Source: Bacillota bacterium
GTDB taxonomy: Bacteria > Bacillota > Sulfobacillia > Sulfobacillales > Sulfobacillaceae
DNA: 48,664 bases
NCBI GenBank assembly: GCA_021841025.1
Contig: JAKBWA010000006.1
Coordinates: forward strand, 1-48,664
Direction: 5' to 3'
Below are positions 1 to 48,664 of this stretch, piece by piece (position 1 is the first letter of the stretch; the number at the start of each line of letters is the position of its first letter). The position numbers and the translations under genes were made by a program. Below the pieces are notes generated by a model, which did not search any database, was not told where the DNA came from, and was given only the letters and a program-made list of their open reading frames with translations.

Positions 1-42
1 ATTTAAGGCGTCCATTTCGTCATTTTTGCCGCAATGTCTCAT
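1..42 (-). CDS. N-terminal 14 codons of an unidentified gene, cut by the window edge
   Basis: An ATG at 42 (minus strand) follows a strong Shine-Dalgarno sequence, AGGAGGTG at 47-54, with about six bases between AGGAGG and the ATG. It opens a reading frame MRHCGKNDEMDALN that runs off the left edge. The ribosome site makes a real gene likely, but 14 residues are too few to name it. It is divergent from the helicase gene at 313. Confidence 0.5.
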   Translation of the reverse strand, partial: MRHCGKNDEMDALN

Positions 43-312
43 TTTTCACCTCCTGTCCAGTGCACCACCTCGCCAAAGTTATCCACAGGGACATACTCTT
101 TGAGAAATTAATGGACAAGCTCCTAGGACGGGCCGTGATCTTTGATTGCGGAAAGTGCATCGACAAAATATGATTTTGCTCCGATAATAGGACTATGTGT
201 ATTTGCGCATGATGTTTCTCGCAATTCCAATAGGCGACTTGCCGCCAAAATTCCCGGACCGCATTACGGGTCTAAACAAATCGGCTTGCCACCTTTTGGG
301 GGAGGTTTATTT

Positions 313-3300
313 GTGGCAGACATTCCAACTCAAGAGATCATGACCACCAATGACATTATCAAGTACTGCGGTCCCGTTTTTTACCAGCGCGGATACCGGT
401 ATGCACAAGAAGGACGGGTCAAGGAGGTGGCGCATCCATCCCCGGACCCATTTCAGTATGAAGCTCTAGTTCGCGGCACGGACATTTACCGCGTTAGCCT
501 CTTTTATGGACACGACGGCCGTTTTATGAGCAGTCTCTGTGAATGCCCCGCATTTCCCAGGCAAGGAGTCTGCAAACACATCGCTGCCGTTTTGATTGAA
601 CGCGCCACACCGGCCGTGGAAACCACCGAAAAAATTGCGAAACCAGGCTCAGAGCAATCTGCACTTTTGCCTCAAATGACCCGACGGTTTTTGGATGTGT
701 TCCACCGTTCGCGAGAACAAGCCCTCTCTATCCAAGAAGTTCTGCGCGTTCAATATTTGCTTAGCATACAAAGCGCCGGATCTGCCATCGTTTTCAGCTT
801 GGAAATGAAAATTGGCACGGACAAACGGCTATACTTTGTGCCCAAACTCTCTGACTTTTTACGGGAAGTGCAAGAAGGCAAACCGCACTCTTTTTCGAAA
901 CGGTTCACATATGACCCGACAGTCCATAGTTTCTCGCCCATCGACCGCAAAGTTCTGGAGATTTTATTTCAAATCCTTGCGCAAAGGGTATTTGAATCCC
1001 AAATCCGCTACCAACCCTACTCCTATTACTATAGTGGGGCGCACGGAGAACGGAAATTGAACCTCCCTCCTTTGATATGGGAACAGCTGGCACCTCTCTT
1101 AGCACAAGCTCAGAGCGTTTGGTCTTACAATTTGGAGCCCATACACATCTTAGAAGGCTCTCTGCCCGTGATCTTTAAGCTAGAGAAAAATCATCGCGCA
1201 TCCTCTGCAGAATCTCACGATGATACATATGTGTTAAGCTATGACAAACCTGATTTGAAAGTGTTGCCCTTATATGGCGCGGCAGTCAAGGAACCCTCTA
1301 TCTATATCATGTCCAGGCGCCAGGCGGAAATACTGCACAAGTTACTCACCATTTCCCCGTCGGCACATACTATCCAGATTCCCTTGAACCCTGGGGCAAT
1401 GGAAAATGTGATGACGGACATTCTGCCTGAACTTGAGGAACTGGGACAATTACGGGTATCACAAGATATTGCTTCAGAGATTATATCCGAGCCCTTGAAG
1501 CCCAGAATATATCTGGACTGGGATGGCGACAGCATTGAAGCGCAAGTTCATTTTGTATACGGAACGACGGGAATTGTGGCCGGGAGTCCCGATTCTTCAG
1601 ACGACTCTTCTGGCATTATCCTTCGGGACCGAGTTCAGGAAGCTCAAGTTATATCGCGGTTGATTGATGCTGGCTTCCGGCAGGATATAGACCGGTTTCT
1701 TCTCACGGGTGATGACGCCATATATCAATTCGTGTCGGAAACACTGGAAGAATGGACCCGAGACATTGACGTGCGCGTTACAGAATTATTTGATCCTGTC
1801 CACCACAGTTCTTCAACTCCCAAGATCCGAATGGACATGGATCCGGACCATTCCTGGCTGGAAGTGTCATTCGATTGGGATGACCTGGAAGAAAACGATA
1901 TACAGGCCGTTTTGCGAGCCCTCAAAGAAAAACGCCGGTACCACCGCCTAGCCAATGGCCAGTTCCTGTCATTGGAAAGTCCCGGGTTTGATGCGGCTCA
2001 ACAGGTCATGGAGGAATTGGATCTCGACCCGCATGATTTCGGTACGGGTCAGACAAAGGTCTCGGCCTTGCGCGCCGTCCCTCTTATTGATCCAAGCCAC
2101 TCCCACGAAAACCAGTGGCATCTCGGCAAATCCTTAAGACGGTGGTTGGACGATTTGCGTCATCCCGACAATCTCGACATCACTGCCCCAGCTACTCTTA
2201 ACGCCAAACTCAGGGACTACCAGGTCACGGGATTTTTGTGGATGAAAATGTTAAGCCACTACGGCTTTGGCGGGATTCTTGCCGATGACATGGGGCTTGG
2301 CAAAACTTTGCAAAGTATCACATATCTGTTATCCGAAAAGGAATCCGAAACTTGGAAAGATCCTGCCCTAATCGTCGCTCCTGCCTCTCTGATCTACAAT
2401 TGGCGTTACGAATTTGAAAAGTTTGCACCAACCCTCAAGGTAGAGGTGATAGTAGGCGATCCCAAAGAACGGCAGCAACAGATTAAGGAGGCTAAGGATA
2501 AAGAGATTGATGTCTTAATCACGTCCTATCCGCTTCTGCGCCGCGATCTTGCCTCCTACCGCAAGCACACCTTTCACGCGGTCATATTTGACGAGGCTCA
2601 GACTATAAAAAATTCCGGAACCCAGGCAGCTCAGGCCGCTTATCAGATCCAAAGTGCCCACCGCTTTGCTTTGACCGGGACACCTGTGGAAAATCGGCTT
2701 TCGGATCTGTGGTCTATTTTCCGTGCCATCTTTCCAGAGTTGGTGGGAAACCATAAAAAATTCTCGCAACAGACGATCGACCAAGTGCGGAAACAAGTCA
2801 GACCCTTCATTTTGCGCCGATTGAAACAAGATGTGTTAAAAGATTTACCTGAAAAGATTGAGTCGGTCGAAACGACAGAGCTCACGCGCGAACAAAAATC
2901 AATTTATCTCGCCTATCTGGAAAAAGTGCAGGCAGATACAAAAAATGCTCTCGCCGAGGAAGGATTTCAAAAGAGCCGGATAAGAATTTTAGCAGCATTG
3001 ACCCGCTTGCGGCAAATCTGTTGTCACCCTAGTCTATTTGTGGACAATTATCAGGGCACCTCGGCTAAAATGGATCTGCTATTAGAGCTTGTCGAAGAAG
3101 CATTGGGCTCCAGTCACCGTTTACTCATTTTCTCCCAGTTTACCTCAATGCTAAAACTGATAGCCCAGAGTTTCGAGACGAAGTCTTGGCCTTACTTCTA
3201 CCTCGACGGAGAAACTCCGGTAAAGGAAAGACTCGAATTGGTATCCCGGTTTAACCAAGGAGAGCGTTCAGCCTTCCTCATTTCGTTAAAGGCAGGAGGC

Positions 3301-3576
3301 ACCGGTCTCAATCTTACTGGTGCCGATACCGTGATCCTATACGATCTGTGGTGGAATCCTGCAGTCGAATCACAAGCGGCAGACCGTGCTCATCGTATCG
3401 GGCAAAAAAAGGTGGTACAAGTCATGCGCCTGATTACGCAAGGTACCATAGAAGAAAAAATCTACGGCTTGCAGAGAAAGAAACAGGACCTCATCGATCA
3501 GGTCATCCGTTCCCAAGGCGAGGATATTCCCTTGCTGACAGAAGAAGATATCCGTGAAATTCTGCATTTGTCATGA
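313..3576 (+). CDS. SWIM zinc finger SNF2-family DEAD/DEAH helicase
   Basis: ATP-driven DNA translocase of the bacterial SNF2/RapA-like group, probably remodelling protein-DNA or nucleic-acid complexes in the cytoplasm. An N-terminal SWIM zinc finger lies at about residues 75-88 (CECP then CKH), followed by a long poorly conserved region. The SNF2 ATPase has Walker A DDMGLGKT near residue 665, Walker B-type FDEAQ near 759 and motif III LTGTPVENR. The C-terminal helicase lobe has SLKAGGTGLNL and motif VI ADRAHRIGQ. The frame is open upstream to a TTG at 142, but GGAGGT at 301-306 sits six bases before an in-frame GTG at 313, so 313 is chosen, giving 1087 aa. It resembles Bacillus YwqA-type proteins. 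The family is certain, the cellular target is not known. Confidence 0.93.
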   Translation: MADIPTQEIMTTNDIIKYCGPVFYQRGYRYAQEGRVKEVAHPSPDPFQYEALVRGTDIYRVSLFYGHDGRFMSSLCECPAFPRQGVCKHIAAVLIERATPAVETTEKIAKPGSEQSALLPQMTRRFLDVFHRSREQALSIQEVLRVQYLLSIQSAGSAIVFSLEMKIGTDKRLYFVPKLSDFLREVQEGKPHSFSKRFTYDPTVHSFSPIDRKVLEILFQILAQRVFESQIRYQPYSYYYSGAHGERKLNLPPLIWEQLAPLLAQAQSVWSYNLEPIHILEGSLPVIFKLEKNHRASSAESHDDTYVLSYDKPDLKVLPLYGAAVKEPSIYIMSRRQAEILHKLLTISPSAHTIQIPLNPGAMENVMTDILPELEELGQLRVSQDIASEIISEPLKPRIYLDWDGDSIEAQVHFVYGTTGIVAGSPDSSDDSSGIILRDRVQEAQVISRLIDAGFRQDIDRFLLTGDDAIYQFVSETLEEWTRDIDVRVTELFDPVHHSSSTPKIRMDMDPDHSWLEVSFDWDDLEENDIQAVLRALKEKRRYHRLANGQFLSLESPGFDAAQQVMEELDLDPHDFGTGQTKVSALRAVPLIDPSHSHENQWHLGKSLRRWLDDLRHPDNLDITAPATLNAKLRDYQVTGFLWMKMLSHYGFGGILADDMGLGKTLQSITYLLSEKESETWKDPALIVAPASLIYNWRYEFEKFAPTLKVEVIVGDPKERQQQIKEAKDKEIDVLITSYPLLRRDLASYRKHTFHAVIFDEAQTIKNSGTQAAQAAYQIQSAHRFALTGTPVENRLSDLWSIFRAIFPELVGNHKKFSQQTIDQVRKQVRPFILRRLKQDVLKDLPEKIESVETTELTREQKSIYLAYLEKVQADTKNALAEEGFQKSRIRILAALTRLRQICCHPSLFVDNYQGTSAKMDLLLELVEEALGSSHRLLIFSQFTSMLKLIAQSFETKSWPYFYLDGETPVKERLELVSRFNQGERSAFLISLKAGGTGLNLTGADTVILYDLWWNPAVESQAADRAHRIGQKKVVQVMRLITQGTIEEKIYGLQRKKQDLIDQVIRSQGEDIPLLTEEDIREILHLS

Positions 3577-3960
3577 GCCTGCTGCCATGAAATCACGTGT
3601 GGGACAATCCCTTCTAAATCAAGTACATCTCACAAGACGTTGTCGTGTCAGGGGTAGGGGGAAGGAGGGTTCATTCATGCCGAGTCTAAAGCCTTCAAAC
3701 CATCGCTCGCACTCGGTGTCTGAGGTAGCACCGGGCGATCAAACCGTGTCTTTGGCCGTTCGAGGAGTCGAAAAGCACTCGATAGGTTTTAAGGCACCAG
3801 CCTATGGGCTATTGTCAACAAACACGGGTTGTGACGATCGTTGTGAGTGAGGATGAGGCTAGCGGTAATTCTCGACGTTTCGTTTGTGGCACGGCTCTGC
3901 AGCATTCCCAACGCAACGCCGTACAATGCCACCGAACCTCATGGGCATTGAGATGCCCTA
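3577..3960. other. Intergenic stretch with a short SD-led frame, possible transposon tail
   Basis: No convincing complete gene. An ATG at 3677 after GGAGGG opens a 57-codon plus-strand frame (3677-3850) rich in Ser, Val and Gly, with the text VAPGDQTVSLAVRGVEKHS. This resembles the low-complexity C-terminal tails of IS200/IS605 TnpB proteins. A small AGCC/GGCT hairpin and TTGTCAAC follow at about 3800-3822. A relic of such an element is a guess from pattern alone; no TnpB catalytic domain is present. Confidence 0.25.
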
Positions 3961-4582
3961 CTATCGATGCGCCACAGAGCCCCTACACTCATAAGGACTT
4001 TTACCTCCCTCTGCATTCTCCCTGATCCATGGACACCGTTCGTTGCTTGCACCGCGCCAGACGGAATGATAGTTAAGTCCATATAATGGTGTAAATTCAG
4101 TGGAAGGCCGGGATGGCACTCCATAAAGGCTCAAGCTTAATGCATCCGAAACACCCGTGGATATTCGCCAGACTGACCTGAAAACATTGTGGCAAGTGGC
4201 ACGCAAAATCATCACCATCGCCGTCAAACTCAGCAACATAGCCGCAAAAACAGTCCAGGAAAAGCCATATTGCAGCTATGGAAATGGTTTCATTTAGCAG
4301 CCGCATATATTGCGCTAAATCGCTGGACCCAATAGCGAGACCCAACACGATGCCAAATACCCACGAAGCCTTATATGCGGTAAGGACTGTCATCCATTTC
4401 TTATAGGGATGGCCATCTTTTATCCAAATGGACCCCCACAAAGGAAGCGTCCACAATATTAGCCACAAACCGCTGGCTAATATCACCCAATGAATGATGG
4501 ACTTGGCAATACTACACACGACTAAAATAAAGAAGAAAAACTTCCTAACATCCCCAGAAGATGTCCTCCGCCAAGCCTCCAT
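3961..4582 (-). pseudogene. Frameshifted small membrane protein, unknown family
   Basis: The frame from an ATG at 4582 gives a hydrophobic protein with about three membrane helices (around FFFILVVCSIAKSI, then WVILASGLWLILWTLPLW, then ISIAAIWLFL). It turns hydrophilic and Cys-rich at about 4240. From there the neighbouring frame carries the hydrophobic continuation (VFAAMLLSLTAMVMILRATC) and ends at 3961. The switch falls at runs of T near 4245-4265, which fits an indel or a sequencing slip. No good ribosome binding site is seen before 4582. The protein family is not recognised. Confidence 0.4.
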
Positions 4583-4832
4583 GCCTATGCCCAGGCCATC
4601 GGAAATCTAGCTTTCCGTGTTTGGATGAAGTTGTTTAAGGCCACTACCTGATCTGGCGCCATGCCATGCCGTCGTCCCAACAATAGCATTGTGACTATCT
4701 TCCGCTCCTACTCTTTCCTCTTATTCCGTCTTGTGCACCGTGACCAATTTCACCTAATTCAGGTTGGTATGCCTTGACTCCATTTTGACCCATTTTTACC
4801 ATACGGCACATAGCCATTATTACAAACGATTC

Positions 4833-4895
4833 GTTAATTATTTTGTGCACTTGTCCGACGAATAGTTAATTATAGTTGGGTATTATTGAATAATA
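4833..4895. promoter_or_regulatory. Candidate operator region of the amine oxidase gene
   Basis: Two copies of GTTAATTA lie at 4833-4840 and 4865-4872, 32 bp apart (about three helical turns). A perfect 15-bp palindrome TATTATTGAATAATA follows at 4881-4895, 36 bp before the amine oxidase start. AT-rich, regularly phased sites suit an Lrp/AsnC-type regulator, and such a gene lies at the other end of this cluster (8328-8867). Binding is inferred only. Confidence 0.4.
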
Positions 4896-4930
4896 GAAAG
4901 TCCCAATACAATTCCCAGGAGGTATCAGTG

Positions 4931-6865
4931 ATGAACATTATCCCTCAAGGGGTAACGGCTGCTAAACCACAGCACCCTCTAGATCCGTTGTCTCCTCAAG
5001 AAATCCAGTCCGCGGTAGCAATAGTCCGAGAAAGTGGCATCGGCCAAGCCATGCGTTTCGTAAGCGTGGCCTTACGAGAACCTGAGAAGCAGTTTATAGC
5101 GGACTATCAAACAGGAAGCACATGGGACCGTCAAGCGTTTGTGATCGCTTATAATCCAGACAGATCCGAAACCCATGAGTGGACAATATCTCTTACGAAC
5201 CAAAACATCCTTTTGCATGAAATTCTCCGAGATGTCCAACCGAATATCTTACTGGACGAATTTATAGTTTGTGAAGAAGCGCTCAAAGCAAACTCTGAGT
5301 ATCAGGCTGCTGTGCGAAAACGCGGCATCACCGATATGGATTTGGTGATGGTTGATCCGTGGTCGGCAGGAAATTATGGGGACGAAGATAACAACCGGCA
5401 ACGACTGGTCAGAGCGTTATCATGGGTGCGTCAAGACCCCACGGATAATGGCTACGCCCATCCGTTGGAAGGGCTCATTGCCGTCGTCGATTTAAACACC
5501 ATGGCCGTCGTGCGTATTGAAGATTACGGCGTAATTCCTGTGCCTAAAGAGTCGGGCAATTACGCAGTCGACCGGGTTCCAGTTCTTCGAGATGATCTCA
5601 AACCGCTCCACGTTATCCAACCCGAAGGGCCCAGTTTCACCGTCGACGGGTATCAAATTCGTTGGCAAAAGTGGAATCTGCGCATCGGATTTACTTCCCG
5701 TGAAGGACTAATTCTTCACACCATATCTTATGAGGACAACGGGCGGGTAAGACCTATTATCTACCGTGCCTCGTTAGCCGAGATGGTTGTGCCATACGGT
5801 GACCCCCGCCCTCAACACAACCGGCAAAATGCATTTGATGCTGGCGAATACGGGATTGGGATGTTGGCTAATTCGCTCGAACTGGGGTGCGATTGCCTAG
5901 GAACTATCCGATATTTCGATGCCCATCTCGTAGATAGCCGTGGTAAACCATTTACCATCAAAAATGCTGTATGTCTTCATGAAGAAGACTTCGGCACCCT
6001 ATGGAAGCATACCGATTGGCGTACCAATCGGCCCGAAGTACGACGATCCCGGCGGCTGGTTATTTCCAGCATTTCCACGGTCGCCAACTACGAATACGGA
6101 TTTTTTTGGTACCTTTACTTGGACGGAACCATCCAGTTCGAGGTCAAGCTCACCGGCATCGTCAATACAGGAGCTGTCAACTCCGGCGATCGACCAAAGT
6201 ATGCTACACTACTCGACGACAATCTGATGGCGCCGATTCACCAGCACTTTTTCAATGTTCGGCTGGATATGCAAGTGGATGGCCCGAACAATTCGGTCGT
6301 TGAAGTGCACACGGAATCCGAACAGCCGGGCAGCAACAATCCTCTAGGCAACGCCTTTTACGCCAAATCGACCATACTGCAAACAGAACAAGAAGCCCAG
6401 CAAATTATCGATCCCTTTTCTGCTCGGTACTGGAAAATTATTAATCCTCACGTCTTACACCCAAAAACAAAAGAACCTGTAGCATTCAAAATTGTCCCCG
6501 GTGAAAATGTTCTGCCGTTCGCACACCGGGAATCGAGCCTTGTTCGCCGAGCGGGCTTTATCACCAAACATTTGTGGGTGACGCCGTATAATTCTCAGGA
6601 GCTCTACGCAGCGGGAGCTTATCCCAATCAGCATCCTGGAGGCGCGGGCCTCCCTTCCTGGACCCAGCAGGACCGTCCTATCATCGACTCAGACATCGTG
6701 GTCTGGTATACCATGGGTCATCATCATGTCGTGCGCCCTGAGGACTGGCCCGTTATGCCGGCAGCCTACATCGGATTTTCATTGAAACCTTCAGGGTTTT
6801 TTTCTGCTAACCCCGCTCTCGACGTTCCCCCCCAATCCCCGCTACATGGATCATGTGAAGTTTAG
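4931..6865 (+). CDS. Copper-containing primary amine oxidase (topaquinone enzyme)
   Basis: Oxidises primary amines to aldehydes with release of ammonia and hydrogen peroxide. The catalytic Asp lies at about 303 in AFDAGEYG. The NYEYG motif carries the Tyr (about 387) that becomes topaquinone. Copper ligands are the His pair in HQHFF (437, 439) and a third His near 599 in HHHVVRPEDWPVMP. At 644 aa the length is normal for the family. AGGAGGT at 4917-4923 sets ATG 4931 (GTG 4928 is the alternative). No signal peptide is visible, so it should be cytoplasmic. An APC permease follows 53 bp downstream and probably imports the amine. Whether the substrate is histamine, phenethylamine or tyramine cannot be read. 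Confidence 0.96.
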   Translation: MNIIPQGVTAAKPQHPLDPLSPQEIQSAVAIVRESGIGQAMRFVSVALREPEKQFIADYQTGSTWDRQAFVIAYNPDRSETHEWTISLTNQNILLHEILRDVQPNILLDEFIVCEEALKANSEYQAAVRKRGITDMDLVMVDPWSAGNYGDEDNNRQRLVRALSWVRQDPTDNGYAHPLEGLIAVVDLNTMAVVRIEDYGVIPVPKESGNYAVDRVPVLRDDLKPLHVIQPEGPSFTVDGYQIRWQKWNLRIGFTSREGLILHTISYEDNGRVRPIIYRASLAEMVVPYGDPRPQHNRQNAFDAGEYGIGMLANSLELGCDCLGTIRYFDAHLVDSRGKPFTIKNAVCLHEEDFGTLWKHTDWRTNRPEVRRSRRLVISSISTVANYEYGFFWYLYLDGTIQFEVKLTGIVNTGAVNSGDRPKYATLLDDNLMAPIHQHFFNVRLDMQVDGPNNSVVEVHTESEQPGSNNPLGNAFYAKSTILQTEQEAQQIIDPFSARYWKIINPHVLHPKTKEPVAFKIVPGENVLPFAHRESSLVRRAGFITKHLWVTPYNSQELYAAGAYPNQHPGGAGLPSWTQQDRPIIDSDIVVWYTMGHHHVVRPEDWPVMPAAYIGFSLKPSGFFSANPALDVPPQSPLHGSCEV

Positions 6866-6918
6866 TAGTGCACCGTTTGAAACATTGAGCGACCAATAAT
6901 CTAGCAGGAGGTGCTCGG

Positions 6919-8331
6919 ATGAAGACGGTACCACAATCCAGCAAACTTGTAAATTTGAGGAGAAACTACTTGTCATTTCCCGAAACCATTGCCCAATCTT
7001 TTGCCAACATCTCCCCCACCTTGACTCCGGCTTTGTCCATTCCCCTCGTCGTCGCCAATGCAGGTACGGGGACCTGGTTAGTGTATTTGATTTCCATGGT
7101 CGGTTTAGCGCTAGTTGGGACGAATATTGCCGGATTCGCCAAACGCTTGGCCACTCCGGGAGCTCTATATCATTACGTTGGGGCAGGATTCGGTCCTCTC
7201 GCGGGTTTCGCCTCAGGATGGGCCATGTTGGCCGCGTACTTGGGCACCGCCATGGCGACTTTGTTGGGATTTGGTATATTCGCCAACATTCTCGGTCATT
7301 TTATCGGATTTCGGCTACCGGAGCCCGTATGGGACCTATTTGGGGCCGCGGCAGTTTGGTATGTAGCATATAAAGACATTCGGCTATCTGCGGTTTCTGC
7401 CTTGATCATGGAATTCGCATCCGTGAGTTTCATTGTAATCTTGAGTCTCGTCGTGCTCTTTCTTCATGGATTCCATTGGGATGTCGCCCAGTTTCGATTG
7501 CGCGGCGTGACACCTAGTGGCCTCGCACTAGGTATGGTCCTAACAGTATTTTCTTATGTCGGATTTGAGAGTGCCGCCACCTTAGGCCACGAATCACGGC
7601 AACCCTTGCGCACCGTCCCACGCTCGGTGCTTGCGAGCGTAACCATAGCCGGATTATTCTTCATTCTGTTGGCCTATGTCGAAGTATTGGGCTATCCCGG
7701 AGGAACAAAGGCTTTGTCTGTTGCCGCAGCGCCCCTCAATGCCATCGCCACTCGCTACCACGTTCCTTGGTTCGGTACGTTAACGGATTTGGGAGCCATG
7801 GTTAGTCTGTTCTCTTGCACATTAGCGTCCGTAAATGCCGGGTCCCGGACTTTATTTGCCATGGGGCAAGATAGCCATTTGTCCACCCATCTCGGTCGCG
7901 CACACCAATCCAACCAGACTCCCCATGTGGCGGTAACCATCTCCTCTGTTGTCGTTTTGACGGCCACCTGGGCACTGTCATCGGCACAGCCCTTGAATGC
8001 CTACGGGTACTTTGGCACCTATGCAACGTATGGATTTATTTCAGCTTACATCCTCGTCTCGTTTGCCTTTCCTTTCTATCTACGTCACCATGGCCGCGTC
8101 CTATTCCGCCATTGGGCGACAGCTATCGCATCCGCCTTATTTATGATGATTCCCTTGGTTGGAAGCGTCTACCCTGTCCCTGCATTTCCATACAATATGT
8201 TGCCTTACGCATATGTCGTGTACTTGGCACTCGGCCTATGGATCTATCAGGCCCAACGCAGACAACGGGTACGCAAATATTCCTCTGCCGGAGCGGACTC
8301 GGTCGATCCCGTGAAAGTGGATATCGATTAG
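6919..8331 (+). CDS. APC-family amino acid or amine permease
   Basis: A 470-residue protein with about 12 membrane helices and the N-terminal APC pattern (ETIAQSFANISPTLTPALSIP, then a Gly-rich TPGALYHYVGAGFGP region). It starts at an ATG behind AGGAGGT and lies just downstream of the amine oxidase, so uptake of the amine substrate is the natural inference. Its TAG stop at 8329-8331 overlaps the TAA stop of the convergent Lrp gene, leaving no room for a separate terminator between them. Confidence 0.9.
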   Translation: MKTVPQSSKLVNLRRNYLSFPETIAQSFANISPTLTPALSIPLVVANAGTGTWLVYLISMVGLALVGTNIAGFAKRLATPGALYHYVGAGFGPLAGFASGWAMLAAYLGTAMATLLGFGIFANILGHFIGFRLPEPVWDLFGAAAVWYVAYKDIRLSAVSALIMEFASVSFIVILSLVVLFLHGFHWDVAQFRLRGVTPSGLALGMVLTVFSYVGFESAATLGHESRQPLRTVPRSVLASVTIAGLFFILLAYVEVLGYPGGTKALSVAAAPLNAIATRYHVPWFGTLTDLGAMVSLFSCTLASVNAGSRTLFAMGQDSHLSTHLGRAHQSNQTPHVAVTISSVVVLTATWALSSAQPLNAYGYFGTYATYGFISAYILVSFAFPFYLRHHGRVLFRHWATAIASALFMMIPLVGSVYPVPAFPYNMLPYAYVVYLALGLWIYQAQRRQRVRKYSSAGADSVDPVKVDID

Positions 8332-8867
8332 TTCGTCTGATCATCTTCTGAATGAGAAATGGGCCGATTCGAGGAGGACTCTTGTTTCGAGGCAAGTTCC
8401 GGCGGTTGCCAAAGAACCGGGTCGAGTCCGTGCTTTTCTACCGCTGCCGACAGAACCATCATGGTTTCGGAACGCTGAAACCCCAATATGCGGTCAATTT
8501 TTTCAAATAAGATCTTCTGCAGGTGCGAGTTCGTTTGTGCTCGCACCTTGACCAAAACATCAAAACGGCCTGTTACCACATACGCCGCTTCAATTTCGGG
8601 AATGTTCCTTAGTTCTTCCAAGGTCCTGTATGCACTCTCGCCCTGATCCGTTAATAGACCCACCCAGGCCAAAACAGGATATCCCATCTGTTCAGGATTC
8701 ACTTCTGTGTGAAATTTTGAAATATAACCTCGCTGCACCAGTTTTTTTACTCGCTCATGCATTGTGGGACGGGAAACCCCTGTTTTGTCGGCCAATTCCT
8801 GTAGCGGAATTCGCGCATTATCTTGCATGATAGACAAGATCCGTCGATCAATGTGGTCCAGATCCAT
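8328..8867 (-). CDS. Lrp/AsnC-family transcriptional regulator
   Basis: 179 aa. An N-terminal winged helix-turn-helix (MDLDHIDRRILSIMQDNAR onward, recognition helix around VSRPTMHERVKKL) is followed by an AsnC/RAM ligand domain (AYVVTGRFDVLVKVRA). The C-terminal tail is about 25 residues longer than usual and polar. AAGGTG precedes the ATG by nine bases. It converges on the permease, and the natural targets are the amine oxidase and permease genes, probably with an amine or amino acid as effector. That target is inferred from position. Confidence 0.92.
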   Translation of the reverse strand: MDLDHIDRRILSIMQDNARIPLQELADKTGVSRPTMHERVKKLVQRGYISKFHTEVNPEQMGYPVLAWVGLLTDQGESAYRTLEELRNIPEIEAAYVVTGRFDVLVKVRAQTNSHLQKILFEKIDRILGFQRSETMMVLSAAVEKHGLDPVLWQPPELASKQESSSNRPISHSEDDQTN

Positions 8868-8909
8868 ATTTGCTCACACCTTCTCCGCACCGCGCATATT
8901 TCTGACTTT

Positions 8910-8937
8910 ATTCTACCGTATCATGGCAACAGTCCAA
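8910..8937 (-). promoter_or_regulatory. Sigma-A-type promoter of the Lrp/AsnC gene
   Basis: On the minus strand TTGGAC (8932-8937) and TAGAAT (8910-8915) are separated by 16 bp, about 43 bp upstream of the start codon at 8867. Spacing and position fit; not tested. Confidence 0.5.
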
Positions 8938-9620
8938 AGCCGCCAGACCCGCACCATTGACCTCTCCACAAGATTGGATAAGATGGACAACATGATACGA
9001 CGCACAAGAATTTGTCCTACGGCAGTGCCCTCCTTTAGGACCTCAGCATTCCGCTCAATACCGAAGTGATACCCGGTCGCATTCCGGGAACTGCCCCAGC
9101 ACTATGCACCAAATATTCCCTATGCACGGAACAAGTTGTCTTCTGGTGCAAAGAAAGTATTATTCTCAGGCCACTTTGAGATAAAATGTGGGATAAATTA
9201 CGATAGGGAAAAAAGAGGCGGGCTACACCTTGGGGATTGGTTAAACATTCCAGTTAAGATGGATAACCCGGAAATCCTCCACAGTCGTCGCGAAACGCCC
9301 AGCATGAAGAAAGTTTGGGTTATGCCCCTGTTCTCCCCATGGATAGGCTCGAATCGAGATGACTAAACATCCTTCCAATACAATGCATGTCATCCCCCAA
9401 TATTTTCAACACGGGACGGAGTCGATGTCTGTGGTTGTGGACCCATCGCCATCTCCTATTCCTCAGCGTTCCACCAAACCCTTGCCATTTTGGTGGATCA
9501 CCCGCATTACCTGAATCGGGGCCAGGGAAAAAACCGATCCCCGGGCAAAGAACCTTGGCCATTGCCACCCCGGGAATCACTAAGATATGGGGTCATAAGG
9601 CAAGGATTCCATCATCATGT
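8938..9620. other. Non-coding or decayed stretch
   Basis: Only short frames without ribosome binding sites or recognisable domains are present on either strand. It lies between the Lrp promoter and the restored 3' end of the ketoacyl synthase. No repeat, hairpin terminator or RNA gene was recognised. Confidence 0.4.
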
Positions 9621-10844
9621 TTAGCCTTTATCCCGGCTGAGGATAAGGGAGGCATTCTGACCGCCAAAGCCGAATGCATTGACTTGCCCCAATTGTATTG
9701 GAAGAATCAAGGGTTCATTTATCACGATCCTAAAATCTACTTCAGCATCAATGATCCGTGTGCCCGCCGTTTGAGGGACAATACCCTAATGCATGGCCTG
9801 GATGGCAGCAATGGCCGACATCACGCCGGATGCACCCATACTGTGACCGATATGTCCTTTTATCGCTGTCACGACGATAGGTGATCGGCCATAGACCTGC
9901 CGAATTGCGCGTATTTCTGCACGGTCTCCGACCCAAGTGCCGGTTCCGTGCGCCAGCACCATATCGATGTCGGATGCCGAAAGAGATGCCGATTCCAACG
10001 TACGCTCAATGACACGAGCTTCCCATTTTCCCGAGGGCTCAGGCGCTGTCACGTGATAGCCATCCGCCAAAGAAGCATAGCTCCGCACATGGGCCAATAT
10101 GGGTTGTGCCCGTCTTAAGGCATGAGCTTCTGATTCGAGGATAACCACTCCCGCTCCCTCTCCCATCACAAACCCGGTCCGTTCCTGGTCAAAAGGCTTT
10201 GAGGCATCTTTGGCTTGAGTAGCCTGAGCCAACGCACGCGCGTGAAACAAACTCGCACTGACCAGCGGGTCCAGTAAGTTCTCCACACCGCCCGCAATAG
10301 CGATGTCTACTATCCCTGACTCAACCAGGCTGTTCGCTAACCCAATGCTATCGATGCCAGAGGCACAAGCAGAGGTCAGTGTGAACTGAGGTCCGTGCAG
10401 ATGGTAATGCATGGAAACGTGGGAGGATGCCATGTTTGGTATAGCTGAGGCCATCAGTCTTGCCGGAACCTTGTGTATCCCTTCCGTGATGTAGACTGAT
10501 TGCGCCTGAGTCAAATCGGGCACGCCCCCCATGGACGTGCCCATTACCACAGCGGTACGCTCTTCATGCAATTGATCCAATCTTGCATGGGAGAGGGCTT
10601 GGGCCACACCGGCCAACGCATAAAAGGTAAACTGGCTGGCATTTCGCAGTACTCGTGGGTCATTCAGCACGGATTCAGGCTTGAAAGAGGATCCCGCTTG
10701 GGACTGCCAGATGGGAGTCGAGGCTCCCGGTATCATTACGCCTTCAACAGCTTGCTCCCCTGTGAGCAGGCGGTGCCAAAATTCTTCTACCGTCAAACCT
10801 AAAGAGGAGATGATGCCCATTCCTGTAATCACACACGAACCCAT
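9621..10844 (-). pseudogene. 3-oxoacyl-ACP synthase (KAS II type) interrupted by an in-frame TAG
   Basis: Condensing enzyme of the FabF family. The frame from ATG 10844 has the nucleophile Cys in SACASGID, His in AHGTGT and His in KGHIGHSMGASG, so the whole Cys-His-His triad is present. It stops at TAG (9786-9788) after 352 residues. The same frame continues without a shift for 54 more codons to TAA at 9621-9623 and contains NAFGFGGQNAS, the FabF C-terminal glycine motif (usually NSFGFGGHN). The restored length of about 407 aa matches FabF. The stop sits at AMH-TAG-GIVPQT, where a CAG to TAG change would explain it. A weak ribosome site (AAAGGAG, long spacing) precedes the ATG. A point nonsense mutation is most likely, with readthrough as the alternative. 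No other fatty-acid genes lie nearby. Confidence 0.88.
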
Positions 10845-11010
10845 GCTCGACGTTCGTCTCCTTTTATGAAAATTCCATCGAGAGAATGGACGGATACTAG
10901 GACCAAATCACAATAGCCGTGACTTTCTCTAATTTCCTTTCATAAATTCTAGGTGCTTTCCCTAAAATAATTGCAGAAACCCTCTGTGAAACAAGGAGGA
11001 AAACTATAAA

Positions 11011-11091
11011 ATGGCTAAAACTTCCCACGGGATAAGGTCTCTCAATAACATAGCCATGCAATACCAAGATGTTTACGACATCTGGGCTTAG
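11011..11091 (+). CDS. Possible 26-residue peptide
   Basis: ATG at 11011 follows AAGGAGGA (10993-11000) with ten bases between, and encodes a 26-residue peptide starting MAKTSHGIRSLNN and ending YDIWA. The ribosome binding site is strong for an otherwise empty region. It could be a real small protein or the stump of a lost gene. Nothing in the sequence suggests a function. Confidence 0.3.
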   Translation: MAKTSHGIRSLNNIAMQYQDVYDIWA

Positions 11092-11133
11092 GGATCTTGA
11101 TTGAGGATGTTCACTCCCGACCGCAAACGAGTA

Positions 11134-11343
11134 TCAATTTGGTGAGTCGGGTGGATCATGAGGCGAATTCGCACTGTGGTCCTGGTTGCCATCCGAATTT
11201 CTTCTGCCATGGAGTTCATTCTGAAATTCTCTAATCCCCTTGGCCAAATCCGAACCTAAATGAGGCAGCCTCTTGGGACCGAATACTAAGAGGGCAACAA
11301 TCAATAACAAAACAATATGCATCGGAGCAAACAAATCATCCAC
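11134..11343 (-). CDS. tatA: Sec-independent translocase TatA/TatE-type subunit
   Basis: 69 aa. A single N-terminal membrane helix (MHIVLLLIVALLVFG) is followed by the family-defining FGPKRLPHLGSDLAKGIREF amphipathic helix and a polar, Pro/Asp/Asn-rich tail. This is the pore-forming element of twin-arginine export of folded proteins. It starts at GTG 11343 with AGGAAG about eight bases upstream. A TATAAT-like box lies at 11461-11466 on the minus strand. No tatC is seen in this window, so it is a detached copy. Confidence 0.9.
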   Translation of the reverse strand: MDDLFAPMHIVLLLIVALLVFGPKRLPHLGSDLAKGIREFQNELHGRRNSDGNQDHSANSPHDPPDSPN

Positions 11344-11793
11344 AGTTCTCGCTTCCTTTCATGCTCCCCCAAAGTCCTTCCTGCGTTCGCTCACTCTGGA
11401 TCAGTCGTCTTCCTGGGGGTATCAATGCCTACCCACAGAACAACATTTTGACTCGCCCTCATTATACTCTTCGATTTCAAGTGTATAGGGAGTCTCTCGA
11501 GTTTTTAGATCGTGACCGCAGTTCATCCCGGATTTAGTTTGAAAGCAAGATTCTTTCAAGCCCGGCATTACAGATTGCGATTTTTTCGGGTTTTATTTGG
11601 AGGGTGCCAGAACACGATACGACTTGCCATCGCCTCTTGCAGCAAATATGGTTCATCTTCCGATTGATATTTCACGACTTGGCAACCAGGCTATAAACCA
11701 TGGCGAAGAGGACAGCACGATACCCACGCACGCTTTAAAGCCGGATCCCACTCGTTCCGTCATTTTGAGTCACATATATCCCATAATTGGTAC
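11344..11793. other. Intergenic stretch upstream of tatA
   Basis: Holds the tatA ribosome site and a possible minus-strand -10 box (11461-11466) without a clear -35. The rest has no supported gene and borders the first propeller relic. Confidence 0.35.
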
Positions 11794-12500
11794 TCAAATA
11801 TATCCTTTTTCACGACGGACAAATTGGATGGGCATCGGCCCGTACGGGCTCAAATTCGCGGGAAAAAGTGTTTTTTGCCACCCTAAGCCTCCATCGCGGG
11901 TCCGGTACAAAATGTTTTGGAACGTTACCTGGGGGACTTCTTGCGAGCGTTCTTGTCCCAATGGTTTGCTCACCATATGGCAGGCACTTCGATGAGATGT
12001 GTTCACCCAGATCCCCCAGCACCAGACGAACGAAAGTCTATACCATTAACGATGGTACAAGTCCTGGCGGAAGAAGGGAAAATGGCCACTCGCTAAACGT
12101 GAACCCCACCGTCCTGGCTTTCATCCAGAACCAGACGATTAGGTTCTTTAAGGATAACAGGGGAAACAGCCGTGTCATCCAAAATGTTTCAGGAGATAAC
12201 CAATCCATAGTCACGGATATCGGTTTGGGCAATCCAGGAACTTGAAATCGTCTAATCAGGCCTGGGGAATTAACCCGCCACCAACGTCTGCCACCATCAC
12301 GTGTGCGATATATAGTATTGAAGTCTGCCATTATGATCCCCTCTGTCGGAGTCGAAAAATGAAGATACATTGTCTGAAACAAAGGCTCATGTCCCACTAC
12401 CCGTCAGTTCTTGCCTCCGTTTTGCAATTGATATAGAAAGACTTGAACCGTTCCATGGTAACCTTCTCCCCAGCTCACCGCATATCCCAACTCGGAGGCA
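11794..12500 (-). pseudogene. Degraded BNR/Ycf48-like beta-propeller gene (first copy)
   Basis: Read leftward, several frames hold fragments of one repeat protein. GYAVSWGEGYHGTVQVFLYQ appears at about 12430-12490, TIYRTRDGGRRWW at about 12290 and NILYRTRDGGLGWQ at about 11905. The Asp-Gly-Gly-x-x-W repeats are the BNR/Ycf48 signature. The pieces lie in different frames with intervening stops, so the gene is dead. A related, also broken gene lies at 13067-14020, which suggests an old duplicated pair of exported propeller proteins. Confidence 0.5.
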
Positions 12501-12552
12501 AGAAAAACAACACAAAATAAAAAATATAGTTATGGAATCTGTAGTTTGGACT

Positions 12553-12966
12553 TTAGCTTTCACAAGGAGGGAGGTCCATAGCAAATTTGCAAATATAGTC
12601 TAGGGCTTGTGACATTTTGGAGGCTTTAAACAAAGCCTGCATTCCTCTTTTCTCTCCAATGTCCGTGGGAATTACCAAATAACTATGAGGATGAGGTTGA
12701 TCAGCCAACGGATATTCTTCATACAATGGGGTAACAATCTGGCCAATTTCCTCGGCGTTCAAGCGTAAAAAATCCAAAACGTCAGCCGTTGGCAATTCTC
12801 TCAAATCTTCAAGGGGAAAGGGGGGATCCAAATCTGTTGTAGGGAATACCCAGACAAACGTTAACAACGTATACGACGTGTTTAAATCTGAACTTTTTAG
12901 CCCCAAAACTACTCCTCGATGTTCTCGATTTGCATCCACAACACTACATGGGTGAATTAATTCCAT
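12553..12966 (-). CDS. Conserved-looking hypothetical protein, 137 aa
   Basis: An intact frame from ATG 12966, behind the purine-rich AGGGAGGGAGAG about 13 bases upstream. The composition is that of a soluble, acidic protein (segments PPFPLEDLRELPTADVLDFL and RLNAEEIGQIVTPLYEEYP). It ends in a Cys-containing tail. There is no signal peptide or membrane helix, and no family is recognised. It sits between two decayed propeller genes and is the only intact frame of this stretch. Confidence 0.55.
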   Translation of the reverse strand: MELIHPCSVVDANREHRGVVLGLKSSDLNTSYTLLTFVWVFPTTDLDPPFPLEDLRELPTADVLDFLRLNAEEIGQIVTPLYEEYPLADQPHPHSYLVIPTDIGEKRGMQALFKASKMSQALDYICKFAMDLPPCES

Positions 12967-13066
12967 TGTGGATCACTCTCCCTCCCTACATACAAATACC
13001 AAACCCATTATCATCATGCACTATCTACACAGCAAGGTATGGGCATCGAGTGGGCGATGAGAAGAG

Positions 13067-14020
13067 TCACTTGCCGAAAAAAAGGAGGTTTCGACCCGTG
13101 TCTACCGTTCCCATTCTGGGAGGAGAGATTTGTTGCCAGTGCTGTCCGCCATCTGTCGTACGCATCACAAATGAATCATCCGTACGGCCCAGGACAAAAC
13201 CCACTTGGGGGGACAACAAATCTTGCGCCATTATGCTCCACCCCCGCTTTATTCCCACTCGGGTCCATGCATCTCCGCTGTTATGCGTCATCATCAATCC
13301 ACCCGACTCTTGACAGGCAAAGTGCAGAGAATTTTGAAAGCCGCCATCGGAACTCGATAACAGCTCCCATGCTTTTGGAAGTCCCGGTCAAGCGGTTTCC
13401 TCTGCCACGAGACCACCGCGTTTTGCCGTGATAAAGTCCACACGAAAATGCGTGATGTCCTACAGAAACTGGTAAGAGACTCCACTTGTCCCCAGCGTCT
13501 TGGGCCTTCAGGAGTGGGCCTCCCACTAACGCATAGCCGGCGGATGATAACACCATTTTGAGAGGCATGGATTGAAACTGACTCGAAAACGCACCCGGAA
13601 GAGACTCGGGTGTCCAGGTTCTTCCCCCGTTGCAGGTGCAAAAAATCATTGCGCGTGCGCTCAGGAACGATGAGACCAATTGGCCCGCCAACACCCATCC
13701 ATCCTCGCGATTGGCGAAAAATATGCGCCGAATGTGATAGGAAGTTCGGGGAAAATTTACCGGAGTCCAACTTCGTCCACCGTTGTGCGTCCCTATCAAC
13801 GGGGTTCCCGAAGCAATCCCACCCGTGTCTTGGTTCAAGAAGTCTATGGTCTGAAAGTTACTGGCTGCAAGAGACAGGATCGGTTTGATTAAAGCTCTGC
13901 AGGTCCCGTTATCCCCTTTTGTGCCGGGTGAAGCATACTCGTGGCGGGTCCAAGACCTAGCCCACATCCCGTCAAAACGGCTACCAATCCCATAGCCGCG
14001 AGATTTCGCCAAAATCTCAT
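13067..14020 (-). pseudogene. Frameshifted lipoprotein with BNR/Ycf48-like propeller repeats (second copy)
   Basis: ATG 14020 starts a lipoprotein signal peptide (MRFWRNLAAMGLVAVLTGC, lipobox LTGC), so the product was meant for the outer face of the membrane. The frame stops at about 13890. A second frame then carries THNGGRSWTPV and CNGGRTWTPES, and a third carries SSSDGGFQNS, THNSGDAWTRV and TTDGGQHWQQ down to the stop at 13067. At least two frameshifts (near 13900 and 13450) and one in-frame TGA near 13400 break it. Ycf48/BNR propellers bind proteins or sugars, but this copy's role is unknown. Confidence 0.72.
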
Positions 14021-14269
14021 ATCCCCCATCTCCCTTGGGAGTCATTTAAACCTATAAACGCCATAGTTGCTGTAAGACTTATTTAGGGCCTCCGGACAGC
14101 AAATCGGCCTTAAAGGCCTTCCTTGCGGAGCCTCGATATGGTCTTTGGCTCTTTCTCAGACATTCCATTAATGAGCAACAATATGCCCGATTATTGGAAA
14201 AAATACCTGACAGAGGTCCATAGTCGAAATGGCGCGATGCCATGGGTTGATAAGTTCTTCCTTTTCACA

Positions 14270-15079
14270 TTACTGACGATGTCTTAGCACATCAAAATGA
14301 AATCGATCCGTCACAAAGTGATCCCGTGACCAAAGAATAGGCTGCGATTGCTGGTTATAATGGGCCTGCCCCAACCGCAGCAACGGGGTCGCCGGATCTA
14401 TTTGCAAATGATGTGCCATCGATGGGGTCGCTAAGGCCACCTCAATGGTAGTGCGGGCAAAGATAACCACCTGGCCCCATTGACGCTCTAAGTACTGGAA
14501 GAGAGACTCATCCAAAGAGTTTGGAGTTTCGGGCGCGAAAGACACCGGCAACACGTCAATACAATATAAGATGGGAACACCATCGGCAGTACGAACCCGG
14601 TGAATTTCCGCAACGAGCTGGGGATGCCAAAAGGACAACAGCTCCGCCTCTTGAGACGTAGGGGGCCTGGATGACATTTTCACATAACTGGTCCCGGGTT
14701 TGTAACCGTGTTGTTCAATCCATTGAGTGATGCTGATAAGAGATTCCAGCCCTCCGGAAATAGCCTGGGCTTGGGTAACGAAAGTCCCGATTCCCCGGCG
14801 TTTGATCAAATATCCCTGCACCGTCAATAAAGCGACAGCTTCCCGGATAGTAGCCCGGCTCACGCCAAATTGTCGGGCTAGCTCATCTTCCGGGGGAATT
14901 TTATCGCCCGGTTCCCAATGCCCGTTAATAATCCGGGAACGAATAGCCGAGGCAATCTGCCGTGGCAACGGCAGCCGAGATGGTATTCCCTCCCCGTCAA
15001 TTCTCAAACCTCCCTCCCCGTGAGCCGCCGGGGTATTGGAGGTTGTTCCTTTGGAAGGCGCACCTTCGTATTGCGACAT
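14270..15079 (-). CDS. GntR-family regulator with UTRA ligand domain
   Basis: 269 aa. It has a short variable N-terminus and a GntR winged helix at about residues 35-105 (PLPRQIASAIRSRI, then DELARQFGVSRATIREAV, then the wing around RRGIGTFV). A HutC-type UTRA sensor domain follows (AEIHRVRTADGVPILY to the C-terminus). ATG 15079 follows AAAGGAT. It lies 13 bp downstream of deoB as the last gene of the deoC-pdp-deoB operon, so it is probably the local repressor, sensing a nucleoside or sugar phosphate. A candidate operator palindrome is at 20148-20159. Target and ligand are inferred. Confidence 0.92.
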   Translation of the reverse strand: MSQYEGAPSKGTTSNTPAAHGEGGLRIDGEGIPSRLPLPRQIASAIRSRIINGHWEPGDKIPPEDELARQFGVSRATIREAVALLTVQGYLIKRRGIGTFVTQAQAISGGLESLISITQWIEQHGYKPGTSYVKMSSRPPTSQEAELLSFWHPQLVAEIHRVRTADGVPILYCIDVLPVSFAPETPNSLDESLFQYLERQWGQVVIFARTTIEVALATPSMAHHLQIDPATPLLRLGQAHYNQQSQPILWSRDHFVTDRFHFDVLRHRQ

Positions 15080-15092
15080 ATCCTTTCACCCC

Positions 15093-16262
15093 CTACTCTT
15101 TTCCGATAAGATGGTGGGCAGGCACTCCAGGAAAAGGATAAGGAACCTTCCACAAAGCCGCCAAAGTGGCGCCAATATCTCCAAATCCCATCCGAACAGC
15201 CCCCATCCGAGGTTTTATGGCCGGTCCGTAAGCGAGCCACGGGACTCGTTCGCGGGTATGATCCGTCCCCTTGAACGTCGGATCGCAACCATGATCGGCG
15301 GTGATCCATAACTGATCATCCACTTCTAATTGACCCCACAATGTGGGCAGAAAGTCATCAAGTTCCTTGAGCGCTTGCGCATACCCCGACGGATTTCGCC
15401 GGTGGCCATAATGCGAATCAAATTCCACTAAATTGGTGAAAATGAAAGTATCTGACTTCGCATGGGCCATGCTCTTCAGCGTTATTTGCAATCCATCTAG
15501 ATTGCTTTGGCTCGCCAAATGCCGGCTTAATCCTTGTCCGGAGAAAATATCCCCGATTTTCCCCACCGCTATAGTCTCAATCCCGCTTTCCAACAGGTAA
15601 TTCAAGACGGTTAGTCCCGGAGGCTGTATCGTAAAGTCGTGGCGTCTTGAAGTCCTAACGTATTGTCCCTTCTCCCCGCTAAAAGGCCGGGCAATGACCC
15701 GACCAATGCGGTAAGAACTGTGGTCCAAAGCCTGTCGGAGTTCTTGACACCATTGATACAACACTTCAGGCGAAATTGTCTCTTCGTGAGCCGCAATTTG
15801 AAGCACACTATCAGCAGAAGTATAAACGATGGGAAATCCGGTTTGCCGATGCAAATCGCCAAGACGATTAATAATGTCGGTCCCGGAAGCGACCTCATTT
15901 CCTAAAATCGGCCGTTTGACAATCGATTCCACCAGAGCCAGAACGGAATCGGGAAATCCCTCAGAAAATGTTTCAAAGGGGCGGCCAATGGTTATTCCCA
16001 TCATTTCCCAGTGTCCAGCCAAGGTGTCTTTCCCCCGGGCTTGGGGAATCATGGCATAAGCGACACCTTGTAAAGGAATTTGATCATCTCTGGGCAAAAA
16101 TACTAGCCGATTCAGCCCCATAGCCGCTAAATGAGGAAGACTTAGAGCTGGCACCCATGCCGCAACATGCTCTAATGTATTCGCCCCCTCGTCCCCAAAA
16201 TACGAGGCGTCAGGGGCGGCGCCTATGCCTCCGGAGTCGATAACAATCAGTACGATCCGCAT
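15093..16262 (-). CDS. deoB: Phosphopentomutase
   Basis: Converts deoxyribose 1-phosphate to deoxyribose 5-phosphate (and the ribose pair) with Mn2+. It belongs to the alkaline-phosphatase superfamily: metal site VIDSGGIGAAPD at the N-terminus, then HWEMMGI, and TADHGCDPTFKGTDHTRE near residue 330. 389 aa is the normal length. GAGGAGAG precedes ATG 16262. It starts 45 bp after pdp and supplies deoC's substrate in the same operon. Confidence 0.97.
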   Translation of the reverse strand: MRIVLIVIDSGGIGAAPDASYFGDEGANTLEHVAAWVPALSLPHLAAMGLNRLVFLPRDDQIPLQGVAYAMIPQARGKDTLAGHWEMMGITIGRPFETFSEGFPDSVLALVESIVKRPILGNEVASGTDIINRLGDLHRQTGFPIVYTSADSVLQIAAHEETISPEVLYQWCQELRQALDHSSYRIGRVIARPFSGEKGQYVRTSRRHDFTIQPPGLTVLNYLLESGIETIAVGKIGDIFSGQGLSRHLASQSNLDGLQITLKSMAHAKSDTFIFTNLVEFDSHYGHRRNPSGYAQALKELDDFLPTLWGQLEVDDQLWITADHGCDPTFKGTDHTRERVPWLAYGPAIKPRMGAVRMGFGDIGATLAALWKVPYPFPGVPAHHLIGKE

Positions 16263-16307
16263 TCGCTCTCTCTCCTCTTCTACCAGTTTGAAACGTGAAT
16301 TCCTAAA

Positions 16308-17603
16308 TTACAACACATCGTCTGGAGAGATACGGTCCAGAATTAGGGGTTCAGGAGACGGCTGTTTGGTGCTCCAGAGTACACTATGGGTTAAACCTTC
16401 CATAGCGTGATTGGCGTCATCCTCAGAGCGTGCAAATACTTGTGCGACGAGGTCGTTTTGAGCCATAAAAAGACCAGTTTTGGCATACCAGCGAATCCCC
16501 ACGCCCGGGTCCACAGCATCGCCCAGCTTGTGGCGGCCTGCACCGAGTTGCAGCGCCACCTCCCCGATTTTGCGGGTATCAACCTTTTCGATCCATCCTC
16601 CCTCCCGAGTTCGCCATTCCCGCACTACCGGTGCTAAAGGCAGGCCTGTTTCAACCATGTCCAACCGCCCGCCTTGTGCCACAATCCACCGAGCAAAGAC
16701 CTCCCACGCATTGCCCTGTTCCAACACTCGAGCTGCTCTGGACTTAGCATCATTCACCGATTCATGGGTGATCAGACGGACGAGCTCGGCCGCCAGGGTA
16801 AGGACTTCATCTCGCAAATCTTCCGGGCCTTCCCCTTTAAGACAATCTCTCGCTTCATTGACCTCAATCGCGTTGCCCACAGCCCACCCCAGAGGATGGT
16901 TCATAGACGTTAATAAAGCCGTGACGGCGCGGTGATGATATTGTCCAATTTGAACCATGAGCCGAGCCAGTTCTCTGGCTTGATCAAGCCGGCTCATAAA
17001 AGCTCCGTTTCCGACTTTCACGTCAAGCACGAGATGAGGAGTACCTGCCGCCAGTTTCTTAGCCATTACCGACGCTGCAATCAAGGGAATGGATTCTACC
17101 GTAGCGGTAACGTCCCGCAATGCATACAGCCTTTTATCGGCTGGAGCCATTTCCCGGGATTGGGCTATGACTGCCACTCCTACCGTGCTGACTTGCTGCT
17201 TGACAACACTCATCGGCAGCTCCACCTGAAATCCGGGAATGCTCTCCAGTTTATCCAGCGTCCCACCGGTATGGCCGAGACCACGCCCCGACATCTTGGC
17301 CATGGGATAGCCCAAAGCTGCCATTACCGGGGCCAACACCAAAGTGGTCTTGTCACCGACCCCGCCCGTGGAATGTTTGTCCACGATTCCCAAGGGTTCT
17401 GTCGGAGGAGAACCTGTAAAGGCCATTTCGCCCGTCAAAGTAAAAATTTCTTCTTGAGTGAGCCCCCGGCAATAAACCGCCATAAGCCAGGCCGCTAGCT
17501 GATAATCAGGCCAACGGCCGTCAATGACCCCCTGAATCAATTCCGTTAGCTCTTGAGAAGTCAGAGGCACGCCATCTCGGGTTTTTTGAATGAAAAAAAT
17601 CAT
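16308..17603 (-). CDS. pdp: Pyrimidine-nucleoside (thymidine) phosphorylase
   Basis: Splits thymidine, deoxyuridine or uridine with phosphate into base plus (deoxy)ribose 1-phosphate. It carries the phosphate-binding KHSTGGVGDKTT and the family signature SGRGLGHTGGTLDKLESIPG near residues 110-130. The frame is open to 17687, but AAGGAGGG sits six bases before ATG 17603, giving 431 aa, a normal length. It starts 16 bp after deoC. Bacillus-type pdp accepts uridine and thymidine; deoA-type is thymidine-specific, and sequence alone does not settle which. Confidence 0.95.
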   Translation of the reverse strand: MIFFIQKTRDGVPLTSQELTELIQGVIDGRWPDYQLAAWLMAVYCRGLTQEEIFTLTGEMAFTGSPPTEPLGIVDKHSTGGVGDKTTLVLAPVMAALGYPMAKMSGRGLGHTGGTLDKLESIPGFQVELPMSVVKQQVSTVGVAVIAQSREMAPADKRLYALRDVTATVESIPLIAASVMAKKLAAGTPHLVLDVKVGNGAFMSRLDQARELARLMVQIGQYHHRAVTALLTSMNHPLGWAVGNAIEVNEARDCLKGEGPEDLRDEVLTLAAELVRLITHESVNDAKSRAARVLEQGNAWEVFARWIVAQGGRLDMVETGLPLAPVVREWRTREGGWIEKVDTRKIGEVALQLGAGRHKLGDAVDPGVGIRWYAKTGLFMAQNDLVAQVFARSEDDANHAMEGLTHSVLWSTKQPSPEPLILDRISPDDVL

Positions 17604-17619
17604 GGTTACCCTCCTTGTG

Positions 17620-18378
17620 TCACTGGAGCTGTTGTCCCAAAATCTCCTGAGTGCGGCTCGCTCCAATCCGGCTGGCTCCGGCATCAACCATAGATTGGGC
17701 CTCTCGGGCAGTATGGATCCCTCCCGCCGCCTTGACCCCTATCTTTGTGCCCACGACTTCACGTAGAAGCCGGACATCGGAGATTGTGGCTCCCCCCTGG
17801 TCAAATCCTGTGGACGTTTTCACAAAGTCGGCCCCAGCTGCGACAGATAATAAAGCTGCCCGAATTTTTTCTTCGTCCGTTAAACGCACCATTTCCAAAA
17901 TCACTTTGAGAACTGTAGGATGAGGAACGGCTTCTCTGACAGCCGCGATATCCTCCACAACCTGTCGCCACCCCCTGGCTTTCAACGCGCCCAGGTTAAT
18001 CACCATATCAATTTCTTGAGCTCCATGGTCCACGGCCCACCGGCTCTCATAAGCCTTGGCCGAAGACGCCTCGGCCCCCAATGGAAATCCCGCCACCGAC
18101 GCAATTTTTACTGGGGTGTTCACAAGAGCCTCGCGGGCATAAGGCACCAGCCATGAGTTAATGCAAATCGCATAAGTGTGCCATTTTCCGGCTTGTTGGC
18201 ACAATAGCCGAATGTCATCGGGCGTGGCATCAGGAGCCAACAACGTATGATCAATCAGCTCGGCCAGATTGCCGTGAAGACTTTGGTAGGGTTCGCGGTG
18301 AATCTTTTGAATCCTCTGAAGTTCATTAGCACTCAAAAACGGTTCAAGTGAGCTGATAAAAGATTCAATTCGACTCAT
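17620..18378 (-). CDS. deoC: Deoxyribose-phosphate aldolase
   Basis: Splits 2-deoxyribose 5-phosphate into glyceraldehyde 3-phosphate and acetaldehyde. The Schiff-base Lys lies in FVKTSTGF and the second active Lys in GVKAAGGI. IDHTLLAPDAT and VINLGALK are family motifs. Start ATG 18378 is picked because AGGAAAGG lies nine bases upstream; ATG 18384 is nearly as good, and the frame extends to 18435. At about 252 aa it has an N-terminal extension of some 35 residues compared with short bacterial DeoC. It is the first enzyme gene of the leftward deoC-pdp-deoB-gntR operon. Confidence 0.95.
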   Translation of the reverse strand: MSRIESFISSLEPFLSANELQRIQKIHREPYQSLHGNLAELIDHTLLAPDATPDDIRLLCQQAGKWHTYAICINSWLVPYAREALVNTPVKIASVAGFPLGAEASSAKAYESRWAVDHGAQEIDMVINLGALKARGWRQVVEDIAAVREAVPHPTVLKVILEMVRLTDEEKIRAALLSVAAGADFVKTSTGFDQGGATISDVRLLREVVGTKIGVKAAGGIHTAREAQSMVDAGASRIGASRTQEILGQQLQ

Positions 18379-18600
18379 GTCCATTTTCCTTTCCTGTCCC
18401 TTCATTATCTCTCGATGGGCTCTTCGGTTGCGCAAAATTAATTCCTCACGGCGTCTCCCATGTCATTCCTATTTCTGAATACGGGCCTTCACTGGCTAGT
18501 GATTGAATGAGGACAAGATCACAAACAGGTCGGCAATCCCCTTTAAACTCCCGTGTCGAATTTTCGAAAGATCCTCAGGCCATTTCTTCCAAACATTAAG

Positions 18601-18646
18601 AGAGAAGGGGTCCGAAACCCGTGCCGGTTCGGAACCCGTTTTCTCT
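18601..18646 (-). terminator. Long imperfect hairpin between the MFS gene and deoC
   Basis: AGAGAAGGGGTCCGAA (18601-18616) pairs with TTCGGAACCCGTTTTCTCT (18628-18646) with small bulges and an 11-base loop. It lies just after the stop of the upstream MFS gene on the minus strand. No clean T-run follows, so it may be an attenuator or mRNA-stabilising hairpin rather than a classic terminator. Confidence 0.45.
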
Positions 18647-18689
18647 CGACGCAGCCCTTCCTGGGCATGCTGTGATTGACACACCGAAT

Positions 18690-19988
18690 CTATTCGCCCG
18701 AGGCGCTCTCGATGGTAGTTCCCCGGCCAGTCTCATGGCCTTTGATGGCCCATAACACGGCACCACTAAGACCGATGGCCCAGATCACCAGATTAAACAG
18801 CATGTATTGATGGAGGTTATAGTTCTGCGTCATATAAATGGTAAAAATATACAGTCCAATGCTGACAAAACGAACCACAGCCGTGTAGGTTCCCCGTCTG
18901 GCGGTGGGCCAAACTTCGCCTTTTAAAGTGTCTTCCGTCAGATAACTGATGTTCACAAACAAGTTTAATACGACAAGCAATACCCAGAACAACCCAATGG
19001 TTTTGGTCCACTGGCTCACTGTCAGGTAGATAATGGCGGTAATAACAAACGTGCCGCCATAACCCCATAGCAACATACTCTTCCGACTCCAGGAATCGGC
19101 TAACAACCCTAAAAATCCTGAAAAGAATCCGACTCCAGTGGCTACCAAAAGAATCAAAGCCGTATAATGGTTAAAATAACTGGGACCTAGCACGTAGGTC
19201 ATGAGACCGAAACCGGCTGTTCCTGCAAACGCAATCGCCGTGGTAGCATAAAACCGGACGCCTAAGGAGACCTGTGCCGGCACGGCGGCCTGATCCTTTT
19301 GCTGACGCACGGCTTGACGCACCTGATATTCTTCGGGCCCGTAATATTTTTCTGCTTCCTGGCGGGCACGCTCGTGCAATCCCCGGCGCTCCAGCCACCG
19401 AATGGACTCGGGAGTACGACTCCGTGCCAGAAAGAGCACAAACAACACGACCAAAATAGTCGCGGCAATCATTCCCCGTTGGAAGGCAACGGCATGATAC
19501 GCACTGAGTAAGGACACCACTGCTAACAAAAATCCACCTAAATTAATGAAGTTGATTTCCATCATCATCGTTTTGCCACGGTGCTTGGTCGGCATCACTT
19601 CGTGGGACGCCGCCATAATCGTGTTCATTTCCCCACCGGCAGCAAATAAAAGCACGGCCAAAAACACAAGGATCAAGATATAGGAATAGCTGAAGACAAT
19701 TCCCACCGCTCCTACCCCATATAGCGCCATCGTTACGTAAAAGGTGTTTTTGCGCCCTACATAATCCGCCAAGGGTCCCGCTACGGCAATGCCGATAATC
19801 AGCCACAAAGGAGCCCATGCCAACAACAGCGAACGTAAATGGGGCGGCATGTGCACCCAGCCGGTGGCAATGGTCGCCATGCCAAAAATGTAAGCTTCTA
19901 GCAACATACCCAGTCCAAAGGCCCAAAAAGACCAACTGTCAGTCGACGTCCACCGTTCTTCCCGTACCGGGGTTGTTTCCGACATCAT
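18690..19988 (-). CDS. MFS transporter, probably nucleoside or deoxyribose uptake
   Basis: 432 aa with about 12 membrane helices. The loop 2-3 motif is GPLADYVGRKNTF and the equivalent in the second half is GLLADSWSRKSM. A cytoplasmic central loop (RWLERRGLHERARQEAEKYYG) resembles the sugar-porter/MHS groups. AGGGAGGG precedes the ATG pair at 19985-19988. It is the gene immediately upstream of deoC in the same direction, so uptake of a nucleoside or sugar feeding that pathway is the likely job. Substrate is inferred from position only. Confidence 0.88.
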   Translation of the reverse strand: MMSETTPVREERWTSTDSWSFWAFGLGMLLEAYIFGMATIATGWVHMPPHLRSLLLAWAPLWLIIGIAVAGPLADYVGRKNTFYVTMALYGVGAVGIVFSYSYILILVFLAVLLFAAGGEMNTIMAASHEVMPTKHRGKTMMMEINFINLGGFLLAVVSLLSAYHAVAFQRGMIAATILVVLFVLFLARSRTPESIRWLERRGLHERARQEAEKYYGPEEYQVRQAVRQQKDQAAVPAQVSLGVRFYATTAIAFAGTAGFGLMTYVLGPSYFNHYTALILLVATGVGFFSGFLGLLADSWSRKSMLLWGYGGTFVITAIIYLTVSQWTKTIGLFWVLLVVLNLFVNISYLTEDTLKGEVWPTARRGTYTAVVRFVSIGLYIFTIYMTQNYNLHQYMLFNLVIWAIGLSGAVLWAIKGHETGRGTTIESASGE

Positions 19989-20552
19989 TGTCTATCCCTC
20001 CCTCTGCATCCCAACTCTGGGACTGTATCCTCACACCCTACCTTGTCCATGAGTCGTGAACGCCATACAAAGTGCCACAACAAGGTACAAGATAGAGAAT
20101 TTTATGATAGTAAATTGTCACCGCTATTAACCGAACCCAATAAGTCCTCAGACGTCTGATGTCATTAGTGATTTTAAAAATCTAGCACGGCTTTCGCCCC
20201 ATTACTAGATTCATTCACATTATGGCATGAGGCTACTGGCAAAAACAATGACAGTTTCATCATTATGCGAAAATTTTGCCATGCAATTGCGTCAGCCGGA
20301 ACTACCGTAATCAAGGAACCTACGTACAATAACATTTCACAGAACCGAACGCTGTTTGGCACTTCTGAACCGGTTGTGCCTGCCGATTCTCCGCGCAACC
20401 TCTCTTTCGTTTTCCCACCCACTGGGGCCTTTTTGTAACTTATTCCCACAATACGACGTTAATATCAATAATGACATCGGTTTCATTATGGGTCCCAGCC
20501 TGATGGCCCCCAGTGAAAATCGTTAACTCATAAAATTAATCCGATTGGGTAA
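19989..20552. other. Intergenic stretch upstream of the MFS gene
   Basis: Contains the ribosome site of the MFS gene and a palindrome at 20148-20159 listed separately. No supported gene is seen; the frames present are short and lack ribosome sites. Confidence 0.35.
20148..20159. promoter_or_regulatory. Perfect 12-bp palindrome, candidate GntR operator
   Basis: TCAGACGTCTGA is a perfect inverted repeat about 160 bp upstream of the MFS gene that heads the deoxynucleoside cluster. Its size suits a GntR-family dimer and the cluster encodes one (14270-15079). No second copy was spotted before deoC. Link inferred. Confidence 0.3.
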
Positions 20553-21137
20553 CGCGGCGATGAATTTGCAAAAAGTGGCCGAGAGTTCGATGAGGAACTC
20601 CTCACATCGAGCGGAAAAATGCCGGACCGGTTGACACGCGGAGGATATCGCGGGGGTTCGTCAAACTTACCCGGACTGTTGATGTACGTCATTTGGGATA
20701 AAATGGAATATATTGTTTAATGTCATCCACTAGATGAGACGAAGACACATGGATTCGGACTTAGGGGAGTTGTCGTGAAGCCATCGCGTGAGAAAGACTT
20801 GCGGGGATATATTAAACGAATACCTTGATTTATAGTTCAACTAAATGACGAAAAATCTTCGATTATTGGAAAAGTTTTTCTAAGTATTCGTTGAGTTATA
20901 CCTCGTGAACTGATCCCCCTGGTCGAGGTCTTTCCATTCGATTCAAGAAGCCCCGTGCATATGCTCAGGAATGTTAGAGAGGGGGTGCAATCCTTCATCA
21001 CCACCATAAGGGAGGGGTTCGCGGCGACCCGAAAACGGGACGAGCACTGGCAACAGGTGCTGGACACGCAATTAGAGCGAATCGTGCAGTCAGAAGCCAC
21101 GGTGCAAGCTCTTGAGGATGCGCACCGGAAGCGGTAG
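20553..21137 (+). pseudogene. Possible decayed gene with three in-frame stops
   Basis: One frame runs 195 codons from 20553 to the stop ending at 21137, broken only by TAA (20718), TGA (20826) and TGA (20892). The final 60 codons are charged and helix-prone (GFAATRKRDEHWQQVLDTQL, then ERIVQSEATVQALEDAHRKR) and look like a coiled coil. A GTG at 20775 behind GGGGAG opens the second part. Chance openness is not excluded, and no family is recognised. Confidence 0.3.
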
Positions 21138-21338
21138 CGGCCCTTTAAATGATGTGCCGTACGGGCATCCCCACAAAACTTTGCTGTTCAAATGTCACCA
21201 AGTTTGGCATATTTGGGTTACGGCCGTCCTAAACTTAACAACTCGGGTACAAGAAATTTGTTTTACTGGCAGAAAAACTCGCAACAGGAGCAAACAGATG
21301 TTAAAGGAGCAAAAGACATCAAGAAAGGACATAGCGGC

Positions 21339-21905
21339 TTGGACAAACTGAGTTTTGTAGTCAATATTTTATTAGCCATTTGGGCGCTTTTGGAATTATA
21401 CACATTGGCTCGCCATTGGACTCCTCATACCCCCTCGCGGGACAAAGGCAGTATGTTTGTCATTGGCCTCACGGTTGCCCTTGCGTTCTTTCTGGCCGAT
21501 AGCGTCAATTTGTGGGCGAAAGGCTGGAACTTCCCCATTCCTCTCGCAATACGGGTATTGGGGCTTGTTATCATGATAGGGGGCATGATTTTTCGATTCT
21601 ATTCCATCCGTCTCTTAGGCCGTTTTTTCACCCCTGTCGTCACATTTCAACCCGAGCAGACATTGATTCAAAACGGGCCCTACCGCTATATCCGCCACCC
21701 CAGTTATACCGGGGTATGGCTGGTCTTTATCGGCCTGGGCCTAACGACTGTCGGATGGATCCAATTTGCTGTCTTCAGTATTTTGCCTCTATTAGGGTTG
21801 CTGTACCGTATCCACGTTGAAGAGAGAATGCTGCTCCAGGTATTTGGGTCTCAGTACCGCCAATACGCTGCGCATACCCGGAAGTTAATCCCCTTCCTCT
21901 TCTAA
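21339..21905 (+). CDS. Isoprenylcysteine carboxyl methyltransferase-like integral membrane protein
   Basis: 188 aa with about four membrane helices. The C-terminal half has the ICMT/PEMT motif NGPYRYIRHPSYTGVW followed by a helical pair and the EERMLLQVFGSQYRQY tail, which binds S-adenosylmethionine in this superfamily. The frame opens at 21192, but AAAGGA precedes an in-frame TTG at 21339 by nine bases and the protein then begins at its first hydrophobic segment, so this start is preferred. Bacterial members methylate unknown substrates, possibly isoprenoids or lipids. It stands alone between a decayed stretch and an MFS gene. Confidence 0.85.
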   Translation: MDKLSFVVNILLAIWALLELYTLARHWTPHTPSRDKGSMFVIGLTVALAFFLADSVNLWAKGWNFPIPLAIRVLGLVIMIGGMIFRFYSIRLLGRFFTPVVTFQPEQTLIQNGPYRYIRHPSYTGVWLVFIGLGLTTVGWIQFAVFSILPLLGLLYRIHVEERMLLQVFGSQYRQYAAHTRKLIPFLF

Positions 21906-21927
21906 ACAACAGCTTCTAAACAACAGC
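21900..21927 (+). repeat. 14-bp tandem duplication over a stop codon
   Basis: TTCTAAACAACAGC occurs twice head to tail (21900-21913 and 21914-21927). The first copy contains the TAA stop of the methyltransferase gene. It looks like a recent slippage duplication. Confidence 0.8.
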
Positions 21928-21951
21928 CCCCTATTTCCTGCCCTATTATTT

Positions 21952-21988
21952 ATCAATGCTCTGTTATTAAACGAACAGAGCATTTGAT
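21952..21988 (+). terminator. Strong hairpin after the methyltransferase gene
   Basis: ATCAATGCTCTGTT (21952-21965) pairs with AACAGAGCATTTGAT (21974-21988) with one bulged base and an 8-base loop. It lies 47 bp after the methyltransferase stop. No T-run follows on the plus strand, so termination efficiency is uncertain. Confidence 0.5.
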
Positions 21989-22165
21989 AAAAAGACTCAT
22001 ATAACATTGGCAATTCGTTTACAATGGTCCCAGAGAGTTGCCCCGGGGCTGCGGCGTGTTGTTCTCAGGCTATATTTCTTTGGCACGACATGAAATACAG
22101 CTCGCATTAGCTGAAGGACATGTTCCAGGCATTAGTCATCGAATCCGGCGGAGGTGTAAAGCTAC

Positions 22166-23413
22166 GTGCAAAGTCCTACGGTTCCCAGTGATGAGATTCT
22201 CTTCCAACGGATTCGCATGGTTTCTAGCCTCGGAATTCTGCTGGATGGATATAACCTCTCAATTATTGCTGTGAGCCTTATTCCCATGACGAGACAATTC
22301 CATCTGGTTTCTGCCCAAATGGGACTTCTGGCTTCCGCCACTCTGGCCGGATCCATCGTAGGCGGATGGTCTGCCGGAGTGCTGGCAGACCGTTATGGAC
22401 GCAAAACTCTGTTAATCGGAGATCTGATAGTTTTTATCCTGTTCTCCGGCGCTTCCGCTTTAGCTGTCCGCTATCTCTGGGTGGTTTTGGCTCGATTAGT
22501 GGTAGGAATCGCCATTGGAGCCGACTATGCTATTTCTCCTACCTATGTGGCGGAATTTGCTTTGCCCAAGTCTCGCGGTTTTCACATGGGATATGTCTGG
22601 CTAGCTTGGTCCGTTGGAGCGGTTGGCAGTTTTGGACTTGGAGCCGTAGTTGTCAATTCGGTCGCCCCCGCATTGAGCTGGCGTCTATTGTTTGCCGTGG
22701 CCATTATTCCGGCCGCCATAGGATTAATCATGCGCCACCAATTGCCCGAGTCCCCCATATGGCAGAAAATGCGCTTCAAGGAACGCCAGATTGCAAAACA
22801 TAAGTTGGGGCGATCACCCCTCCAACTCTGGATTTTAGCCATGGTTCCGTGGTTTCTTTTGGATTTTACCAGCTACGGACTCGGATTGCTATTGCCTGTG
22901 TTGCTCAAATCCAATCATCTCACCTCCACCACCGGGTCCATTTTAGGTACCGGCCTGGCAGCTTTGTTTGGGGGGCTGGGAACACTATGGGCCATGAAGC
23001 GGCTGGACCGTCTTGGCCGGATACGAATTCAAGTGCAAGGATTCCTCCTTTCCGGACTCATGCTTTGGGTCTTGGCTGCGATCCTTTGGCTGCACTTGCA
23101 GATATTTATAGGATTGTTGGCGGGTCTGATGGTTGCAAATTTCTTTAGCGGCAGCGGGCCTGGAACCACGTGCGGAATCATTCCAGCTGAAATTTTTCCG
23201 ACGCTAGAGCGAGCCACGGCTTTGGGAGCAGCGACGGCCTTTAGCCGTGTAGGAGCCATTGTTGGCGTCTTTGTTTTAGCATTTGTCGAGGCGCGTTTTC
23301 ACTTTGAAGGAGTATTAGCCGTTGCCGGCCTCTCCTCAGTATTGGGAGCCGTGGTTAGTTGGTACTGGCGAATTGAACCCAATCAGACAACTTTACCCGA
23401 CACCTTCTCATGA
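22166..23413 (+). CDS. MFS transporter, sugar/acid porter type
   Basis: 415 aa, about 12 helices. Loop 2-3 motif is GVLADRYGRKTLL, the helix 4-5 region is ARLVVGIAIGADYAISPTYVAEFAL, and the second-half motif is KRLDRLGRIR. The pattern fits the sugar-porter/AAHS group. GGAGGT ten bases upstream selects GTG 22166. It has no enzyme partners, so the substrate cannot be named. Confidence 0.88.
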   Translation: MQSPTVPSDEILFQRIRMVSSLGILLDGYNLSIIAVSLIPMTRQFHLVSAQMGLLASATLAGSIVGGWSAGVLADRYGRKTLLIGDLIVFILFSGASALAVRYLWVVLARLVVGIAIGADYAISPTYVAEFALPKSRGFHMGYVWLAWSVGAVGSFGLGAVVVNSVAPALSWRLLFAVAIIPAAIGLIMRHQLPESPIWQKMRFKERQIAKHKLGRSPLQLWILAMVPWFLLDFTSYGLGLLLPVLLKSNHLTSTTGSILGTGLAALFGGLGTLWAMKRLDRLGRIRIQVQGFLLSGLMLWVLAAILWLHLQIFIGLLAGLMVANFFSGSGPGTTCGIIPAEIFPTLERATALGAATAFSRVGAIVGVFVLAFVEARFHFEGVLAVAGLSSVLGAVVSWYWRIEPNQTTLPDTFS

Positions 23414-23479
23414 ATTCATCCTGCCTCAAGGCCCAAAATCCTCAAGATAATAAGCGCCCATGCCGACACGGCAAGACGT

Positions 23480-23896
23480 CTAATCGGCATCGTGGCGCGG
23501 GATGTAGACTAGCACGACACCCAAGGACACCACCCCGCACAACGTCACAATAGCATTGGACGAAGCCAAAGATGTTGTCGTAGCCAGAACCACGCCATGA
23601 CGCAAAAGGGCAATCCATACTAATGCCAGTAAAGGTTTGATTGGCAAGTGCCGAGTCTGCAAAGTTAGGACCACAGTGTGCAATAATTCGGCCAGCATCA
23701 AAAGAGTAAGGATGGGGTCAAGGCTGGAGAGAGGAGCAGGATAGGCTCCTACGACAAGAATTTTGTGGATGATAGCCGCTATGACCCGCACGGCCAGGGC
23801 CAAGACACTCATGACAGTCAACAAATACAAGCCGTCGACACTCCAGTTAATGACACGGTGAACCAGCTGACGCATTGGGGATGCGGTGGAATTCAT
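23480..23896 (-). CDS. PsiE-like small membrane protein
   Basis: 138 aa with four predicted membrane helices (around GLYLLTVMSVLALAVRVIAA, LDPILTLLMLAELLHTVVL, KPLLALVWIALLRHGVV, VTLCGVVSLGVVLVYI). The arrangement and the ELLHTVVL and RHGVV positions resemble the phosphate-starvation-inducible PsiE family. The frame opens at 23932, but GTGGAGG precedes ATG 23896 by about 12 bases. It converges on the MFS gene. PsiE's own function is unknown. Confidence 0.72.
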   Translation of the reverse strand: MNSTASPMRQLVHRVINWSVDGLYLLTVMSVLALAVRVIAAIIHKILVVGAYPAPLSSLDPILTLLMLAELLHTVVLTLQTRHLPIKPLLALVWIALLRHGVVLATTTSLASSNAIVTLCGVVSLGVVLVYIPRHDAD

Positions 23897-24483
23897 ACCA
23901 TCATATTTCCTCCACAGGATAAGAAAACACAACCTTCTATCTGAGTGGCTGTCTGTCTTGACAAGACGAACAAAAACAACAGAACGATGCGGACCTTCTC
24001 CAGAATCCAGACACTATAGTATATCCATAATTTTTGGTTTCATGCCGCGGTCCTGTCATTAAAGATCCCAGCCAAACCATCTTCCGCTTCATCACCCCAA
24101 CGACACGAATCCCAATCAGGAGAACACGTGCAGATCATAATCACAACGCCTGTTGGCTAAAAAAGAATTCGCCTCTTTGCACAGATGTGAGCTCATCCTT
24201 TTGACAACGACGGTTGTCACCAAATAAGTTCTGGTACTAAGCCGCCGAAACATCTTCATCGCGGCGTCATAGCTTGTGCGTTGGTGAGAGGGGATTAAAG
24301 TCTATTGCAAAATTCTCGAATTATGGCGTGAAAATCTTATTCTAAAGACCTAGGACAAAAGTGTTCGACACTTTCCGATAGAAATGAAGGGGGGAACCCC
24401 GAATCAATCCACACAAGCCAATATCTTCGGGTCTTTTGCCATGGATTTCCTCGTTCGAAATGTGTCGTTTGCCCCAGAACCTG
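23897..24483. other. Intergenic stretch without a supported gene
   Basis: AT-rich sequence with no ribosome-site-led frame. A short hairpin GACAACGACGGTTGTC occurs near 24200 and overlaps a TTGACA hexamer that has only a weak -10 match downstream. No RNA gene recognised. Confidence 0.35.
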
Positions 24484-24512
24484 TTCATTAAAATTACGGA
24501 ATATCGTACAAT
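24484..24512 (+). promoter_or_regulatory. Candidate promoter of the fic gene
   Basis: TTCATT (24484-24489) and TACAAT (24507-24512) are 17 bp apart, 70 bp before the GTG start of the Fic gene. A moderate sigma-A match. Confidence 0.4.
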
Positions 24513-24581
24513 GAAAGCATAATAACATTGGGGACAGATCCAAGGTCCCGGTATTGTAGCCATTAGAGGGGGAAATATTCT

Positions 24582-25346
24582 GTGTCCAATGTATTGTCGT
24601 CCCTGGATGACCGACTTGAACGGGTCGCTCAACAGCGGAAATGGTCGTATGATATTATTCGTCCAGTTTATGATGCCTTGCGAGTGCGCATGACTCATGC
24701 TTCCAATATGATTGAAGGACAACACCTTACGTTGCAGGAAACGGAGAGTGCCCTGCAAAATGAAGCGAATCAGGCAAATTTTTCTCACCGACAATGGGAG
24801 GCCATCGACCACGCCTTGGCCTGGGACGCCATGATGCGATATTCACAGAGTGAGGATTCGATCAATTCAGATTTGCTCCAATCGCTTCACGCTCTTGTTA
24901 TGCGTCATACACTGCCACATGAAGCTGGCCATTACCGCACCGTTCCGGTCGTGGCAAAAGGCAAGTCATGGACCCCTTCCCACCCGGTAACAATTCCGCA
25001 CAAAATTAAGCAAGTATTCGACGAATTGAAAAAGACCGCCATTCATCCGGTTACAGCTGCAGCTTGCATGCACGCTCGGTTAATGGCGGTTCATCCATTT
25101 ATGGATGGTAACGGCCGAACGGGGCGTCTTGTGCTTAACTTGTGGCTCATTCGTCATCACTATCCTCCTAGTCTTATTGACGCGCAAAACCGGGCCGCGT
25201 ATTATACAGCGTTACAGGCAGCAGACAGCGGCGATTACGCACCGATTGTCAATATCGTGCTGCAAGGCATTTTTCAAACGCTCACCTGGTATGAACAAGC
25301 CCTGCGCGAACAGAGCTCGACTCCGATTTTTAAAAACTCTGTTTGA
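24582..25346 (+). CDS. Fic-family AMP-transferase with N-terminal inhibitory motif (class II)
   Basis: 254 aa. The catalytic Fic motif HPFMDGNGRTGR is at residues 171-182, with the catalytic His first. An inhibitory helix motif SNMIEG (residues 41-46, matching S/T-x-x-x-E-G/N) lies near the N-terminus, which marks a class II, self-inhibited Fic enzyme. Such enzymes attach AMP, or a related nucleotide moiety, to hydroxyl groups of target proteins. GTG 24582 follows AGAGGGGGA by about nine bases. There is no antitoxin gene next to it, which agrees with built-in inhibition. Target unknown. Confidence 0.92.
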   Translation: MSNVLSSLDDRLERVAQQRKWSYDIIRPVYDALRVRMTHASNMIEGQHLTLQETESALQNEANQANFSHRQWEAIDHALAWDAMMRYSQSEDSINSDLLQSLHALVMRHTLPHEAGHYRTVPVVAKGKSWTPSHPVTIPHKIKQVFDELKKTAIHPVTAAACMHARLMAVHPFMDGNGRTGRLVLNLWLIRHHYPPSLIDAQNRAAYYTALQAADSGDYAPIVNIVLQGIFQTLTWYEQALREQSSTPIFKNSV

Positions 25347-25997
25347 TACTTTTAATCTCTCAAGCTCCAGGGATTTTTGGGAGAAACTTGAAAGCGCATG
25401 GGGCGATCAAACTCCCCTATCCAAGCGGCCTGTGGATACCAAGACAGGCTTGCTTGCCGTATTGGCCTAACGTCTGGTATTTAATGAGGCGAGACATCTT
25501 ACGTCTTCGCCGATGTGAGAAAGACCATGGTCAATGTATCGTCCTGTCAAAGGGCAACCAGATGTTCATGGTCTGCCAAATTCCTGACGGCAGGTTGCGT
25601 CAAAAAACCTTTGCCAGCGCATGATATCCCCCTAGTTGCGCTTAGAGGGTTTTATGGCACGCTTGATAAGATCTCAAGCAGACCCCCCGTAAGATTCAAA
25701 ACACACAATAAAGAGTTTTAAAATCTAAAGGGGTGGAAGTGTTTAAAGATCTTGGAAGCATGGTGATCGGCTGACCAAATCAGCACAATAAACGTGGGCC
25801 CAGTTCTTGCGCTTGTACAAACCATGCTCGAATGGTCCCCCTAGTCGGTAAAAATCTCTACTGACTAACCTATGAAGTCCCTCACTTTGAGCCGCGGGTC
25901 CCAGCTATGGGATTCTTTAGGTCCAGAGCTTTCACGCCGTTTGCCCGTATTCCTCTTCTGATGCCACCTCCTACAATGACACTAGCGACACTAGAAC
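25347..25997. other. Stretch without a supported gene after fic
   Basis: Several overlapping open stretches of 70-120 codons exist, but none has a ribosome binding site or a recognisable domain. It may hold decayed coding sequence. No repeat or RNA gene was identified. Confidence 0.35.
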
Positions 25998-26015
25998 TTG
26001 TGAGTTAACTCACAA
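25998..26015. promoter_or_regulatory. Perfect CRP/FNR-family binding palindrome
   Basis: TTGTGAGTTAACTCACAA is an 18-bp perfect palindrome containing TGTGA-N6-TCACA, the consensus for CRP and close to that of Firmicute FNR/ArcR-type regulators. It lies 170 bp upstream of the LuxR-type gene at 26186 and is the only such site noticed in the window. Which regulator binds is unknown. Confidence 0.65.
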
Positions 26016-26185
26016 ATCAATTTAGCATAACAGACCCAATCTGAACGTCCACTGATGAGTCAATTCGAAACCCAGATCAATGGTTTGCTCAAGACTCTTC
26101 GACCCTCTTGATCGGTCTAGGACAATAAAATCACCGGCTTGATGGATCCCCCACGACTTCACCTTAAGAAAGGAAGGGAGAAAGC

Positions 26186-26842
26186 ATGGCCACCCATCTT
26201 GAAAATTCCGGGCGAATTTCTGTCGCCTCATTGGTTTCCAATGAGGTGGAAGAAGAAGGGTTGTTGGCAATAATACGGCAAAGCCAGGACATGAACGTCG
26301 GCTGCCATGCCATAATCTCCCGCCTGCCGCCCACCCCTTCATTGTTTCAACTCTGTGATTGGAGCCAGATCGGAGTGATCGCCATGATGTTACCGGCCTC
26401 CATCATGGAAGACGCTGTCACCACCTTTGCCCAGGAGCTCCCCCACATTCCTTTAACCGCTATTATCACCAGTCCCTGGACCGGAGCCGATATTGTGCGA
26501 CTCCTCAAGGAAGGGGCTCAGGCATTAACCGCATCAATGCGGGCCCCCGTTATCCTGAACATGATTCGTCTCACGTATTACCACGCGGGCGCCGTAGATA
26601 TTGACATGTCCCAAAGAGCAATCAGAGCGCGCATGGCCTTCGCTCGCCATGAACCGGCCCTCAACCCCCTCGATCGCAGAATTTGGTCACTGCTCGCCCA
26701 AGGATATTCCAATTTGCAAATCGCTACGATGCTGGGAATTTCCTTGTCACGCACTAAGCACCGCATCAAACACATTTTCCGTTATTTAGACATCCACCAC
26801 CGAGCTGAAGCTATTAAACTTTTTGACGACAGTCGCCATTGA
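26186..26842 (+). CDS. LuxR/NarL-type regulator with a degenerate receiver-like domain
   Basis: 218 aa. The C-terminal LuxR helix-turn-helix runs from about residue 158 (LNPLDRRIWSLLAQGYSNLQ, then IATMLGISLSRTKHRIKHIF). The N-terminal 130 residues have the alternating helix-strand look of a response-regulator receiver. However, no Asp stands at the expected phosphorylation site (IGVIAMMLPASIMED), and no acidic pair is at the N-terminus. It is therefore probably phosphorylation-independent. The ATG follows AAGGAAGGGAG. No kinase gene is adjacent. The CRP/FNR-type palindrome upstream suggests redox or nutrient control. Confidence 0.82.
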   Translation: MATHLENSGRISVASLVSNEVEEEGLLAIIRQSQDMNVGCHAIISRLPPTPSLFQLCDWSQIGVIAMMLPASIMEDAVTTFAQELPHIPLTAIITSPWTGADIVRLLKEGAQALTASMRAPVILNMIRLTYYHAGAVDIDMSQRAIRARMAFARHEPALNPLDRRIWSLLAQGYSNLQIATMLGISLSRTKHRIKHIFRYLDIHHRAEAIKLFDDSRH

Positions 26843-27155
26843 GGCTCCAGGCATCATAACCCTCGGCAATGAAACCGTTTTGAGTTCTCCAGTCTGCCGC
26901 GCCCCATACCCGAGAGCGGGGGTAAGTTCAGCCAAAATAGACAATCCTCGCCCATCAAAAAGAATTTCCCATAATCACGAGCCATTTTTGCAGCAAAGAC
27001 ACTGCATGCCTGAGTTGTCTGTGAATCCGCGAACACAACCACGTTTATAGGAGAATATGACAACCTAAACGCGGCAGACGAGGCAAAAACTCGCAGCAAC
27101 CGAGAGGGGATTGTTGCCCGTTTAGTCAAAAGCGGAATGTGCGGGGATGAGCACA
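26843..27155. other. Convergent gap between LuxR-type and MFS genes
   Basis: A 101-codon minus-strand frame starts at a GTG that overlaps the MFS stop (27156-27159) and would end near 26854. It has no own ribosome site and unusual composition. It could be translationally coupled, but there is no further support. No clear terminator seen. Confidence 0.3.
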
Positions 27156-28451
27156 TCACGCCTGGCTCACTTTTTGGCTTCTGCGTATGAGCTCAAAACC
27201 GACCAGATAAAGCAACCCTAACAAAGCCCAAGCCGGACGATAAGAAGCGAAAAGTGCCGCAATCTCTCCAAAAACAGGAAGAAACAGCACGATACCGATG
27301 AATCCGGCCATACCGGTTAATGCTAAGGCCATTCCCCGCTCCCGTGGACTGCTTAGTTGTGTGACCCATGCCGTTAACAGCCCATTCCAACCGTCTAAGC
27401 CTGCCCCTAACCCCACAAATACCGGCAGCACCACCGCAAAGGCAATCGAAGGAGGCAGAGTGGCCCAAATCGCCAAAAAGACAACACCAGTGATGGCCGC
27501 ATATTGAAACAGTCGGAGAAATGACGTTTGCTTGTCACCTAATATTCCTGCAGCAATCCGGCTCACAAATCCGGAAAACAATGCACTGGCAATCACAGGC
27601 CCGGCAATTGTGATCGAAACATGCCATCTGGCATGAAGGTCCAAGATGGCATAGGTCAAGAGGGCATATTGACCGGGCGAGAGCAACAAACTGACCACCA
27701 AAGGCATCCTCAACACCCGCAAGCTTTTACGAATATGTCGGCAGTTCAAGTCCTGGGCATCTTGCCAAGCAAAACGTCCTGGGTGAGGTGAAGAGGCAGG
27801 TAACAGCCACGCGAATAAAAGTCGCCACACGGCAACATTAATAGCAATCAACCCTAAAGTCATTTTGAGATTCCACCGTCTAAGCAACAAAGGAAAGAGG
27901 CCGGCCGCCACAATCCCCCCCAAAGGTGTCGCTGCCTGCCGAAGTCCAATAGCCGAACTGCGCTCCTTAGATCCCTCATAAATACGGGTTACGGCTGTAG
28001 TCCCGGTTAAGGACAAAGCCGGCAAAAAAACCCCCACCAATCCTAATAGGACGATTAACGGGACAAAATTCCGGGGCAAAAACCAAGCTAAAGCCCCCAT
28101 CACACCGATAATCATGATACCTGATACCCAAGCCACGATTTTAATGCCGTAGCGCATCAAAAGAAGCCCGGAAGGGATCATACCCGCCACTGCTCCCAAA
28201 GCCACCGTCGAAAACAATAGGCCTATTTGAGCGACTCCTAAATGGGCATAGCGTTTAAACGCTTCGCTCAAAACGGAAAGCCCTTGTTGTGACATGGTAA
28301 TAGCCAGTTGATCGAGAAAAGCCGTTCCCAACAGTATCCAGGCCCTTCTTCTTCGGGGTCTTCCGTCATGGGCACCAGCCTGTCTTCTGAGTCTGTCTCG
28401 AATGGCCGCCTGCTTTCTCTTGCCTTTTTCTCGAGCCAATAAGTCCCACAC
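27156..28451 (-). CDS. MFS transporter
   Basis: 431 aa, about 12 helices after a strongly basic N-terminus (KGKRKQAAIRDRLRRQ and RPRRRRAW). Helix 1 region is LLGTAFLDQLAITMSQQG. Loop 2-3 is LLLMRYGIKIV, a weak version of the MFS motif. GTG 28451 has AAGGG directly against it, which is poor spacing, so a start a little downstream is possible. It resembles general anion or multidrug-like MFS members. Substrate unknown. Confidence 0.8.
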   Translation of the reverse strand: MWDLLAREKGKRKQAAIRDRLRRQAGAHDGRPRRRRAWILLGTAFLDQLAITMSQQGLSVLSEAFKRYAHLGVAQIGLLFSTVALGAVAGMIPSGLLLMRYGIKIVAWVSGIMIIGVMGALAWFLPRNFVPLIVLLGLVGVFLPALSLTGTTAVTRIYEGSKERSSAIGLRQAATPLGGIVAAGLFPLLLRRWNLKMTLGLIAINVAVWRLLFAWLLPASSPHPGRFAWQDAQDLNCRHIRKSLRVLRMPLVVSLLLSPGQYALLTYAILDLHARWHVSITIAGPVIASALFSGFVSRIAAGILGDKQTSFLRLFQYAAITGVVFLAIWATLPPSIAFAVVLPVFVGLGAGLDGWNGLLTAWVTQLSSPRERGMALALTGMAGFIGIVLFLPVFGEIAALFASYRPAWALLGLLYLVGFELIRRSQKVSQA

Positions 28452-28711
28452 CCCTTACTAGGTGTTAGGATTCCCATTCAGACATTGCTAGCCCCAAATT
28501 TCTCAAAGCCCATCCAGTTTAATTCGTCTCAGCGAGCCGTGCCAGCTTGGTCCCTCTCAGCCAACATGGTGGAAAAACGATGAATGCTCTTGAACACAAG
28601 AACAAAGGCAGGCGCTCGCACATTCTTTTGGCGGCCTGCCCTACTATTGGCAAATGCTGTATCCGAGAGAAATCGTCTTGCTTTGAGAAATTTATGGTGC
28701 ATCAATGGTTG

Positions 28712-29179
28712 TCAAATAAAGAGCGAAATCTTTGCTTCCCTCGCGAAATCCAAAAACGTCGCAGCACCCACCACATCTTCCACTTCTGGCACTAAATCTT
28801 CGCGTTTTACCCCCAGCACGTCCATAGACATCTGGCAAGCCACCATATGCACTCCCATCTCCTTGGCCTCTGAGACAAAGTCGCGAACCGTCATTACGTT
28901 GGATTGAGCAAACTGGTTTTTCATCATAGAAGACACCATTTTAGTACCGAAGGGAACGACTCCAGCAACCTTGGCCAGGGCAGGCATTCCGGGGTTCCCG
29001 GCGATCGATACCGAAAGATTGTCAATTTTGTCCTTATGGATCACATCCAAGCCCCAAAAAGTAAAAAACAACATGCATTCCATATCCATAGCTGCCGCCG
29101 CTGTCGCCAGAATAAACGGCGGATATGCCATGTCCAGACTTCCTTTAGATACGATGATGGCTAAACGGTCTTGCTCCAC
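28712..29179 (-). CDS. DsrE/DsrF-family sulfur-transfer protein (DsrE2-like)
   Basis: 155 aa. Starts RLAIIVSKGSLDMAYPPFIL, then the Met-rich MDMECMLFFTFWGLDV, and has the conserved Cys in GVHMVACQMSMDVLGV. This is the DsrE2 pattern of proteins that carry persulfide sulfur with TusA and rhodanese, feeding the Hdr-like sulfur-oxidation pathway in sulfur oxidisers. GTG 29179 follows GAGGAGGGA. Here it stands alone: no tusA, rhodanese or hdr genes adjoin. It suits the proposed Sulfobacillus origin. Confidence 0.85.
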   Translation of the reverse strand: MEQDRLAIIVSKGSLDMAYPPFILATAAAAMDMECMLFFTFWGLDVIHKDKIDNLSVSIAGNPGMPALAKVAGVVPFGTKMVSSMMKNQFAQSNVMTVRDFVSEAKEMGVHMVACQMSMDVLGVKREDLVPEVEDVVGAATFLDFAREAKISLFI

Positions 29180-29967
29180 TGTATTCCCTCCTCATTTCGC
29201 AATACTGAATAGACCTCGGCCCAGTTCCCGAGGCCCCCCGGGTCCCCTTAAGCCTCGACATCATCTGCAGTTATTCTGAACGGACCGAATGGGACTACGC
29301 AGGCTTATCTGAATATTGGTATCGTTTAAATTATTATACATAAAATAAAAATGAGCAAGACTATTCTTGAAATAACTGAATATCATCTAGAATTTTACTT
29401 AACTTCAACTCGGCTACAGTTGTGTCAAGTATTAACGCCGCCGAATACCTGTTTATGCTATCAAGGCCCATAACACCTATTCATAAACTATGCTTATGTT
29501 AAGACCACAATGGCACTTTTGGCCAGGCATTAACAGATTTCCCCCGCTTTGTCCCTTTGTTGGATTCATGGGCTTTTGGCCTGAACAAGACCAATCAAAA
29601 ACCGGAAGATCGTGGTTGCGCTGTGGGAAAATCCCGACGACATCGCCGCAGAACGAGGCTACCGCATTTCTCGTTGGTGTTTTAGTAGCACAGGAGCATA
29701 TCGAGTGTGCCGGAAAGGCAAAACAAACGTCACGTGATGACCCTAAAGATCGCTAGTAGCACATATATCATGACTTACTCGTATTCTGGCGACTTTAAAC
29801 AATGTACCCCGAGGGTTCTCCCTTGGCCAGCCTCGGAAGATCACGCCTGGTTCAGCTGAAAATGGAACAAAGAAACGGCCCATGCATCAGGTATGGACCA
29901 AGAACCCAAGAAGGACAGGGTCATACAGGGTGGCAGGCCAGTTCTCTTGGAAAATTCACCAAACAGA
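29180..29967. other. AT-rich stretch, no supported gene
   Basis: Upstream of the DsrE gene, with a TATAAT hexamer on the minus strand near 29330-29340 but no good -35. In 29490-29960 the plus-strand frames have no ribosome sites. A short text in one frame (WENPDDIAAERGYRISRWC) reads like coding sequence and may be a relic. Function unknown. Confidence 0.3.
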
Positions 29968-31098
29968 TCAGGCACCGGCCGTTCCATGCATGCCGAAGCT
30001 TATGGATGCCTTGTGAGACCAACCTCCTGTCACCCATTGGTTTATCATGACACTCATGTGAGACTCAAGACGGCTCGTTTGTGCCGAGTTCATCAGGCCC
30101 ATTGATTTTACGTTTAGCAGGCGTGTTTTCGCATCACTGAGAAGCGTTGCCTCTAAGGCCTTCGGCGAGGAGCCAGCATGTGTCGCCATCTGCGCTGGGG
30201 TCTGCCCCGAGTGTAAATCAGCTCGGAGCGTGCCCACGGACATATGAAGACTCTGGGCCGTCTTCTCCAGCAATATGCCCATGATCCCCTTTACTCCCTT
30301 TCCCCACGAACGGGAAGAGTGCTGCCATTGTGCGGGGTTTTGGGTGACGAGATGGTCAATGCCGACACCCATATGGGCATCAAGTACATTCGCTTGAGCT
30401 CGTGTTAAAACACCAACGGACACACCCTTCTGAATCTGAGAGCGGGCATCTTGCAATAATGCCGTTTCGAGAGCACTGGCTGATGATCCGGCGTTGTTCG
30501 CAATCTGAGCCAGACTCTTATGCGATTTCATGTCTTTTTGTACCGTAGTCGGTGATATGTGAAGAGCTGAGCTGACGTCATTAACCAGCATTCCCATCAT
30601 AACCTGAGCACCTTGGTGCGCCACGAGCTTTTGCCATTGAACGGGGCTTTGTCCCATTATTTGGCTGAACCAAGCATTCAAATGAGAGTCAAGGCGGTTT
30701 GCCTGCGAAGAAGTGAACAACCCTGCAACAACAGCCTTGTGAATCTCAGCTTGCGCATCTTGAATTAGGGCTTGTTTAAGGGCTGACGCCGATGACCCCG
30801 CATGCTGAGCAATCTGATTCAGATTTTGACCGGAATTCAGTTCCTGTTCGACTTTAGCCGGGGAAATATGCAAGGCATTGGCCACGCCTTGGGTCAACAT
30901 AGCCATGATATTGCCCTCAGGTCCTGCCCCAACCCCCAACGGAGGATGGCCTTCGGGGCTGTTAACAGTGCGCGGGCCCGCATTGACCACGGGATGAGAG
31001 TTCTTATTGAATTGGGCATTATGAGAGACAGTGATCGCTGCCACCGTCCCACCCCCGACAAATACACTCGCGGCCACCCAAGCTAACGATTTGATCAT
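29968..31098 (-). CDS. Exported protein with three tandem helical repeats
   Basis: 376 aa. An N-terminal hydrophobic segment (SLAWVAASVFVGGGTVAAI) looks like a signal peptide or anchor without a clear cleavage site. Three repeats follow at residues 72-156, 175-259 and 280-360. Each has a core ALHISPxxVxxxLxSGxxLxQIAxxAGSSxxAL, then a xLLxDAxxxI helix, then a GxLTxxQAxxLxxHM segment. Similar modules (a GQSLAQIA-type core followed by an LTxEQA helix) occur in exported Firmicute and Actinobacterial proteins of unknown role. It is divergent from the two-component genes at 31441, with an inverted repeat in between, so it may be their target. Confidence 0.8.
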   Translation of the reverse strand: MIKSLAWVAASVFVGGGTVAAITVSHNAQFNKNSHPVVNAGPRTVNSPEGHPPLGVGAGPEGNIMAMLTQGVANALHISPAKVEQELNSGQNLNQIAQHAGSSASALKQALIQDAQAEIHKAVVAGLFTSSQANRLDSHLNAWFSQIMGQSPVQWQKLVAHQGAQVMMGMLVNDVSSALHISPTTVQKDMKSHKSLAQIANNAGSSASALETALLQDARSQIQKGVSVGVLTRAQANVLDAHMGVGIDHLVTQNPAQWQHSSRSWGKGVKGIMGILLEKTAQSLHMSVGTLRADLHSGQTPAQMATHAGSSPKALEATLLSDAKTRLLNVKSMGLMNSAQTSRLESHMSVMINQWVTGGWSHKASISFGMHGTAGA

Positions 31099-31192
31099 CG
31101 AACGTCCACGCTCCTTCTACCTGTGCTAAACTCCATTCTGTAGTGATCTCCGCAATATGGGCGCCAAAAGCCCCCTCTTCTCAGTAAAACCC

Positions 31193-31213
31193 TAACAGGT
31201 TTCCAAACTGTTA
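31193..31213. promoter_or_regulatory. Inverted repeat in the divergent promoter region
   Basis: TAACAG (31193-31198) and CTGTTA (31208-31213) form an inverted repeat with a 9-bp centre, between the exported repeat protein and the response regulator. It is a candidate operator for the OmpR-type regulator. The rest of 31099-31440 shows no gene. Confidence 0.4.
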
Positions 31214-31425
31214 CAACCCAGGATTTTGAGGGATGCTTGTTCAGATGAAAACTCACATCACGCAAAGCTTTCAACCACCCTCGCCCCCTAAGCGTTTGAA
31301 CCCAGCTTAAAATTCCCGACTCAGCAAAAAACTCAGCCCAATGTTACACCTGAGCGTGCATCTTTACAAATGCCGGCAACCGAAAGCTCGAGGCTGGCAA
31401 AGTCCTTGCACAACTTCAGCTGTGC

Positions 31426-31431
31426 TAGAAT
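31426..31431 (+). promoter_or_regulatory. Extended -10 promoter of the two-component genes
   Basis: TGCTAGAAT (TG-n-TAGAAT, hexamer at 31426-31431) is an extended -10 element. The expected transcription start, about 7-9 bases on, falls right at the TTG at 31441, which matters for choosing the regulator's start codon. Confidence 0.5.
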
Positions 31432-31440
31432 GAGGCTAGG

Positions 31441-32217
31441 TTGAAAGGGCAAGGAGGGACAACCACCATAAGCAATCAAGCGGGACAAAACCGCACTTTA
31501 GAGGACTCGGGTGCGGATCTTTTGATTGTCGATGATGATGAGGGCATCTTAGAACTGTTAACCGCTTACGGACGGCTGAATGGATGGCAGACGGTTGCGG
31601 TAACTTCTCTTTCCGCTGCTCTCAAGGTGTTAGCTTATTCTCAGCCTTCGGTGATAATTCTGGACTGGCAGTTGCCCGACTCGGATGGACTGTCATCTAT
31701 CCAAACCTTACGCCAGAAAACCTCCTCGCCTATTCTTATGTTGACGGTACGAAACAAGGAGTCCCACATTATCGAAGCTTTAAATTTAGGGGCGGATGAC
31801 TATGTCGTCAAGCCGTTTAGCCCGGGCCAAGTCATGGCGCGTTGCCAGGCCTTGCGCCGCCGCCAAGGGGGCCGGGTCCGGGACGATGGCAAAGAGATGA
31901 TCACCACTCATGATTTGGTCATTGACTTAAATCGCCGCCAATGCTTTAAACGAGGGATCCTCATCAATCTCTCCACCCTCGAATTTGACCTGTTAACTTA
32001 TTTGGCACGCCATAAGGGACGAGTTTGGACCCGGGACGAATTGCTGGAAAGGATTTGGGGAGATGTGGGAGACACGTTTGATCGGGCTGTTGACGTGGAG
32101 ATCGGGCGGCTACGGAAGAAATTGGACGATCTTCCGGACAATCCAACATACATCGAAACAGTACGGGGAGTGGGATACCGATGGCGCGACGAGACCGCTT
32201 CGCCCGACCAGCCGTAG
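31441..32217 (+). CDS. OmpR/PhoB-family response regulator
   Basis: 258 aa if TTG 31441 is the start. The receiver domain has acidic pocket VDDDE at residues 30-34, phospho-acceptor Asp75 in ILDWQLPDSDG, and Lys in YVVKPF. The winged-helix DNA-binding domain covers the C-terminal 100 residues (LSTLEFDLLTYLARHKGRVW, ETVRGVGYRW). The best ribosome site, AAGGAGGG (31451-31458), points to an ATA at 31468, not to a usual start. The TTG lies at the predicted transcript end. The kinase gene overlaps its last 37 bases, so the pair is co-translated. Possible targets are the divergent repeat protein and the SHOCT genes. Confidence 0.93.
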   Translation: MKGQGGTTTISNQAGQNRTLEDSGADLLIVDDDEGILELLTAYGRLNGWQTVAVTSLSAALKVLAYSQPSVIILDWQLPDSDGLSSIQTLRQKTSSPILMLTVRNKESHIIEALNLGADDYVVKPFSPGQVMARCQALRRRQGGRVRDDGKEMITTHDLVIDLNRRQCFKRGILINLSTLEFDLLTYLARHKGRVWTRDELLERIWGDVGDTFDRAVDVEIGRLRKKLDDLPDNPTYIETVRGVGYRWRDETASPDQP

Positions 32218-33239
32218 GAATTTGGCTTTTGGCAACCATGACCACAATCATCGGCATAGGGATTGTCGTTCTGGGAGGGAATTGGTGGGTATCGGCCAGC
32301 CATCTTTCCGGGCCTTCGCAGAAGGCGGCTTATATTGTGCTGTCATTGCCCACACTCTTCATTATCACGTTCGGGGCATGGATTGTGTCGACCTATATTG
32401 AACGCACGGTATTAGGCGATCTGTCCAGTATTGTTGAATGGATTAATCTGGTGGATGAAGAGCACTTTAATCCCCTGCCGGTGTCTGACATCGGGCCCTG
32501 GGGCCAACTCACTTATGCCCTCAATCAAATGGCCACCCGGCTGAAAGCCGCGCAAAAAGAACGGGACGTATTTCTTGCCAGTGTCGCCCACGAATTAAAA
32601 ACTCCTTTATCAGTACTGCGCGGCAATCTTGAGGGCCTGACCCAGGGCGATCTGACTCCGACACCCGAACGCTGGGCTGCCTTAACCCGGGAAATTAACC
32701 GCCTGACCCGTTTGGTCAATGATTTGCTCTTTATTGAAACTTTGCGCCATTCTCCTGGGGTCTGGAATCCCTCCTATTATGAGCCTTGCGAGCAGCTCTC
32801 CCGGCTCGTATTGCGTTTCGAGCCCTTAACCGAGATGAAACACGTGCATATGAAAATCGAGTGCCAAGTGCATGAGGTGTTTCTTGATCCTGACCGCATG
32901 GAACAGATTCTGGTAAATTTGGTGGATAACGCACTGAGACATTCACCAGAAGGAGGAGATATCTCCATTCACTTGCAACAAATAGAAAAACCTGCGATAA
33001 AGACGGTCAATGCCCCCACTGTGATACTTGAATGGTGCGTTGAAGATTCAGGTCCGGGATTTTCTCCCGAATCTGTTCCGTTCGTCTTGCAACCATTCTT
33101 CCGCGATCCGCGTTCGCCCGGAGCAGGCTTGGGACTGGCTGTGTCGGCGGCATTAGTTCAGGCACAAGGGGGATCCTTAGAAATCGAGAACAGTGATCGA
33201 GGCGGAGCCAAAATTTGCATACGCCTTCCTGCCCATTAG
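32181..33239 (+). CDS. Sensor histidine kinase
   Basis: 352 aa. Two membrane helices (about 12-33 and 50-70) enclose only about 15 outside residues, so it probably senses membrane state or a partner rather than a ligand through a large sensor domain. A HAMP-like linker follows. HisKA has His137 in ASVAHELKTPLS. HATPase has N-box NLVDNALRHSP (Asn250), DSGPGF and GAGLGLAV. ATG 32181 lies inside the regulator gene behind GGGGAG. It partners with the response regulator upstream. Confidence 0.94.
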   Translation: MARRDRFARPAVGIWLLATMTTIIGIGIVVLGGNWWVSASHLSGPSQKAAYIVLSLPTLFIITFGAWIVSTYIERTVLGDLSSIVEWINLVDEEHFNPLPVSDIGPWGQLTYALNQMATRLKAAQKERDVFLASVAHELKTPLSVLRGNLEGLTQGDLTPTPERWAALTREINRLTRLVNDLLFIETLRHSPGVWNPSYYEPCEQLSRLVLRFEPLTEMKHVHMKIECQVHEVFLDPDRMEQILVNLVDNALRHSPEGGDISIHLQQIEKPAIKTVNAPTVILEWCVEDSGPGFSPESVPFVLQPFFRDPRSPGAGLGLAVSAALVQAQGGSLEIENSDRGGAKICIRLPAH

Positions 33240-33259
33240 AAGCCCGGCATACTTAGGCG

Positions 33260-33472
33260 TTAGGACTTCAATCTTTGACGGATTTTCTCATATTCCTCCA
33301 ATGTAATTTCACCGCGGGCCAGACGCAATTCCAATATGGCCCGCGGATCGTCTTCTCGGCGCCGAATATCACGGTGACTGCGAATCCAATACCAGATCCC
33401 GAGTCCCAAAAGAATAATAAGACCGAACCACAGGACATTCGAAATCCACATCATGGTCATCATACCGCCCAT
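33260..33472 (-). CDS. Small membrane protein with SHOCT domain
   Basis: 70 aa. Met-rich N-terminus (MGGMMTMMW), one membrane helix (VLWFGLIILLGLGIWYWI), then a SHOCT module (DPRAILELRLARGEITLEEYEKIRQRL). AGGAGGT precedes the ATG by ten bases. It ends 20 bp from the convergent kinase gene. SHOCT modules are thought to mediate oligomerisation. A paralogue lies at 33795-34043. Confidence 0.88.
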   Translation of the reverse strand: MGGMMTMMWISNVLWFGLIILLGLGIWYWIRSHRDIRRREDDPRAILELRLARGEITLEEYEKIRQRLKS

Positions 33473-33567
33473 TAATTTGGACCTCCTGCTTAGTATTCTA
33501 GCGTGACTCCGGCAAACTCACAACGAATCAGAGCCTCATTGATTAGCAAAGACGGAGGGTATAAAAC

Positions 33568-33630
33568 ATGACAAAAAGTTTTAAGAAAATTTCCCTTTTG
33601 CATAAATCCGTAAGGAAACTTCTCGGCTAG
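33568..33630 (+). CDS. Possible 20-residue basic peptide
   Basis: ATG 33568 follows GGAGGG by about eight bases and encodes MTKSFKKISLLHKSVRKLLG, a basic, helix-prone peptide. It lies in the 322-bp gap between the two SHOCT genes, on the opposite strand. Real translation is uncertain. The rest of the gap (33473-33794) shows no gene. Confidence 0.25.
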   Translation: MTKSFKKISLLHKSVRKLLG

Positions 33631-33794
33631 GATCAGGATAACTTCCAATACGGCGGAGGGCGATCGTGCTACTCACTGCCCTTCGCCAGGCCCCTTGAAG
33701 AGTCCACTTGTTTAGCGAATCATCTCAATTCCCATTGGTATTATTTCAGCCTCGTTTTTTTCTTCAATCACCTAAGGCGCATTCGCTTCTTTGA

Positions 33795-34043
33795 TTAATC
33801 TTTCAAATGCGCCCGCAACATCTCGTATTCATCTGGGGTTAACTCACCTTTCGCCAAACGCATTTTCAATTGTCTTAAGGGATCAGTCGGTTTGCTGCCG
33901 AAAGATCGCCTGGAACTGGAAATGGCGTATTTAATCGCAGCCAATATGCCAACGAAAATTAACCCCATAAAGATCAGTCCAAACCCCAGCATTAATATCG
34001 CCCAGGTACCGTTAAAACCGCCGTGAAAACCCCAACCCATCAT
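33795..34043 (-). CDS. Small membrane protein with SHOCT domain (paralogue)
   Basis: 82 aa from ATG 34043 (ATG 34040 possible), set by AGGAGGT nine bases upstream; the open frame reaches 34154. It has MMGWGFHGG, one long membrane helix (AILMLGFGLIFMGLIFVGIL), then SHOCT (DPLRQLKMRLAKGELTPDEYEMLRAHL). It has the same layout as the protein at 33260-33472, so the two look like a duplicated pair beside the two-component genes. Confidence 0.88.
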   Translation of the reverse strand: MMGWGFHGGFNGTWAILMLGFGLIFMGLIFVGILAAIKYAISSSRRSFGSKPTDPLRQLKMRLAKGELTPDEYEMLRAHLKD

Positions 34044-34220
34044 GATAAACCACCTCCTGTATCTCAATGATGACGCGGGTTGGTAACGTCGTTGTGTCAG
34101 TTTTGTAACAGCACGGTAACAAAAAACATTCCCACAGGAATGCCGTCGTTCCAATCGCCATTAATGCACTCTTTTTGCTACGTTCTAACAATGATTGGCC
34201 TTTCTCAAACTGTCCTCGAC

Positions 34221-34276
34221 AAAAGATTATCGGCTTTATGGCTGAGATTCTCTGTCGAAGAAGCCGATAATCTTTT
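34221..34276 (-). terminator. Perfect 16-bp hairpin terminator of the POR operon
   Basis: AAAAGATTATCGGCTT (34221-34236) and AAGCCGATAATCTTTT (34261-34276) are perfect inverted copies around a 24-base loop, and both strands end in T-runs. It lies 240 bp past the porB stop on the minus strand and would also stop plus-strand transcription. The surrounding 34044-34517 has no supported gene. Confidence 0.7.
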
Positions 34277-34517
34277 TCCCCTGGGTATAACTCTTCACCG
34301 GTTCTTTCCGGTATCCTCTGGCACAATGGAGCATCTACGCGTATACAACCTCAATATCGGACACGTTTACCGCTCAAGAGACTACAGGGATTCTTACCCT
34401 TTTCTTTATGCATTCCTCCAACTTAAACAGTGACACGTCGTATAATTTGCGCGAAAACTCGAAAAACTGCACCTATCCTCCATAAGAGCCCAGGGCAAGA
34501 AAGTTTTTCAATCAAGA

Positions 34518-35591
34518 CTATAGAGAAACTCGTCCATTCGAATGCTTAGAATCTTTTCGAAAATGTTCCCACATCGGTTCACCCAACCGGGGTTCCCAAC
34601 TTTCGGGCAAGCTCGGAACGCGATCCCACAAGCCAGCCTCTTCGCTGGCAAACCATGAAGCGCTCTCTTCATCACGTTTTTTTACCCTTTGCCATTCATC
34701 ATCGATAATTGCTTGAATCTTTTCTAAGGACTCTTCTTGGCCGGCTTGGAACAAGTGCCGAAAACGCCCTTGAAGCGCCAGCCATTTCACTACCGGAATC
34801 CTCGGCGCAGGTTGGTAGGTCAACCGCCACCTTCCTTCAATCACCTCCACCAGAGGCCAGTATCTAGAGTCTACAGCTAAGCGCACCACCAATACCGCAT
34901 CTCGCGGTTCATGACCCCAACCTGGAGGGCACGCAGAGAGAACATTGATAAAGGCGGGACCTTCAGCGTGGTAAGCCCGCTGAACCTTGTTACTTAAGTC
35001 CTGCCAATGTGACATCGCGGCTTGAGCGACGTAGGGAATCCGGTGAGAGGCTACGATTTCGACGATATTTTTGCGAGGTTCGGGTTTGCCCATGGCTGCT
35101 CGTCCTGCCGGGCTGGTCGTAGTGGACGCCCCAAAAGGGGTGGCGCTGGATCGCTGGATTCCTGTATTCATATAAGCTTCATTGTCATAACACACATAGA
35201 TGAACCGCTGCCCGCGTTCCAATGCTCCCGACAGGGCCTGCAGGCCAATGTCATAGGTTCCGCCATCACCGGCAAATACCACCAGGGTCATAGCTTCCGA
35301 CAGTTCACCGCGTGCTCTCAATGCATGGTATGCGGCTTCCACGCCGCTGGCCACCGCGGCAGAATTTTCAAAGGCGACGTGAATCCAGGGAACTTTCCAT
35401 ACGGTAAAAGGATACCGGGTGGTGGCTACTTCCAGGCAACTGGTGGCGTTTATCACCGCCACAGGTCCCGGGATACTAGAGAGAACAGTTCGGACAATAC
35501 TGGGAATGCCGCATCCCCGGCATAATGAATGCCCGGATCCGAACCGCGGATTTTGTTGCGAATGTGATGCCATTTCTTTTATGTTGGCCAT
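34518..35591 (-). CDS. porB: 2-oxoacid (pyruvate):ferredoxin oxidoreductase, beta subunit
   Basis: 357 aa. Thiamine-diphosphate subunit with GHSLCRGCGIP at the N-terminus, and GDGGTYDIGLQALSGALERG with YDNEAYMNTGIQRSSATP forming the cofactor and Mg2+ site; Cys residues for an iron-sulfur cluster are CRGC, and Cys in ACPPGW. Together with PorA it decarboxylates pyruvate or a related 2-oxoacid to acyl-CoA, reducing ferredoxin. AAGGAGGG precedes the ATG, 12 bp after porA. The Y-MNTG-Q-S-TP pattern favours pyruvate, but 2-ketoisovalerate is possible. Last gene of the operon. Confidence 0.93.
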   Translation of the reverse strand: MANIKEMASHSQQNPRFGSGHSLCRGCGIPSIVRTVLSSIPGPVAVINATSCLEVATTRYPFTVWKVPWIHVAFENSAAVASGVEAAYHALRARGELSEAMTLVVFAGDGGTYDIGLQALSGALERGQRFIYVCYDNEAYMNTGIQRSSATPFGASTTTSPAGRAAMGKPEPRKNIVEIVASHRIPYVAQAAMSHWQDLSNKVQRAYHAEGPAFINVLSACPPGWGHEPRDAVLVVRLAVDSRYWPLVEVIEGRWRLTYQPAPRIPVVKWLALQGRFRHLFQAGQEESLEKIQAIIDDEWQRVKKRDEESASWFASEEAGLWDRVPSLPESWEPRLGEPMWEHFRKDSKHSNGRVSL

Positions 35592-35603
35592 GACCTTCCC
35601 TCC

Positions 35604-36815
35604 TTATGTCATATGCCAAACCTTGTTCCCGAAAAGATAACAGGCGGCATTGTTAGGAAAACGATCAGCCACTATCCCTTCCAACACGTCTTGAAGCCCC
35701 GCCACAGATACGTTCCGACCGCCCAATCCATAGATGACACTAATCAGTTTTGACATCTTGTCAATGCTTGCGGCGACGTCTAAAAACAAAGGCGGAAAGG
35801 TCCCCGGCGAGCTGGCCTTGTCCAACACCGCTATTTTCGAAATCCGGGACAGAGCTTCTTTGACGGCATTTCGGGGAAATGGACGAAATAAGCGGATCTC
35901 GACTAATCCCACCATTGCCCCTTGAGCACGCATATGGTCCACGACCTCTTTAGCGGTTCCCGCATGTGATCCCATCATGACTAATGCGGCTTCAGCATCT
36001 TCCAGTCGGTATGTTTCGACAGCTTGATAGCTGCGTCGGGACAAGTGGAAGAAATCATCGGCTACTTTTTCGAATACTGTCAAAACATTTTGCAGGGATT
36101 CAATTTGTTGGTACTTTAACTCAAAATAGGTATCCGGCATGGAAAAGGGACCATAGGTCCCCTTTTTCTCATCCAACAAGGGGAAGGGATACGCATAAGG
36201 ACCAACAAAGTCTTTTACTGCCGAATCAGGCAGCAAGTCTACCGCTTCAGCACTGTGGGTAATAGTGAATCCGTCAAGTCCCACCATAACTGGCAATAAC
36301 ACCTCTTGATGTTCTGCCAGTTTCGTCGCGATAAGTGTCAGATCGTAGGCTTCTTCCGCACTTTCCGCAAATATTTGGATTGCTCCGCTGTCACGGGCCA
36401 GCATGGCATCGGAATGATCACCATGGATGTTAATGGGACCAGAAAGCGCCCGGTTTCCTACAGCTATGACAATAGGGGCCCTTAGGGAAGCCGCCAGGTA
36501 AATGATTTCGACCATAAGTGCCAATCCTTGGGAGGCCGTAGCTGTCATCGCCCGCGCACCGGCCAATCCAGCCCCAATGGCTGCGCTCATGGCCGAATGT
36601 TCCGATTCAACGTCCAATATGTGGGTATGGCACAGCCCATCTGCCACGAACTGGCTCAACGTCTGAATGATCGGCGTTTGGGGAGTAATGGGGTAGACAG
36701 GAAACACGTCCGGATCGATTTGACGCATGGCGTGGGCCACTCCTTGGGCCCCGGTCATCACCCGCAAGTGACTGAGATCTTTCCCGGGATTATGAAAGAA
36801 AATCCGTGGCGTCAT
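35604..36815 (-). CDS. porA: 2-oxoacid (pyruvate):ferredoxin oxidoreductase, alpha subunit
   Basis: 403 aa. Has the VMTGAQGVAHAMRQIDPDVF then VYPITPQTPIIQTL opening and the ESEHSAMSAAIGAGLAGARA region, both typical of PorA domain I, and a C-terminal domain II (KIAVLDKASSPG). Start ATG 36815 sits nine bases from AAGGAGGT and overlaps the stop of the gamma/delta gene as ATGA, so translation is coupled. The frame itself opens at 36845. Confidence 0.94.
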   Translation of the reverse strand: MTPRIFFHNPGKDLSHLRVMTGAQGVAHAMRQIDPDVFPVYPITPQTPIIQTLSQFVADGLCHTHILDVESEHSAMSAAIGAGLAGARAMTATASQGLALMVEIIYLAASLRAPIVIAVGNRALSGPINIHGDHSDAMLARDSGAIQIFAESAEEAYDLTLIATKLAEHQEVLLPVMVGLDGFTITHSAEAVDLLPDSAVKDFVGPYAYPFPLLDEKKGTYGPFSMPDTYFELKYQQIESLQNVLTVFEKVADDFFHLSRRSYQAVETYRLEDAEAALVMMGSHAGTAKEVVDHMRAQGAMVGLVEIRLFRPFPRNAVKEALSRISKIAVLDKASSPGTFPPLFLDVAASIDKMSKLISVIYGLGGRNVSVAGLQDVLEGIVADRFPNNAACYLFGNKVWHMT

Positions 36816-37753
36816 GAGGTGGGCACCTCCTTCAACTCTCCCCACGCTCCCACCTTTGTGGTTTCACTGACCATGTGAACGGCCTGGGTAGGACATACCG
36901 CATCACATATTTCACATCCTTTGCAAAAATCATAGTCAAACCCCAAAAACATATTGCCTTGAATGATGACTGCACCGTCGGGGCAAAACTGCCAGCATAA
37001 AAGACAATTCACACAACGATCAAGGTGTACTGCCGGTTTTTTCCCCATACGCCATCCTCCGGTTAAGGGTACGGGATAATCGTCTGGGCGAATCATGGCT
37101 CCGGGGCGTGCAAATGGAGTGCCCTCCACAGCCACTGCCGCAGAAGAAGATTGCAAGCCGGATTGGACTCTCCTCTCTTCCCTTGTGTCGTCTAAGACCC
37201 TTAGAGCACTAACTCCATAGGTATAACCTGCTTGCACTGATTTCCGGTTGTGGTCACGGGCGGATTCTGGCAAAAGGGCCATGACTTCGTCAACGGCTGT
37301 AACGAGTTGATCCACCGAAGGCTCGCCCAACAAGGCGGCGAGAACTCCTACCATGACCGTATTCGCATGTTTCGCCCCGGCTTTTTGCGCTATCTCATCG
37401 GCAGGCACCATCAAAACCGATCCTTCTACATCAGAAAGAGAGATTGTCGGGTCCGATCTGCCGGTGTTGACAATCAACAATCCTTGAGAGTCCAGTCCTT
37501 CCGTGACATTTTGTTCCCGTATCAAGGCGGGATCCAAAACGACTACCACATCAGGCGCAATAATGGCCGCATGCAGTCGTATCGGTTGCTCATCAATACG
37601 GGTATAAGCCATCATGGGGGCACCGCTTCGTTCCGGTCCGTATTCGGGAAAGGCCTGAGGGTAACGCCCTGCATCCAGAAAAGCCACGGCAAGCAATTGC
37701 GATGCCGTTTTAGCGCCTTGCCCGCCTCGACCATGAAATCGTATTTCCAGCAT
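36812..37753 (-). CDS. POR fused gamma and delta (ferredoxin) subunit
   Basis: 313 aa. The gamma domain (residues 1 to about 185) starts with MLEIRFHGRGGQGAKTASQL. A linker joins it to a delta-type 2x[4Fe-4S] ferredoxin domain with CVNCLLCWQFCP and CKGCEICDAVCP. Archaeal enzymes encode these as separate PorG and PorD; here they are one chain. Its ATG at 37753 shares one base with the stop of the flavoprotein gene. It carries electrons from the thiamine site to the external acceptor. Confidence 0.93.
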   Translation of the reverse strand: MLEIRFHGRGGQGAKTASQLLAVAFLDAGRYPQAFPEYGPERSGAPMMAYTRIDEQPIRLHAAIIAPDVVVVLDPALIREQNVTEGLDSQGLLIVNTGRSDPTISLSDVEGSVLMVPADEIAQKAGAKHANTVMVGVLAALLGEPSVDQLVTAVDEVMALLPESARDHNRKSVQAGYTYGVSALRVLDDTREERRVQSGLQSSSAAVAVEGTPFARPGAMIRPDDYPVPLTGGWRMGKKPAVHLDRCVNCLLCWQFCPDGAVIIQGNMFLGFDYDFCKGCEICDAVCPTQAVHMVSETTKVGAWGELKEVPTS

Positions 37754-39090
37754 TATTTCTCACCTGCCAGATATTGATGGATTCCTTTCGCGGCCCGTTT
37801 CGCCCATTTCACCGCTTCGACGACACTTTGACCTCCTGTCAGATCGCCGCCGGCAAAATACTTCGGATTTTCCGTCTGCCCGCTTTTAGGATCAACGACA
37901 AGTTGTCCGTGTTCGAATCGCAATCCGGGCACCCACGCACTCAACTCTTGGCGCACAGATTGGCCGATAGCGATTATGGCACTATCAGCTTTGAGAGTAA
38001 AGAAGGCTCCTGGGATCGGCCGGGGTATGGGCCTGGAACCCCTATCTGACACCAGTTGCTGGTACTGACACTCGACACCTTCCAACCAGGCACTGCCAAG
38101 AAAACGCACGGGCGAAGCCAGCCAGTTAAACCGGATTCCTTCTGTTTCAGCCTCCTGAATCTCGTATTCATAAGCAGGCATAGACTCTCGGCCTCTGCGG
38201 TAAACAATGCTAACTGTATCCGAGCCCAGGCGCAATGCTTCCCGGGCGACATCAAGGGCGGTATTGCCTCCTCCCACGACTATCGTTGAACGCCCCACCG
38301 TTAGAGGATCTCCTTCCTTTAAGGCACGGATAAACGGCAAGGCCTGCCAAACACCAAAGAGATGCTGACCCGGCAAGCCAGGGTCAACATCAGCACCCAG
38401 ACCTACCCCAAGGAATATGGCATCATTCTCGGCTTCTACGGCTAAGAAGGCGTCACGGCTGGCAAGACGGGTATTAAGCCGAAATTCCACCCCCTGTAGC
38501 AACAAGGGCCGAATTTCGTCGTCCAGAGGTTCAACCCGCTGTCGATAAGGCGCAATGGCATACCGAATCATACCGCCGGGTCCAGGGTTTTCGTCGTATA
38601 TTGTCACCTTAAAATTCATACGGATTAGTTCAGAGGCCAGACTAAGACCACTTGGCCCCGCACCAATCACGGCAACACGCCACGTCCTGTCTTTGGTCGA
38701 GGGAAAAGACGCCTCCCAAAGACGGGGGGAAAAATCGGCTGCTGCCCTTTGCAAGCGGCCAATCTCCACCGGACGCAAGCCGACATGAGACAACACACAA
38801 GCTCCTTCACATAACACAGGCGTAGGACAAACCCGAGCGCAAGTTCCTGCTAAAGGATTTTCAGCAAATACTTTCTCATTGGCAGAGACAAAATCACCCC
38901 GGTGAAGGGCAGAGATGAACCCGGGGATGTCAATTCCGCTAGGACAACTGAGGCTGCATGGTGCAGGATGGTAAATCCCTCCACAATCCAAACACCGACT
39001 GGCTTCCTCCTGAATTTCGATTGATTTCAAAGGGGGTTTGAGTTCCTGAAAAGCTTCTTGAAGCCGAAACGGCATCGTTCTTGCCACCAC
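37753..39090 (-). CDS. GltD-like NAD(P)H-dependent flavoprotein of the POR operon
   Basis: 445 aa. The N-terminal iron-sulfur domain has CLDCGG, CSLSCP, CARVCP and CEGACV, as in glutamate synthase small subunit and NfnB-type proteins. An FAD site GAGPSGLSLASEL (about residue 140) and NAD(P) site GGGNTALDVAREA follow, then GGDLTGGQSVVEAVKWAKRA. It is first in the operon, overlapping the gamma/delta gene by one base. It likely moves electrons between ferredoxin or POR and NAD(P)H. A glutamate synthase role is less likely, as no large subunit is present. GTG start at 39090. Confidence 0.92.
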   Translation of the reverse strand: MVARTMPFRLQEAFQELKPPLKSIEIQEEASRCLDCGGIYHPAPCSLSCPSGIDIPGFISALHRGDFVSANEKVFAENPLAGTCARVCPTPVLCEGACVLSHVGLRPVEIGRLQRAAADFSPRLWEASFPSTKDRTWRVAVIGAGPSGLSLASELIRMNFKVTIYDENPGPGGMIRYAIAPYRQRVEPLDDEIRPLLLQGVEFRLNTRLASRDAFLAVEAENDAIFLGVGLGADVDPGLPGQHLFGVWQALPFIRALKEGDPLTVGRSTIVVGGGNTALDVAREALRLGSDTVSIVYRRGRESMPAYEYEIQEAETEGIRFNWLASPVRFLGSAWLEGVECQYQQLVSDRGSRPIPRPIPGAFFTLKADSAIIAIGQSVRQELSAWVPGLRFEHGQLVVDPKSGQTENPKYFAGGDLTGGQSVVEAVKWAKRAAKGIHQYLAGEK

Positions 39091-39461
39091 CCTTCTTATC
39101 GGGTCATTGGGCCATTTGCCGGATCAGAAATGATCTATTGTCTTATTTGATATTTCCTAAAGTTCTTACAATCATTATACCTTACCATGTCCTGCCAGGC
39201 ATCATAGTTGTGTAATAATTGCTTTCCGTAATATTTGTTAGAATTGTCCCTTAATTATAGAGGGATGCAACGTTGCTGGGATTTTTGTTTTGAGAATGAA
39301 CAAACCTTAATTGGGCTAATTGTTGTGAGAATGGATTTCGTCTCGCCACACAACACAATGACATCAGACTCTTGAAAGGTTGGGTACCAAATTCCCGTCA
39401 AAGCTGTTTGGAGAGTTGAGAGGCCAATACCCAACGGACATTGACCCACATTCTGGTGAAC
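39091..39461. promoter_or_regulatory. Promoter region of the POR operon
   Basis: No gene. A minus-strand TATAAT at 39174-39179 lies 84 bp before the flavoprotein start, with no convincing -35, so an activator may be needed. The rest separates the operon from the membrane protein gene at 39462. Confidence 0.4.
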
Positions 39462-41108
39462 TTAGGACAAATGGTACCATTTCACTCGCAGAATCCTCGG
39501 TGAACTAGACCCATCTTGATACTGAATAACCACAGCCTGATGCACATCCATTCTCTTCACCATGCTTAAGGCGGGCCGGTTTGGAGTCAGAATCACGCCC
39601 GTGTCTTGAAAAGACGGAGCTTTATGCACCGGATCATGTGGCCACAATTCGGTAACCCGATAAAGATTGGCGCCGCGAGATAAGTCTGCCAGCATATAGT
39701 GCACGGCCCAATTCGCATCCCAGGCGGTGCTAATGTGGTCATGATACGTATAAGTCCAGGGAACAAAGGTCCAGGTTGGATCCGCGACGGTCAAATTCCC
39801 TCGACGCAGATGGTGTTGATCCAAGAGCTTTAGAACTCGCATCGAAACTTTTGCGCTAAAGGTATTGGCAGCGTTATATGCCAGGATATCCTGGGCCCGA
39901 AGATTTACCAGCGCCACCAACAGAAAACTCAAAACCATGACGGCAACAGTCCTCACGCCACGCCACCCAATCCTGCTTACGTAAAACACAATCACTTCCC
40001 CAATCAGTGCGATACCAGGAGCAGCGACACTCACCGAGCGGTCTGCGACCCAGTCATAGCGCGTCATAAGCCAGGGGAGGTAGCTGGCTAAGGCCCAGAT
40101 TATCCCGCCAATGACGAGTAGTTCCAACGACCTTCTTTCTTCGGGCGACCCTTTTTGCGCATTCCCAGGCACAATTTGCCGATGTTTGTAATTCGCCATA
40201 GCTCCCCAGACGGCAGCTGATGCCAACACCACAACTAAAAGCAGCCACCATCCCGGAACACGGCCAAAGTGCACTCCTAATTTAAGCGCATCCAGCTCCT
40301 CACTTCCCCAAATCGCACTGATTTGGGGAAGTATGTTGTGCAATGACTGAATCACCGAAGCCAAAGAATGGTTGGCAACTTTGCCGTTTGCCCGCATTCC
40401 CTTTGAATGGGATAAATACCAAAACGCCGTGAGCATCAGTGCCAGAACGGGGCTTGCCAAAAGCGGGAGCCATTGCTTCCGGTATTTGAACGCAATAATG
40501 GCCATGAGTCCAATGACGCTAAACCAAGCTTGCTCATAGCACAAATCCGCGGCCAAAAACGCGAGGGTCATCGCCATCCATCTCAGCAACCGGAGCCGAG
40601 ATGACCCGGCACCGTGAACAAATCGAGCCAAAAGCGCCCAGGCCCAGCCCAAAAACCATAAACTCAGTACAATGCCCAAAGACGCGGTAATCCAGTATTG
40701 CCCTTCGTCAGTCAGAGGAAGCCATAGCATCAGAGGCACAAACCCCCAAAATGGCAAACCCCACATCGCCGAAAAGGCTCGACGCCACAACATCGCACTC
40801 CAAAACAAAAGAGCGAGAATCATGGCCGCCACAACCGCAATATCGGGCCAAAAACGCGATAAAATCTCAATATCGATAAGAAATGACAAGGGACGGTAGG
40901 CATAAAGATGGTAGGAGAGGTAAAACTGCCAGCGGGACCCTCCATGCCAAACATTTGGATAGCCTAAGGTGAACCAGTCATCGCGGAAAGGGTGATATTG
41001 CCATCCTGCTATTCCTTCAGACAAAATCCATAAAGCCAGTAACAAAAGGATAATCATCCATAAATGATTCTCAAAATATCTGCGCAGCTGCTTAGAGTAG
41101 AAACTCAT
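39462..41108 (-). CDS. Large polytopic membrane protein, possible GT-C-like glycosyltransferase
   Basis: About 548 aa with roughly ten membrane helices. The first extracellular loop contains FRDDWFTLGYPNVWHGG, an Asp-Asp pair after the first helix as in GT-C sugar transferases using lipid-linked donors. The C-terminal soluble domain (from RRGNLTVADPTWTFVP) resembles the outside domain of such enzymes. GAGG five bases upstream picks ATG 41108; the frame opens at a TTG at 41126. It is monocistronic. The assignment to GT-C is by layout only. Confidence 0.7.
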   Translation of the reverse strand: MSFYSKQLRRYFENHLWMIILLLLALWILSEGIAGWQYHPFRDDWFTLGYPNVWHGGSRWQFYLSYHLYAYRPLSFLIDIEILSRFWPDIAVVAAMILALLFWSAMLWRRAFSAMWGLPFWGFVPLMLWLPLTDEGQYWITASLGIVLSLWFLGWAWALLARFVHGAGSSRLRLLRWMAMTLAFLAADLCYEQAWFSVIGLMAIIAFKYRKQWLPLLASPVLALMLTAFWYLSHSKGMRANGKVANHSLASVIQSLHNILPQISAIWGSEELDALKLGVHFGRVPGWWLLLVVVLASAAVWGAMANYKHRQIVPGNAQKGSPEERRSLELLVIGGIIWALASYLPWLMTRYDWVADRSVSVAAPGIALIGEVIVFYVSRIGWRGVRTVAVMVLSFLLVALVNLRAQDILAYNAANTFSAKVSMRVLKLLDQHHLRRGNLTVADPTWTFVPWTYTYHDHISTAWDANWAVHYMLADLSRGANLYRVTELWPHDPVHKAPSFQDTGVILTPNRPALSMVKRMDVHQAVVIQYQDGSSSPRILRVKWYHLS

Positions 41109-41126
41109 GTCATCCTCACTCACCAA

Positions 41127-41633
41127 TTGATATAGATCCTATTGTACCAAAAACCGACATAAACCCTGCGCACCTTACACCAATAATGGGTTGCCCCCGA
41201 CCCCCTCACTTTCCATTAAAAGGCAAAAGCGCTCCAAACCTTCCATGTTGAGTTGAGCTAAACAAAGCAGCCCGGCGGCACAAAATCCTTGCTCTTAAAG
41301 GATCCTTTGGAGATATCCAAACCTATTTAAAATTCACAAGAAAGATCACCAGAATCAGACAAATCTCAGCCTCTAATCGAACCCTGACGAACGACAAAGA
41401 AAGACCGGTTATGAGGACACGAGAGGCGGACATTTCAAGACTGGTCTATGATTGGACTACAAGATGAACGCGCGTATGATCAAACACTTTAACGCTAGCC
41501 AATCTCAAGTGCCACAAAGAGTCAGACTGCCTTCTTTAGAACTTTTACAGCTTTCTCGGTTTGAGGAATCGCGCTGTGATACACACGTTCCAAGACAAGC
41601 ATGATAAATGCTCAACACAGCGGGTTCTTTACA
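41127..41633. other. Divergent intergenic stretch without a gene
   Basis: Separates the membrane protein gene from the merR promoter. No ribosome-site-led frame, repeat or RNA gene was recognised in about 500 bp, which is large for this window. Confidence 0.35.
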
Positions 41634-41662
41634 TTGACGTAAACGTAAAGTTGCTTTATATT
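41634..41662 (+). promoter_or_regulatory. merR/acyl-CoA dehydrogenase promoter with operator in the spacer
   Basis: TTGACG (41634-41639) and TATATT (41657-41662) are 17 bp apart. The sequence from the -35 into the spacer reads ACGTAAACGTAAA, a doubled ACGTAA box. MerR-type regulators bind inside the spacer, and LiuR-type MerR proteins of acyl-CoA and leucine catabolism are known for boxes of the TTTACGTAAACGTAAA kind. Autoregulation by the MerR gene that follows is likely. Confidence 0.65.
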
Positions 41663-41691
41663 CTGTTTAAAGAGAAAGGATGACATTATCC

Positions 41692-42105
41692 ATGTCCGCC
41701 AAACCACCACCACGCCCCAAGCTTTACAGCATTACCGAATTAAGTGAGCTCTACGACATCACTCCACGTACATTGCGCCATTACGAAGACAGGGGATTGC
41801 TGTCTCCAAATCGCCGCGGGCAGCAACGACTCTATCAAGAACGGGACCGCGTTCGCCTGCAATTGATTCTCAGAGGCCGGAGGTTGGGATTTGGCCTCAA
41901 AGAAATCGAAGAAATGCTCGACCTTTACGATGCCGATCCTACCGAGATTACACAACTTGAGGACGTGATCCGGCGTGGCGATCTTAAAGTGGAGGAATTG
42001 CGCGTCCAAATTCAGGAAATTCAAAGTCTCATCACCGAAATTATGGAACTCAAGGCAAAAATGGAGCAACGGCTTGCCCGAATTAAAACAGCCCACAAAA
42101 ATTAA
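41692..42105 (+). CDS. MerR-family transcriptional regulator
   Basis: 137 aa. Winged helix at residues 10-75 (LYSITELSELYDITPRTLRH, then RGQQRLYQERDRVRLQLILR), then GFGLKEIEEMLDLYD and a long coiled coil (EELRVQIQEIQSLITEIMEL). No Cys cluster is present, so it is not a metal sensor. ATG 41692 is 11 bases from AAAGGA; ATG 41680 touches that site and is less likely. It is 27 bp before the acyl-CoA dehydrogenase, so probably a LiuR-like regulator of acyl-CoA breakdown. Confidence 0.9.
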   Translation: MSAKPPPRPKLYSITELSELYDITPRTLRHYEDRGLLSPNRRGQQRLYQERDRVRLQLILRGRRLGFGLKEIEEMLDLYDADPTEITQLEDVIRRGDLKVEELRVQIQEIQSLITEIMELKAKMEQRLARIKTAHKN

Positions 42106-42132
42106 CACACGTTAGAACAAGGAGGAAAAATC

Positions 42133-43734
42133 ATGGAGGCCATATCATATGCCTTTGGCACCAATCACTTTGATAACGATAGAGACCTTCAAGCGGTGTT
42201 ACTTCACTACTGGCCCCATTACCAGGATAAATGGCCAGAGTTAAGCCAATTTGGCCAGCTTGCGGGAACAGACATTTACGAAGCCATATACCACATTGAT
42301 CACCATGCTCCACCCGTTCTCGTCGCCCATGATTTGGACGGGAAGCGTATCGACCGGGTGCTATTAAGTCCTGTAGAAAAAAAGATTTTGGCTGACACCA
42401 GTTGGATTATGGAGCCGCCATTTCACGGATCAGGCTGGCCTTATCACTACGCCTTACTCTACCTCTTGGGAGATCCTGGACTCGGTTGTATTTTGACCAT
42501 TACCGGCCAGACAGTGTATGCATTATATAAATATGCCCATGACACGATTCCTGGGGCAGCCGAAATTCGTGCCGCGCTATTGTCAGGGAAAGCCTTCGGC
42601 GCCACGTGGATGACAGAATCTCAAGGAGGCAGCGATTTGGGAGCCAATGAAACCCTCGCCCAACCGGAGGGTGAAATCTGGCATGTAACTGGCGACAAAT
42701 ATTTTGCCAGCGGTGCGGGCTTAAGCGATTATGCTCTGATTACCGCACGTCCCCAGGGCCATAAATCGGGAGCAAAAGGGCTCGCACTATTCTTGGTTCC
42801 CCGTCTCAACAAACAAGGCCAGTTGAACTATCACGTCAGGCGCCTTAAAGACAAAAGCTCCACCCGGGGAGTTCCCTCCGGCGAGGTTGAACTCAATCAC
42901 AGCGAGGCCTATCTTGTCGGCCAGGCCGAAGAGGGAATCTATTATACCCTGGAAACCCTCACTGTCTCCCGTTTGGCCAATGCCGTGATTGCCATGGCTA
43001 CGGGAAAAAAAGCCCATTTAGAGGTCATGGCGCGAGTCAACAGCCGTTACAGTTTCGGACGCCTTTTAGTAGACCATCCCTTGATTCGCCGCGATCTCAC
43101 CGACCTAGCAGTCCGCTCAGCCGCTGGACTCGCTTTAACTTTTTATGGTGTCAGCAAGTTTGATCAAGCCTGGGGTGAGAAACCTCCATATACCCCCGCT
43201 TACCATCTAGCACGATTCGTGACGCATCTTGCAAAAAACCGAACAGCTGATCATGCCGCCGCCATGACCGCTATGGCTATGGAACTCTTTGGCGGCCTGG
43301 GCTTTCTCGAAGAATATGGTGTGGCGCAGTGGCATCGTGCCGCTTTGATTACTCCCATATGGGAAGGACCCAGCAACATTCAAGCTCTGGACTTTCTGGA
43401 ATCGATTCAGCGCCATAAAGCCCATCACGGTCTTTTGGACGAAATCGTGCCACTGTTAGAACAAGCCCATACCCCTGGGGCAAATCGTGCCCTCGAGGTC
43501 TTGCACACCACGTTGCGCCGTCTGGAATCGCTCCAAAACCGGGAGGCCGAATGGCATGCCAAGCAAGATTTGACAACTATTGCCGATGTCGTTCAGGTGG
43601 CTTTGCTTTATGATCTGGCCCGAGATCAGGGAACTCGTTACGCTCAACTCGCTGAACTCTATGAAACCCATTTCGTAGAACACCAGGATTACCCCTATTG
43701 GGCCGATGCAGATCCCAGCATTTGGGAAGGCTAA
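42133..43734 (+). CDS. AidB-like acyl-CoA dehydrogenase
   Basis: 533 aa, much longer than the usual 380 aa acyl-CoA dehydrogenases and close to AidB. FAD/substrate motif is WMTESQGGSDLGANE (AidB has MTEKQGGSDVR), then GDKYFASGAGLSDYALITARP, and a C-terminal IWEGPSNIQALDFLESI. AAGGAGGA precedes the ATG. It is co-transcribed with the MerR regulator. It may oxidise branched or medium-chain acyl-CoA, or act like AidB in alkylation protection. With LiuR-type control, catabolism is more likely. Confidence 0.92.
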   Translation: MEAISYAFGTNHFDNDRDLQAVLLHYWPHYQDKWPELSQFGQLAGTDIYEAIYHIDHHAPPVLVAHDLDGKRIDRVLLSPVEKKILADTSWIMEPPFHGSGWPYHYALLYLLGDPGLGCILTITGQTVYALYKYAHDTIPGAAEIRAALLSGKAFGATWMTESQGGSDLGANETLAQPEGEIWHVTGDKYFASGAGLSDYALITARPQGHKSGAKGLALFLVPRLNKQGQLNYHVRRLKDKSSTRGVPSGEVELNHSEAYLVGQAEEGIYYTLETLTVSRLANAVIAMATGKKAHLEVMARVNSRYSFGRLLVDHPLIRRDLTDLAVRSAAGLALTFYGVSKFDQAWGEKPPYTPAYHLARFVTHLAKNRTADHAAAMTAMAMELFGGLGFLEEYGVAQWHRAALITPIWEGPSNIQALDFLESIQRHKAHHGLLDEIVPLLEQAHTPGANRALEVLHTTLRRLESLQNREAEWHAKQDLTTIADVVQVALLYDLARDQGTRYAQLAELYETHFVEHQDYPYWADADPSIWEG

Positions 43735-43910
43735 GATGGTGCGTCATTAAGTCATCTCTGAAGAGTGATCCGATACACCTTTCGCCAAGGAGGTTATGAG
43801 CGGGATGGCTAACGTTGCCAGGCTTTTTAGATGTCTGCCCTTTGGGGTTCGGTCGACAAGACTGATTGCTGGATGTTTCCTTTATCTTGATAGCCCATGC
43901 GATCATTGGG

Positions 43911-43943
43911 AAAGCCTTCGGTATAGCCAAACCGGAAGGCTTT
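43911..43943. terminator. Hairpin between convergent genes
   Basis: AAAGCCTTCGGT (43911-43922) pairs with ACCGGAAGGCTTT (43931-43943) with one bulge and an 8-base loop, and both ends give A/T runs of three. It sits between the ends of the acyl-CoA dehydrogenase gene and the ADP-ribosylglycohydrolase-like gene, and probably stops both. Confidence 0.6.
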
Positions 43944-43974
43944 GATCTGTGCTTGTGTCTCCCAATTCTCAGTC

Positions 43975-45030
43975 CTACGATCGCAGATGACGCACCATGC
44001 TCTCAATGGCAGAGGACAGGATGGGCTCCAAGGAAGCATCCGGGGGCATAGAAGTATCCAAAGCCATGAATGCTCCCGTTAACAAGGTATTACCGGGCAC
44101 ATCCCACCCAGCCGTACGCACAATGCCTATTGCCGCTTGAAAATCGTTCCGAGCATAGAATAACGCAATGAGCACTACCAAGAAATTGGGAATACAGTGA
44201 TCCCATGGATAATAATGAAATGTGCTCGCCACCCACCTGAGAGCTTCCTCCCCAGGAATACCCGCACGCTCACGTTTCCAAAGAGTTGCGACTAAATCTC
44301 GCAAAAAGTGGGATCGCGGCATCACTCTGTGTATAGAGTGCAAAAGAAGAATCAGCATCGACGGGGGTTCTGGTGAAATAAGAAGAGCTTGGGACACTGC
44401 GCCAGCAATGATAGCCGAAATCGCACGCGCTTGGGCCAGATACGCCCAACTGGCGTCGATATCCGCCATCTGTGCAGCTTGACTGGGTACCAAGGAACAC
44501 ATCCCCCAAAAAGGAGCGCGGCGCATGGCACCGGTTCCTTCATGAAAAGGATACCAGATTTGGGGATCCCAATGATGGATCAACAACCATTGTTCGGCTC
44601 GACTTCTTTGGCATTGGTGAGGATTTTCGGCAACAATCTGGTGCAATGCTTGATCATCCAAAGATAGTACACGAGCGTGACTTCGATAAAATTCCCAGTG
44701 TGCTACGAGAGGAAGCCACAATGCCTGAGGATCCACCGGCGTTCCCCACAGCAGTCTGAGAGCCTTTTCGGCTCCCATCCACACCTGACCGATTCGCTGG
44801 GCTACTACCGGACTCTGTGTCATTCGATGCTGATATGTTGCGCCTATACCTGCATCGCGCCGATTTTCGACAGTCCAGTAGCGCCAAGGCAAACGCGTGA
44901 TTTGCTGGAATACATCTGGAAAAGCCATGCTGGGCTCAATCTTGTGGCGAATGATCCCATAGCGAATATCGCGGCCTTCTGCCCAAGCTTGTTGCAGTGC
45001 TGCGATGTACCAAAGAGGCAATCGTTGCAT
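43975..45030 (-). CDS. Divergent ADP-ribosylglycohydrolase-like protein
   Basis: 351 aa. The core matches the ADP-ribosylglycohydrolase (DraG/ARH) fold: EGTGAMRRAPFWGMCSL, then DIDASWAYLAQARAISAII, then a FHYYPWDHCIPNFLVVLIAL region, then ARNDFQAAIGIVRTAGWDVP. In catalytic members the last part is GxDTDT or GDDTDC, giving metal-binding Asp residues; here it reads AGWDVPGNT and only one Asp remains. The N-terminal GDA-type metal motif is also missing. It may bind ADP-ribose without cleaving it, or act on another ligand. AGGAGGT precedes the ATG by six bases. It is divergent from a HxlR regulator. Confidence 0.72.
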   Translation of the reverse strand: MQRLPLWYIAALQQAWAEGRDIRYGIIRHKIEPSMAFPDVFQQITRLPWRYWTVENRRDAGIGATYQHRMTQSPVVAQRIGQVWMGAEKALRLLWGTPVDPQALWLPLVAHWEFYRSHARVLSLDDQALHQIVAENPHQCQRSRAEQWLLIHHWDPQIWYPFHEGTGAMRRAPFWGMCSLVPSQAAQMADIDASWAYLAQARAISAIIAGAVSQALLISPEPPSMLILLLHSIHRVMPRSHFLRDLVATLWKRERAGIPGEEALRWVASTFHYYPWDHCIPNFLVVLIALFYARNDFQAAIGIVRTAGWDVPGNTLLTGAFMALDTSMPPDASLEPILSSAIESMVRHLRS

Positions 45031-45126
45031 GCAACACCTCCTGTTCTACCTAAGACGCCCCGCTGTGTGGGCAGCACTGCCTTATTAACTGCCATTTGAT
45101 AGAGTTTAACCGATTTTCGCCAGACG

Positions 45127-45149
45127 TCCCTCGCCTTCTAGGCGAGGGA
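45127..45149. repeat. Perfect 9-bp hairpin, possible IS200/IS605-type end
   Basis: TCCCTCGCC (45127-45135), loop TTCTA, GGCGAGGGA (45141-45149), followed by GGCATGACAC. It lies in a divergent promoter region where no terminator is expected. Short GC-rich hairpins followed by a GTCA/GACA-type sequence are typical of IS200/IS605 ends and their palindrome-associated relics. No transposase gene is near, so this would be a solitary end. Confidence 0.45.
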
Positions 45150-45290
45150 GGCATGACACATTGTTGTTGTTCATCGTATGAATCGTCTCATTCGAGAATC
45201 CCAACAGAGTATGTCTTAACTAGGGTGTGATAAGATTGAGATGTTCCACTTGCACAGGAAAGTTGAAAAGATCAGAAAGGCAGGATATCT

Positions 45291-45650
45291 ATGATTGAAG
45301 ATCTCTCCTATATTGTTTGTCCCATACAACGGGCCGCCACCTTGGTAGGAGATGTAAATGTCATCGTAATTCTTCGGGAATTGCAAGGCGGTCCCAAGCG
45401 CTTTGGCCATTTTGTGGACGTGGGACTGAATCCCCGTTCTTTGTCCAAACGTCTGCAACGTTTGGCAGACGAAGGAATTCTTACGCGCACAGCGTATGCA
45501 GAATCCCCGCCCAGAGTAGAATATCAGCTTACATCCAAAGGCAGAGCCCTGACTCCTGTTTTGCGAGCCTTGCAAGAGTTTGGCGAGACATGGCTTCCCA
45601 CAACGCCATGGGACCGGGAGGCTTTTAAAGAAGAAAGCCAAAAACCCTAA
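45291..45650 (+). CDS. HxlR-family transcriptional regulator
   Basis: 119 aa. Winged helix with N-terminal Cys10 (IVCPIQRAATLVGD), where redox- or aldehyde-sensing HxlR proteins keep a reactive Cys. The recognition region is NPRSLSKRLQRLADEGILTR, and the wing is YQLTSKGRAL. The ATG follows AAAGGCAGGA. An extended -10 (TG-A-TAAGAT) lies about 60 bp upstream. It is divergent from the ADP-ribosylglycohydrolase-like gene, a natural target. Confidence 0.9.
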   Translation: MIEDLSYIVCPIQRAATLVGDVNVIVILRELQGGPKRFGHFVDVGLNPRSLSKRLQRLADEGILTRTAYAESPPRVEYQLTSKGRALTPVLRALQEFGETWLPTTPWDREAFKEESQKP

Positions 45651-45924
45651 AATACCGTATTGCCTGGGTTCAGACTTCCGTCTAACCCCCAACCCTAAAT
45701 TGCCGGCAGCCGTTTCCAACAGCCGTCTCTCCCGTAGCCATTTCATCCTAACTTCCACAGATACTCTGGGAATCAATTCATCACCCGCTCACTAATTCGG
45801 TCTATTTTTATCGTGGCGCCACAAACTTATGAGGTCAAATCGGAGAGAAATCAATAGCCTGTCTTGACCACATGACCTTTGACACCCCCCACGTTATAGT
45901 TTGCCCCGAGCGCTTCGCTGAACG

Positions 45925-46770
45925 TTAATCGGTCACTGAGGGTGCTAAAAACCTTAAGGGCCATCGTTGTCCATTTTCTGTGACAGCCGACAGTGTTTCG
46001 GATTCCGTTAGAGTAAACGGGGCATCACCAATAAACCGGTAGTCGGTCCGCTGTAATTGTGTCTGGTTATTACACATACATTCATAAGTCATGCAATCCC
46101 AAACCCGCAAGACTTCTCCTGCCGCCGATGTGATGTCTAAGTGTTTAATAGACGGTTCCGCAACTAACTGATTAGCTACCGGATTAACCCTCCATTCTGT
46201 GCCTTCTACCAAACTAAACGAGCTGTAATCAATCGCATTAATACAAATAAAACGCAGGGACGCATTATCGATTCCACGCAAGATTTCAACAACCCGTGTT
46301 GGCCACTCCCGCCGCCTTAGGTCAATGACCTGGCTCTGTTGCCAACGAGCTAATGCACGTTGCTCTGCGGCTTCATCCCTCGGCCCCGTCGAGCGCCTTG
46401 GCTTATCCTGTGTCATAGGCATTTTAATAGGAGGGGCCCAACCCAGTTGATGCCAAGTCCGAATAAAACCTTCGTCTTGCGCCCACGGCGACCAGAACAA
46501 ATGAAAGATCAAACTGGTCGCATCATCCGCACGCTCCAAAACCATCTGCGCATATAATGTGGCTTCGGAATGGGAATGCACTTCAGCTGGCAGAGATTGG
46601 CTCACAGCCTCACAAAAGCCTTCTGCGCCTCTCGGGACACTTTGCGGCCAATAGTGCGTGCGAATAATTGCCCACACCAAATGCGGTGGAGCCACTCGTT
46701 GCCGATACTCTGCTGCCAATCGTAATGCTTCATGGCGAATGGTTTCATAAGAAGAATCGATTTTACGCAT
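45925..46770 (-). CDS. Hypothetical protein, 281 aa
   Basis: Soluble, Trp- and Arg-rich. The first 40 residues (ETIRHEALRLAAEYRQRVAPPHLVWAIIR) have the helix pattern of a Clp repeat N domain, which in Clp ATPases binds substrates, but no ATPase follows. The C-terminal half is beta-rich (AGEVLRVWDCMTYECMCNNQ). AGGAGGT precedes the ATG by eight bases, in a context (GAACAGGAGGT) shared with the ADP-ribosylglycohydrolase-like gene. No family is recognised; the Clp-N likeness is tentative. Confidence 0.62.
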   Translation of the reverse strand: MRKIDSSYETIRHEALRLAAEYRQRVAPPHLVWAIIRTHYWPQSVPRGAEGFCEAVSQSLPAEVHSHSEATLYAQMVLERADDATSLIFHLFWSPWAQDEGFIRTWHQLGWAPPIKMPMTQDKPRRSTGPRDEAAEQRALARWQQSQVIDLRRREWPTRVVEILRGIDNASLRFICINAIDYSSFSLVEGTEWRVNPVANQLVAEPSIKHLDITSAAGEVLRVWDCMTYECMCNNQTQLQRTDYRFIGDAPFTLTESETLSAVTENGQRWPLRFLAPSVTD

Positions 46771-46931
46771 AACGACGACCTCCTGTTCTCCCGAACATAC
46801 TCAACCGTGAACGGATAATCCTGAGTGAAATGCCCATAAAGCATATGGATACCCCGTGGCGAGGGTGTCAAACGGATTATCGGTGTTCCATTCAGTGCCC
46901 TTCAATTGAACCGTTAACGAGTAATGTTTCG

Positions 46932-46967
46932 CCGGAACCCGGACGAATCAGCCGCAAACCGTTCCGG
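46932..46967 (-). terminator. Weak hairpin after the APC permease gene
   Basis: CCGGAAC (46932-46938) and GTTCCGG (46961-46967) are perfect inverted 7-mers, 28 bp past the permease stop. No T-run follows, so it is only a possible terminator. Confidence 0.3.
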
Positions 46968-46994
46968 TTGACCCTGGGACAAATCCAGTTGCTG

Positions 46995-48407
46995 TCATTC
47001 GTCAGCAATGACACTACCCACTTTTTCAGATAAATCTGGAACTTGTTTTGAACGGATGAGAGCGTAGATAAAGGCGATAACCAAAACGATCAGCACAATA
47101 CCCGGAAACAGATTAAAGGGTGCCGGTTGTCCCGGTTGGATTAAACCCCATAAAGGCAGAATCAAAAGCAATGTGCCCAATATCGGCACTGTCAGATGCT
47201 TCCACCAGGAAAATCGATTGCGGTGGTGCTTAAGGTAATAAACCGGCAGAGCAATATTTAAGGCCAAGTAGACCAGGGCTATGGGAATAGTGCCTAGGGT
47301 TCCAATGACCCCTGCTTCAGAGAGGACCTGGCCTTGGCTGGCCCATACGAGGGTAATCACTAATGCCACTCCGCTATACATCACAAGTGTAGCCCAAGGC
47401 GTGCCATATTTGCTGATCTTGCCTAACCCAAAAGGCAATAATCCTTCCCGTCCTGCACTGAAAATCATTCGACTTTGGGCATTGGTAGCACCGATTAAAG
47501 ATGCAAATGTACTGGTTAGCCCAGCGAGATAGACCAATATCGCGAATCCTCCCAAAGATCTTGCTGCTCCACTGACAAAAGGCACGGCCAGATTGGCAAT
47601 GGTGGCGGCATGATTATGAAATGCCACGGATGTGGAGTACGCCATAAGCACATAAATGACGCTAACAAATATGGTAGCAATGTAGATAGCCAGTGGCACT
47701 GAACGGCGCGCATCACGCGTCTCCTCCACCATAGCTCCCGGGTTACCTACACCGATAAACATAAACAGCGCCAAAGGAAATGCCAGTCCTATCCCGGCCA
47801 AACCATTTTTGACATAGCGCGGATTGAAACTGGCCAGATTCAAATGACTATGATTGGCCACAAGCATCGCCATCATGCTGATGACAATCAGCATCAGTTC
47901 AAATCCAAATGTAACGACGGCCCAGCGTGTGGAAATTTTCACACCTCGGTACGCTAAATATGTCACTAACACGACGAAGAATATCGTAATGGGCTGCCAA
48001 GCAATAGTTAGATGAAGAAACTTAGTGAGAATTAGGGAAGACCACCCGCCCATGACCGCCATCACATAGCCGACAGCTACTATATAGCCAAAACCCAGTG
48101 CCCATGCGGTCATGATCCCTGCCACGGCGCCAAAAGTTTTGCCGATATAGGAAATATACGATCCGGTGCTCGGTGTCACACGGGTAAATTCGACCAAACT
48201 GTTAATTTTCAGCAAAATGGCCACCGCGGCAACAATAATGGCCAAAGGACTGGCTACTCCCGCTGCTCCCGCTATCAGCGCAAAAGAAAAGAAGAAACTC
48301 ATAGCCGGAGCCGTATTGGCCAAGGATACCCCTAAGATATCCGCCGTGCCCAGAGAATTCTTGACCAGCCGGGGCATAAATGGCACCTTATTTTCCGTTT
48401 TAAGCAC
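46995..48407 (-). CDS. APC-family amino acid permease
   Basis: 470 aa, about 12 helices. Opens with LGTADILGVSLANTAPAMSF and has FTRVTPSTGSYISYIGKTFG and VEETRDARRSVPLAI, all typical APC segments. GTG 48407 follows AGGGGGTGA by six bases. It lies 118 bp after the stop of a class III aminotransferase, so the pair probably handles import and transamination of one amine or amino acid. Only distant similarity to the permease at 6919-8331 is apparent. Confidence 0.9.
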   Translation of the reverse strand: MLKTENKVPFMPRLVKNSLGTADILGVSLANTAPAMSFFFSFALIAGAAGVASPLAIIVAAVAILLKINSLVEFTRVTPSTGSYISYIGKTFGAVAGIMTAWALGFGYIVAVGYVMAVMGGWSSLILTKFLHLTIAWQPITIFFVVLVTYLAYRGVKISTRWAVVTFGFELMLIVISMMAMLVANHSHLNLASFNPRYVKNGLAGIGLAFPLALFMFIGVGNPGAMVEETRDARRSVPLAIYIATIFVSVIYVLMAYSTSVAFHNHAATIANLAVPFVSGAARSLGGFAILVYLAGLTSTFASLIGATNAQSRMIFSAGREGLLPFGLGKISKYGTPWATLVMYSGVALVITLVWASQGQVLSEAGVIGTLGTIPIALVYLALNIALPVYYLKHHRNRFSWWKHLTVPILGTLLLILPLWGLIQPGQPAPFNLFPGIVLIVLVIAFIYALIRSKQVPDLSEKVGSVIADE

Positions 48408-48525
48408 AAAGCTTCACCCCCTACCTTATTTGTTTGAAAATCCTCCCATTCGCCAAGAGAGCATCGGACTGAACGAGCAACCCCACTTCAGGGCGGCGTC
48501 TTCATGCCACCTGAATTCTTCCCCG

Positions 48526-48664
48526 CTATTGATATTGACTTAACGCTTTCCGAAGGGCCGTGATAATCTGGTCGATTTCCAAACGGGTGATAATAAAGGG
48601 GGGCGAGAAAGTGATCACATCTCCTACAGCTCTGACAATCACTCCTTGTTGTCGCATAAGTTTT
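48526..48664 (-). CDS. C-terminal end of a class III (PLP) aminotransferase
   Basis: The minus-strand frame entering at the right edge reads KLMRQQGVIVRAVGDVITFS, then PPFIITRLEIDQIITALRKA, and ends at TAG 48526-48528. Gly-Val-Ile-x-Arg then FSPPFIITxxEID is the C-terminal pattern of class III aminotransferases acting on omega-amino acids or polyamines. The rest lies outside the window. Confidence 0.85.
   Translation of the reverse strand, partial: KLMRQQGVIVRAVGDVITFSPPFIITRLEIDQIITALRKALSQYQ

Follow-up and report, generated by a model that had tools for sequence, protein, structure and literature searches.

CpxP damps or tunes signaling of CpxA, and LTxxQ is the motif of the CpxP/Spy/ZraP family. 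Envelope-stress kinases use a short-loop layout. In the Sae system, as described in the part of PMC4388633 drawn on here, the kinase SaeS crosses the membrane with two helices that only a very short linker joins on the outside, and two small extra genes, which are induced by the regulator, turn the kinase to a phosphatase. For Sulfobacillus thermotolerans Kr1, the portion of PMC6803676 used here describes a plasmid-like region with CopZ, CopA, CsoR and rusticyanin.

The locus considered here lies in a window of 48,664 nucleotides (the whole stretch of DNA that was analyzed). Its source is a 3.39-Mb genome of the genus Sulfobacillus, an acid-loving mining bacterium. The locus contains five genes:

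29968–31098, minus strand: repeat protein, exported, 376 residues, with three helical repeats of 83 residues
31441–32217, plus strand: OmpR-family response regulator, start codon uncertain (TTG at 31441)
32181–33239, plus strand: histidine kinase with two membrane spans, a loop of ~15 residues and an intramembrane-sensing layout
33260–33472, minus strand: SHOCT-A, 70 residues, with a Met-rich N terminus, one membrane span and a SHOCT-like C terminus; tail-to-tail with the kinase gene
33795–34043, minus strand: SHOCT-B, 82 residues, a membrane protein with a SHOCT domain

Rfam and tRNA scans returned no matches, and promoter and terminator scans stayed near shuffled expectation.

The kinase-regulator-SHOCT core and its copper-gene neighbors

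The regulator and kinase genes overlap on the plus strand. The regulator scored 97.1 bits against Trans_reg_C (cut-off 26.2) and 84.3 bits against Response_reg (cut-off 30.2), which places it in the OmpR/PhoB class. The kinase carries HATPase (78 bits) and HisKA (51 bits) domains, and hydropathy places its membrane spans at approximately residues 10–34 and 48–71; the outside loop therefore comprises only ~13–15 residues, in agreement with a first-pass annotation of this DNA, which had seen almost no outside loop. By its domains and the very short linker of its predicted topology, the protein is an intramembrane-sensing histidine kinase. The same annotation had listed two Met-rich SHOCT membrane proteins after the pair. 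Both are present, and SHOCT-B exceeds the Pfam cut-off of 27 for SHOCT (PF09851) with 33.7 bits; SHOCT-A stays just under it (26.0 bits, E 7.4e-6) and is hence called SHOCT-like.

Of 41 genomes searched, eight have the kinase at E≤1e-40, and in all eight the genes for SHOCT-A and the kinase stand tail-to-tail, with gaps of −3 to 21 bp. Moreover, a single clade (13 rows, 100/98) unites the regulators of SHOCT loci, the window's among them. Judged by this comparison of genomes, kinase, regulator and SHOCT proteins are a conserved core, a unit separate from the repeat protein.

SHOCT and rusticyanin-like genes are neighbors in the genomes G002, G004, G005, G008, G009, G018 and G031. In G031, the rusticyanin-like gene lies between box (see below) and kinase, all on one strand; in G018, a copper ATPase adjoins the core, together with a CsoR-type repressor, and a copper ATPase is found within ~10 kb of the core in G004 and G005. 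The core is also present in G006 (S. benefaciens AMDSBA1), with only a weak rusticyanin-like match (30%). In the window genome, core and rusticyanin-like gene reside on different contigs, the latter on contig C89. Its product matches solved rusticyanins at 7e-16 and reaches 100.7 bits against Rusticyanin (TIGR03095), below the equivalog cut-off of 146.7, hence the designation rusticyanin-like.

The core and this gene are connected by a DNA motif:

34082–34121, minus strand: predicted regulator box upstream of SHOCT-B, four half-sites with an 11-bp period (TGTTACC-N4-TGTTACA-N4-TGACACA-N4-CGTTACC)

The exact pattern TGTTACN5TGTTAC occurs only twice in the window's own genome, once upstream of SHOCT-B and once, at C89:2116–2132, ~165–180 bp upstream of the rusticyanin-like gene on the other contig. 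A relaxed form gave 32 sites in 20 genomes, 19 of which precede SHOCT, rusticyanin-like or associated membrane-protein genes, while 13 are without such a gene; in eight genomes lacking the module, none of five relaxed sites precedes such a gene. As the 32 sites are not far above the 23 obtained with a reversed-pattern control, the case for the box rests on its position. No perfect box was found in G008, G012 and G035, which have relatives of the module, and the window's own regulator and SHOCT-A are not preceded by any box.

We read the core as a probable regulatory circuit for copper/electron transfer, in which the SHOCT proteins provide feedback. Its intramembrane-type kinase, which has no outside sensor domain of any size, would act with the OmpR-family regulator and the two small SHOCT proteins in the membrane, the input most likely being copper or the redox state at the membrane. 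The phosphorylated regulator would most likely bind arrays of 11-bp-spaced TGTTAC half-sites and activate SHOCT-B at this locus as well as, on the other contig, the rusticyanin-like blue copper protein and the membrane protein encoded downstream of it. The SHOCT proteins would most likely serve as kinase partners or feedback regulators, in a manner similar to that of SaeP and SaeQ with the short-loop SaeS.

The repeat protein and its genomic setting

The repeat protein starts with a hydrophobic N-terminal segment and contains three units:

30646–30894, minus strand: repeat unit 1, residues 69–151
30337–30585, minus strand: repeat unit 2, residues 172–254, used for structure prediction
30022–30270, minus strand: repeat unit 3, residues 277–359

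Pairwise identities of the units are 46, 35 and 37%, compared to 7% (maximum 17%) in 2000 shuffles. Repeat analysis and gene coordinates thus bear out the three-repeat exported protein divergent from an OmpR/kinase pair that the first-pass annotation had described, and its repeat bounds (72–156, 175–259 and 280–360) lie near those computed. Modeling of a single repeat, which it had also suggested, gave a pLDDT of 92.7 for unit 2; a model of the full-length protein was poor (pLDDT 56.6) and was set aside.

The repeat family is exported and all-helical and is without a Pfam model of its own. DUF2680 (PF10925) reached 18.3 bits on the window protein, below its cut-off of 25, and exceeded the cut-off in four of ten relatives (L160, L163, L164, L167). 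In several relatives, the part of the repeat unit matched by the 57-residue DUF2680 model is the C-terminal helical hairpin; the 83-residue unit has three further N-terminal helices. Scattered Pfam matches (LysM, HTH, S20, DSBA and others) were weak and inconsistent and were treated as chance. A search of the PDB by sequence with the repeat yielded nothing below E 0.07; fold searches of the PDB with the 83-residue unit gave a best E of 2.3 with Foldseek and a best Z of 6.7 with VIA (rmsd 2.4 over 47 residues). The fold matches listed included no chain of CpxP or Spy. A weak profile resemblance between the repeat hairpin and SHOCT (16% probability) is not claimed as homology.

The first-pass annotation had taken the four kinds of gene as one set and had held that absence of the arrangement from related genomes would speak against this. 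Largely, it is absent: the repeat protein is present in most relatives, usually elsewhere, and among 41 repeat-protein loci of the class just two have the whole set, one in the window genome and one in S. benefaciens AMDSBA1. A conserved four-gene module is thus rejected. The tie between repeat protein and sensor pairs holds at the level of the family, which adjoins an OmpR-type sensor pair in 30 of 59 loci across the phylum and in 10/41 loci of the class, compared to a chance expectation of ~0.6% (estimated from the 122 OmpR-type domains that 14 genomes, 42.5 Mb together, contain). In these counts some genomes are represented by more than one locus, and genomes that are related do not give independent data; L172 and L228, each with one partner only, are excluded. 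The script also left out L040, which has a kinase 60 bp away and a regulator whose frame overlaps; its inclusion gives 11/41. The regulators beside repeat-family genes stem from several lineages. The family thus recurs beside OmpR-type sensor pairs and may supply CpxP-like accessories, with homology to CpxP unsupported.

Comparison of the intergenic region with that of G006 showed conservation mainly in the leader and promoter element that belong to the repeat-protein gene itself:

31199–31214, minus strand: repeat-protein promoter element GTAACAGTTTGGAAAC, conserved, the sole exact copy in the genome

The element resembles the regulator box (GGTTTCC-N4-TGTTACA versus TGTTACC-N4-TGTTACA). It was scored on 18 of the 41 upstream regions, picked after inspection, and is kept in G003, G014, G020 and G021, whose best matches to the window regulator are only 39–43% identical; control of the repeat protein by the window regulator is therefore not indicated. 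A shared operator for regulator and repeat protein is likewise not supported, since conservation with G006 falls mainly on this element and the leader; the element is also kept where no close regulator exists.

Alternative readings of the locus

On balance, we favor the view that two units meet here, a copper/redox core circuit (kinase, regulator, SHOCT proteins, box and rusticyanin-like target) and a separate, widespread repeat family, a member of which would have come to lie next to the SHOCT-type pair in this branch. A somewhat less than even chance is given to a stricter version, by which only the core is a functional unit, while the repeat protein, exported to the cell surface and regulated on its own, would have been placed beside the pair by chance rearrangement. 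The 31 of 41 class loci at which the script found no adjoining sensor pair fit this version, as does the promoter element that dominates intergenic conservation; moreover, the repeat protein nearest in sequence (67%), that of G002, lies away from any pair, in a genome whose regulator gene is broken. Adjacency to sensor pairs in half of the phylum loci, however, is far above chance. This strong link, the divergent position known from cpxP/cpxRA and zraP/zraSR, and a linkage that two species preserve at 60% identity would instead suit an accessory of the window kinase, secreted and touching its short outside loop or membrane spans so as to damp or tune signaling. We nevertheless consider such a role unlikely, given that the SHOCT-type system is the partner in only two of the class loci, that the promoter element does not track the window regulator and that profile comparison with CpxP and ZraP gave ~1% probability.

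The favored two-unit reading also assigns the core to copper. The first-pass annotation had proposed an envelope-sensing module; its kinase-regulator-SHOCT part is conserved, but a link to copper and rusticyanin fits better than general envelope sensing. A general membrane or cell-wall stress system, with the copper proteins secondary, appears improbable. Short-loop kinases do occur in envelope stress, and the best NCBIfam match of the kinase is BaeS, at 139.5 bits versus a cut-off of 500. SHOCT-like domains are described in PSP/Lia-type membrane-stress systems in the part of PMC11237479 used here. The box targets found, however, are SHOCT, rusticyanin-like and associated membrane-protein genes, and the neighbors in relatives are copper genes. 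Now that a particular sensor pair, a box in the DNA and a set of targets can be named, control of such genes is directly testable.

Comparison with known systems

A literature search on SHOCT proteins with two-component systems, copper or rusticyanin found no description of this system. The core shares with SaeRS and SaeP/SaeQ a short-loop, two-helix kinase and two small auxiliary genes, and the box upstream of SHOCT-B would fit induction of the auxiliaries by the regulator, in an SaePQRS-like feedback. In contrast, SaeP is a lipoprotein and SaeQ a membrane protein, neither described as SHOCT in the part of PMC4388633 drawn on here, and no copper protein is involved there. In G005 (S. thermotolerans Kr1), the same core has a rusticyanin-like gene and a copper ATPase as neighbors, and we infer that this locus falls within the published copper/rusticyanin region; the main text of PMC6803676 is without the words SHOCT or two-component, and the window genome differs in having core and rusticyanin-like gene on separate contigs.

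With CpxP/CpxRA and ZraP/ZraSR of E. coli, the locus shares an exported-protein gene divergent from a sensor pair, and the GxLTxxQ turn of the repeat unit resembles the LTxxQ motif. Homology of the repeat to CpxP or ZraP was not detected (hhalign probability 1.0% or less), and no LTXXQ model was among the domain matches of the window protein at E≤1. The window protein differs in its repeated 83-residue units, and the window kinase in being almost without an outside loop. A family without its own Pfam model that flanks sensor pairs in half of its phylum-wide loci is a lead to Gram-positive two-component accessories. Tentatively, and with less than even confidence, the 83-residue repeat might define a Gram-positive family of exported accessories that serve OmpR-type sensor pairs and correspond to CpxP/ZraP, though with an origin of their own. 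Pairs from different lineages would have acquired such a protein on several occasions, and at this locus the acquiring partner would be a short-loop kinase that regulates a blue copper protein with SHOCT feedback partners.

Gene content and conservation of the locus

The window comprises one entire contig of the 3.39 Mb genome, which is assembled in 118 contigs; its named relatives place it in the genus Sulfobacillus. The first-pass annotation had described five genes here, and correctly so:

29968-31098, minus strand: exported protein with three 83-residue repeats (repeat protein), divergent from the regulator gene
31441-32217, plus strand: OmpR-family regulator, overlapping the kinase gene
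32181-33239, plus strand: histidine kinase
33260-33472, minus strand: SHOCT-A, small Met-rich membrane protein
33795-34043, minus strand: SHOCT-B, small Met-rich membrane protein

The two predicted membrane spans of the kinase are separated by only about 13-15 residues. At the regulator start (31428-31470), a TAGAAT -10-like hexamer lies immediately 5' of the called TTG and the called ORF contains a AAGGAGGG stretch, so translation probably begins at a more downstream codon. Downstream of the repeat-protein gene lies a DsrE2-type sulfur-carrier gene (28712-29179, minus strand; DrsE_2, 158 bits), whose neighbourhood is kept in S. benefaciens AMDSBA1 (G006; locus L022) and in a second relative, G002 (L021), also where the sensor pair is absent. 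A four-gene run downstream of the SHOCT genes (34518-39090, minus strand) resembles, by eye, 2-oxoacid:ferredoxin oxidoreductase subunits plus a GltD-like flavoprotein.

The four gene types had been proposed to form one envelope-sensing module. Such a set is not conserved as such, whereas its kinase-regulator-SHOCT core is. The repeat protein is present in 35 of 61 genomes, own genome included, and among 41 loci compared (the window and 40 fetched from relatives) it adjoins the core only in the window and G006; it sits elsewhere in G001-G005, the remaining five genomes of the genus that gave a match. A close kinase (E≤1e-40) was found in 8 of 41 genomes, and in all eight SHOCT-A lies tail-to-tail with it (stop-to-stop gap, -3 to 21 bp). 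In another relative, G012 (L111/L251), a regulator ortholog (52%) adjoins a SHOCT gene and neighbours that look universal-stress-like by eye; no kinase was detected adjoining this ortholog.

A putative regulator box and its copper-related neighbours

Upstream of SHOCT-B we found a predicted regulator site (box) of four half-sites with an 11-bp period, TGTTACC-N4-TGTTACA-N4-TGACACA-N4-CGTTACC, a tandem spacing characteristic of sites bound by OmpR-family regulators. The entire own genome contains two exact matches to TGTTACN5TGTTAC, one upstream of SHOCT-B and one on another contig (C89:2116-2132), there about 165-180 bp upstream of the genome's only strong rusticyanin-like gene (7e-16 against solved rusticyanins), which is followed by a gene for a membrane protein from a family without a Pfam model. 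The predicted box ties SHOCT-B to this rusticyanin-like gene.

A relaxed box, with T or G at position four of each half-site, gave 32 sites in 20 genomes. As the reversed pattern gave 23, the count alone is not striking, but the positions are: 19 of the 32 sites precede SHOCT, rusticyanin-like or associated membrane-protein-family genes (own genome, 2/2; G006, 1/1; G018, 2/2; G002, 3/4; G004, G005 [S. thermotolerans Kr1] and G031, 2/3 each; G009, 5/8; G001, 0/1). In eight genomes selected for absence of the module there were five relaxed sites, none ahead of such genes. Across 25 loci with SHOCT, kinase, regulator or rusticyanin-like genes (355 kb), 17 sites compare with 0.1 expected from base composition. 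Three genomes with module relatives (G008, G012 and G035) contain no perfect box site. In G002 (L099:7425-9024), the regulator ortholog is split between reading frames and the kinase gene has a single internal stop codon, while two SHOCT-rusticyanin boxes of this genome look intact.

In relatives, a SHOCT gene is followed by one for a rusticyanin-matching exported protein (230-300 residues), then often by a methyltransferase gene; three such proteins scored 91-105 bits with the rusticyanin model TIGR03095, under its 146.7 cut-off. In G031, a rusticyanin-like gene sits between box and kinase gene on the same strand. In G018 the sensor pair has a copper ATPase and a CsoR-type repressor beside it, and in G004 and G005 a copper ATPase lies within ~10 kb. 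The publication on the Kr1 genome describes a plasmid-like region with CopZ, CopA, CsoR and rusticyanin (PMC6803676), which probably holds the G005 core locus. Beside the sensor-SHOCT locus on L099, the module-associated membrane protein is fused to a sulfocyanin (SoxE) domain, scoring 41.6 bits and so exceeding its cut-off, in a 571-residue protein (11005-12720).

The repeat family and its sensor pairs

The three repeats are pairwise 35-46% identical (7% in shuffles). The repeat unit is predicted with good confidence (pLDDT 92.7, 17 alignment rows) to consist of three short helices plus a long hairpin, five helices in total. No PDB structure matched it significantly, and no Pfam model fitted it consistently; DUF2680 spans the hairpin only, and of 10 distant relatives 4 scored above its cut-off, whereas the window protein scored below it. 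Of 299 genomes sampled from the phylum, 44 were matched by the unit profile, and 59 loci were fetched from these matches. With one script for all loci, an OmpR-type regulator-kinase pair was found within 600 bp at 30 of these 59 phylum loci and at 10 of the 41 class loci, against a chance expectation of ~0.6% of genes flanking such a pair (122 effector domains in 14 genomes, ~42.5 Mb, assuming one gene per kb). Three layouts occurred, with the repeat gene following the pair, preceding it or divergent from it. In a tree of 69 regulators, those of the window and G006 fall within a well-supported SHOCT clade (13 rows, 100/98), while the 36 other repeat-linked regulators are scattered over several other clades (at least two label changes forced, four in the best tree), so the family has paired with different sensor lineages; the exact joins are unsure, as several rows have long branches.

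Repeat-protein genes have a promoter element in common, GTAACAnTTTGGAAACA, matched at 12-16 of 16 positions in 18 upstream regions picked from 41 after inspection (mean 14.3, versus 9.3 in shuffles). Its exact 16-base form occurs in the own genome at the repeat-protein gene only. The element is also present in G003, G014, G020 and G021, where the best match to the window regulator is only 39-43% identical. The window regulator thus probably does not directly control the repeat protein.

Possible modes of action and known systems

From the observed gene order, conservation and box positions, we infer from sequence how core and repeat protein might function. The earlier observation is correct and its interpretation correct in part: the sensor core with its SHOCT partners is real, conserved and probably copper-linked, and it lies beside a repeat protein whose family is associated with sensor pairs in general. 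The divergent layout of repeat protein and pair equals that of cpxP/cpxRA and zraP/zraSR, but profile comparison of CpxP and ZraP with the repeat unit shows no homology; the repeat protein may therefore work like CpxP without belonging to its family.

Lacking an outside sensor domain, the kinase would most likely read the membrane or a membrane partner, and its neighbouring genes suggest copper or redox state as the input. The regulator would bind the box array and switch on SHOCT-B and the rusticyanin-like operon, and the SHOCT proteins, each with one span and a short cytoplasmic helical hairpin, would feed back on the kinase. Published work proposes that SHOCT-like domains assemble membrane complexes and finds them in membrane-stress systems (PMC11237479; PMC3581485). 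The nearest worked-out precedent for the core is SaeRS, a short-linker kinase system with two auxiliary proteins; these are reported to be induced by the system's own regulator and to turn the kinase into a phosphatase (PMC4388633).
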